From Ulota crispa (taxonomy: Eukaryota; Streptophyta; Bryopsida; Orthotrichales; Orthotrichaceae): a stretch of DNA of 64,000 bases. The stretch is from the NCBI GenBank assembly GCA_963920765.1, contig OY987242.1:16268002-16332001 (forward strand), written 5' to 3'. The first letter of the stretch is position 1. Every line of letters begins with the position of its first letter. Both the position numbers and the translations under genes were made by a program. The notes below the pieces were generated by a model, which saw only the letters and a program-made list of their open reading frames with translations, was not told the origin of the DNA and did not search any database. Positions 1-64,000 of the stretch are shown here, piece by piece.

Positions 1-398
1 TAATTCATTTTAGGGAGGCATTACAAATTACAAGTCAAAAAAGTCCGGATCAGGACATTTGGGTTCTAATCACTTTTATGGTGAGAAAAAAATCAAGAAA
101 CTCCTTTTGATGGAAGGAACACTTTCTAAATGAATGTCTTAACAGAAGGAAAGCTTAAGAAAAATGCTTCATCACTTGCAAATTCAAACTTTTACCTAAA
201 CAAAAATAATGCGGACTCCTCAGGAAAGAGTCCTTTCCGGAGGTCCGGCAGGCCCTTTCGGAGTACTCTGATCGTGCCATCACCCTTGACCAAATCTTGC
301 CCATGCTGCTACAATAATGAAGAATGTGAAACGCTTGAGCTATGAAAAGTTTGAACTGGGATGGTGATATTACGATGATGGGTGTAAATCATGAGCAG
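1..398 (+). other. Intron or upstream part of the ERECTA-like gene
   Basis: No exon of the expected upstream region (LRRs, transmembrane segment) is visible here. The stretch ends in an AG (397-398) that opens the first recognisable kinase exon, so it is most simply the end of an intron whose donor lies outside the window. Confidence 0.55.
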
Positions 399-3326
399 GT
401 CCACCGAGTTTTGTGATATTCCACCTGGGCATGGCGCCGCAGTCGTACGACGAGATGATGCGACTGACGGAGAACCTGGGAGAGAAGTACGTGGTCGGAA
501 GAGGAGGCTCAAGCAAGGTGTACCGCTGCTGCCTCAAGAACGGCCACCCCATCGCCGTGAAGAAGCTCTTCAACCAGATCTCGCAAGACGTGCATGAGTT
601 CGAGACCGAGTTGCAGACGTTGAGCAACATCAAGCACCGCAATCTGGTGGCTCTGCGCGGCTACTCCATGTCCTCCATCGGCAACTTTCTCTTCTACGAT
701 TACATGGAGCACGGCAGCCTCTATGACCACCTCCACGGTTCAAACCTCACTCTCTCTCCCAGCATACTTCTGTTAATTTCCCTCTGTCAGTTTCAGGAAT
801 TCTTCACATTTTCCCTATGAGCGGTTAAGCATTTCTGATTACTTCTTCTGTGATTTTTCCCTCTGTCACCTTCCCTTGTTAGTACACAGGGAATTCATAT
901 GCAAATCCTTTCAAGAAAATTGACAAGAGTTTGCTATCTCTCTCCATAGCAAATCAATGTAAAGTAGGAGGCTCATGAATCGACCATCTAAGGGCTGAAA
1001 CTGAAACTGAATTTTGGGAGGTGAAACTTCTTAAAAATTAAATTTTCTTTGAAAGACAAGAAGAATTGGCATCTAATCCCAGTTTGTTTCACATTTTTTG
1101 GAGCTTTGTGAAATTAGTTATGAAATTTTGAAGTTGAAATGGTATAGGGCTCTAAAGCCGCCCACCTCCTCCAATGAACACTGCTTGTGCATTGTTGAAG
1201 ACTATGAAAAAAAAACATGTAAAAATGAAGTACATTTGAAAGGGTGGGCGGTTTTAGAGCTTGGGCGCTTCTAGAACCTCCTACCTTATATAAAACAGTT
1301 CAAAAAGGTCAAAAGACAGTTTTAAAAATTAGACCTGTGATAATGTGTAATACTTGCAGGAAAGAGTTACAGGTTTTGCTGACTTGGAAACTAAGTGAGT
1401 GAATGGGCATGTTTGTTGTTGCTTGGGGTGAGGTAGGAGCACTCATAAACATTAAACTAAGGGTTTTGAACATGTTGACTATTAATAAACATCTAGCAAA
1501 TGATAGGATTCTATTAGGAATATAGAAAAATGAGTTTGCACTTTCGAATGTATTATTTGGTGAGAATTAGTTGTGAATTTTTAAAGAGCAAATTACCATT
1601 GCACCCATAACCAACATTAAGGTTTTATGTTCACATGTTATACATCCTTGTAATTACATCTACTCATTTCCACAGATTTTCCAAGATTTCAGAGGTGACT
1701 GTTATGTAGACACTGACGCTTATGGGTGTTCCTACCTCTTGGTGCAGGTCAAGGGAAGAACAAGCTGGACTGGAACACTAGACTGAAAATTGCGGCAGGA
1801 GCAGCACAGGGACTGGCGTACCTGCACAAAGACTGCAAGCCCCAAGTGGTGCACCGCGACGTGAAGTCGTGCAACATTCTGCTGGACGCCGACATGGAAG
1901 CCCACGTGGCCGACTTCGGCATTGCGAAGAATATCCAGCCCGCGCGAACGCACACCTCCACTCACGTGCTGGGCACCATCGGGTACATCGATCCCGAGTA
2001 CGCGCAGACGTCCCGCTTGAATGAGAAGTCCGATGTCTACAGCTTCGGCATCGTTCTGCTGGAGCTTCTCTCCAACAAAAAAGCTGTCGACGACGAAGTC
2101 AATCTCCTCGACTGGGTACTACACTCTCTCACTCACTCGCCCTCATCAGAATTTCTCAATCGCCCTAATCAGAATCTCAGTTGCCCTAATCAGAATTTCA
2201 ACTGCCCTAATCAGAATCTCAATCGCCCTACTCAGAATCTTACTCGCCCTAATCAGAATCTGAATCGCAAGAGCCACTTCTAGCTTAGTGGGTTTCAGCC
2301 AGTTCTTTATAAGGTCCACCTCGTACAGGAAGCATGAAGGAAAGAATTTCCCTTCTAGGTCATCACAGTTAATCCATTTCTAACACACGCTGCATTCATG
2401 CCTGAGTGAACCTTCCAGTGTAAGTAGTCCATAAACAAGGATTAGAAGCTCCACTTTGAAAGTCATTATTTACTAGAATCTAGTCATTTCCAAATCATAG
2501 CAAGTTGCTCAAGTGTCTGCATGAAGTGCCACCTTGTTTGGAACAGAAAGCATTAGTAGAGAAGTTCCATACCGTAGCCCTAGTTCCCATACCCGTTTGA
2601 TTTCCCTTATCTGGAACTGAAACTGGAGAAACCAAGGTATGGTCGATTGGTAGTATAGTGCACGACATTTACAACCAACAACTCTTGGCCCATCAAGAAA
2701 TACTAAAGCATAACACATATATTCATTACCTCAAAAGTAATTCCACACCCAAGCAGGACAAATCGTAAGCTTCATCTTAGTGGTTTACAGTTTTTGATTA
2801 ACTTTTTTTTTTTGACAAAGCAATAGGCTAGCCTCAAATTGGGAGTTGTTGGTTATAAGTGTCATGCACTGTAGCTCAGCTTGAAATGGAACTTGAGGAA
2901 CTAAGACGGTGGTGTGTGGGTGGGCCATGTTGTTGTAACGTGAAGGTGATGTCGCAACTGGAAGGCAAAACAATGCAAGACGTGATCGACCCACACGTGC
3001 GGGCCACATGCAAAGACCGAGACGCGCTGGAGAAGACGCTCAAGCTGGCGCTGCTGTGCGCCAAGCTCAACCCGTCGCATCGCCCGTCCATGTACGACGT
3101 GTCGCAAGTGCTGCTGTCTCTCCAGATGCAGTACGACGAACTCGCTTCGTCCACGACGTGCCCAGCAGCACCCAACTCCACTCAGCCTAAGCGCTACGTT
3201 GACATGTACAGCACCAAGCACACCGAAGGCCTCTCTCTCCACAACAACAACAAGAACACCAACAGCTCCTCCGTTGAAGACATTCTCCTCTACCAGTTCA
3301 AAGAGGTCATCTCCGGAAAACTTTGA
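399..3326 (+). CDS. ERECTA-family LRR receptor-like kinase, 3' part only (kinase domain)
   Basis: Serine/threonine kinase end of a plasma-membrane receptor of the ERECTA family, which perceives EPF/EPFL peptides in stomatal and growth patterning. Three exons join in frame: 399-737, 1748-2115 and 2946-3326, all GT-AG. Exon 1 gives the Gly-rich loop (GRGGSSKVY), the VAIK-type lysine (IAVKK) and the helix-C glutamate (FETEL). Exon 2 gives HRDVKSCN, DFG, the TSTHVLGTIGYIDPEY activation segment and the family-typical KAVDDE-NL. Exon 3 gives the C lobe and a Ser/Asn-rich tail ending VISGKL, resembling ERECTA tails. All catalytic residues are present, so nothing suggests a dead kinase. LRR and transmembrane exons are left of the window. 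Intron 1 carries two small transposons and intron 2 a minisatellite and a third transposon. Assignment to the family is firm; which paralogue is not decidable. Confidence 0.9.
962..1286. mobile_element. Short TIR element, family B (AGGTAGGAGG termini)
   Basis: About 325 bp in intron 1 of the receptor kinase. Ends are AAGTAGGAGGCTC and the inverted CCTCCTACCT, with TA on both sides. The interior matches copies at 4145 and 48321. No coding capacity. Confidence 0.75.
1431..1737. mobile_element. Short TIR element, family A (AGGTAGGAGC termini), next to a splice acceptor
   Basis: About 307 bp, AGGTAGGAGCAC at the left and inverted CCTACCT at the right. The body matches copies at 6129, 16668, 40063 and 51648. 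Its right end lies ten bases before exon 2 of the kinase, so its terminal pyrimidine-rich bases form part of the acceptor region. The flanking TA seen in other copies is not preserved here. Confidence 0.75.
2138..2268 (+). repeat. 21-bp minisatellite in kinase intron 2
   Basis: About six imperfect direct copies of a unit reading CGCCCTAATCAGAATCTCAA plus one base. It begins just after the exon 2 donor. It is translatable for a while but lies in an intron by the splice model. Confidence 0.85.
2659..2868. mobile_element. Short TIR element, family E
   Basis: Ends TGCACGACATTTACAACCAA and the inverted TTGGTTATAAGTGTCATGCA. A second copy lies at 52636. About 210 bp, non-coding, in intron 2 of the receptor kinase. 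Confidence 0.65.
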
Positions 3327-3649
3327 ACAACATTGGCGTGCAAACCGAGGAACTAGCACCTGGCTGTTGTCGCTGGAGGGCTGCTTTTTAACAATGGCTC
3401 GGGTCCAGGGCTCTACCATGCCCAAACGTATAAAAGCTCGGACGCATGACATGTACATACACAGATGACCAGCTTTTCATACAACGTGCGGCACCAGACT
3501 GAAGATTTTTTTTTATGCCCATTTTCTGGAGGTACTGAGTTCTTCTGCTGCTCTAGAACACCTCGAGCTGCATAAAGGTACGCTCGGCTCGGACTTTGTA
3601 GCAATTTTTTGGACACGAACGCCGGAACTCAAGAGCAGGAGCGGTCGAC

Positions 3650-3672
3650 GAGCGAGCGAGCGAGCGAGAGAG
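3650..3672. repeat. Short GAGC microsatellite
   Basis: Four to five tandem GAGC units followed by GAGAG in the 3' flank of the kinase gene. Confidence 0.9.
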
Positions 3673-4144
3673 AAAATGATTTGTACAGACTGAGAGAGAG
3701 ACTTGCATTTTTTGAGCTCATGCAGTTCCTGCATGAAATCTAGCGTTGTTGTGAGCCTTTTTATTGGAAATATTTAGAAAGTTCGTACTTCAGGAAAAAC
3801 GAAAGTGCATGGTTTGATTACTTATAGTAAATTTTCCGGGTTTCTACAGAAACTGTTGTAATTTTATACTCCTTTGACTTCTGCTTATACTAGACTCTCA
3901 AGCTTTCACAAACTGCAACTGTAATTTTTCAAGGTTTCAGAATTGAACTTGTGGAAGTCTGGTAGTTACGTGGTTCTTCGTTGTAAAACGCCTTACACAG
4001 GCCTTCAAAACCTTCACTTTTGCACCTTGCAAATGCAGATACAGAAGCAGCCATTTCATCAAAGCTGTCTGCCTTCGTCATGGGCCGAAAATGCATCTCT
4101 ACACCCAGAATTGAGACTTTTTTTTGGTTGAAGTGTAAAGACTA

Positions 4145-4471
4145 AGGTAGGAGGCTCAAATTTGGAGCAGGCTCTAAAATGGAGCACCTTCTCAAATTTA
4201 CTCTTTTTGTACATCTTGTTTTTCATAGCCCTTCAACAATGTACAGCTCATGTACATTTGAGGAGGTGTTCCATTATAGAGCCCTATGGCCTTTCCATTT
4301 CATATATTCATAACTAATTCCACAAAGTTCCAAAAAATATGAAACAATTTGGGTTAGATGCTGATTCTTCTTGTCTTTCAAGGAAAATTTATTGAAAATC
4401 ATTTCAAGGAGTTTCACCTACCCAAAATTCAGTTTCAGCGCTTAGATGCTCCATTTATGAGCCTCCTACCT
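4145..4471. mobile_element. Short TIR element, family B
   Basis: Ends AGGTAGGAGGCTC and the inverted GAGCCTCCTACCT, flanked by TA on each side. Homologous to the copies at 962 and 48321. Non-autonomous. Confidence 0.85.
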
Positions 4472-4521
4472 TATCACATGTTGACTCAATTTGAACCCCT
4501 CAACTTGAAATTCCCCACAAG

Positions 4522-4846
4522 TGTATTGAAAATTACATTGTGAAAGTATGAGAATTTTTGGATTGGGATATAGGTGGATTTGGGTACATCCCATTAAATT
4601 ATTAGCCAACTTCTAAGTACCTTAGGAAGCCTCTGGAATCAAGTCTTAAAAATGGAAATTTCAGCAAAAAGGCTTGGCAAAGTATGGCACAATTGCTTAG
4701 TCTTTGCATAAATATTCTTTTTAAGGCTTGATTTGGTGGACTTTGTAAAGTTTTTGGAAATTAGCTAACTTATATTAGGAAGTATCCAAATCCACTCATG
4801 TCCAAATCCAAATTTTCTTGTGCTTTCACGATATATTTTGCAATGT
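4522..4846. mobile_element. Inverted-repeat element of unknown family
   Basis: The first and last roughly 65 bases are imperfect inverted copies (left GTGAAAGTATGAGAA, right inverted TTGTGCTTTCAC, then matching GGATTTGGGTAC and GTATCCAAATCC blocks). No target duplication was identified and no other copy is in the window. Confidence 0.5.
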
Positions 4847-5457
4847 GCTTCTAATGATAGTTTTTTCAAGTTGAAATCCCATGTTTATGAAATATTTGGT
4901 TCAATAGGGAGGGCCACTTTTTTAGGTTGGGTTGATTCCTCTAGGCGATTTAATGATATGTCCAATATAGATTTCTCTCTTTTCGGACTTAGTACATAAT
5001 TAGTTCCTTTAATGTAATAACTAATATTTATTAATACAAAAGAAGTAGCACCACTTGGACCCATAGTACTTTGCAAATTCACCAATCAGTGAAGACCAGA
5101 GAGACAATGTTCTCATTAGTAAATTCTCAAGTTGAACATACTTGTGAGGCATGAAGCACATGAGCTTGAAAAGTGTGGAATATTTCACACCCATCAGTAG
5201 TTAAGAGGACACTTGGTTGAATTTATGAAAGGGTTCAGCCATGTTAGAAAAATTAAAAAAAAAAAAAAAACTTTTTATTTTGTTATTTTGTTATTTTTGT
5301 CGTGATGAAGTTCGTGGATGATACCTCAAGAGAGGAAAAGACAGCATCTCTTCAGGCTACTGAATGTTATGTATTGATATTGTTGAGACTTGTTCGGCAA
5401 TTGAAAGTCAATTTTTGGATTTTTACACCATGTGTTTTTTGAGCATTGTATGGATAA

Positions 5458-6076
5458 GGGAAAATATCAAAATTACTTAAATACCCCTCAATTCTTCCAA
5501 AATATAAAAATAATACCCCTATATTATTTGAAATATCAAATGCACCCATGGCTTTGTGTAGGAATATCAATTATATTCCTAGTTATCTTCAAGAATATCA
5601 GTAATACCCCTAGAATTTTGTGCCTCTCCAAACAAAAATTACTAGGTAATCATTGTAATGGCTTTGATCACAATGGACTTACATGCAAACACTCAAATAC
5701 CCTAAATACCCTATATAGAGCTCAACTCTTAAATGACCATAGGGCATAAGAAGTTTTAATTTGGGATCTCAAGTAGCTGGACTGGCACGCTCAAGATGTT
5801 TAGGGGTTAAAGAGCTTGCTTCCAAGATTTGGCTTGCATTCAACTTACATCTAGTTTTGTACTCTCCATTATCATTCAAGTATTTACAAAAAATTGCAAA
5901 AAGGGACACAAGAGGGTTAGGGATGTTGTTTATAATTCAAGCAATACAAGGGTATATTTGATGTTTCATAATAATTGAGGGTCCAAAAAAACTAGGGATA
6001 TAATTGATAATCCTACATAAACAAGGGGCATATTTGATATTTTGAAAGAATTGAGGGATATTTTTGATGTTTTTCC
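5458..6076. mobile_element. Mutator-like non-autonomous element with 9-bp target duplication
   Basis: Begins GGGAAAATATCAAAA and ends in the inverted TTTTGATGTTTTTCC, with long imperfect inverted ends containing ACCCCTCAATTCTT and AAGAATTGAGGG. It is flanked by TATGGATAA (5449-5457) and TATGAATAA (6077-6085), a 9-bp repeat with one mismatch, the size made by Mutator-type transposases. No transposase is encoded. Confidence 0.6.
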
Positions 6077-6128
6077 TATGAATAATCTATAAATCTTCAA
6101 ACTTGCACAAAAGTGAGGTAAACTCTTA

Positions 6129-6433
6129 AGGTATGTACACTCATAAGCGTCACTGTCCCCATAATTGTCACCTCTAAAAATCTTGAAAAATATGTGGAAG
6201 TGGATAATCAGATGTAATGACAAGGATGTACAACATGTGAACATGACATCTTGAAAGTGATTATGTGTGCAATGGCAGTTTGCTCTTCAAAAATTCACAT
6301 CTTATTTTCACAATATCCAAATAATACATTCAAAAATGCAGACTTATTATTTTTCTGTTCCTAATAGGATCCTATAATTTGCTAGCTGTTTATTGATACT
6401 CATCATGTTCAAAACCCATGGGTGTACATACCT
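6129..6433. mobile_element. Short TIR element, family A (inverted relative to 1431)
   Basis: Ends AGGTATGTACACTCATAAGC and the inverted GGGTGTACATACCT, flanked by TA on both sides. The body is homologous to the 1431 and 16668 copies. Confidence 0.8.
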
Positions 6434-6553
6434 TACTTAAAGTTTGAAAACATTTTTCCTGCATAGACCCAAATAGTACCGCGGCTCACTTGTTGAATTA
6501 GCATTACGTACAAACCACTGTATTATGCGAAAAGTTTTATGGCGTACGTGGCA

Positions 6554-6588
6554 GCACGTCATTGGCTCTCGGCCACGGAATGACGTGG
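6554..6588. promoter_or_regulatory. Candidate unfolded-protein-response motifs upstream of HRD3/SEL1L
   Basis: Within 35 bp lie GCACGTCA (inverted TGACGTGC), ATTGG, CCACG and TGACGTGG. TGACGTG-type boxes bind plant bZIP60/bZIP17/28 class factors, and CCAAT plus CCACG are the halves of ER stress elements, though their 7-bp spacing here is not the canonical one. The cluster lies about 500 bp before the ATG of a gene family that is ER-stress induced in Arabidopsis. Function is inferred. Confidence 0.45.
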
Positions 6589-7086
6589 CCACCCGCGACG
6601 CTCCATTCTACGCGGAACGGTCGTCGTTGGAAGCACGGGGCGCCTCTCCTCTCGGCCTTTTCAAGGCAACCATTTCGCGGGACCGCCTTCCACAAATCTA
6701 CCAAGTCCCCATGGGACACCACTGAGGCTGTGACCGCAGCTCATCATCACGCGAAGCTGGAACGGGATGGGATGCTGCTGCAATCGTCGCGAAAGGAATT
6801 TCGACAACAGCTGAATTTCTACACGAAGAGAACTCGGAGCTTGTTAGAAGATCCGTTGCTCGAATCGGACTTTTCTCTGTCTCGCCTGCGAAGTTTATAT
6901 CGTACGAGCTCTGATTCGGGTTGCAGGATTCCGACCTTTAAGGTGGTGTTTTGGTTGCGAATCCGGGGTTTCAGGATGAGAGATATCTCGTTGCTCGAGC
7001 TTGTAGGAATTCCAATTTGATGTGCGACGTGGCAATCGATAGTCCGAGGTGATTTGTGGAGGATTCGGGAGATCAAGGGTTTCGGA

Positions 7087-11154
<4,068 letters not shown>

Positions 11155-12275
11155 TCCTTCTATAAGCCAATTAGTGCTTTTTTTAATTCTTCCTCTGCCG
11201 ACCTTGATCTCTTTTTAGTTTTTAGTCTTTTTTTAGTTTTTTAGTTTCTGTGGCTTGCTACATTGTCCACCATTCTTCTGTTTGGTGGACAAATGGCATG
11301 TAGAAATGGTACTCTTATGTTTTTAGAGCACTTGCTTCTCTATTGCTTTCTTCACATGGGAGTACCATTGAGCTTTTTATTTACGTACTTGATGGCCATG
11401 TACAGATCTTGCAGTGCTCAATTGCGAGTCATGCCTCGTCAGGCCGGCATGCGTAAATAGGGATTTAGTTGGAGATCTTCAGGCTTGGTTAGTACCTGTC
11501 GTTTTGATCAGTGACTGACCCTGGAAATGTAGTAAAAAAGGCAAAGAGTTTCCCCTTGTATTGATATCAAGATTTCCCTTTGTATATGAAAAAAGTAAAC
11601 TTATTGTTGAGTTCTCTTCAGAGGTTGTTTGGTTTCTTTCTTAACTTTGTGAATGGTGTTGAAATGCAGTCACTTTGAGATTTGCTTCAAAATACGAGAA
11701 TATCCAATGGTTGGAATGCAATTTGAATCATGTTTGACATTTTTGACGTTACAATTTTGATGTTGGAATTGTGATGCTGGAATTGTGATGCTGGAATTGT
11801 GATGTTGGAATTATGATATTGAGATAATATGGGGTTGCGTGTACATGCGGAGAAACGACATCCTTTTTAGTAAATAAGCTCCCATGGAAGGCCACGGTGG
11901 AGGCCTTCAGTTCAGAAGAGCTGTGCAAAATATGTAATTGAGGGTCCTTCATTTGTCACATGGTGTGTCAAATATTGTATGGAACATTGGAGACGCCCTC
12001 ACGGATATGTTATATTAGGGCCCATGGCCAATTTAGAGTTGGCCCGATAATAGAGCCACCAATTAGGCTAGATCCTAATTCAAAGTCTTTGGACCCAATT
12101 GGTGGTTCGATTACAAATTAACAAATTAAGTTCAAGTTCTTGAATTAGGTCAATAAATTGTGATGCTTCATTTTTTTTGGTTTAAGCTAAATCTTAAAAA
12201 TTACCAAATCACCGTCCATCTCATCAAATTAGTCCTCAATATAAAGCCTTGGAGCACAATCAATCTTTTCTTATA

Positions 12276-12686
12276 GGGAATTGATATGTGTACCACACAC
12301 TTTGAACTACCGTACCACACCCCGGGGTAAATTTTAGATTTCTACCATCAAAAAGCTGAATCTGAGAATTTTGAATTCAGATTTGGACTTAGAGACCATG
12401 ATTTAGTCTAGAACCATAAAAAAAGTTGCAATTCAATGACACCCAATGAAAAAGTTTAGTTAGGGAGAAATGTGTTACTTCTACTTTTGTTTGTAAAAAA
12501 ATATAAGCTTTTTTGTTGAGTGTTGTTAAATTGCAACTTCTTATATGGTTCTAGACTAAGTCATGGTCTCTAAATCCAAATCTAGATTCAAAACTCTCAA
12601 ATTCAGCTTTTTGATGGTAGAAATCTAAAATTTACCCCGGGGTGTGATATAGTAGTTCAAAGGGTGTGGTACACATATCAATGCCC
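12276..12686. mobile_element. hAT-like foldback element, about 411 bp
   Basis: Ends GGGAATTGATATGTGTACC and the inverted GGTACACATATCAATGCCC. The inverted arms run for well over 100 bases. It is related to elements at 27781 and 63640 and shares its GGGAATT terminus and length with the 17451 element, which has an 8-bp duplication. Flanks here do not give a clear duplication. Confidence 0.6.
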
Positions 12687-12689
12687 TTT

Positions 12690-13620
12690 CGTACAATGCA
12701 CACATATTTTACTGGAGCCAAGGTGGAAAAGCTCAACTGGAAAAGTAAAAATCTATTTATATTTTGTAATTGGTCAATTTGAACTCCTTGTATGGTAGTA
12801 GATCTAATCAAGGTTTGTGAACCTACGTTTGAATTCATAACTTCTAAATACTATCTCTTGGTGGTAAATTTCTTATCTCTTACATATTCTACTAGGTGGA
12901 AAAGCTTTTCCACCTTGATTTCATAAACACACATGGGCTCAACTTATTGCACACTTGTGTTTGTGGGGACAAGGTGGAAAGTTTGATTATTCACCCACTA
13001 GAAAATTGTAAGAGTTTAGAAAATTATTATTAGAAGAGTAAATTTGAGAATTTGGATTTCACATTTAGATTTAAAAAATCTTATTTTGCGTAGAACCAGA
13101 GAGGAGGATTATGGAGGATAAAATTGACCAACTCCAACATAGAGGGTAGACTATTACTTCTACCCTTGTTTGTAAAAGAAGTTGAGATCTTTCAGTGTAG
13201 CCCCACAAACATGTATGTGCAATACACCTAGTTCACACACATGTGCATAACACAAAGTCCCAACTAGCGGTCCAATTTTAGGATTTGAACAATTCCAAAA
13301 ATCTATATCAATGGTTCTTAAATTAGACTAACAATTGGGGTTTGGTTTACTGCTCATACATCAATGTGGGGCTAGAGTGAAAAAACTCAACATTTTTTAC
13401 AGACAAGGGTAGAAGCAATAATTTGCCACCTATGTTGATATTGTTCAGTAGTATTCTCCTCCATGATTCTAGAATAAAAGACAGTCTCTAAATCCAAATG
13501 TGAATCCAAAATTCCCTGACTCAATCTCCTAATGAGAAGTATCTAAACTTTTATATTTATGTGACTGGTGAAAAATTAGAGCTTTTCCACCCTAGCTCCA
13601 CATCTAAGTATGTGCAATAA
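12690..13620. repeat. Cluster of three related small inverted repeats
   Basis: Three consecutive hairpin-like units share arms reading GAGCC-AAGGTGGAAAAGCT and the inverted AGCTTTTCCACC (about 12714-12920, 12965-13205 and 13364-13600). Each has nearby CACACATG or CATGTATGTGCAAT motifs. They probably derive from one element family that inserted beside itself. Boundaries are approximate. Confidence 0.45.
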
Positions 13621-13658
13621 ACAAAGCCAACAATTGGCCCCTAATATGGGGTGGCCCT

Positions 13659-13975
13659 TAGAGCATTTCCATCGCTACCTCAAACACAATCAAAGTGGAT
13701 AAAAATTGCTAAGGGTCCTCTCAAAACCCTCTCAAGACACTTTGTCTTACCGTTTCTAGCAAGGGCCCTGCAAGACACTATTCATCACTATTCATCCTCA
13801 ATTTAGTAAACTTTATCCTCTACTTCCCTTCATAAATGGCCAAATGATTATTTATGAGATTTGTTGAAGTGCAAGGCACCTTTTCAAAGAGCATGGGTGG
13901 AGATCAAGGAACTTGAGGGCCTTCTAAAACAAATGAAAAATTTTGAACAAGCCCGGATTGGTGGAGATGCTCTTA
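13659..13975. mobile_element. Short TIR element, family C (inverted)
   Basis: Ends TTAGAGCATTTCC and the inverted GGTGGAGATGCTCTTA. Reverse-complement homologue of the copy in HRD3 intron 3. Confidence 0.75.
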
Positions 13976-14050
13976 GGCCCGGTTTAGACTAGCGACCCGA
14001 CAAAATCATCTCAAGTGTCATTGATTGAAATATTGGTTTTGTCTAGTGAA

Positions 14051-14400
14051 GGGTTCACACTTAGGGTTTTGTCCGCTACCTCAACTTGTCATGTCACCAA
14101 CCAATATGTCCACGTCAGCAGACAAGATAGTGAAAATCTAGGGCTTGCTCAAAAGGCAATACCAAATTTCAGTTAGAGGAACACCTTTTGAACAACACAT
14201 GCAACTACTGGATGATATAAAAATAGTCCTAGTGGATGAAACATTGTATGGGGTGCCAATTTTTGTACTTTGTCCCGCTGCTAGTATGAACCGGGCATTA
14301 GGAAGGGTATTAGCAGAGGAAAATTAGATGCATTTGGACGCACCTTTAGACTACATACATTCGTACTGCTAACACCCCTCCTAACACCAAGTGTGAACAT
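14051..14400. mobile_element. Short TIR element, family F
   Basis: Outer motifs are GTTCACACTTAGGG at the left and CCTAACACCAAGTGTGAAC at the right. A shorter relative (about 135 bp) is nested in a family D copy at 39796. No target duplication resolved. Confidence 0.45.
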
Positions 14401-14804
14401 ATCCTTTAGCCAAATGCATGACATCCCTGCAGGGATGGTCCAGAGTCCAGACTTGTAAGACCGCTGTTTTCTCGCATCGTGTTCTCCGAATTCGGTAGAC
14501 CTCGTGTTTGCTTCTTCCGTGCCGTGCTGCTGCAACTCTTGTCCCGAATTTTGGTGAGTTGCAGCTTCAGATTCCTATTCCGCAACACCCCCGAGTCTCG
14601 GATTCCGCCCTTTGTATGCTCCAATCGACAGATTCTCCCATCACGAGATCAAGAAATTCGTCCCGTACGTGTTAACGGTAATGTTGGAGGTAGTATTGCC
14701 ATTGCCATTGCTTATAGGTTTTCGTTTCTTATTCCTTGGAAAAGTTCTGACAAAACTCGTGTGGCAGAGAAGAGTTGTTGATTGTTGAGAGAGAGATCGC
14801 AATC

Positions 14805-14987
14805 ATGTTGCGGCGAAAACCCACGAGGCTGGAGCTCAAGGCAGAGGACAAGGAAGAGTACGATGAAGCCAAGCGGAGAGCTGCTGCTGCAGCGCGCACT
14901 GCGTCCACTGCTGGGCCTGCTGCCTCTGCTCTCCTCGACCACCACCCGAAGACGTCCGTCAACCAGCGCATTGGCCTCTACAAGTAG
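14805..14987 (+). CDS. CDC26: CDC26, anaphase-promoting complex subunit (60 residues)
   Basis: Small subunit of the APC/C ubiquitin ligase. In the known complex its N-terminus threads through the TPR superhelix of APC6/CDC16 and stabilises it. The protein starts MLRRKPTRLELK, the family's N-terminal signature almost unchanged from animals to plants. It continues with an acidic/basic helix, an Ala-rich middle and a C-terminal VNQRIGLYK like the plant end. The length is normal for plant CDC26. The ATG was chosen because the MLRRKPT motif must be N-terminal; an upstream in-frame TTG is ignored. Single exon. The downstream flank has a telo-box-like palindrome (AGGGTTTGAAAACCCT). The acidic/basic and Ala-rich middle is low complexity, so only the two ends carry the identification. 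Confidence 0.9.
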   Translation: MLRRKPTRLELKAEDKEEYDEAKRRAAAAARTASTAGPAASALLDHHPKTSVNQRIGLYK

Positions 14988-15826
14988 ATCCATCGGCTCG
15001 GAAACACTCTCCGTGTAGATTAGGGTTTGAAAACCCTAACTTTCCCCTGTCTCTCAGATCTAAAGGGATCCTGTTCATTCATTCCAATGTAGTAGATCTT
15101 ACTGTAATTTCTTTTTGCACTAAGACCGTGTGCATTATTAGTTCTGGATTTCAAGGTTGCCATTTCTGTCGCATCCTGTCCCTCGTCACTTGACTTGAGC
15201 ACCGCCTTATATATCTTCTACCTTAAAGCATCCGTACCCTTGCAGGCAACCTGAAGCTCTTGAAAGCAGGTGTTCATGTTCAGCATTTGTTCAAGGTGCA
15301 TTCACTATCAAGGGCTTGCTCAAATCTCCAATGTTTCATCCTTGTCCTCAAGTAAGTACAAGCAAGCATTGAGCTTGTAGCATGGCATGGAGGACAGGTG
15401 TTGAGTTTTAATTGTGGGTCTCTTGTGTCGACCAATCAACAAGTTTCAATTGTCTTGAATTTGGGCGGGCTAACAATTCATCAAACCATGAATGTTTGGA
15501 TTTGGGCGAGCTAATGATTCATCTCAATGTTTGAGCTACAATTAAACATCCCTATCTTGTATAGGGTGTTGGGTTTTGGTGCGTTTGCCGTGAGACGCGT
15601 CAAACAAAATGGCCGTGCCAAGCGCTCTTGCGGGGCTAGGTTGCGTGCAAGGGTGCGGATGCTCTTAGGACAAAGTTGCATGCGTTTGACAAAGTTGGCA
15701 AAGATCTAGCTAAAGCGTGGTGTTTACTAGAGTTGGTAAAGTGTATTTCTTCATTGTCAAAAACACGCGGTTGTAGGTTCCCAAATGAGCAACTGCATTC
15801 CTAAATCAATCAATTTGCAAGAGGTA

Positions 15827-16220
15827 AGGTAGGCGCACCCATAAGCGTGGAAATAAGGGTTTTGGAGTAGGTAAAACAATTGACTAACTTCAAAAAAAAT
15901 AATGTATGTTAGGAAATGGAAACCAAAAATATTGGCATCAATTTCAATGTTCCAATTGCAAGCATTTGTTCACAAAGATTTTTCAAAATTCAAAATCACT
16001 GAAATTGTAGGAACCATGTGTAAAAGATGCTATCACAAGGCTTGTTGGTCCTTAAATAGTGAGATGGGTACTCAAAACCTCATGCTAGTCACTCACAACC
16101 ATCACTTCATCACCCATAACCATCACTTAGTCACCCATAACCATCTATTTTTTTATTGATTAGCCCTACCACTGTTAGGTGATGGGCACGAGGACGCAAT
16201 GCTTATGGATGCTGCTACCT
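15827..16220. mobile_element. Short TIR element, family A' (AGGTAGGCGC termini)
   Basis: Ends AGGTAGGCGCACCCATAAGC and the inverted GCTTATGGATGCTGCTACCT, flanked by TA on both sides. A full-length homologue is at 59865. It contains a small direct repeat reading CATCACCCATAACCATCACT. About 394 bp, non-coding. Confidence 0.85.
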
Positions 16221-16667
16221 TACTTGCTCTCTTTTTGTATATGGGGCATTTGTAAATCCCTGCAACCTAAGTTCTCCAATACTTATTTCTAGAACATTGC
16301 ACACTTGCCATGCATTGGTACCGGCCAAAACTTCTGGATTTTTCTTGCCTTTGCATTCCCAGTTCTTGCCTTGCATGGAAGGCTGGCCTTACTGCAGTTG
16401 TTCTTCACGTGGTGATTTTTATTTGACCAGCATCAATGCTGCTGCAGGTGTGGGATTGCAGAAAGTCTGAGCAGACAATTCATCGCTGAGAGTGTTTTGA
16501 GAAAATTGTCGATGGCGGTGCACTGTGTTGCCAAGCCACAGCACATCCTTGCACCCGTGTACTGGAAATCCTGTTGAGTGAGCCAGCTGGCCCCATAATG
16601 TTTGGGAGCGCATTGGTCTTGGATACCAAGGCAGAATTGTTGGGGGGCAGAGAAGGTAGAATGAGTA

Positions 16668-16981
16668 AGGTAGGAGCACCCATAAACGTCAAACTAAGGA
16701 TTTTGAACATGATGACTATTGATAAACAACTAGCAAATTATAGGATTTTATTAGGAACAGGAAAAAAATGAGTTTACATTTTCAAATGTATTATTTGGAT
16801 ACTGTGAAAATAAGTTATGAATTTGCAAAGAGCAAACTGCCATTGTACCCATAACCACTTTTAAAAATTCATGTTCACATGTTATACATTCTTGTCATTA
16901 CATCTATTCACTTCCACAGATTTTCCAAGATTTCAGAAGTGATGGTTATGGGGACACTGACGCTTATGGGTGCTCCTACCT
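16668..16981. mobile_element. Short TIR element, family A (best-preserved copy)
   Basis: Ends AGGTAGGAGCACCCATAAAC and the inverted CTTATGGGTGCTCCTACCT, flanked by TA on each side. 314 bp. Confidence 0.85.
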
Positions 16982-17450
16982 TAAAATTAACATTTGCGCT
17001 ATCGCCCTAATAATTGTTGTTTGTTTTAATGGCTTTTTCCTCCTAAATTGCTATATATGATGATTCATAGAAACAACATTCTTAGATGTTTCATGTCCAA
17101 CACATCCCATCTGTAAATGTTGCTTGAACAAAATCCTTTGTATCTCCAATTGCCATATACTTGTGAACATATCGACAAAAAGGTACAAAGTGGTGTTACG
17201 TTGTGTAACCATAACGTAAAGATATAGGTTGGAATTTTTGTTAAAGCGACATTTATGTAAGGTAAGGGGCCAAGGGCCCCACCCAAGTGCATTCTCATGT
17301 TTACACCATTGGTTACTCACTGGTTACTCAAGTTGCCCTTGTTCTTAGTGGTCCAAAAGTGAGAATGCACTTGTGTGAGGCCCTTACCCTACACTTTAGC
17401 TAGCTTTGTTTATGAGTGCTATTATGATTCATAGTTTAGTTATTTAAATA

Positions 17451-17862
17451 GGGAATTACTAAATCAACATCCTAAATTGCTATCGGGACACCCCCTCTGA
17501 GCATGAAAATTGATAATTTAGTGCTATTTTTGATTTATTAAGTGGTCCATCATTCATTCAATCACAACATTATCACCTCCTTGAAAGAAAACATGACAAA
17601 TACAAAAAAAAGTTTGAAATATTATTGCACCAATACTATTTTTTGATATATTTTTGCTTTAGGTAACTCAAAAGTCCTATATTTTTAGTTTGAAATTTAA
17701 GCACACCTTCTTTTTTTTTTTAGTATAACCTTAGAATAATAAAGGAGAAACAAATCTTTTGATTCAAATTAAAAAATCAGCAAAATCAACCTTAAAAATC
17801 ACATTTTCATGCTCAAAGGGGGTGTCCCATTAGCAATTTAGGGTGTTGCTATAGTAATTCCC
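17451..17862. mobile_element. hAT-like element with perfect 8-bp target duplication
   Basis: Begins GGGAATTACTA and ends in the inverted TAGTAATTCCC. Inner blocks GGGACACCCCCT and AGGGGGTGTCCC also pair. Flanked on both sides by TTTAAATA (17443-17450 and 17863-17870). An 8-bp duplication is typical of hAT transposases. No coding capacity. Confidence 0.75.
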
Positions 17863-18160
17863 TTTAAATATTATTAAGTAGACAATTCTGTCATGATCAA
17901 AGTTTCTAATGTTGGTGATCTTCATGATATGAGTTATTTCTGGTATCCTTATATTTGGTTTTTTTTTCTCATACTTAGGGCTTGATTAGAGCAATAATAG
18001 AAGTTGTAGATGCTAGTATTGTAACGTTGCCATAGTCAAATGCTAGACCTCATTGCAAGAAAGTCTAGATTGAGTACACATGTTGGGCTTAGAAATTCCA
18101 TGTATTGTGGGTGCTAATGTGAGTGAAGCCATTTACATCTATGTTGTTAACCAATATACT

Positions 18161-18467
18161 CTACACTGAATATTGCAAATAGGTTGCCTTGACAATTAGG
18201 TTGCTTTACCTTGGTAAGTTACCTCATGACTCATCACTTGGTCACTTGGAAGTACATGCAACTCTCTAATACTTGAATTTCACATAATCTATGAAATTCA
18301 AATTGTCAGTTTGTCTTTTAGTAGCTTCATTGTTGTTGACATGTCCTTTAAAAATTGTTTATTGTAGTAATATTTGATGAAAATTATTGTAGCAACAATA
18401 AATATTTATTTAGTGCAGAATGTTGAGAAATTAGTGTGGGACAACCCAAATGCAATATTTAGTGTAG
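18161..18467. mobile_element. Short TIR element, family D (inverted)
   Basis: CTACACTGAATATTGC at the left and the inverted GCAATATTTAGTGTAG at the right. The interior is the reverse complement of the HRD3 intron 4 copy. Confidence 0.75.
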
Positions 18468-19834
18468 TTAACTCAACTTGTCATTGTCGGCCATGACATA
18501 CCATAGAAACAATAGGCTCTATCCTTGTAGGACATGTTTGCTTTTTGAATAGAGTACCTACTCACTCTTTCAAGGTAGATTTTCAAATAGATTCTCTCAA
18601 TGCAAAATCTTGTCTCCTAGAACCATTGTCCATAACCATTTCAAGACAAGCAAGTGATGCTTTTGGGGTGCTCTTACCTCATTGTGTTTGTTTGGTTTGA
18701 GTCGTTCAAGTTATACAATTAGAGGTGCATTCATTAGTAGTTATAACAACAATGGTGAACATATTTGCACTTGAAGTTAAAAATTAGTGTTAGCAATGGC
18801 CTTAGGAATGCATTGTGATATACCCTTGACTAAATTTGCTTTGTTTGCATCACCCCTAGTTGTCACATGCAGTCACAATTTTAGAGTATCTCAACTCCAA
18901 CTTCCAAAAGCTACAATACAATTCTTTTCCATTTGCATACAAGTAAGAGTTTCCCCATTGGGGAGTACATTTATTAGAAGCGCACTAAAACATGAAATAA
19001 ACCAACCTTGAGTAGAACTAAGTTCTAAACAGTAGACATTTGAAACATTCTTGAAATTTCTTTGTTTTTTATTCTTGAACATTCTTTGTTTTCTATTCTT
19101 GTCTAAGAAAATCATCTCAAATAGCATCCTAGGAACACAAAAGGTACTCATGGGTTACCTAATTTCATAAATAGTTTTACAATGACTGTAGTGCTGATGG
19201 AGACACCTTCTGAATATGGCTCAAGAATCTTAAATTATTTGGTGTGGTTTTTAAATGAGTATCCTAAACACACTTCGATCAATTCCAAATCTGGTAATTC
19301 TAAAACTTGAAATAACATTTTTTGGGTTGCACAGTATATTATGCTAGCAACTTCTGTTCATTCATTTGGAAATTCTAAATTTTACGGCAAAATGAAAATC
19401 CAAAAAAGCACTACAAGAAAGTAAAAGTACAGTGTATGAGACCCAATGCAACAATTCCAAACCAGAAGTCCAGATTATTTCCAATCAAAACAAGTCTTTG
19501 GGCAACGATTGAACCATTCAAACATTCAAGATTAGATAGTCTTGCTGCCAAGCATTGTTTCATTGAATAGATTGAAGATGACTTCGTTTTTGAAATCAAC
19601 CCACCAGAATCTCTTTGGAGGGAAAAACAATCTTCAACGAACAATCTCCCTGGGTTGCAAATGCAACAATCCTACTGGAATGGAGATCCTTCAAGTTTAA
19701 GAAAATTTATCACGAAAACGAACAAAATCTCCATCAACAAATGGCTGTTGAGAAACGCCTGCAACCACTTCTCTGGCGGTTTAGGGTAACTAGGGAATTA
19801 ACGCCCAAGTCCATCTTTAAACTCTTGAATGTTT

Positions 19835-20064
19835 TTATGTCATAGGCTTGTAACTTTGTACAAATTTATTACTTGCCTTCGTTTCATCACCTAAAGGAAG
19901 TTCAAGAACAGGGCACCCACGATAAGAGATAATCACACGATCACCAGGAACACTTCCAATCCACTTATAGCTAACTCTTTGTTCATTTACTTGCTTAATT
20001 CGCTGAATATGCCTCACAGCAACGGTACAATTTGGCTGACTGAAATCAGGATCAAAACCATGAC
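19835..20064 (-). other. Possible coding exon of an unrecognised protein
   Basis: On the minus strand a candidate acceptor after a pyrimidine-rich tract (ending at 20065) opens a frame reading HGFDPDFSQPNCTVAVRHI, then VSYKWIGSVPGDRVIISY and RGCPVLELPLGDE, before a possible donor near 19875. The composition looks like a folded domain rather than random translation, but I cannot name a family and find no partner exon. It lies just beyond the 3' end of the NPGR gene on the same strand, so it could also be its 3' UTR. Confidence 0.3.
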
Positions 20065-20280
20065 CTCATCATGTGGAGTACAAGAAAAGAAAGTCCTAAT
20101 AGCTTCTCTACAAGACCAAACAGAAGGCCCTTGTGAAGCAGAAATGCCAATTGAACTATGATACAGGTAGCATACCAAAGAACGATTTCTAGCCAACAGA
20201 AGATAACATCAAAATAATGCTGTATTCGTTAACAAGCATCTTGTAAAGAAGACTCGTGCCACAACCTGCTTCTGCAGCAC

Positions 20281-23200
20281 TTACCAAGTTAAAGAAGGAA
20301 CAATGGAGCTGAAAGGAACAACAGGTGAAAACTGTCCCAACTGCGCAGCAGCTAGAAAACAGTCTATTGCTTCTTGCGTGTGGCCCTCGGCCTTGTGCAA
20401 CAGACCCATCTGCAACCACGTATCCTCAAGGGTGGGCTCAGCTTGCAAAGCCTCCGCCAAGTAGCTGCGAGCCACTGGCAATGAGTGTCTGCCACCTCGT
20501 TCACGGAGAAGAGCTCCCAACCGCACTTTGCTTTCAACATGACTTGTATCAATTGCTAGAGCGTTTTTGTAGCTAGCAATTGCCTCTTCTGCTTGCCTCT
20601 GAGCCTCATGTAGCTTCCCTGGGAAGTGCAAGATATTTGAGTAGCGAATCGTATTAAGAAAATGCATCTGAAATGGATCATTACAGACTGAGCTGTGCAC
20701 AACCAGTTGCTACATATGATAATCTAATATTTAAACATAAGCTGTGACGAGACAAAAAGTTGAGTTCCTCACCAGTGGCACACCAAGTAACAGCAGAGTA
20801 GGTTTTCAAAGCTTGCGCTTTCTCCAAGCAGGTTTCAGCATCTCTCCATTGCTTTAATTCGGTATATACACTTGCCAAGTCTTGCCACACCTCTATCTCT
20901 TCCACTCTCCCTCCTGCCTGCTATACATGAAATTTCCACGAGGGCAAGCGTCAATTACGATCTCCATAAAATACAATCGAAGAATCTGTCGGAAGTAGCA
21001 GAAACAAGTCCAAGTTACATAAAAGGGATTTTATATATGCTTAATAATCACTAGCTAAGCTTTCTAATCTGCTGTTAAGCCTCTATATTTGATCAAAACC
21101 ACAAGCAGATGAAGTACCATGCACATCTCATAAACTTCTAAATGATGTGTGAGCTAGGATCATGGAATGATGATAATCTGCATTAACCTTGTTCTTCTGC
21201 CAGTTCGAGGCCTCAAAGCTAAAACTCTGATGGCTGGCTTGCACCAAAGACAGCAGTTGCCGATACGTGTGAATGGCACGAAGGGGTTGGCTAGCAGCCA
21301 TCTGAATTTTGGCTCGTGTTTGCAACAAACGCCCCTGCTGCCACGGGCTACTCTTTTCTGCTGCAGCATCAAGGACCAGCTCCGCCTCCGAATGCCTTTC
21401 CTGCGCTGTCAGCAGCAAGGTGAAAAACCGCCAGCCCTCTACCCATGCTCCACTGCTGATGTCCAAGAAGCGCTTTGCACAGTCAAGTGCTCGGCTAAGT
21501 TGACGTTGCATGGCATATTCCAAACCTAAATCAAAAACTATCCTCGGATCTTCACTCTCTAACGCAGCTGCTTCCTGAAAAAACAGTTAAGTCATTGACA
21601 TAAGAAACATTGTTGCACTAAATTGACATTATATGAGCATCAAATTAACAGTGATGGAAATTTACAAGAATTTGGATCAAGATAAAGCATCAGCTCAGGC
21701 AGGGGCTTCTCTTCAACAAAGACGTTACTAAGTACACTTGTATTGTACACTTTAGAAACTATAAAAACTTGGCAGCATGGTATTCTCTGACCTACATAGA
21801 GATCCGTCCTTCCTAGTGCTCGCTTGAGTTGCAGAACAGGAAAAAGAGGCAATTTTAAGCATACAAAATTGACTTCCAGTCACAATCAAACACAAGAAGG
21901 CTACAAAAGAAACAAGCAGTTGACTGACATACTTGCAAAGCTTCCGCAGCTTTATGCTGAAGCTGTCCCCTCTCTGAATCTGATAACGCAACCCGAGCCT
22001 GGGTACCAAATGCTACCCCTAATATATGAAGAGCACGGCTTTTCATGTACATAAGCTCAGGAGACATTTGTTCCAATGCCCTCTGCGCATAATCAACTCC
22101 CTCCGTCGCAAGGCCTTTTTGTGCTGCACATATGTTAGCTGCCAAAAGTAGGGAAGCTACATCATTCGGCCTCTCCACCGGACTTAAAGATTTTCGCAGG
22201 AGATTGAGAGCCACATCGTCCTCCCCTGCTCCACAATAACAAAGGGCCAAGTCGTACCAGCGGTCGGTCCTTGCCATGGTGCCTGGAAGAAGCTCTTCGA
22301 ATTGGTGAGCCAGCACTACGGATTGACCACACACTGATAGTGCAAAAGATAGGTGATCCAAAACACTATGATCAAAAACACCTTTCGACAAGATATTTCG
22401 TCGCAATAGGAGAAGCAGCAGCAATATAGCCTCCTCTATGTTATTCTTAGGGACGTATCCATAATCTCTTGAATCAGGAGGGGATGGCGTAGATGATGAG
22501 GCATCAACACCTCCATAAAGCAACAAAATGGCAAATTCCTTCTGGAGAGCTGCGAGTGTGTCCTCGTTGGGACCCCATGTACTGAGCAATGCCTGGCGAT
22601 ATGCAGGTACAGCTCTATCATTGAGGCCCTCTTGAGCAAGCAGCTGGGGATAAAGAACCGAAACTTTGTTCACAACCACTGCTATGTTTGAATCACTCCA
22701 TGTACTCGGCATACCCTCTGGAAAGGCCTCCTTCATCAAATCGAGCACAACTTTGCATTCATGTGCAGCATCTGCAACACTATTGATTCTCAACTTAGAG
22801 AAATGTCAAGCTCCAGAAACAAAATCATCCACCAAAGCAAGTCAATAGAAGAACCAAAAGTGACGTTCGAATGATCCCATTCAAAGCCCTCACGATTGAC
22901 AAAACGAAATTCTAACCGAATCTTGCAAGACCTCTCGACCACCAATATACCAAGTTGCTCTCTTCTGCAAATCTACGTTTCGTAAAGAGACATATCACCA
23001 AATGGAACAAGAACAAAATCGATGAAAAATCTGCTAGTAGCACCTTCAAGAGCACCAAGCTTTTGGTGAGACTTGGCCTTAAGGAAGATTGCTTCAATCA
23101 GCAAGCTGGATGCATGCAAGAAGTTGTTCAACGTGGTAGGCTTCTGATTCTTCCCTTTCTTGTGACTCCATGTCGTTTTCTCCGATGCGAAGAAACGCAT

Positions 23201-23668
23201 GCTTTGTGCAAGCCCGCTCAATTGAATCCCTTCCAATACCCGTAAAGCACCTTGAAAGTTGCCCTTTCGATACTCAATCCTTCCTAGTAAGGCTCGAGCC
23301 TCCTGCAAAGCTCCCCCGCTTCAAGGTCATAATGGAACCCTAAAATAGTCCTTCAGTGTACAAAAGCTTCGCCATCAGAATTAGGGTTTATGTGAACAAT
23401 CCAACTGAAATTGTAAACATTGTCAAAAATGCACAACGAAGAGACACACTGTGCGAAGATTTTTCACCTCATTATTAACAGAAAGAGCTTCTCGAAGAGT
23501 GACTTCGGCATCGTCAAAACTGCCTTGCTCGAGCTTCGCTTCCCCCTCGAGAAGCTTTCGTGAAAGCTCCTTGGAGCCAAGCTCTGGTACACTCCCGCCC
23601 CCCTCCGGCATCACGTTGTTGACATTTTCGAGTTTAAGTTGGTTTCTGGAGCAACGGCAACACAACAT
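20281..23668 (-). CDS. NPG1/NPGR-type TPR calmodulin-binding protein (complete)
   Basis: TPR scaffold of the NO POLLEN GERMINATION family. In Arabidopsis these bind calmodulin and, as TTC7-like subunits, help hold PI4K-alpha1 at the plasma membrane. Six exons give 722 residues (Arabidopsis members are about 700): 23668-23468, 23302-23044, 22771-21933, 21574-21188, 20917-20773 and 20618-20281. The MLC-type start, EARALLGRIEYRKGNFQGAL, the NNIEEAILLLLLLLRR block, HLSFALSVCGQ and the late LHKAEG-EAIDCF repeats follow the family order. The exon 2/3 junction (phase 1) was chosen because it restores LGALE-DAAHECKVVLD; other nearby AGs shift the frame. The exon 5 acceptor has a one-codon ambiguity. 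Intact, with no stops. Confidence 0.92.
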
Positions 23669-24440
23669 GGCAGGTGCTTGATATTCTTTTTCTTTCTATT
23701 CAACATCGTATTTCTTTCCAGCGCTCTCGCGCTTCATGCATTGCCACCATCCTGCTGCTTTCCTACCGGGTCCATGGATTCCTACGTCTCCAATCTTCGT
23801 TCAATTCGAGTTCCAGCACATAACAGAGTAGTCTTGAAAATCTTTTCATTACGCACAGTTTCACAATCTCATCGCACGATTCGCAATCAAAAGAAAACAA
23901 TGATTCAGGCACTCACTTCTTTGCCTTGCGACCACCGGGCCACGCCAAGGACCGCATGGCATCGTCGTGCCCCCGAATACACAACCGATCACCTATTCAT
24001 TCATTACCCGCAGAACTGATTGTGCAATCCGCGGTGTCTCAAATGAATGTAGATCTGCAAAGGTAAACCGCAATAGAAGCAAAAGAAATTCAATAGAGTA
24101 GCATGCACACAGACGAGTTGATCGTTCACGCGGAAAATGTGCCTCTGTTCGACCGTCTCGAGCACGCAAGCGCACCACGCCTGAAAACGGAAATGTCTAA
24201 ATTCCACAGATCCAGGAGCTAACAAAACCTAATCAAATTTCTGGTCAAAAAAGGTCGAAAAAGGCTCCGGAACTCTTGCAGAATACATCCACACCAGAAC
24301 TTCGAGAGTGTAAAAAGGTACAAAAGAAACTGAGGGCCATGTGCGTGTGTCAATCCTCTACTCGCCCTTCTCACGAGAGAGAACTTCAACAAACAGGGGT
24401 AAGTTTTGCAGTCAAAGAGAAAGAGAATGGGCTTGTTTAA

Positions 24441-24793
24441 TACTGGTACAAATACATCAAATACAGGGTATGTGCTGGTGCGAATACATCTAATATAGGG
24501 TATGTGCTGGTGCGAATACATCTAATACGGGGTATGTGCTGGTGCAAATACATCTAATACAGGGTATGTGCTGGTGCGAATACATCTAATACAAGGTATG
24601 TGCTGGTGCGAATACATCTAATACGGGGTATGTGCTGGTACAAATACATCAAATACAGGGTATGTGCTGGTGCGAATACATCTAATACGGGGTATGTGCT
24701 GGTGCGAATACATCTAATACGGGGTATGTGCTAGTGCGAATACATCTAATATAGGGTATTTGCTGGTACAAAGTCATCCAAGTCAGGGTATGT
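24441..24793. repeat. 32-bp minisatellite, about 11 copies
   Basis: Direct tandem units built on CGAATACATCTAATACGGGG then TATGTGCTGGTG, period 32. Units vary at a few positions (CGGGG, AGGG, AAGG; GCG or ACA before AATACATC). The array is continuous, with no unique spacers. Since 32 is not a multiple of three, reading through it cycles frames. Confidence 0.93.
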
Positions 24794-24812
24794 GTATACC
24801 TCGCTTGTCTAA

Positions 24813-25046
24813 CCCCTAAAGGACCACGCAGCCCTTTGCAACCAACAGAATACGGGATATTTTTCTTGTATTTGGAGTGCATTTACATCTTTATTACATT
24901 TGAGATCAACAAAGAAGTTAGAATATAGATCAATGTTGTTTTAGTGGGGTAGTCAAGATCCCAAATTAAAACTTTTTGTTGGTAGCAAATGTCAGTTATA
25001 CAGTTGCGTACATATTGTGTATTATAGTAGTTTGGTCCTTTAAGGG
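24813..25046. mobile_element. Small CCC...GGG element with 4-bp duplication (CTAA)
   Basis: Ends CCCCTAAAGGACCA and the inverted TTTGGTCCTTTAAGGG, flanked by CTAA on both sides. 234 bp, the same size class as the three elements at 50.8-51.5 kb. Confidence 0.65.
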
Positions 25047-25078
25047 CTAAGCCAACCCCTACTAGCGTAGCCCATGTA

Positions 25079-26274
25079 AGAGCATCTCCAATCCAACCCT
25101 AATAGAGAATTTGGCATGTCGTCAAATAGTATCTGATTGTGGGCCAATTTTAGGGCAAGGGCATTTCCCAGCTTTCTAGCCCCCAATGCAAACAAGTTAT
25201 GACACTCAATAATCACAGCTTTTAAATTGGTTTTACTTTTTTTAAAGTGTTTATGTGAGGAGGTTTATGTAAGAAAAATCAGAAACTTGCGTCAAGGTCA
25301 AAGAATCACACACTTTGGAGTGTTATTAAGGACCCTCCAAAGTGTGCAAAAATGCAAGGGAGGGGCTCTTATATTGGGAGGCTTGCAAAATGGAGTTGCA
25401 AGTAACTGCTACATTGGAGCCGTGGTTTTCACTCAAACCTCGTTTAACCCCTAAACGTCTTGCTAAGAAAATTCAGCATACTTCCAACATGAAACCTTCA
25501 ACACATTTTCCAAGTTTTTGGAAAGTTGAACAAGTAATCACATAATCCAAACTGGTCATTCTATACCCAACTATAAATCAAATGTTTTAATCTAATTTGA
25601 TTGCAAATCCAAGTAAATCTGCAAAATCCCCACTGTTGAGAATCTCATGTTTTCCAATTTGGGCAATAGTTCAAAATATAGATTTTGGATTTTCATGTAA
25701 TATTTTCTCAAAAAAAAGATTTACCTAATGGTTGATCCCATGAGATTGTGTCTTGCTATACTTGATGGAAAAAAAAAATTCCACAAATGGGAAACAACTC
25801 CAAAAGATATGGTCACTCAAAGTAGCTAGATTCCACTAGCTCCTTACTTTAGAGCTATAAAAACCTTGCCCAAATCAAGAAAAGAAAAGGTGACACATCA
25901 CCAAACTTCTCCCTAGTACAATACAAGACATGAGAGCACCCATCCCATCCGCTCTCTAAGCCGCTCCCTTCATTTGCCCAAAGACATGCTTCTCCTAATT
26001 GTTGAAAAAATAGAATATTTTCCATATTCCATGTAGAATCTAGAGCAAAGGAGGCACTTCAAGGAACAACAAGCTGATCAAAAAAAATTCTTGAACTAGC
26101 AACTCCATTTGGACTTGAGAGGCAGACCAAAATTTGAGCTAAAAATGCCTCTTTTGTATACTTTCACACCTCCAAGCACCCCCTTTGGCCATATTGGGCT
26201 CTTTGGTCCTTTAGGGGTTAATACTCTATACAAGCTTTTATGTGCTTATGTTATAGCTAGATTGGGGATGCTCT
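25079..26274. mobile_element. Family C-type TIR element interrupted by a nested insertion
   Basis: Ends AGAGCATCTCCAATCCAAC and the inverted GATTGGGGATGCTCT. Removing the nested element at 25448-26217 leaves about 426 bp, close to other small elements. Confidence 0.5.
25448..26217. mobile_element. TTAA-flanked CCCC...GGGG element nested in a TIR element
   Basis: Begins CCCCTAAACG and ends CCTTTAGGGG, with TTAA on both sides (25444-25447 and 26218-26221). About 770 bp, non-coding. The matching termini are short (eight bases perfect). Confidence 0.5.
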
Positions 26275-26754
26275 AAGGTAGTATGCTCTAAACCCCACTT
26301 TAAGAGTTGTTAGATTTTTCATGGGCTTTTCAAGACACAAAGATTTTTTGTCTAATTTTCAAACAAAGAGAAATAGATGCCAAATGTGACGCAATTTTTT
26401 CATATTTTTTGAAGCATTATTGAATTGTTGATGAATTTTCAAAAAAAATTGTAGTGGAAACCTATTCGTGACTCTAGGTCTCCCATAAATGGTTCCCTTG
26501 CAACTTGTAAAGAAATGATATGAAATCAAGGAGTATGATTGGCTCTCACAATAAAATACACATTTTTTTCTGACTAAAGAGGGTCAAGAACCATCTCATA
26601 TCTATTTTTGAGCTACCTATTGGATGCTTTTAATGAGAGGGGACGCAATTCAAGCTACCTACCTTACACATTCTACAAAGCCCCTTCCTTCCTAACATGT
26701 GGATCTGGAGGTGACAAAGCTGCAAATAAAAAGGTAAAAATATGATCCTACCTT

Positions 26755-27130
26755 TGAGTTGGCTGTTTTTATCTCTTCTCACATTTTAAATTGCTTAAAA
26801 TATAATTTGAGAACTTAGAGTCCAAACATAGAATCAAACTTTTTTAAATTTGGTTTTTTCTAAAGTACTATAATTTTCTTAAGTGGAAAAACAAAGTTTG
26901 TTTTAAACTTGGGTTCACATTTTCCAAAAATAATGGTAGAAAGATGGAGACTAGCTTACGTCTTACAAAAAACTGAACTCTACGTTGGCTTTGATTTGAG
27001 GGTATCATACAGTACGTTCCAAAATCCATGCAAGATGTTATTATGCGATACAAAGGTACCACAAGAGACAAGAAGGGCTTTATACATTTTTATTACATAC
27101 CACATATTTTGGACAACTATATGTTATAGA
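26755..27130. repeat. Dispersed repeat shared with 49.53-49.84 and 52.08-52.20 kb
   Basis: Shares long blocks with those two places, for example GGTAGAAAGATGGAGACTAG and CACAAGAGACAAGAAGGGC. The 49.5 kb copy matches the left part and the 52.1 kb copy the right part. Element type is unknown; no inverted ends or coding seen. Confidence 0.6.
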
Positions 27131-27645
27131 AAAATAAAATAAATGTCCTTTCCCTTTTTGGCCAAATATGAAGGCACTCAAAACAAAACAAAAAACTAGT
27201 TTATAGTTCTTTCTAAAGTTGGCATAAAACAAATGTCTATTTGTTTAAGATTACACACCAAAGCCTTCAAGGTTGTGGCAAATATTTAAATTTTTGTTAC
27301 TTTTTCACAAAAAGCAACCTCCCTTTAAACTATCTTAATCTTATTCATATATTTGTGACCAAAATAATATTAAGAATAAATTTTAAATGGATGAGTGAAG
27401 GTCTCTATCTTTGTTGTAGAGTCGCATAATTACAAGATATAACTACTTGTGAAATACAATATAAAATATTAAAAAGCATAATAAAATTTGTATTTTTAAA
27501 ATAAATTGATGTTGTTAGGAAAAAAAATGCTATAATGCTCATGTGTAATATATATATATATATGAAAGGATAAGGATCAAAATTTATGCTTCTAATGTTG
27601 CTTCAAATATCAGAGTTATTGGCTTTGAAATTAAAGGTAAGAGGG

Positions 27646-27671
27646 TTTTTTTTTTTTTTTTTTTTTTTTTT
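27646..27671. repeat. Poly-T tract (26 bases)
   Basis: Uninterrupted T run. A TA dinucleotide run lies nearby at about 27548-27563. Low complexity only. Confidence 0.95.
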
Positions 27672-27780
27672 GTGCTAAAAGTATATAAGAGGAAGCTTAA
27701 GTAGGGCCTTACTCAAAAAATTAGTTAGTGCTATAGAAAGAAAGTCTTTCAGTGTAGCTGATTGTTTGATGTTATATTAT

Positions 27781-28185
27781 GGGAATTGCTATGTGCACAC
27801 CTGAGGTATGATATATGCACACTAAGGGGGGGTATATTTTAGTTTTTTACCATCAACAAGTGGAATTTGAAAATTTTGAATTTGGATCTAGATTTAGAGA
27901 CTTTGATTTAGTTTAGAACTACAAAGGAGGTTATGATTGAACAACAGCTAGTGGAAAAACTTAGCTAGGGGACAAAATTAATATTTTTGCACTTGTTTGT
28001 AAAAATGCTAAGCTCTTCCACTTGGCGTTGTTCAACTGTAACCTCATTTGTAGTTCTAAACTAAACCAAGGTCTTTAAATCCAAATCCAAAATTTTCAAA
28101 TTCCACTTGTTGATGGTAAAAAACTAAAATTTATCCCCCCTAGTGTGCATATATCATACCCCTAGTGTGCACATAGCAATTCTTG
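27781..28185. mobile_element. hAT-like foldback element, about 405 bp
   Basis: Ends GGGAATTGCTATGTGCACAC and the inverted GTGTGCACATAGCAATTC, with long imperfect arms including CCATCAACAAGTGGAATTTG and its complement. Related to the 12276 element. Confidence 0.65.
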
Positions 28186-28887
28186 TATTTAATAGGTTAC
28201 TTTTATTTAAATACAAGAAACTTGCACATCAAAATATTAGAAATGTCCATGAACTATTCAATAAATCTCAAATATGTACAACCAAATTCCAACAAAGTAA
28301 CAGTCACATTAAGTTTATGATTATACAATTATCTAATGAAGATTTTCATTTTCTTACAATGCAATTGGTCTTGTCTAGAGCACGATTGCAATAACATTAA
28401 AATATTCTCATTTTAAATGAGTATTTGGCTAAAAATCAACAATCATGTAGCCAATTTGTAAAAAAATTATAGGTACATATTTGCAAATGAAAGTAGAAGT
28501 GAACAAAATTGATTAGAGAAACTCATAGAACAATTACAAAGTACGAATTTGCAAGGAGAAAAGGCAATTGATACTGGACTACTCTAAACTAATCACCTTA
28601 GAAGAGTAATGTGCTTCCACTTCAACTCATTGCTTTACAAACTTCAATATTTGTTAATTACTTTTGAAAACTTGTTTTGATTTCCAATATATATTGATTG
28701 AACTCAAATCCATTGGCCAACTTTCAAAGGACTTGTTTGAAATAGTGGTCAAGAAGAGAGGGAACTAAACCGTGATCATGTCTTATTGTTATTCATGGAC
28801 TCTTGTTTAAATTATCTATTTGTTAAAATTACACCCTTTTTTACTCAATCTTTGATTAGTTGTCTTACATGTTGACCAATTTGCTCA

Positions 28888-29204
28888 AGAGCATCTTCAC
28901 CGATTTGGGCTATTTCAAAGTTTTTCATCTGTTTTGGTTAGCCCTCAAGCCCCTTGATCTCCACTCATGCTCTTCCAAAAGGTGGCCTTACACTCCAACA
29001 CGCCCCATAAATAAGCAATTGACCACTTATCAAAGAAAATAAAAGATAAAGTCCACTAAACTTACGATGAACAGTGAATGGATAGTGGCTTGAAGGGCCC
29101 TTGCTAGACATGGTAGGACAAAGTGTCTTGAGAGGGTTTTGAGAGGGGCCTCAACACTTTTCATCCACTTTGAGCGTGTTTGAGCCATTGGTAGAGATGC
29201 CCTA
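28888..29204. mobile_element. Short TIR element, family C
   Basis: Ends AGAGCATCTTCACC and the inverted GGTAGAGATGCCCT. Same orientation and body as the HRD3 intron 3 copy, including CACTCCAACACGCCCCATAA. Confidence 0.8.
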
Positions 29205-29945
29205 ATGATTAATCTTTGGAGATGGCTTTGTGATGCAATAATGCCAACCAATAGTAAATAATAATGTTGCCACTTCCATCCTCAAAAAATTTAATTTCCT
29301 ATATCACATACTTGCATTCTTCAATGTCTAGTGCTTGCAACAATGGATGTTGTGAACCATTCATCTTCCTCTAATTAGAAAATTGAGTAAAAAAAGGTTG
29401 CAAAGTACTCACAATTGTTGCTCCCTACCTATTTTCAAAGTTGAGTGATATCCATCCTATATTGCATTCTAAAACTTGTTGTCTAGGGGTGCTACACCTC
29501 ACGAATTATAATTTTGTTGCCAACTAGCACACATGACACAACTTATTGTCCCTCAAAGTTCCAACCAAAGCATTCCTCTTAAAAATGCAAGCTCTTTGTT
29601 ATTCACATTTTAGTGGATAACTAGCCATAGGCACTTGCTACACTACGCATTCATCATTAATTTATGTAACAAATGTTTCAAATTACTTGGTAATAACAAT
29701 AGAAAAGTGAAATCATGAAAGTCCAAAGTTCCTCAAAATCTTGTAATGAAATGTGAAGCAAAGAGAAGCAATAAAAATCACACCCTCTTTAATATCACTT
29801 GGTGCACCCTCTCTAATATCACCTTAAATTCAATAGCTATTCCTTGATTTTCCATAATATCACACAGTGTCAAAGTGTTATATTACAAAGATGACTGTGA
29901 CTTTAGTAGTATGATGAATGAAGAGATCAGCCCACATCGGTTTAA

Positions 29946-30900
29946 CCCCTAAAGGACCAGGGGCGTTTTTTGAGAAAAAATCTTAGAAACTGTCAACTTT
30001 TAGTGCATTGCCCAAAATTTAAAATAAAAATCTTTTTTCTCAACTCCAGCCGTACAAAAGTGTGTCAAGTAGATAAATTAATGTGTGCAAAAGATTTCAG
30101 CCCATTTGACCACGCAGATTGTAAGATTATAACATTTGAAGTGAGAAAGATAGCTTTTTTTTCATTCTTGCAAAACAAGGTTAGTAGACTTTGACCCTTC
30201 CTAGAGTAAAATTTTTGCTCTACACAAATTTGAGCTTTTTAACCATTCACAAGTATATGATATTAGATTCACTCGTGAAATTTTTCAAATGCAAATATAG
30301 AGTCTAGCTTATTCTAAATCACCCTCCAATGCAAGGAGGTTTAGTGAATTAGCAATACGTTAGTCATTCTTTCATGATTTCTTGTGCAATGTGGAAGTTT
30401 TTTATTTGAAATCCAAAAGGTGAAAAGTTGGAGACAAACATTTGAAATATGTGAAAATAAATTCAAGAGCTTTAGATTTATAGATTGAAAGATAACATGG
30501 CTTGAAGTTAGAGGATGTTTTTTTTTCTTGAAACTGCCCAAACATAGTTAACAAAGTTTGACTCCCTTTAGAATGTGATGTGAGTCCTCAATTTGTTTAT
30601 TTTTTTGACAATTGTACACCATGTTTTTTTAGTTATATACTTGCCAAATTTCAAAAGTTGATGAGAGTTTTAGCATAAGATTCTCCAAAGATGCTCAAAC
30701 TGCCCAAACTACCCGATTTCTTTTGGACAACATAACTTCTGAACCAAGCATCTAATTAGGGAAAAAATTAGATTTCCATTTGGGAGATACATATTTGCAC
30801 TTTGTGTAACAATTTTGAGAACATCCAATAAAAATTAACTCCATACAACCCTACCCGAGTTCTCAAGTGGCTGTTGAACAGCAACTTGGTCCTTTAGGGG
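29946..30900. mobile_element. 955-bp TTAA element (CCCCTAAAGGACCA termini)
   Basis: CCCCTAAAGGACCA at the left, its exact inverse TGGTCCTTTAGGGG (one extra T just inside) at the right, flanked by TTAA on both sides. No transposase frame. The longest well-bounded element of the CCC...GGG group in the window. Confidence 0.75.
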
Positions 30901-31081
30901 TTAAACTAGTTAGATCTGAAAAAAATTGGCTCCATTTTGCTAGAAAAAAAATGCTCTAGTTTTGACCTCTTTGTGGACTCTTGGAATGCCGCCATCTTCT
31001 GTGGGTCAAGCTTAGCACTTTCTGTTGTATATGCAGAATTTAGTTTCAAAGGAGGGTGACATAGTTGGGCAGGCCCCAAGG

Positions 31082-32790
31082 CTAGTAGCCCATGGCCAGC
31101 GTTAGTTTCCCCAGCACTCCAATCTTGATGGCCTTCTCATAAGGCACGGGCAGAAACAACAGCCCCTCGCGATGCAACCGCCCGCGCACCAGTAGCCCCG
31201 TGCCCCCGACGCCATCTAGCTTCACCACACTCGCATTCCCCCCTCGCAGATCCCCTAGCGCGACGCGCCCCGTTGAGTATGCCGAGAACCCTTTGAGCAC
31301 TACCACCTCCCGCGTCCACTGCACGAACCTCTGAGACTCCTCGGTCTCTTGCCAGCTGTTCCAATCATATGGCCGCTTCTCGCCCTTCTTGTTCCGCCAG
31401 AAACTATTCGGCACCAGAATGTGCTTCTCTGGACCCGTGAAGCGCAACAGATCCTCCACCAACGTCAATGCGTACTGCGACACGTCGAAGTCGATCCACA
31501 GGACCCACTCGTGGTGCGGACGAAGCGCCAAGAACAGCAGGTAGTTCCGGCTCTTGGCCAGCACGGTTTGCTGCAGGATCTGGTTGCGCATGCTGTGGGT
31601 GTCCAGCCAGTCCTCCCCGAGGTTGTATCCAAAGTCTTGGTGGACCAGAATCACGTCCCTGTATCTCTCACTTTGGTTGGTGACGCTGTGCTGTCGGTGG
31701 ATGAAGTGGTTGCGGACTCGCGCGTACGAGCTGTCGTGACTGTTGGAAACGAGGAACCCGAGAGAGATGGCGTTTTGAGGGTAGGAGAGCGAGTGCAGGA
31801 GCGTGAAGTACCGGTCCATGTGGTTGCTGACTCTCTTGAGCGGGGACAGGATCAGCACACTCGGGTGGCGGGTGTGCAGCACTTTGGATCCTGGCACTTT
31901 TGCTGTAGATTGTAGAATCTCGGTGAGAATCTCTAATGGTTGGGCTGGCATCCCTTTATCGTTGACTTTTGTTTGCAAGCATAAGCACAAATCACGATAT
32001 TCATTAGATTGGGAAAAAAGGCAAATTTTGGGACTTCTGAAGGTTTAAGGTGATCACCTCAAATTGAGCTCTCATGTTTTTTGGTACACGTGTCCTCATT
32101 TGAGAGGAGGAATTTGCAAGGGAACAAATCTAAGTGTCTCAAATTGAATCTGATACCTTCAAATCTGGTTTAAGGTGACTTTTTTGGTTTCAGGTGAAGT
32201 ACAATTTAGGAATCGCGTTTTCCCAATCTAATGAATATTGTGTTACAAGCATCCACCGCAACCTCGTTAGCAAAACTGGTATGCCCAAAGTTAGTCTAGC
32301 AAGGCATCTGCATTCTGTGTCTATAGTCTAGCAAGTTATTTTGCATTTCGGCAAGAAATAGAGTCTGATAATTGCAGAAACTTTTAGTACAGAGACTTTC
32401 ATAAGACCAATGAAACTGTAGAGAGACCTCTCCGTGAGGAAGATACTCTTTGTGATTTTGTTACGAGTTCTGAACATGATGAAGATCCCCCCCTCTTTTG
32501 TGTTAGAAATCTGACAAGGCATTTATGGTTTCTACTAACTTCAATGAATGTTTGCAATAAGGAAGAAGAAGTGAAAGTGTACTCACCAAATGTCCATTGT
32601 TTTCAAGTGATTGCTGGTCTGTAGATGAATTCAAGGCCTTGCTACAACCAAACCAGCTAAAGCCGAAGATGATCAACAGCAGGTTCCATAAAATAGTGCC
32701 AGCAATTGTTGCAAAGTAAATCCCCTTTCTGATCACCATAGCTCTCGGCATGCCTTGAATCAAAAACTCATCAAGAATAATGTGCATCAT
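31082..32790 (-). CDS. GT62 (Anp1/Mnn9-type) glycosyltransferase, type II membrane protein
   Basis: Predicted Golgi glycosyltransferase of the family whose fungal members build alpha-1,6-mannan; its substrate in a plant is unknown. The main exon (31082 to about 31930-31968) shows the family landmarks in order: VLILSPLKRV, SLGFLVS, the metal-binding WIDFDV (DxD type), ILVPNSFW, YDWNSWQE and LDGVGG. The N-terminal exon (32790 or, preferred, the ATG at 32751, down to 32587) encodes a short cytosolic tail and one hydrophobic anchor (ATIAGTILWNLLLIIFGF). Its donor GTGAGT is clear, but the join to the main exon is not resolved. The most obvious acceptors are out of phase, so either a later acceptor (near 31930) or a small exon around 32400-32508 is used. 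Translation stops at a TAG immediately before an in-frame GLPNYV-like motif. The intron holds a TIR element. Confidence 0.75.
31993..32242. mobile_element. 250-bp inverted-repeat element in the GT62 intron
   Basis: Left end CACGATATTCATTAGATTGG, right end the inverted CCAATCTAATGAATATTGTG. Two inner AAGGTGA/TCACCT blocks lie between. Non-coding; it lies just upstream (in gene direction) of the main GT62 exon. Confidence 0.65.
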
Positions 32791-33556
32791 TATTTAAATT
32801 TTATAGAAGTCCAAAAAATTGCACTTACTCTGATAATGGTGCAACAACCTCAAAAAAGTAATCATAAAAGTATAAAAGAACATTTGTGTGGCCTATACCA
32901 CCAACTAAGTGATGAGTATTAACAAAATGAATGAAAGATATTGATCTCCTTTTGGGTGAGCCACCATAAAAGACTGTCTTTCTATACTTTTATTAGTATT
33001 CTAGACAACAACAATCTAATCATTATAGACTAGCATGGAATATGATGTACTAACACTTTGAAATCTGTACTAACACTATCTAAGAGGTGCAAAAAATAAA
33101 CAACACATGATTCAATTTGACATTGTATGGCAAAACCATATGTTCTTGTATAAAACTTCATAAGTTGACTACCTATTACAACAACAAGGTGGGCATAAGA
33201 TTGATCCCATTTGTTGTACATTAAAGTTTGAGATTAATATTCTAATACCCTAATACCACTATTCACACTCAAATTATACATCATAGTAGTTGACAATATA
33301 TGACAATAAAAGCCAACTTGCATTATTTCTTAAATGACCAAACATTTTTGCTCATAGCTCACAAGTTGTAATTCAACTATAATCAACAATTCTAAAAATC
33401 TCAAATAATCTCCAACTCCTCACCTAGGAAAGGCAAATAAACAAAAGAAATAAAAAGTAGGGGGCTCTACCTACCACAATCTAGGACTAGTTTGAACTAT
33501 AGAGGATCCAAGGGACAAACTCATCATTCCATCAAACTTTGTCTTCTAAAACCATG
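32791..33556. other. AT-rich intergenic DNA between GT62 and the retrotransposon
   Basis: Promoter-side flank of the GT62 gene followed by AT-rich sequence. I see no gene, repeat family or inverted repeat here. Confidence 0.6.
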
Positions 33557-34035
33557 TGTCACGGACATGAACGGATTGACCTAGAAGGTTTTAGAAGGTT
33601 CCAAAAAGTTCTAAAAGATTAAAAAGATCTAGAGGATTAGAAGATTCTAAAAGGCTTTAGAAAAATAAAAAGTCTTGGAAGTTTCTAGAAGGTTGGAAGC
33701 TTCTAAAAGACTGGAGGCTTTTAGAAACTTAAAAGCTTCTAGATGACTGGGAGTTTTTAACTTGAAGGCTTTTAAAAGCTTGAAAGCTTTCAGAAGAGTT
33801 GAGGCCTCAACCTTTTGGTATATATAGGAGTCGAGGCTGAGAGGTTCCTCAATCTCGACAATTCATCTTGCCTCCTTAGTCTTTGGCCTTCAAGTTTTAA
33901 TTTTTTGCCTTGCTTTTGTCTTGTATCACTATCATCTGAAATACATCTTTGGCCTTGATTCTAGTATTTCTCTGCATTCTTGTCTTGATTTCTGACTCCT
34001 AAACTTTGTTCTGGTCTTTGAGTCCGTTCATGACA
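33557..34035 (+). repeat. 5' LTR
   Basis: TGTCACGGACATGAACGG to CCGTTCATGACA. The U3 part is a run of GAA/TTC-rich decamers. A TATATATAGG box near 33820 is the likely core promoter. It carries one extra 10-bp unit relative to the 3' LTR. Confidence 0.93.
33584..33611 (+). promoter_or_regulatory. Heat-shock-element-like array in the 5' LTR
   Basis: Alternating GAA and TTC blocks spaced by two bases: GAA, TTt, GAA, TTC, aAA, TTC, i.e. six consecutive units with two mismatches. It lies about 210-240 bp before the LTR TATA box. Binding by heat-shock factors is inferred from the pattern. Confidence 0.6.
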
Positions 34036-34867
34036 GTTCGTCGAGACTGCCTTTAAACATCATCAAAACTTTTTGATTTCAAATAGAGCGTGAATTATCT
34101 CTCCATTTGAAAACTATAAAGTGTCTTAGGAGTTGTAGATTACCCACTTCTAAGTTGATGGTGCTCTGCTAATACAATTTTTTTTTTTTTTTTTTTTTCT
34201 CTCTTTTTAAGCATTCGCACTTAAGTTATTTTCAACATATTACTAGACTAATACTCGTTCATTATGGAGGAAGGGGGTGAAATGGTGGTAAGCAATTTGA
34301 AGCTCGACATTATTATGTTTGCAATTACTTCTATGAATATTGAACGCCAACAAATGTTCAAATAGACCAAAGTTTTCAACGCAAGACTTTCTGGCCTTGA
34401 AGCAAGACTACAATAAACTATGGAGCGAGGATTTATTATTGCACCTACATCGACTATTCAAACCAATAATCTTTCAGATTGTATGCTTTTGGCTTCAAGT
34501 TCCAGCAAGAGCAAAGAATCGAGAGTCAGCCTTCCGGATAAATTTGAAGGCACGCGTTCTAAATTTTGTGGTTTTGTCAACTAAATTTCGCTTATTACGT
34601 TTCTTCAACTCCAATGATATTCAACAAACAAAGCTCGCATTGGATTGATGGGGACATTGTTATTCAGACAAGCGCTTTTTTGATTTGCACCGTTTTTTGA
34701 GAAATTTTTTTCAATACTCAACAATTTTGAAGTATTTCTGGACACATTTGGAGAAGTATTTGGCAAAGATGACAGAATATGTTCTGCAACAACAAAAATT
34801 TGAAACTTACAACAAAAACGGCGTTCAATATTAGTCTAGGCTTCCGAGTTTCATTAGCTAATATGCG

Positions 34868-37800
34868 ATATCAATTGGAGAGAGCAAGCTTTAATAAGAC
34901 AATTCTATTATGGCTTACGAGACAAAGTGAAGGATTTATTACTTTCATTACGAGATCCTATAACGTTGAACGATGCTATTAGTCAAGCTGTTAAATGCAA
35001 TAATTGGTTATTTGAACGACAACTACATAAACGAGGCTGGACTACTCGACCGTATAATAGTTATTCTGCATCTTCTTCAACTTCAAATATTGGCAATCGG
35101 ACAGAATTAGAAGACATGCAAATTGATGGAATTTGATTCAAACCTCTTACGGAGCAAGAAAAGAAACGCCGACACGAAGAAAGATTATGTCTTTATTGCG
35201 GAAAAAAAAGATACAAGGTTAGCGATTGTCTTGAAAAGCAACAATGCACAACGCAACTTCAGAGCACAAGACAGGAAAACGACAAAATCTAGCCACAATA
35301 AAGATTGTACGGCTGGATTCGGCAGTATCATCAACATCTTCAGGTCTTGTATTATCCGCAAACCCTACTCCTTGCTTTATCGTACCCATACGTCTGGATT
35401 CAAAAAATATTAAAATCCAAGTCTTGATTGATTCAGGAGCCTCAGCTTGTTTCATTAATGAATTTCTTGTGAAACGTCATAAAATTTCTACTATCCAAAA
35501 ATCAAAAGCCATTCACGTTGAACTTATTGATAGACAACAGTTATCTTCTGGCGATGTTACTCATGAGACAATTCATTTACAAACAATAATAAAAAACTAT
35601 AGTAGCCATGTAGTCTACAACATTATCTGTTCTCCGTCTAGTTTTGTGATTTTAAGACTTTCACGGCTTGAAAAATTTAATCCTCAAATTGATTGGACAA
35701 ATCATAATGTTACCTTTTTACTTGGAAAACCTTCTACATGTACACCAATGATTACAACCAAAGACCTTTCCAGCCAGAAAATATTAGAATCTTTATTTCT
35801 TGGAGCTCGAGCATTTATAATAGTCGCTAAAGACGCTGATATGTTGTGGTTTATGCAATTCCAATATCTGAACAAATCACTACAACAACTTTACTTCCAG
35901 ATAAGTACAAAGAATATTAAGATGTCTTTGAGAAAAAAAATGCGGATATTTTGCCCAAGCATCGACCATATAACTGTACAATTGATCTTCAAAATGATGT
36001 TCAACCACCTTTCGGTCCTATATACAATCTGTCGTAAAATGAGCTATATGCATTGAAAAAATATCTTGACGAAAATTTGGCAAAAAACTCCATCCAACAT
36101 TCCAAGTCTCTAGCTGGTACACTTATCTTATTTGTGAAAAAGAAAAATAGATCTTTACGTATGTGCGTGAACTACCGCGGACTCAACAAAGTGACAATCA
36201 AGAATTAATATCCTTTACTTTTAATCAGCGGACTTCTGGATCAAATCGAACAAGCAAAAATTTATACCAAAATTGATCTAAAAGGAGCTATAATCTTGTG
36301 TAATCAGAGAAGGTGACAAATGAAAGATAGCTTTTCAAACAAGGTATGGCCATTTCGAATATAACATCATGCCTTTTGGACTTACAAATGCACTAGCTAT
36401 CTTTTAACATCTCATGAATGATATATTCAAAGAATTCTTAGACAATTTTGTTGTTTGCTACCTGGATGACATCCTAATATATTCCAAGGATATAGTTCAA
36501 TATAGAAAACATGTGAAGCTAGTACTTGAAAGTCTCTGCAATACTGACTTATACGCTAAACTTGAAAAGTGTGTTTTTCACACTACTGAAGTGGAGTTTT
36601 TTTATTAGATTATTTCGAGCAATGGCATTTCTATGGATTCCAAAAAAATTCAAGCTGTATTGGATTGGACAACTCCAAATACGCTATGTGATGTTTAGTG
36701 TTTCCTTGGTTTTGCAAATTTCGATTGAGTTTTCATAAAAAATTATTCTCAAATTGTTGTTCCACTTACATGACTTACGTGCAAGGATAAATTAGAGTGG
36801 AGTTCAGAAGCAGATACGGTATTTCAAACATTGAAGCAAGCTTTTACTACAGCTCCAATATTGATCCATCTAGACCTTTCCAAACATTTTTTTATGGAGA
36901 CAGATACTTCGGATTTTGCATTGGGCGCAGTGTTATCACAGCAAAGAAAAGACAGAAAACTTCATTTAGTTGCTTTTCATTTAAGGAAATTCAGCGCCGC
37001 AAAGATTAACTATGAAATTCACGATAAAGAGTTACTTGCTATTATGAGCTCTTTTCAGGAATGGCGTCATTTACTTAAAGGCGCCGCATATCAGATGACA
37101 ATATATACGGATCACAAGAACCTCAAAGATTTTATATCTACTCGTGTTTTGAATCGTCAACAAGCTCGTTGAAATATGTCTCTATCTAAGTTTTGATTTG
37201 ACATTATACATCAACCCGGAAAGCTACAAGGGTTATCTGATACTTTATCCAAAAGATTCAATCTTATGCCTAAAGAAAGAGAAGCAGCATATGACCAACA
37301 ATGGACGACGCTTTTGAAGCTTGAACGCATTTGTTTACAAGCAACTCAAATCTCGTTTCCAGTTGATTCCAATTTTTTTGATCAAATCTGAGCAGCCTCA
37401 GCTACAGATGCTTTAGTATTTAATATCACACAATGCTTCATCAACACCACAAAGGATTTTAGCAAATTCAAAATTGAGAGAAAATGTCTATATTTTGAAG
37501 AACGCCTCTATATTTCTGACGGACCATATCGCCTTTAAGTCATGCAAGCACGTTACGATCTTCCAGCCGTTGGACACTTTGGATTCAATAAAACATTGGA
37601 ATTCATTTCTTGTGATTTTTGAAGGCCTCAGATGTGGAAGATCATCAAAAATTTTGTACTATATTGCAATACTTGTTATCGTTCAAAAAATCCTCGACAT
37701 TAACCGTACGAACTTTTATAGCTTTTACTAGTGCCGAAGCAACCTTTAGTCATCCGTTTCTATAGATTTTATTACAGATTTATCAATTTCAGCTAAATTT

Positions 37801-38760
37801 GATTCTATTTGCGTGATAGTCGATTGGTTTTTAAAAATGACACATTTTGTTCCATGCAAGAAGACAATTACGAGAGAAGAAACAACTAAGCTTTTTATTG
37901 ACAATATTTATCGTTATCATGGATTACCCAAAGACATTATATCGGACAGAGAACCTCAGTTCATCTCTAAATTTTGGTAGTCATTATTTAAAATCTTGCA
38001 AATGAAAATTAAGCTTTCATAAACATTTCATCTTCAAACCGATGGTCAAATTGAATGCGTAAATCAAATTTTGAAGCAATATTTGAGGTGCATTATAAAT
38101 TATTAACAAGACAATTGGGTATCTTTACTGCCACTTGCAGAATTTGCATACAACAACAGTTAACATACATCAACTCAAGAGACTCTATTTTATGCTAACT
38201 ATGACTTTCACCCAAAAATTGATATGTTACTAACTTGGAAAGGGAAGAGTCTTGCAGCAAAGAATCTAGTAAGACATCTAAAGGAATTACACACAATAAT
38301 GCAAGCTCATTTAGAAAAAGCTCGAGTACGTTATAAGGATTGTGCCAATGTAAGAAGAAAAGAGCAATCAAAGTTTCAAATTGGTGATAAAGTATGACTG
38401 CTGCGACGTAACATCAAAACAACTCGTCAAAGAAATAAACTTGATTATTGTCAAATTGGGCCATTTGTTATTCAAAAACAAATCAATGCTATTGCATATC
38501 AAATACAACTACCAGTGTCAATGAAGGTATATCTTGTATTTCATGTTTCACTTTTGGAAACTTATAGGGAATTTAATTTTCCTGAAAGAGTTCAATCTCC
38601 GCCGCCTTGCGTTGAAAAGGGATGGTATCATAGAGTATGAAGTTGAAAATGTGTTAAATTCAAGGATTTGAAGAGGATAAATTGAATATTTTATTCATTG
38701 GAGTGGATATTCAATTAGTAAATGTACGTGGGAACCAGCTTCAAACTTAACTAACGCATC
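34868..38760 (+). pseudogene. Degenerate gag-pol of the chromovirus
   Basis: Readable in pieces: gag core (34868-35140, QFYYGLRDKVKDLLLSLRDP), a CCHC knuckle whose histidine reads as tyrosine (about 35190-35230), protease DSGA (about 35430), reverse transcriptase with YLDD (about 36460), RNase H TDTSDFALG (about 36900), integrase zinc and catalytic core (37540-38160) and a C-terminal chromodomain (38630-38760, FIHWSGY and CTWEP). In-frame stops and shifts interrupt reverse transcriptase, integrase and chromodomain, so no functional polyprotein can be made from this copy. Confidence 0.9.
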
Positions 38761-38858
38761 TTTGAAGATCCAAAAATTTCATCACCAACATCCATCCAAA
38801 CCAAGAGCAACGACAGCGTGAACTCCTTGAAGGATCTCGGAGCTAAAATGGGAGATGA

Positions 38859-39327
38859 TGTTACGGACATGAACGAATTGATCTAGAAGGTTCTAGAAAG
38901 TTCTAAAAGATTAAAAGGATCTAGAGGATTAGAAAGTTCTAAAAGGCTTTAGAAAGATAAAAAGTCTTGGAAGTTTCTAGAAGGTTGGAAGCCTCTAAAA
39001 GATTAGAAGCTTTTAGAAGCTTAAAAGCTTTTAGATAACTGGGAGCTTTTAACTTGAAGACTTCTAAAAGCTTGAAAGCCTTCAGAAGGGATGAGGCCTC
39101 AACCTTTTGGTATATATAGGAGTTGAGACTGAGAGGTTCTTCAATCTCGACAATTCATCTTGTTTCCTTAGTCTTTGGCCTTCAAACTTTAGCCTTTTGC
39201 CTTGCTTTTGTCTTGTATCACTATTATTTGAAATACATCTTTAGCCTTGGTTCTAGTATTTCTTTGCATTCTTGTCTTGATTCTTGACTTCCAAACTTTG
39301 TTTTGGTCCTTGAGTCCGTCCTTGACA
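38859..39327 (+). repeat. 3' LTR
   Basis: TGTTACGGACATGAACG to GTCCTTGACA, about nine-tenths identical by eye to the 5' LTR. TATATATAGG box near 39112. Confidence 0.93.
38886..38903 (+). promoter_or_regulatory. Perfect four-unit heat-shock-element-like motif in the 3' LTR
   Basis: GAAGGTTCTAGAAAGTTC: GAA-nn-TTC-nn-GAA-nn-TTC without mismatch. Further units occur downstream in the same U3: GAAAGTTC at 38932-38939 and GAAGTTTCTAGAAGG at 38970-38984. Confidence 0.65.
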
Positions 39328-39655
39328 CCATGATTTTTGAACCACAATGATGAAAACTCCAATCCCAAGATGTTCTGTAAAAAATTTTCTAATCACATAC
39401 TCTATGTAGGAGAACAAGCAAAGTTTGTGTTAAAGCTAGAATGGCTGCTACAATGCCAAATCATTTACAATTAAAGAATCACAAAAGAGCATCTCTTAAA
39501 AATTGATCTCATGGAACTTTAGGGTCCATAGATAAAGTAGGATCCTCTAAACTTGACTCCATTGCCGACACTATATAACGCCAAGTCTATACAGTACCCT
39601 AAACCCTAATTCAGTAAGAAGAAACAAGAAGCGTAGATGTACAGCATCTGAAAGC

Positions 39656-40058
39656 TACACAAAATAGTGCATTTTAGTTGCTATACACTAATTTCTTGAC
39701 ATTTACACTATAAAAATACCTATATAAAGGCTTACCGATATTACAATAATTTTCATTAATAATTATTATAATGAACAATTTTTAACAACAATAATGACTT
39801 AAGATAAGTTCACTCTTGGTGTTAGGAGGGGTATTAACAATATGAGTGTAGTCTAAAGGTGTGTCCAAAATTCCAAGTGCATCATTATCCTTAGCTACTA
39901 CCACTCTTAACACCAAGTGTGAATACACCTTTAGCAACAACAATGATGCTGCTTGTCTAAACTATAAACCATGTGAAACCCTAGTATTTAGAGCCCCAAG
40001 TGGCCAAGCTATGAGTCATGAGGTAGTTTTCCAAAGTAAGGCAAGGCACCCTAAATGC
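39656..40058. mobile_element. Family D element carrying a nested family F element
   Basis: CTACAC start, CACTAATTTCTTGACAT and CATAAACCATGTGAAA...CCAAGTGGCCAA blocks identify family D. It is interrupted at 39796-39930 and its right end is cut by the family A element at 40063. Confidence 0.65.
39796..39930. mobile_element. Small family F element nested in family D
   Basis: Inverted ends AGTTCACTCTTGGTGTTAGG and CTTAACACCAAGTGTGAA. Shares GTAGTCTAAAGGTG blocks (inverted) with the 14051 element. Confidence 0.55.
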
Positions 40059-40062
40059 ACAA

Positions 40063-40376
40063 AGGTAGGAGCACCCATAAGCAACGTTGTTCCCATAACC
40101 TTCAGCTCTGAAATCTTAGAAAATCTTTGGAGGTAAATTGATGTAATGACAAGGATATACTACATGTGAACATGAAATCTTGATAGTGGTTATGGGTACA
40201 ATGACAGTTTGTTCTTTAAAAATTCACAACTTATTCTCAGAGTATCCAAATAATACATTCAAAATTGCAAACTCATTATTTTTCTATTCTTGATAGGATC
40301 TTATAATTTGCTAGTTGTTTATTAATACTCATCATGTTCAAAACCCTTAGATTGACGCTTATAGGTGCTCCTACCT
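40063..40376. mobile_element. Short TIR element, family A (inverted)
   Basis: Ends AGGTAGGAGCACCCATAAGC and the inverted TTATAGGTGCTCCTACCT. TA follows the right end; the left flank reads AA. Confidence 0.8.
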
Positions 40377-40875
40377 TATTTAGTGTAGGAGGTGAGATGG
40401 AAAGACAATTCTTACAAGGGTTTACTTTAACTACGCATCGTCACCGACAGCGCCTCCTAGCAATCCAGCGTTGCATGTTGGTGCCATTCCTGGAGGCTGT
40501 GGCATCACCAATTTGCACTAAGCTATAGAATAGTATATGGCTTACTCTTGCCGCTTTCCTGACCTTTTTCGTGAGATAAAAACTTGCGGAGACATATCAC
40601 ACAGCAAGTGACTATTCATGGTCAAACAAACACTAGAAATTACTTGAAGTAGAATGGGAGCAAGGAGCTGAACCAGGAATCGGATCCCCAAACTCTCTGC
40701 ACTCGCAAGTAGCACTGCGGTCTTGTTTGCATTGTTTCTTCGGCATCTGCACCCAACTGTCAATTGCATCGGTGTGAAGAAGAACTTGGGTTTGACAGAA
40801 CCAAATGGTATTGAACATTGCGGAGGTAGGCATGATTGTCAATAGCAATCCATTTTTCTACCAATTTCTAGTTTA

Positions 40876-41286
40876 AGGTAATGTGCTCATAAACCACTTG
40901 CACATTTTGAACCGTCCAGGTAGCATGTAGTGAAATGGTGAAGTGGGTGGTTCTTAAATTGGCCTCTTGTAGTCATTGAATGCATGAAAAACAAGGTGTT
41001 TTTAATTACAAGAGCTAATCATTCTCCTTGTTTTTCCAAATTTCTTCACAACTTGCAAATGAACGGTTCTTGGAAAATCTAGGGTCATAAATAGGAACCT
41101 ATGACACATGCACTTTGAAAATTCATAAGTAATTCAAAAATGCTTCAAAAAATATGTTACAATTTGTGTTACATTCCGCACCTATTCTTCTTTGTCCAAA
41201 AAATGAACTAAAAATCCTCCCATCCACGGAAAACCATGAAAGAGGTGGATGAGCCCTTAGATGGACGATTTATGAGCACACTACCT
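40876..41286. mobile_element. Short TIR element, family B' (AGGTAATGTGCTCATAAA termini)
   Basis: Ends AGGTAATGTGCTCATAAA and the inverted TTTATGAGCACACTACCT, flanked by TA on both sides. 411 bp. Shares only the outer AGGT-ACCT with families A and B. Confidence 0.75.
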
Positions 41287-42741
41287 TATATCTTGATATT
41301 GCTGAGTGATTCAGTTCATACCCTGAGGATGCAAACATACCCGGCTTGACATGAGTATCAGTGGCATACTCAGGGCTTTTCGGAGAATATGGGTTTCTTG
41401 GATTGAAAGTGTCATGCCATCACATTTTGGCTACATTCCAAAAGAGTTGGAGTTTGGGTCTCAAAAGCTTTGTTTAGGAGTGAGAGTGTTGGGACAAGAT
41501 CCGGGCCTTTGTTTCACATGGAGTACACTTTAGAAAGAAAGCTTATAATTGTATGTTGACACCTCAATGGTTACTAGGACGTTTCAAACCTCTAGAAAAC
41601 AAACTTCTTTTTTATGCTTAGAAAAACAAACAGAGTTTAACCATGACTTTGCAACATGTACATGATCCCTCATCTTTGAAACGTCCATTCTCTTAGAAAA
41701 GCAGGTGTGGTACATGTCTTTGACAACTCGTCTATGAACTCATCTTTTATGGGACAAGATTGTTTGTTGTAACTTGTATTGGTGTACGGCTTCCCATTTC
41801 ATACTAACTTCCGTAGGAAGTTCACACATGGAGAAGAAAATTTGGCTCTCAACACATCTGTATACATACATTGATATTCTTCATGCAACTGGATCTGGAA
41901 GATGTACTGGGACCACTTTTCTCAAGGCTGTTTAATAAGCGTGGCACTATGCAACCTCTGTTTGGTAGGGGGCTCGGATCAAATTCAACTACATTGATTA
42001 CCCTATTGCTATCACTATAAACTTGTCATTTTTGTGGAAATTAGTAAGATACTAATTTTTAAACCTGCACTAAGCTGAACATACTACCAATAGTGTGAAT
42101 TTGGTAAATTGGTGCCACAGGCACTCGTAGAGTTAATCAGTGTAACAGGACCTAAAGGTGTCACATTGGACGAAATGTAGTGGGCAAAAATATTCACCCT
42201 CCCAACCAAAGAAAACTTGACACAGTTCAGCTGCCTCGTCAATGTAGCACTACATGATGTTCATGCACTCAAATCCACTCTAAGCTTGCTAAATCACACA
42301 CTAAGGGACGTGGAGTGTTGATGGAATCTGCAAGCAGCAAAAGATGACAAAATACCGAGGATTACCAAAACAATCTTGTTTCCTTTCCAAGTCCCAGACG
42401 CAGCCTACAAAAGTTGTTTGGAGAGAGCTCACCATTGTAGGTGAGGGGTCGTGACAACACGATGCTTGTGCCTAGCCCAAAACTTACCTCATCTCAAAAA
42501 AAGTATAGAAAGAATGAGCAAGAAGAGTAACTGTTGCATATTACAGATGGCCAGCCGTTTTCAAACTACTTTTATAGAGACCATTTTTTATATATACAAA
42601 GCCCTTTTGAGGATGTTTTGCAAAGTACTTGAACCCAAAAATGGCCAGCTTTGATTCAGTTTATCAGATGTAAACAATTATCAAAGTGTTTGCCAGCACC
42701 AAATGTTGACCAATAAAAAAAAAGACAAACTACTCGTTGGC

Positions 42742-45700
42742 TCAAGCGCGCTTCCTCTTACTCATGACTTGCTTCTTCATGGCATCATCAAGTAATTTCT
42801 TCAAGAATAGTAGAAGGTCTTTCAGTTGAAGCCGCTCATTCTTCTCGAAGTTTGAGGCCACCCACATTGGGTATTGCCCACTTGCATTATACTCCTCTAT
42901 CTCAAAAAAGGCTGTTGCTACAGTTTGCATGACCTCTACTCCCAAATCCCCCTTCAGCTTCTTTACGAACTCATCCTCTTCGTTTATGATTTGCTGCAAT
43001 ACAATTTGCAGTTGTTTATCAATAAGCTTTGAACTGAAAGTGCCCAGAGCACCAAGTCATCCCATAAGAACCTGCAAACACGCTACATACTCCATAGTCT
43101 CTACATACTCAGAGAAAGCATATATATGTACTCATACAAGAGGACAAGACAGATAGGATACTCCCAACAAGGTACAAGATACTAAAACTATTTGGAACTT
43201 GATTCACTGTTATCAACAGCTCCCCATTTACTAATGCACTTCATTCAACTTGTTGGAAGATGGTGAAAGCGTGACTTGACCATTGGAAATTGAAATGCCA
43301 ATGTGGTTGTTTACTATCCATTTTGGTAGTCAACAACCTCCACCTTTGCAAACGGCACTAGAAAATCATACAGACTTGTCATGATACAATCTCAAAGAGC
43401 TGGATTCTTGAATCCAATACCTCTCCGCAGCTCCACTCATCTCCCAAAAAAACCATTCAAGCATATTGCAAAATGCTAAAGGTGACGCACATAGTAACCT
43501 CTAACTTTGCAACATGCACCGCAAAGAGGAAGATGCTACAATGGAGCACACACCACATTAGCAGCTTTGAAGGTTACCTTCCACTTGTTTCCTTCCGGAT
43601 CAACTTTCTCATTCTTGTAAGGGCCATATTTGTGATTCCCAATGCGATCTTCCCACTCCAAAATCATTTTGGTCATCACCAGCTCCCATCCATCTGGATG
43701 ATACTTGAATTTCTTCCCACAAGCAGCCTTCCATGGCCCTTTGTAAATTGTTCCCATCAGCTTGTTGTTGATTTTTTCATCCACTCCATACGTATCCAGA
43801 ACCTGATGACAAGCAAAGGGATACAAAAAAATTAGATGGACAGAGACTTCAAAAAGTGGAGCATTGCAAACTCAACAAAAGATTCTGAAACACCTTCAAA
43901 GACAATAGCAGAAGCTCACCTGAACGGCAACTTTCTAGGCGTCCTCAAGAAGGTGATTAGCCATTTGCTCTTTCTGAGACAGGGCATTCACCATGTCTTG
44001 GAGCATTTCCTGCTCCGATTGCAGTGCTTCAATCTTCTCCTTGTCCGTTTTGTCTAACGTTTCCTCGATCTCCAACAATTTCTTTGCATGCTGTTTCTGA
44101 AGCTCCAGCTCCTGCCTCTCCATCAATTTTCTCTTTTGATCTAGAACAACCATCTCTAGCGCTTTGCTCTCACCCTGGATACATCAGACCATTTGTGAGC
44201 TTTGGTAACTCTACTAAGTTGCAACCTCATACGACTGGGAAACTAGTCACTAAACTCACAAGTGGCAAAGCGCACAGATCAGCTTGCTCTATATTCAACA
44301 CTCGGCTTCTTTGCCATAAGGCTGGACTATCAACACACGAACAACTCCCAACAATTCTAAAGCCAAATGCAAAAAACGCCGATCCTCCACAACTGCTTTC
44401 ACGAACTCTACAGCACAACATGAACAACAAGTAATCACCTTGTGCTTTTTGATGATCCTCTTCTGCTCGTCTAGCAGCTTGCACTGAATAGCTGCATGGA
44501 AAAGCGCCTGCCTCCTGACCTTGTCTAGCAGCCTTTCAGCGTGCCACAGCAATGGTATTATCAATCGGCAATTTGCACATCCAACATCACTAGCAAAACC
44601 TTCACATTTGAACACCACAATGATCCACATGCAGAGCATAACCTTCAACACCTTCCAATTAAAATAGCCCACACATCTTTGTAAAATACTAACAGTCAAG
44701 GTCAAAGGTACAACCAAACGTTGACACTACACTTACATCTTGGTTCTCTCTCTCAAACCGTTGCCGCTTGGCTTTGTTCTTTTGCCTCAACTACAATGCC
44801 GCTTTTGTCATTGTCTCACATTGCCCTTCAAGCGCCTGCAACCTATTTGCCAATGCCATCTGGAGCGCCAACAATTTCTCGTTGTGCTCTGCTTGTTTCA
44901 CTTGCACTTGCAGCTGCATCAATTCCAAATCTACGATGCATCAACTCAAGCTGGTAAACACAATGTGCGCCTCCCTTGCTAAGCCTTGGTTCCAAAGCAA
45001 AGCACAAGCTTAGGAGGTGGAAACACCTATCATCCACAAAACATCACAAACTCCACCTACCTTGCTTGTACGCCAATAGTCTCTTGTTGTGCGCTGCTTC
45101 TTTTGCTTGCACTTGCAGCTGCATCGCTTCCAAATCTGTGTTGCATCAACTCAAGCTGGTAAACACAACTATGTGCCTCCCATGCTAAGCCTTGGCTCCA
45201 AAGCAAAGCACAAGTTTGAGGGGTGGAAACACCTATCGTCCACAAAACATCACAAACTCCACCTACCTTGCTTGTGCTGTTCCTCCATTGTTCTCTTCTC
45301 CTTCTCCACCTTCACACGCAACAAATTCACCTCGTGTACCATGTCGCATAGAACCACGAACTGGTGCCGTGAGGCTACCATCATGTTGCTCTTTTGATCC
45401 ACCATCTTCACCAAGTCCTCCACAATTTGATTGTTCACCCTTTCCTTCTCCTCCACCATATCCCTCACGGACTTTAGCTCGCAGAACTTCTTTAGATACG
45501 CCATTATTTGACCCAAATTTGCTGTCAAGTCCTGCACAAATACCGCCGTGCATCAGCCCGGATTCTAATCTTTTGGTACTTTAAAACCATGAACCCTGAG
45601 CAAGGAATGACACAAGGCTATATGGCCACAAAACTCACGGTCACCATCACTAGGAACAATGGAAAAAAACGGTATACCTCTTTGGTCGCTTGCCATCCCT

Positions 45701-46890
45701 ACAAATCTAGACTATACGCACGCTTCTTGTCTCTCCACTCTTTGCTGCCGCAATTCACCATAGCAAAGCTATGGGCGAACGCTTGGGCATCCTCCAAACC
45801 GTGAATGTCGTTTCTGAACAACAGAACCACTGTGCCATGATCTCCATGGTAGTCGGGGAACACCTCCACTTTCTCCAGGTTATATTCTTGAACCAAGATC
45901 CGAGTGCAACTCACATCTTAGTAGCAGAGCCCAAAACACTAGGTCAAATTAGCAAGAGCTCCAATATCCCTAAGAATCCCACAAACACACACACGTGAAG
46001 ACAAGCAATTGAGCAAAGAGTATGAACAGGCTCTTGAGCGGCACCAAAGAGGACACGCCGGGACTATTGGGACATGTTAGGGCTCTCAAAATCACGTCGA
46101 TTCCATGTATGGGGCTGTCAAAGGAGGATAGGCGCTCAAACGTGCATACACAACAAGGGGCTGTGAAGAGTACTAGCTAGACTGCACTGCTTGTCACTTC
46201 ATAACAAACTCAGTGCAGCTCAAGCTTCCTTGTTCAGAGACTATTTCTGGAGAATTTGAGTGCAATTCAAGCTCCTCATACCTAACACGATGCCGCACCA
46301 CACCACTGTCAAACTTGCAACCGCGTCGGAGCTCTCAAGGGCTCCCAAACTCATGTCCAACCCGAAGAATGTGACACCAACATGCATGCAATACGGCAAC
46401 ATTATGAGGAGCGCAAATTTGCCATATACACCTGGAACTTCTCCTTGGAGTTGGCACCACCGGCGGCAAGGTGACACCCCTGCTCGTTCGTGCAAGTGTT
46501 GTCAATGTTCACCAGGATGCCCATCCATGGAGCCAGCAAGCAAGTGGCGCTAGCCCCGCGACTGGGCACCGCTTGCTCCAAGCGCGCCACCATGGGCTTG
46601 CTGTCCAGTGCCCCATGCCCCTTCTTCCCGCTCCCAATCTGTGTCGCATGCGCTAGGCCCAAAAGCTCCCGGTACCTGTATTGTGTTGCATGCGTCTGAA
46701 GCTCAGAGTACGTGTAGCTTTGCTTCTTCCGTTCCAGCGACAGTGGGCACTTGTACGTGCCGTCGCTGTTCTTCATCACTAGGTGCCAGTCGCGGATCCC
46801 GTCTGTCACCTGCTTGTTCACCTCTGTCTCCTCGTTGTCGGAGCAGATGAGCGAGAACGAATCAATCAACAACGAGTCGTCCGTAGACAT
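42742..46890 (-). pseudogene. IDN2/FDM-like XS-XH gene, left copy (pseudogene)
   Basis: Paralogue of the intact gene at 53968-57312, exon for exon. Exon 1 (46890-46432) and the XH exons (about 43800 and 42993-42742) stay open. Lesions elsewhere: exon 2 has lost its CAG acceptor (CAA) and carries TAG at 45699-45701 where the partner has Tyr; exon 4 has CAG to TAG (about 44787-44789); exon 5 has lost its acceptor AG (now AC, about 44540); exon 6 ends in TAG in place of an Arg codon (43935-43937). Exon 1 also carries an internal duplication of the zinc-finger end (YRELL-HATQ appears twice) and a deletion after it. A 205-bp tandem duplication covers the exon 3/4 boundary. A full protein cannot be made; a short XS-only product is conceivable. 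Confidence 0.88.
44866..45275 (-). repeat. 205-bp tandem duplication inside the XS-XH pseudogene
   Basis: Two adjacent units (about 44866-45070 and 45071-45275) each contain the end of exon 3, intron 3 and the start of exon 4. The join creates a hybrid 75-bp exon (45135-45061) with an acceptor at one side and the old exon 3 donor at the other. Confidence 0.8.
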
Positions 46891-47956
46891 GGCTCATACT
46901 TGCTCACAACCCCCACAAAACCCCCTTGCACCCCAACAAGAATGCACAACCATCATGCACGAGCTCAAGGAACCGATTCCAACAGAATGCATGCGTCCCC
47001 AATTGGAAAGAATCTGCTCCGCTTTTAATCGTTTCAATACACAACCCACAAACCTAGAGAGCACGCGCTCTAGTGCTGCAATAATTCAAAGCCGTGAAGG
47101 AACATTGCAAAATGCACAGCACATTGGGAGCGAGTACAGGAGTGCGTTCCGGCCCTCCAAGCAGTGCATATTTACCTATGAACAATCCGAGCTTTGACGA
47201 GGCGCAGCTAACTCTAGCAAAATCTGCGGCTCCTCTTTCCTCAAGGAATGGTCTTCGCAGACAGCAAAGTAGCTGTGCTCTAGAAGGCTGCAACCTAATT
47301 GGCAGTTGTTGCTCTTGCGAAGGAATTGCACCAAGCGCACTCATGCGACGGCAAGCAGCGATGGCATTGGTGATCTCGCAACAATTGTATCCAACACGAT
47401 GACGGCGGTGCGTGTTGGTGTGATGATGACGGAGGACGCACGCTTCTTTCGAATTTTGTTGGGACCCCCACCCAGGCTTTTGCCGACCTTGTCAAATCTA
47501 CCAAAACCTTCTGATATCTGAGACGTGAGCGAGTCCACAACATGTACAAATTATTCACACCCTAAATGAATCCTGGATTCTTGTTGTAGCTCCTCGTGCA
47601 AGAAATTTGGTCGATTGAGGAGTGATCTCCAAGTGTGATTTGCACGATGAGCTCTAAGTTAGTGGCAAAAGCACACCGCCAACTCTGCTGATCACTCCTA
47701 TCCTAAAACTACTAACTTCGCTAAATATGCTAATTTGAAAGTGCCTAATTGATAACTTTGTGTTCACTTTGTTTGCACTGTAACTATATACTTATATATC
47801 ATTCAAGGGTGAGGGCTCTCCAAAGTTAGCGACCTGAAGAGGGCTGCTCTCAAAGTGACAACTGACGAGAGTTGACCTTTGGACATGACGAATGAGCGCG
47901 GCTTTCAAGTGACGATTGACAAGAACTGGATCTTCTAGACAGCCTTGTTTGCATAA

Positions 47957-48312
47957 GGTAGCAAAACCCAAAACCTTTCATCTCTAAAATCTTGAAAAAT
48001 TTGTGGAAGTGGATAGATAGTAGCACCCATAACTATCAAATTCAGGGTTTTGAACATGATGATTATTAATAAACATTTAGCAAATTATATGATCCTATTA
48101 GCAAGAGAAAAATGATGAGTTTGCACTTTCAAATGTATTATTTAGATACTGTGAGAATAAATTGTGAATTCTTAAAGAGCCAATTGCAATTGCACCTAGT
48201 ATCAACATTAAGTTTCATGTTCACATGTTGTACATCCTTGTAATTACATCTATTCACTTCCATAGATTTTTCCAGATTTTAGAGGTGATGATTATGGGTG
48301 TTGCTACCTTAC
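47957..48312. mobile_element. Chimeric family A element
   Basis: The first 62 bases (AGGTAG start, AATCTTGAAAAATTTGTGGA) match the right end of a family A element in inverted orientation. From 48019 on it continues as a family A body in the opposite orientation, ending GTTGCTACCT then TA. Confidence 0.6.
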
Positions 48313-48320
48313 TTAGCTTA

Positions 48321-48650
48321 AGGTAGGAGGTTAATGAATGGAGCATCTAGGGGCTGAAATTGAATTTTGGGCAAGTGAAACTTCTTGAAACATTTTTCAA
48401 AAAACTTTCCATGAAAGACAAGAAGAACTGGCATCTAACCCAAGTTGATTCATGTTTTTTGGAACTTTGTGGAGTTAGTTATGAAATTTTGAAGTGGAGA
48501 GGCTGTATGGCTCTAAAATGGAGCACCTCCTCAAATTTGAATATATTGCATGTACGTTGTTGAGGGCTATGAAAAACAACATGTGCCAACATAGTACATT
48601 TGAGGAGGTGTTCCATTTTAAAGTTTGCTCCAAATTAGAGCCTCCTACCT
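48321..48650. mobile_element. Short TIR element, family B
   Basis: Ends AGGTAGGAGGTTAATGAA and the inverted GAGCCTCCTACCT, flanked by TA on both sides. It begins eight bases after the chimeric family A element. Confidence 0.85.
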
Positions 48651-49284
48651 TATTGGCTACACAAAGGTAGGGTTGTATTTTTTGAGCTAAATTTTGCTAA
48701 AAAGCCATACAAAGAAATATTAAGAAAATATTTGGTGATGTGTTTTTCCTTTTTGGGGGATGAAGTTTATCTACAATCATATAATAAGTTAGCATATTTT
48801 GGATGAATGTGGACTCTTTTTTATAAAAAAAAATTGTCATTTATATTTTCAAATGGCATACTTGTCCATGAAGCTTAATCCTTAAACAACAAACTGGTCA
48901 TTGTGGCCAATAGTAGGCTATAAACAATTGCAAGTAACACAACTCAATGCTATTGTCAAAAGATGCATAAGCCAGCATTGCATACTTACTTCGTGGAAGT
49001 TCCAAGGAAGGCAATATGGGGGCCTAACATTGTCTTTGCATGGTGACAAATATAAATGCTTGTAATCTTTTGCCACAATTCATTCCTGTTGCGTTCCCAA
49101 TGTAATATTGGACCTCATTTTTGTAATAGCTTTCATTGAATTGCAGAGTCTTGTTTGCATGCAATAGCACATAGCTTTAAATTTGCTTTTAGATGTCCAT
49201 AAACAACTAGTGTTACTTTTTAGGTTTTGCTACCTTGTGTGGATCTAAGAGGTGGCAAAGATTCAATTGTTTAGACAAGGATAG

Positions 49285-49521
49285 CCCATGAGCGCCCAAG
49301 AGACATTATCTCTCCAAAAGCTAGGTCAACGCAAGTCTGATTAAGGAAATCTCATTGCTCTTTTGGTGAAACTACCTCCAATCAAGCCCATCACAATGGA
49401 GATGCTTCCTACTAACAATTTATATGGTTCCAATCTTGTAGACTGTCTTTTTCAATCCATGAGGGCATTTTGATTGCAAGTAGGTCGAACTTTTTTGGTT
49501 TCAAATCTGGACGCTTAAGGG
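49285..49521. mobile_element. Small CCC...GGG element with 4-bp duplication ATAG
   Basis: Begins CCCATGAGCGCCCAAGAG, almost the same as the 50782 element, and ends GGACGCTTAAGGG. Flanked by ATAG on both sides (49281-49284 and 49522-49525). 237 bp. Confidence 0.6.
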
Positions 49522-49859
49522 ATAGAATGGCAAAGATCTAATCCTACTTTTTGAGTTGGCTATTTGATCTCTTCTCATATTTTAGAATTTTTAAAATTCA
49601 ATTCAATATCTTTGAATCCAAACATAAATCAAAAAATTTAGATTTGGTCTTTTCATTGGTATATTTCTAAATTATTACAATTTTCTTAGGTGGAAAAAGC
49701 AAAGCTTTTCTTAACTTTGAGTCGGGCTTTGAGTCCACAAATTGAAAGAAAAAACGGTGGTAGAAAGATGGAGACTAGCCTATGTCCTAGAAAAAACTCA
49801 ACTATAAATTGGCTTTGATGTGAGGGTATCAATCTATCTATATAATAGAATACAATTTA

Positions 49860-50110
49860 CCAATATGGCAATCCTTTTACCGCAATCCTTTTACCACGTG
49901 TGTAAATAAACTTGTGTGGGTAACTAAATTTGCATGGGTAGCTAAACTTCCATGGGTAAAAAGCTTGCGTAGGTAAGAACTTGCATGAGAGAAAAATGTA
50001 TGGGTAAAAAATTGCATGTGTAAAAAAATGTGTGGATAAATATAAAAAATGTAACAAAACTATGTAGGTAATAAAAAAAATATTCAAAAAAATATTGTGT
50101 GAATAACTAC
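49860..50110. repeat. Degenerate short tandem repeat (GCATGGGTAAxx type)
   Basis: Many imperfect units of about 14-16 bases built on TTGCATGGGTAACTAAA, strongly diverged. No exact period. Confidence 0.5.
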
Positions 50111-50781
50111 TACACGAGTCAAAAGTTTGGGTAGGTAAAAAATAAATAATATTTTTTTGCGTGAGAAAAAAGTGACGTTCTCCTTTTACTACGTGGGTCA
50201 AAAATCCTATGGAACAAAAAATGCTTTATTGCAAGGGAATATTTTGCAAACAAAGACAAATGTTTTATTGCATGGTTAAAGTTTGAAATTGGGGTGCACA
50301 AATAAAAAGCAAGAATTATTTTTGTAGGGGGAAATGTTCTACGTAATTGGGCCTGAAATTATTTTGCATCCCGTTGGACCAACATGTGCCTATACAAGTG
50401 TTCAATAATTATAATCAATTGAAGTTGGTATCTTCTATCCAAGTATGGAAAATTTTAATTTAAGAGTAATGTGGCAATAGTATACATGATTTCACTTACA
50501 CTAAGTAGAGGATTTAGGTTGCCTCACGGCCCACATTAATTTATCAACATTCTACACTGCATAAATACTAAGTGGTTATACAATAACTTTCATCAATAAT
50601 TAATGCAACAAACAAATTTTAAGGGCTTGGCAATAACAATGAAATTGCATAAAAACAAACTAGCAAGATTTTGGTCATAAACCATGCAAAGTTCAAATAT
50701 TTAAAGATTTGTATGCACCTCCAAGTAGTCAATCAATGAATCATGAGGTAACTTTCTAAGGTAAGGCAACCTAATTGTTAA

Positions 50782-51014
50782 CCCATGAGCGCCCAGCTCA
50801 AAATCCACCCAACGTAAACCTCCCGGCAATCAAAACAATGTGCAATTTGGATGGTATTGCCACCTCTTGGTATTATGGATCACAAGTTGTTCCCAATTCT
50901 CCTACTACCCTTGTACTATTCAAAGCTTGTTATAGTACAATCGGTACATTTGTGTGAATAGGATTCTTTCTTCAATTTCCAACGACGGGATCCCATCTCT
51001 TGGGCGCTCAGGGG
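50782..51014. mobile_element. TTAA element 1 of a tandem trio
   Basis: CCCATGAGCGCCCA at the left and the inverted TGGGCGCTCAGGGG at the right, with TTAA at 50778-50781 and 51015-51018. 233 bp, non-coding. Confidence 0.8.
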
Positions 51015-51018
51015 TTAA

Positions 51019-51235
51019 CCCTTGAATGGCCCATCGGCCATCTCTAGCCGTATGTACGGCCATATATATAGCCGTATTTGAGTTGCTTTGAGGGCTTTCC
51101 AAAAAAAATGCACTCACCATCGTACAGCCCTTCAATATGTATGGTTGTAATACTTTGTAGCTAATTCAAACTTCTGAATATTGATTGCGACTGTATTTGG
51201 AACCATATCTCTAGAGCCCAAGGGCCCTTCAAGGA
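51019..51235. mobile_element. TTAA element 2 of a tandem trio
   Basis: CCCTTGAATGGCCC at the left and the inverted GGGCCCTTCAAGGA at the right. It shares its left TTAA with element 1 and its right TTAA (51236-51239) with element 3. 217 bp, with an internal GGCCATATATATAGCCG palindrome region. Confidence 0.8.
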
Positions 51236-51239
51236 TTAA

Positions 51240-51471
51240 CCCTTCACCGCCCATCCCTTGTTTGAGACGACATGCTCCAAGACCTTCTTGCATCACTTTC
51301 CCACAACTATGTGGATGAAAATGACAAATTCTGGCGTTAGGTAAGATTGCGAGGGGGGAGGCGATGTAAGATGCATCGTTAAATTTTAAAATTTTGATTG
51401 ACCATGCAAGTCCAATTCACCAAAATTGAAAAGCCGAGTGGACATAATATGGCCGCTTGGGCGGCCTAGGG
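51240..51471. mobile_element. TTAA element 3 of a tandem trio
   Basis: CCCTTCACCGCCCA at the left and the inverted TGGGCGGCCTAGGG at the right. TTAA on both sides (51236-51239, 51472-51475). 232 bp. The interior does not match elements 1 or 2. Confidence 0.8.
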
Positions 51472-51647
51472 TTAAGGTAACCTAAATGCACTATTTTGTG
51501 TAGGTTTTCTAGGGTAAGGTAAAAAAGCTTTGTTCTGCTAATAGGGGTGCAAAATCAGTACAATATTGTAGTAAGTAACATAATTTTGATTACATTACGA
51601 GTAGTATGAGTTTGTAAATCAATATGAGGGCACTAATAGGATACATA

Positions 51648-51959
51648 AAGTAGGAGCACCCATAAGCATTAGTGTCCCCATACCCATCATCTCTGAAATC
51701 TTGGAAAATATGTGGAAATGAATAAATGTAATTACAAGGATGTACAACATGTGAACATGAAACCTTAGTATTGGTTATGGGTACAATGGTAGTTTGCTCT
51801 TTAAAAATTCACAACTTATTCTCATAGTATCCAAATAATACATTCAAAAGTGCAAACTCATTTTTTTTGTTCCTAATAGGATCCTATAATTTGCTGGCTG
51901 TTTATTTGTACTCACCATGTTCAAAACCCTTAGATTGACGCTTATGGGTGCTCCTACCT
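51648..51959. mobile_element. Short TIR element, family A (inverted)
   Basis: AAGTAGGAGCACCCATAAGC at the left and the inverted CTTATGGGTGCTCCTACCT at the right, then TA. Confidence 0.8.
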
Positions 51960-52635
51960 TATCTGTGACTGTGTAGTAGTGTAGCCTTTGTCGAAATGTC
52001 TACTGAGATGAGATTCAGGCAAAACTTGCTCAAAAAGAGATTTCGCCGTAGAGGTGATTCACAGGCTGTTTCTTGTGTGTACATAAAAACATTTCAAAGT
52101 CTGTGCAAGATGTTATTATGCAAATGATGGTACCACAAGAGACAAGAAGGGCATTGCACATTTTTATTACATAACACACAATTTGGGTATGAACAAAATA
52201 TAGAAGAATATTCCTTTCCTATGTTTGGCCAAATGTGAAGGCACTCAAAGCATTAGTTTTAAACATCCAAATATGGATAATCACCCCTTCATTGGCTTAA
52301 CTTTTTTCAACATTAATAGAAATGAACTCAGAGATAACAACAAATTTATCCTCTTCATTTCCATTTTCCCAACCCTTGCAGAGCCTTAAATATTGTCAAA
52401 AGGGTGAAGATAAAAACAAACTTTAGTAGGAAATCTACTGAGCTTTTAACCCTTGTTATATCAATTTCTGATTGGAATTGTCTTTGCACTGAGATTGGTT
52501 GCTCCCAGAGAGAAACGGATCAATGACAACTGGGATTAGAAGCACCGCATGATAACCATAGTGCTTCTGGTACAAGCTGGAGTGTAGGTCAACTGAAGCA
52601 GATCATGGTTTATGTGGAACTTACCAACTCTACGG

Positions 52636-52820
52636 TGCATGACACTTATAACCAATAACTCCCAATTCAAGTGGTTAGTCTAAGATTTTATCAAAAAAAA
52701 AAATACCAAGCTTTTGAGCTAATGAATATGTGTTATGCTTTAGTATTTCTTAATGAATATATGTGTTATGCTTTAGTATTTCTTATTTGACCAATAGTAG
52801 TTGGTTTTAAGTGTCATGCA
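52636..52820. mobile_element. Short TIR element, family E, with an internal duplication
   Basis: TGCATGACACTTATAACCAA and the inverted TTGGTTTTAAGTGTCATGCA. Its interior repeats GTGTTATGCTTTAGTATTTC twice in tandem. Second copy of the element in intron 2 of the receptor kinase. Confidence 0.7.
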
Positions 52821-53967
52821 CTACACGATATACGAAGGGCTTCGGCAATGATTGTCGAATGACTATCCAATCAACCAAACCTGGTTTCAACACCTTGAAC
52901 GACGAACCCAAGGCAGCGTGTCTACGAAACAACATTTTTCAAAAACTGACATTTTTCACATACCAGCCAGTCCTGTACCTAAGATGTATACCAGCCCTTT
53001 TTGCTTGAGCTCTGTGAGCATAACTGATATGACGTTACAATTACAGTAGCCCTTCCAGAAGTTTGGGTTTGCATGATGATAGATGTATTACCGATGTATG
53101 AATAGAAAAGATCCTGGTGTTAATAGAGAGACTCTGAATCTTGACAGATTCTTAACTTCTTGACACTAGGGCCATTTTTTCCAAGGCTTCTTAACAAGCG
53201 GGCAGTACGCAATCTGTTTGGTAGGAGCTCGGAGCAATTTCAACTACGCTAATGTTATCCTCGTACAGTCATTTTGTGGAGATTAGTACGATATATAAAT
53301 AATTCAACCTGCACTAAGCAAACTATACTACCAATAGTGTGAATTTGGTGGTCCTAGTGTCACAGGTACTAATAGAGTTAATCGGTCTAACAGGACCTAA
53401 AGGTGTCACAATAAACAAAGTACTGGGTCAATACATTCTCACTCTCAACCAAAGAAACCTTGACGCAGTTCAGTTGCCTCGTCAACGTAGCACTACATGA
53501 TTTTCACGCACTCAAGTCCAATCTAAACTTCCTAAAGCACGCACCAAAGGACATGGAGCGTTGATGGAATCTGCAAGCAGCAAAAGATGGCAAAATACCG
53601 AGGATTTCCCAAACCAGTCTGGTTTCCTTTCCAAGTCCCAGACGCAGCCTGCGAGAGTCGTTTGGAGAGATCTCACCGTTGTAGGTGAGGGATCGTGACA
53701 ACACGATGCTTGTACCCTGCCTGAAACTTGCCTCATCTCAAAAAAATTACAGAAAACAACGAGCAAGAAGAGCAACTGTTGCATACTACACAAAGTTAGC
53801 CGTTTTCAGACTACTTTTACAAAACCATTTTTAAAATATATACAAAATCCTGCTGACGCGGGTGTTCTGAAAAGTATTTAGACCTAAAAGTGGCCAGCAG
53901 CTCTGACTGTAAAAATTTATCAAAGTCTCTACAAGCACCAAATGTCGACCAATAACCATAAGATAAG

Positions 53968-56900
53968 CTACTGGTTGGCTCGAGCGCGCTTCTTCTTGGC
54001 CATGACCGGCTTCTTCGTGGCCTCATCAAGTAACTCCTTCAGGAACAGCAGAAGGTCTTTCAGCTGAACCCGCTCGTTCCTCTCGAAGTTCCAGGCCACC
54101 CACATTGGGTACCGCCCACTCGCATTATACTCCTCAATCTCAAAAAACGCTGTTGCTACACTTTGCATGACCTCTGCTCCCAAATCCCCCTTCAGCTTCT
54201 TTATAGACTCATCGTCTTCATCTATGATTCGCTGCAATACAATTTGCAGTCCAAAAACCACTCAAATATATGTCAAACTGCTAAAGGTGACGCTCATAGT
54301 AACCTCTTACTTTGCAATGAGGAAGATACCAGCAGCTACAATGGACCACACCACATTAACAGCATTGAAGGTTACCTTCCAATTCGTTCCTTCCGGATCA
54401 AGTTTCACATTCTTGTAAGGGTGATATTCGTGATTCCCAATGCGATTTTCCCACTCCGAAATGATTTTAGTCATCACCAGCTCCCATCCATCTGGATGAT
54501 ACTTGAACTTCTTCCTACAAGCAGCCTCCCATGGCCCTTTGTCAATCGTTCCCATCAGCTTGTTGCTGATTTTTTCATCCACTCCATACGTCTCCAGAAC
54601 CTGATGAAAAACAGAGTTACACGAGCAAATTAGATGGGCAGAGACTTCAAAAGAGTGGACCATTGCAAACTCAAGAAGGCTTGAAAAACACCTTCAACGA
54701 GAGCAGCTCACCTGAACGGCGACCTTCCTTGCGTCCTCAAGGAAGTCATTGACCGTGCGCTCTTTCTGAGACAGGGCATTCACCATGTCTTGGAGCAATT
54801 CCTGCTCCGATTGCAGCTCTTTAATTTTATCCTTGTCCGTTTCGTCCTCGTTTAACGTTTCCTCGATCTCCAACAATTCCTTCCCATGCTGCTTCTGAAG
54901 CTCCAGTTCCTGCCTCTCCATCAGCTTTCTCTTCTGCTCCTGAACGGCCATCTCCAACGCTTTGCTCTCACCCTGTATACATCACGACCACTTGTGAGCA
55001 CAATGCCCAACTTCGAGCAAGTATAAAGCAAAACGCAGAGAAAACAGCGAACCTCCACAACTGCAGTCAGGAACCCTACAACAGAACATGAAAAACAATG
55101 AATCACCTCGTGCTTTTTGATGATCTTCTTCTGCTCGTCCCGCTGCTTGCACTGAATAGCTGCATGCAACTCCGCCTGCTTGCTGGCCTCTTCGAGCAGC
55201 CTTTGAGCCTGCCACAGCAGTGGTATTATCAATCGGCAATTTGCACCTCAACCAACACCACTAGCAAGGCCACATTTGAACACCGCACTGTTCACATGGA
55301 GAGCATAATTATCAACACATTCTAACCAAAGCGACCCAAAAATGTTTGCAAACTACTAACAGTCGAGGTGAAAGGTTTGTCCAAATGTTGATAGTATACT
55401 TACATCTTGCTTCTCCCTCTCAAACCGTTGGCGCTCGGCTTCGTTCTTTTGCCTCATCTGCACCTCCGCTTTCTTCATTGTGTCACACCGGCCTTCAAGC
55501 GCCCGCAGTTTGTTTGTCAGTGCCGTTTGGTGCGCCAATACTCTCTCGTTGTGCGCCGCTTCTTTCGCTTGCACTTGCAGCTGCATCGCTTCCAAATCTG
55601 CGGTGCGTCATCTAACGATTGTTAACACCCTGAGTTCCTCACAAAGAAAAACAGAAGCTTGGGGGGTAGAAACATCTACCGTCCAAAAAAGATCACAAAA
55701 TCCACCACCTACCGCGCTTGTGCTGTTCCTCCATCGTCCTCTTCTCCTCCTCCGCCTTCACACGCAACGAATCCACCTCGTGTACCATGTTGCGCAGCAC
55801 CACAAACTGGTGCCGTGAGGCTGCCACCATGTAGTTCTTCTGATCCACCGTCTTCACCAAGTCGTCCACAACCTGCTTGTTCATCCTTTCCTTCTCCTCC
55901 ACCATATCCTTCACAGACTTCAGGTCGCAAGTCTTCTTCAGATATGCTGTCAATTGACCCAAGTTCACTGTCAGGTCCTGCACAACACCGCCGCGCATCA
56001 GTCCCAGTTCGATTCTTGCGGTATTTTAGAACCACGAACCTGGGCGAGGGATGAGACAACGCTATGGCCAGGAAACTCAAGGTCACAATCAATAGGAAAA
56101 AAAAAAGGTCTACCTCTTCGGTCGCTTGCCATCCGTATAAATCCAGATTGTATGCACGCTTCTCATCCCACCACTCTCTGCTGCCATGATTCGTCATAGC
56201 AAAGTTATGGGCGAAGGCTTGGGCATCCTCCAGACCATGAATGTCGTTCCTGAACGTCAGAACCGCCGTGCCCTGATGTCCACGGAAGTCGTGGAAGACA
56301 TCCACTTTCTCCGGGTTATATTCCTGAACCAGAATCCAAGTGCCACTCACATTTCAGTAGCAAACCCAAAGAAAAGGCCATAACAGCAAGGGCTCCAACA
56401 TCCCCAAGAAAGCCATGGACATACACACGACGACGAAGAACATGAAGACGCTCTCGAACAGGACCGATAAGGACACAGCGTGATTGTTAGAACATGTTAG
56501 GGCTCTCAAGATCACGCCAAATCCATAGATAGGGCTGGCGAAGGGGGACAGACGCTCAAACGTGCAGGCACAACGAGGGGCTCTGAGGAGCATAAGCTGG
56601 ACTGCACTGCCTTTTACTTCAGAAGAAACTCAGTGCAGCTCAAGCTTCTTCGTGAGACACTCTTTCTGGAAAATTGGAGTGCAACTCATGCTCCTCACAC
56701 CAAACACGACACCGTACGACTGTCAAACCTGCAACCGTAAGGGCTCCAAAGATCATGCCGAACACACAGAATGTGACGCCAACATGCATGCAAACGGCAA
56801 CATTGTGAGGAGGAGCGCCAATTGGCCCTGCACACCTGGAACTTCTCCTTGATGTCGGCAGCACCGGCGGCAAGGCGAAACCCCTCCTCGTTGGTGCGAG

Positions 56901-57312
56901 TGTTGTCAATGTTGACCAAGATGCCCATCCAGGGAGCCAGGAGACGAGTGGCGACGGCTCCGCGACTGGGCACGGCTTGCTCCAGGTGCAGCACGCGCTC
57001 GGCTTGCGCCACCATGGGCTTGCCGTCCAATTCGGCGAGGAGGAAGTTCTTCAACGCCCGATGCCCGCCCACTTTCTCCGGCCCCTTCTTCCCGCTCCCG
57101 ATCTGCGTCGCATGCGCCAGAAGCTCCCGGTACTTGTAGCTCTGCTTCTTCCGCCCCGGCGACAGCGGGCACTTGTACGTGCCGTCGCCGTTCTTCACCA
57201 CCATACTCCCGTCGCGGATCCCGTCTGCCACCTTCTGCTCGTGCACCTCCGTCTCCTCATCGTCGGAGTTGCTGTACGAGCCGCCCTCCGACTCCGAATC
57301 GTCCGAGAACAT
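53968..57312 (-). CDS. IDN2/FDM-like XS-XH protein of RNA-directed DNA methylation (intact)
   Basis: Homologue of INVOLVED IN DE NOVO 2 / FACTOR OF DNA METHYLATION, which bind RNA through the XS domain and act with the Pol V branch of RdDM. Eight exons, all in frame, give 665 residues (Arabidopsis members about 630-650): 57312-56836, 56323-56114, 55977-55713, 55597-55404, 55208-55107, 54972-54712, 54600-54376 and 54231-53968. Order: acidic N-terminus, zf-XS-like segment (about 46-70), XS domain (about 126-220, APWMGILVNID and EYNPEKVDVFHDFRGHQG), long coiled coil (about 230-500), XH domain (about 508-650, with RIIDEDDE and YNASGRYPMW). The exon 2 acceptor (TTCTGGTTCAG) was chosen because it joins KEKFQ to EYNPEKV in phase 0. 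The zinc finger lacks its second cysteine. The ATG sits just right of the tandem repeat array, which therefore occupies its promoter or 5' UTR. Confidence 0.92.
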
Positions 57313-57340
57313 GGCTCGCCCTTGCTCACAACCCCCGCAA

Positions 57341-58626
57341 AACCCCCCTGCACACCACGAACGCACAGCCAACACGCACGAGCTCAAGAAACCGATGCAC
57401 GCGTCCACAATTGCAAGAATCTGCTCCACTTCGGATCGCTCCAGTGCACAAATCAAGAGAGAACGCGCTCCGGTCATTCCAAGCCGTGCAAGATTATGCT
57501 ATTCAAGACGCAAACAGCAAAATGCACAGCACATTGAGAGCGAGTACAAGAGCGCGTTCCGGGACTCCGTGCAGAGTGCATGCTTACCTGTGAACGATCC
57601 GAGCTTCGCCAAGATTCGACGACGCGCAGCTAACTTAACTGAGACAAATGCTGCGGCTCCTCTTCCTCAAAAGATGCTCTTCGCAGTGCCTCGCAACCTA
57701 ATTGGCAGCAAACCCCCCCCCCCCCCCTGCACACCACGAACGCACAACCAACACGCACGAGCTCAAGAAACCGATGCACGCGTCCACAATTGCAAGAATT
57801 TGCTCCACTTCGGATCACTCCAGCGCACAAACCAAGAGAGAACGCGCTCCGGACGCTCCGGTCATTCCAAGCCGTGAAAGATTATGCTATTCAAGAAGCA
57901 AGCCGCAAAATGCACAGCACATTATGAGCGAGTACAAAAGCGCGTTCTGGCACTCTGAGCAGAGTGCATGCTTTACCTGTTACACTTCGGATCGCTCCAG
58001 CGCACAAACCAAGAGAGAACGCGCTCCGGTCATTCCAAGCCGAGAAAAGATTATGCTATTCAAGAAGCAAACCGCAAAATGCACAGCACATTATGAGCGA
58101 GTAAAAGAGCACGTTCCGGTACTCCGTGCAGAGTGCATGCTTACCTGTGAACGATCCGAGCTTCGCCAAGCTTCGACGACGCGCAGCTAACTTAGATGAG
58201 ACAAATGCTGTAGCTCCTCTTCCTTAAAAGATGATGCTCTTCGCAATGCCCCGCAACCTAATTGGCAGCAAACCCCCCTGCACACCACGAACGCACAGCC
58301 AACACGCACGAGCTCAAGAAACCGATGCACGCGTCCACAATTGGAAGAATCCGCTCCACTTCGGATCGCTCCAGCGCACAAATCAAGAAAGAACGCGCTC
58401 CGGTCATTCCAAGCCGTGCAAGATTATGCTATTCAAAAAGCAAACCGCAAAATGCACAGCGCATTGAGAGCGCGTTCCGGCCCTCCGAGCAGAGTGCATG
58501 CTTACCTGTGAACGATCCGAGCTTCGCCAAGCTTCGACGAGGCGCAGCTAACTTAGATGAGACAAATGCTGCGGCTCCTCTTCCTTAAAAGATGCTCTTC
58601 GCGGTGCTCCGCAACCTAATTGGCAG
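57341..58626. repeat. Tandem array of about 370-bp units upstream of the XS-XH gene
   Basis: Units start AAACCCCCCTGCACACCACG and end TAATTGGCAGC: unit 1 57341-57710, then a fused pair with a deletion 57711-58270, then unit 4 58271-58626. The fused pair begins with a run of 15 C (57713-57727). The pseudogene copy has a single unit here (about 46.9-47.3 kb). Long open frames in this array are by-products of G+C-rich repetition. Confidence 0.88.
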
Positions 58627-59864
58627 CTGCTATTCTTGCAAGGACTTCCACCTCGCGCTCTCATGCGACGGTAAGCAGCAATGGCACTGGTGATCTCGCA
58701 ACGATCGTATCGAACACGACGGCGGTGCGAGTCGGGATGACTTTGACGAAGAAGGCGCGCTTCTTTCGAAGGTCATTGGGACCCCACCCCGCCCAGGCTT
58801 TCGCCAAATCTACCGAATCCTTCTGATATTATGGACGTGGCGAGTCTGTAACATCTACGTCTTATTGACAGCCCTTGTCTCTGAATGAATCCTGGGTTCT
58901 TGTCCCGCCCCCTCTCGTGCAAGAACTTCTGTCGAGGGATCTCGAAGTGTGATTTGCACAAGGAGCTCTAATTAGTGGCTAAGCACACCGTTAACTCTGT
59001 CGAACACTCCTTATCCTCACACTGCTAACTCCACTGATTAGTGCTAATTGTGCTTAAGTTTCTAATTGATAATTCTGTGTTCACTTTGCTTGCAGTGGGA
59101 CTATATTTATATCATTCAAGGTTGAGGGCTCTCCGAAGTTAGCAACCTGACGAGCGCTGGCTCTCGAAGTGACGACTGACGAGAATTTTCCTTTGGACAT
59201 GACGAACGAACGCGGCTGTCAAATGACGACTGACGAGAACTGACGAATAACGAGAACTGGCGACTGACGAGAACTGATCTCCCAGAGCCAGTGTGCGAGG
59301 AGAATTGAGCTTCTTCGGCATTTCTCATTTTCAACCCGTTTTGTCAGGGCATGTACAGTACACTACCGGATATTGCCTATAGCTTTACAATATAATTTAG
59401 AATTTTTCAAAGATTTAATTGGTTTTTAGCCAATTGATTTAAATTTTAATCGGTTTTTCACATTTCATTAAGATTTTATTTTTTATTTTTTATTTTTTTT
59501 TGGCTCTCCAGGATAGCATTTTGGAGAAGCCTTTTAGTTTTTTGGAAGTTAGCTAGCATTGAATACAATGTATTTAAATCAACCAATGTCTAAACCAAAC
59601 AAAATTATAAAAATTTACAAATTATTTTGAAATTGTGCTCCTATTTGTAATACTTTTTGTTTTCATGCCCCTATTTGTAATTTATTTTTTTGAGCAAAAT
59701 TTTGCTAAAAAGCCAACAAAGAAATTTCAAGAGAATATTTGGTGGTGTGTTCTTCCTTTTTGGTGGATGAAATTGCTTGCTCCACAATCTTTTGATTGTA
59801 TTTTGTATATTTTGGTGAATGTGGACTATTTTTGTGTTGTCATCCATATTTTGCAAAGGGCATA

Positions 59865-60258
59865 AGGTAGGCGCACCCATAAGCGTGGAAATAAGGGTTT
59901 TGGAGTAGGTAAAACAATTGACTAACTTTGAAAAAAATACTATAAGTTAGGAAGTTGAAACCAAAAATATTGGTATTAATTTTAAGGTTCCAACTGCAAG
60001 CATTTATTCACAAAGATTTTTCAAAGTCCAAAATCACTGAAATTGTAGGAACCATGTGTAAGAGATGCTAAAAATAAGGCTTGTTTGTTCTTAAATAGTG
60101 AGGGGTACTCAAAACCTCATGCTAGTCTCCCACAACCATCACTTCATCACCCATAACCATCACTCAATCACCCACAACCATTTGACCTTTTATTGATTAG
60201 CCCCTGCCACTGTCAGGTGACAGCCATGGGGACACAGCGCTTATGGATGCTGCTACCT
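59865..60258. mobile_element. Short TIR element, family A', with an empty-site partner
   Basis: AGGTAGGCGCACCCATAAGC and the inverted GCTTATGGATGCTGCTACCT, flanked by TA. The left segmental copy has the uninterrupted sequence GGCATACTTGTCCATG at about 48856-48871, which proves a TA target duplication. Confidence 0.92.
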
Positions 60259-62182
60259 TACATGTCCATGGATCTCAACCTTTAAACAACAAATTGGTCA
60301 CCATGGCCAAAAGTAGACTATAAGAAATTGCAATTCACACAATTAAATACTATTACCAAAAGCTACATAAGCTAGCATTGCATGGTTGCAAAAAAGGCAA
60401 TATGGAGCCTAACACTACCTTTAAGAATCTTCTTAAAAGTTGGAGCACCTAAATATTTGAGTGCATCTAATGAGTCTAATTTTTGCATTCCTTGATGGAC
60501 CATGTTGTCTTGATCATTTTTTTAAAATTGATGTTTAGGTGAAAGTAGTAATTGTTTGCATTAATGCAATCTTGTTGAATAGTTTTAGCCATAGGTGTTG
60601 TGTATAATCAACATTTCAACTTATGACTATCCAAAATAAAAAACCAAGATTTCAATTGTCATCATTATTAAATTTTATATCTTTCAAATTGTGTATTTAA
60701 ATTGTTTTTGAGCTATGATATCCATCTACAATAAAATAAGTTAACAACTACAATAATTGTACCTGGTTAGAAAACAAGGTCCTAATAATGAAAGAGAATT
60801 TTAGATTTGTCCAGTACAATATTCAAGACAAGCTATGGAAAAATCATATTTTACTCAAATCCCTCAAAGTCCAAAATTCATAAACTTCCATCTCAATAAT
60901 TAAACTTATATACTCCTTTGTTCTAAATATTAGTGTGCTTTGAAAAGTTAAGTTTGAAGAAACATCCACATTTATTTGGGACAAAGGAGTAATTTATAAG
61001 GAAATAGGTTGCAAAATCAGCCAATTTAAATTTACCCTGCAAAACCTTGCCTTGCTCACGTGAAGAGGGAGCTGTGAATGTGAGTGTGAGGTTGAGGTCA
61101 AATCAATCAAACACATAATTTTAGTGACACAATCTTCATGATGGACAACGAAAACCTACTGCAAAAAAGATTTGGTTTTACTTTATGAAATCAGATGGTT
61201 GACACTTTGTTTGTACTTTATCGTTCAACAAAATAAGATAAGATTTCTTTTTTAATACTTATGTAAACATCAAGGTTAAAAGTAATCACCTAACTTCATT
61301 TATATATTTTTTGGAACCTACTGATATTGACAATGTACACCTGAATGTATATCCAACAATTGCTTTAATTACCAATACACGCCTTTTGGATTGGATTTAG
61401 TTTATTCAGTACGAGAGTTGGTTTTTTTTACCAAGAAAATGCTTGCCCAAATATTGTGTATTTGTCCGTTGGATTTATCACTAACTAATCACACATGGAA
61501 CAAAACACGTGCATAAATGTAAGCTTCTTGTTTTTACAGTGCATTACATTTGGAGTGCTTTGAGAAACCCTCGTTACCCCTTGATTGTGCCAAAATTGCA
61601 CTAAGAGTTCTTGTCTAGTATACATGCCATGTCTGCTTAGTTTTGCAAAATATAGAGTATATGTATTAAAAACCATGACGTGAAGCAAATCAAAATTGAA
61701 ATATTTGTTAATATGTAACCCCTAAGAAGCCTGCTCCATACTTGTAAAGCTTAATTCTAAAGAATGTGCACAACATTGGAAAAAATCTTCCAATGGGTAT
61801 GCTCAATCCGTTTTCGTAATTTAAGTTAGTTGCATATGGTTCAGAAAAGATCTAAACCCAATAAGATTTACCATGTAGATGGACAAACAATATTTATCTT
61901 CGGTGATTAGTACTGAAGGCAGGACGTGCATAGATTGCTTGTATCTAAGTGCTGAGGTTCAAATTTGACAGTTTCAAATGTTTTTCTGATGAAGAGATAT
62001 CACGACTACTTAGTACCAAATAAAAGCACAGACTTCTGCTACTCCATCCATTGATGTTGTTCTCAATTAAAAAAGAAATCTCGATAGTTACAAAATGCTA
62101 AGACTTGTCCACCAAACAGTTTGAATAGGATTTGAGGGAGTGAAACTATGATTATTGCTCAAACAAGGACAAACTCTTTTAA

Positions 62183-62552
62183 CCCTTGCACGTCTAGCTG
62201 GACACAGTGATTGTCACTCTATAGTAGCTTTACAATGCTTAACAATGACATTGCAAGTACCCCACCCATTATAAAAATATTTTTAAAAGTTGCAAAAATC
62301 AACAATGCATATGGACCTTATAAAAATTGCAAGAAGGGTAACATGAGACCTAACACCGTGTTTTTTAATCTTCTCATAATTTGGGTTGCTTAAAAATATG
62401 GGTGCATTTGAAGTTTTGTTTTATCTTCCATGATATACAATGTATCTATGATCACTCCTAAAAAAAATAAATGAAAACAGCTTTTTTTCTATCCAATAGA
62501 GTGTTTCTTTGAAGATGAGGGGACAAAAGACATCCTCTTATGCATTTAGGGG
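62183..62552. mobile_element. Possible TTAA element, 370 bp
   Basis: Begins CCCTTGCACG and ends GCATTTAGGGG, with TTAA on both sides (62179-62182 and 62553-62556). The termini match only weakly beyond the CCC/GGG. Confidence 0.4.
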
Positions 62553-63639
62553 TTAAAAGATTGCTAACTTTGACACATCTATAATAATCATTCCCAAAAC
62601 CTTGGGTTTGTCAAACTTGTAAGTAGTTTATCCTATTATCACTTTGACCCTATTATCACTTCTTTGTCTTCAAATTATGATATCATATAGGGTTTAGTTT
62701 CAAATCCGGGCTAACATGTATCACAAGGAAAGTCTTAAAGTCCCTTGTTTAAGAGCACATTTATTTTTTCCATTTGACCAAAATTTGCAAAAGATATAGT
62801 GTATTAGCTATGAAGGCCTCAATTAAACACACAATTTATCACCCCAATGCCTTTGCTATAGCAAATGTCAATTGTAAAATACCAAAAATAACTGAAATTT
62901 GTTAGTTTAGCTATCACTTATGGATGACCACAAAGGCCAAGGAAAGGAAAAAGAAATTCATAGATGAAAATGACAAAATATGATCATTTATGAGAGTGAA
63001 AATTTGTAAGGAAGGCAAATTCAAAATTGAGCTTATCCTTGACTTTACCTCATTGTAACCTTAATAACTACCTCATGCTTCACTCCTTTAAGAGTTTTAA
63101 ATTTATAAAAAATCTTGACTTGATTATCTTTCAAATGATACCATAACCACGACATCTAGTGAATTGTAGCTTTTGTAATTTATATTTGACTTAAGACTTA
63201 ATGATAAAAGGGTAAATTGCCTATATATATTTTGTGTCCCAATTTGGTGAGAGGCGTAATTAGGACTAGTTTCCATAGAAGACCGGAATTGGAGGGGGAG
63301 GGACCTCTAGGCTGACCCAAACAGAATGAAGAAAAATTCTTGAAATGTTCAAAATGCGGAGAGTTTGGAAAGCAACCTTTGATTTTGGATCTAGACCTTC
63401 TAGTCATGTAGTTTGACTTTTATAGAATTGGATGCTGGACGACTAGGCTTGGACTCCACTAGCCCCCCATGGAAACTGGCTCTTAAGCACCTTGCCCACA
63501 ATTTTTTTTTCTGGCGTTTAAACGCCATATTTGCAATAGTGAGATTTAGTTTAGGCAAATGCTTTGCTGTCCCTCAAAAAATCCACCTCAGCTAAGGGCA
63601 CATAGGGATTTACATTGTAGCTAAAGTATCCAAAAAAAA

Positions 63640-64000
63640 GGAATTGATATATGCGTACCAGGGGATTGATATTTGCACATCCCATGGGGTAAATTTAGAC
63701 TTCTACCATCATAAAGCTGAATTTGAGAATTTTGAATTCAAATTTGGACTTAGAGACCATGATTTAGTCTAGAACCGTAAAAAAGTTGCAATTCAACAAC
63801 ACCCAATGAAAAAGCTTATTTTTTTTACAAACAAAAGTAAAAGTAACACTTTTCCCCCTAGCTAAACTTTTTCATTGGGTGTTGTTGAATTGCAACATTT
63901 GTTATGATTCATGGCCTCTAAGTCTAAATCTGAATTCAAAATTCTCAAATTCAGCTTTATGATGATAGAAATCTAAAATTTATCCGCAGGGTGTGCAAAT
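63640..64000. mobile_element. hAT-like foldback element, truncated by the window edge
   Basis: Starts GGAATTGATATATGCGTACC and contains the same arms as the 12276 element (CTACCATCATAAAGCTGAAT and, inverted, ATTCAGCTTTATGATGATAG). Confidence 0.6.

Follow-up and report, generated by a model that had tools for sequence, protein, structure and literature searches.

What brought three different miniature elements together, head to tail and with a single TTAA between neighbours, inside an older element of the moss Ulota crispa? The stack lies in a window of 64,000 nucleotides (the whole stretch of DNA that we analysed) on contig C1 (41.4 Mb) of a genome of 274.8 Mb. The transposase of piggyBac, a genome-engineering workhorse known mainly from animals and fungi, joins the ends of its element at TTAA, which is thereby copied on both sides. 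We consider it very probable that the three segments, here E1, E2 and E3, are non-autonomous PiggyBac/TTAA MITEs, each inserted in trans by a piggyBac-family transposase and stacked through the reuse of TTAA.

Three abutting elements and their target site

The stack occupies positions 50778-51475 in the order TTAA-E1-TTAA-E2-TTAA-E3-TTAA, inside a family D element. A TTAA at 50778-50781 forms the left boundary of E1 (233 bp, 50782-51014, plus strand, ends CCCATGAGCGCCCA and CCCCTGAGCGCCCA, terminal match 13/15), and the TTAA at 51015-51018 is common to E1 and E2 (217 bp, 51019-51235, plus strand, ends CCCTTGAATGGCCC and TCCTTGAAGGGCCC, terminal match 12/15). A further common TTAA (51236-51239) joins E2 to E3 (232 bp, 51240-51471, plus strand, ends CCCTTCACCGCCCA and CCCTAGGCCGCCCA, terminal match 11/15), whose right boundary is the TTAA at 51472-51475. 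The terminal starts are CCCAT/CCCCT in E1, CCCTT/TCCTT in E2, where the right terminal base is A (GGA-TTAA), and CCCTT/CCCTA in E3, which carries two extra TTAAs in its interior (51379 and 51386), neither of them an element end. With 217-233 bp, or at most 77 codons, the three are too short to encode a transposase. A paired-end scan (TTAA-CC...GG-TTAA, span up to 400 bp, at least 11 of 15 terminal matches) recovered 3 elements in the window against a mean of 0 in 50 order-1 Markov shuffles, which rules out a chance origin of the stacked ends. The initial annotation had described TTAA-bounded segments of 217-233 bp with their own inverted ends, and by coordinates and scan this description is exact to the base.

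When longer spans were allowed, the scan also gave a TTAA element outside the stack, at 29942-30904 (plus strand), with 955 bp between its TTAAs and ends CCCCTAAAGGACCA. Its family is very large, with 2030 first-look candidates genome-wide; the 40 that were scored are mostly 90-93% identical, and the copies are closer to one another than those of E1 or E3. Other features of the window include a repeat of about 400 bp (12272-12686, 27781-28182 and 63632-64000), matched by locus L071 on both strands at two of the three places, which is a probable fold-back element. An Anp1-domain glycosyltransferase is encoded at 31082-32044 (minus strand); its best named relative among the matches listed is a protein of the moss Ceratodon purpureus, 67% identical and outranked by two unnamed proteins, and the other named matches are mainly fungal among 120 of 145 listed. 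XS and zf-XS domains were also found.

The flanks of the stack align with the two halves of one family D element, as had been claimed. The left part (50511-50777, plus strand), which belongs to the older target, was delimited by alignment to an uninterrupted D copy at about 8971-9274, with 72.7% identity over 271 columns between 50513-50781 and 8988-9239. The right part (51476-51502, plus strand, GGTAACCTAAATGCA) aligns with the same copy just past its TTAA. At the insertion place the uninterrupted copy reads CCTAATTG-TTAA-GGCAACC and the interrupted one CCTAATTG-TTAA-CCC ... GGG-TTAA-GGTAACC. The single TTAA reported for the empty copy is indeed there, at 9236-9239 and not at about 9229 as first given. 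Two more D copies were aligned as empty sites, as had been proposed: the one aligned at 18169-18458 (minus strand) is empty at the insertion place but reads TTGTCAAGG, with TCAA instead of a perfect TTAA, and the one aligned at 39651-40057 lacks the stretch. The empty site is a paralogous and not an orthologous one. The element boundaries together with this site back the claim that each insertion copied a TTAA and reused a TTAA. Family D itself, represented in the window at 8971-9274, 18149-18478, 39631-40080 and 50492-51516, ends in inverted repeats some 28 bp long (roughly CTACACTRAATATTGCATTTAGGTTGCC), with a short direct repeat on the right; no clear target duplication was seen around its copies in the window.

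Each of the three elements is dispersed on its own. Searched alone against the whole genome, E1 gave 16 matches including itself, E2 gave 2002 first-look candidates (40 scored, 30 retrieved including itself) and E3 gave 6 including itself, 4 of which cover only the first ~147 positions. At least two of these partial E3 matches (L042 and L043) have an inverted end with TTAA at about 245 bp. TTAA coincides with the borders of many copies, and is exact on both sides in 20 of the 30 retrieved E2 copies; in the remaining 10, mostly one side deviates. No head-to-tail pair among E1, E2 and E3 was present in the 41 other retrieved loci of these elements, although in L006 an E2 fragment lies ~67 bp away from E1. 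A single unit in which E1, E2 and E3 always travel together is therefore ruled out, and the independence of the three, read at first from the window alone, agrees with the genome-wide search.

A piggyBac transposase in the same genome

Elements of this size would need a transposase from elsewhere. PF13843, the piggyBac catalytic domain, has at least 120 matches in the genome (best E 1.3e-73, with 116 of 528 candidates scored); 14 control genomes gave no match, and the majority of the listed frames are interrupted by stops. The best-scoring match is surrounded by a complete element on contig C3, with 5,019 bp between its TTAAs and ends CCCCTCATCGCCAA/CCCTTCATTGCCAA, so that a PF13843 transposase stands between TTAA-flanked inverted ends. 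These ends were located as TTAACCCCTCATCGCCAA at 13130262 and, on the opposite strand and read inward, TTAACCCTTCATTGCCAA at 13135271. The PF13843 domain of this copy carries one TGA and one TAG. An uninterrupted 329-aa piece of the frame matches PF13843 (6.1e-61) and, in the PDB, piggyBac 6x67 (1.6e-25) and piggyBat 9c0f (2.7e-21), while in a large protein collection it found 32 proteins, all with PF13843, the best with 51% identity over the full length. In locus L068, whose domain is free of stops, a D occupies the positions that align with D268 and D346 of 6x67, as it does the position that aligns with the aspartate of the piggyBat motif GVDRADQ, which we take by homology to be the third catalytic residue of piggyBat. 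For piggyBac, the available portion of PMC7351741 names D268, D346 and D447 as catalytic.

Two matching ends were obtained at one of the six retrieved transposase loci. No recognisable left end was found at the other five within the stretches examined, and the right-side end at L070 is probably that of a MITE next to it. L067 and L068 have an upstream coding stretch in common (38% over 45 residues; E 6e-6 when a small set of open pieces was compared), so the left ends may lie beyond the stretches examined. This upstream part (690-1061 in L067, a 116 aa piece from 525 onwards in L068) contains a common QIAKLLGW-like motif, and that of L067 matched no Pfam family. Stop-free PF13843 frames at C1:1180709-1181995 and C8:19570986-19572215, each matched in two stretches, are possible domesticated piggyBac genes. 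Additionally, a TTAACCCCTAAAGG element that forms a long near-perfect palindrome, a fold-back MITE, lies to the left of the full piggyBac copy, some 0.7 kb away (L073 930-1655, C3:13128829 onwards).

The ends of the stack resemble those of the C3 element to different degrees. The left end of E3 differs from the pattern made from the C3 ends by 1 mismatch in 18, its right end agrees at 8 of 14 bases, the ends of E1 at 9-11/14 and those of E2 at 6-9/14. With one mismatch allowed, the C3-end pattern occurs at 1,212 places genome-wide against 8 for the reversed pattern; among 100 matches listed there are 12 facing sets, and the 9 that span 629-655 bp look like miniature relatives of the C3 element. 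An autonomous element with the ends of E1 (CCCYTGAGCGCCCA) or of E2 (CCCYTGAACGGCCC) was not found. Two intervals of 4.6-5.0 kb between facing E1/E2-type ends contain no frame longer than 103 aa and were rejected as autonomous relatives, having no long frame. Beyond the ends, BLAST of the transposase loci against E1-E3 gave no similarity except a small stacked MITE in L072; an E2-type end beside a C1 transposase, promising at first, is in fact such a small stacked MITE. Of the longer relatives with a transposase that had been sought, one was found whose ends come close to the left end of E3 in sequence, and none with the ends of E1 or E2. The PF13843 matches and the one full-length copy with related ends support a piggyBac source, which had been named as a candidate, at the superfamily level for E1-E3, and near the family level only for the left end of E3. 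Since many of the end matches are only partial, our confidence in the assignment to PiggyBac MITEs is limited to that extent.

Frequency and origin of shared TTAAs

The ends of such elements are abundant. TTAACCCNTRA occurs 58,253 times genome-wide and its reversed pattern 3,545 times, an excess of ~55,000 ends; for TTAACCCNTGARNGSCC the counts are 4,483 places and, read backwards, 3. At a TTAA density of 6.55 per kb, sampled in 80 kb (8 of 120 randomly drawn stretches), the genome has ~1.80 million TTAAs. About 3% of them border an element, and therefore much stacking is expected. Nevertheless, TTAAs with ends on both sides number 1,501 against the 417 expected if left and right ends were independent, with 0 in the reversed control; the E1/E2 junction at 51015-51018 is itself among the junction-pattern matches listed. 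The excess is 3.6-fold at the sampled density and 2.5-fold if the lower TTAA density of the window (4.64 per kb) is used. An earlier count with one pattern had given 330 stacked ends of 4,483, against 68 to 214 expected and 7 matches for a near-miss control pattern with one letter changed; the symmetric count of 1,501 is cleaner.

Twelve junction loci were chosen by hand from the junction-pattern listing, and elements with at least 10 of 15 terminal matches were scored as complete. L055, L056 and L057, chosen for two close junctions, each consist of three abutting elements, the first of which in L055 has an altered inner end that the scan left unpaired. Among the other nine, complete elements lie on both sides of the junction in L059, L065 and L066, on one side in L061, L062 and L064, and on neither in L058, L060 and L063. 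The triple stack of the window is not alone, and such stacks recur across the genome. In the loci retrieved with the elements, a loose paired-end rule, which admits some spurious long pairings, found 11 of 42 loci abutted against 26 of 873 background TTAAs. When ends were judged strictly, abutment was seen at 4 of the 64 focal boundary TTAAs, one of them in the stack of the window itself; therefore the retrieved loci alone show little excess.

The cause of the junction excess may lie in a preference for ends, in clustering at a finer scale or in the copying of composites. It is a real possibility, if short of probable, that the excess comes from regional clustering of insertions, or from their loss elsewhere, and is unrelated to the targeting of ends. 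The flanks of the 42 retrieved loci, which are top matches and not a random set, contain 0.0477 ends per TTAA against 0.0304 in the genome, 1.57 times more. However, this local rate still gives only about 653 expected junctions against the 1,501 observed, a 2.3-fold excess. It is conceivable, though less likely than not, that in this lineage the transposase, or the ends to which it is bound, actively prefers TTAAs that abut an end; every insertion would then refresh and sharpen the target for the next, which would build landing pads, shield genes and sometimes yield mobile composites. The stack is largely the outcome of dense TTAA-specific insertion, with a modest contribution from a preference for existing ends or from clustering at them. 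In the initial annotation the stacking was taken to suggest repeated targeting of element ends; the 2.3- to 3.6-fold excess agrees with it in part, but much of the stacking is expected and regional clustering may contribute, so the claim was overstated.

Abutting elements could also be mobilised by their outermost ends, a whole stack being copied as one, and we regard this as improbable. When 29 GGRTTAAYCC places were compared pairwise, 5 pairs aligned across the junction; they include L020, L035 and L063, where the two elements are alike and the outer flanks differ, and L055 with L061. Yet the E2 copies of L020 and L035 are not sisters in a star-like, poorly resolved tree without support values, two abundant families may stack twice in one order by chance, and E1, E2 and E3 never recur together in the 41 loci described above.

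Our preferred explanation remains that a piggyBac-family transposase, supplied in trans, inserted each element at TTAA. The first arrival would have entered a TTAA within the family D element, and each later one would have gone into a TTAA that an element already bordered, so that the members follow one another head to tail with TTAAs in common. TTAA-specific cut-and-paste in trans accounts for the duplicated TTAAs, for the form of the ends and for the renewed use of a freshly made TTAA. Tens of thousands of such elements turn around 3% of TTAAs into element borders, which is why stacks recur, and TTAAs that abut an end are hit, or kept, 2.3-3.6 times as often as independent targeting predicts. 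From the anatomy we infer the mobilisation of E1 and E2, and of E3, by a piggyBac-type transposase; the structure alone gives no order, and any sequence of arrivals within the stack, like the cause of the junction excess, is likewise inferred.

Comparison with described elements

Sola3 transposons also duplicate TTAA. It is very unlikely that Sola3, Kolobok or a TA-duplicating superfamily that has ACCC..GGGT ends and favours TTAA made the stack: TTAA is palindromic, and a TA duplication with a terminal A/T would be indistinguishable from it by sequence, but the transposase of the full-length element, whose ends are related, is a piggyBac one, and the CC..GG ends found here set aside Kolobok, whose termini are 5'-RR..YY-3' in the accessible part of PMC9587614. 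MITE multimers and nested MITEs are known in grasses, where Tourist and Stowaway elements inserted at the target duplications of other MITEs; they differ from the present elements in belonging to other superfamilies, with TTA or TA as target sites. The piggyBac superfamily, with Trichoplusia ni piggyBac and bat piggyBat, is like our elements in its TTAA duplication, its CCC..GGG ends and its PF13843 transposase with aligned catalytic aspartates. The differences are the plant host, the upstream coding stretch of the full copy, for which no Pfam family was matched, and the length of that copy, 5.0 kb against the 2,472 bp of a well-defined piggyBac in the consulted part of PMC10813416.

PiggyBac/TTAA MITEs have a TTAA duplication and terminal inverted repeats of about 12-19 bp that start with CCC; E1-E3 agree with both, and a piggyBac transposase source is present in the same genome, though most listed frames carry stops. 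Terminal repeats of such MITEs start with CC[C/T]T in the available sections of PMC2872659, and those of PMC10813416 give CACTA, CCCTC, CCCTT and CCCAT as starts of piggyBac ends; CCCCT, CCCTA and TCCTT are absent from these published lists, as far as the portions at hand extend. A close likeness is to the CMITEs of Acropora corals, which in the same part of PMC2872659 are short TTAA elements whose ends are piggyBac-like, whose interiors have little in common with the autonomous element, and which also form tandem arrays. Those arrays consist of highly similar copies and spacers and are ascribed there by the authors to replication slippage, whereas in Ulota crispa different families abut across one TTAA.

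The kind of element is already known, as PiggyBac/TTAA MITEs, and E1-E3 are new members of it. The earlier statement that small elements in plants are not usually traced to piggyBac needs some correction, as PiggyBac is counted among seven angiosperm MITE superfamilies in the available part of PMC10004981, and a C-fern assembly table lists 1,230 PiggyBac copies with 122,417 bases in the portion of PMC6890710 at hand. Within the accessible open-access literature on piggyBac in plants and mosses we found no report of moss piggyBac MITEs, nor, in the open-access texts available, a comparable scale or counted end-to-end stacking of TTAA elements. Tens of thousands of piggyBac-type MITEs in a moss would record on a large scale which TTAAs are chosen in nature, and through the 1,501 shared-TTAA junctions a preference of the transposase for its own ends becomes countable.
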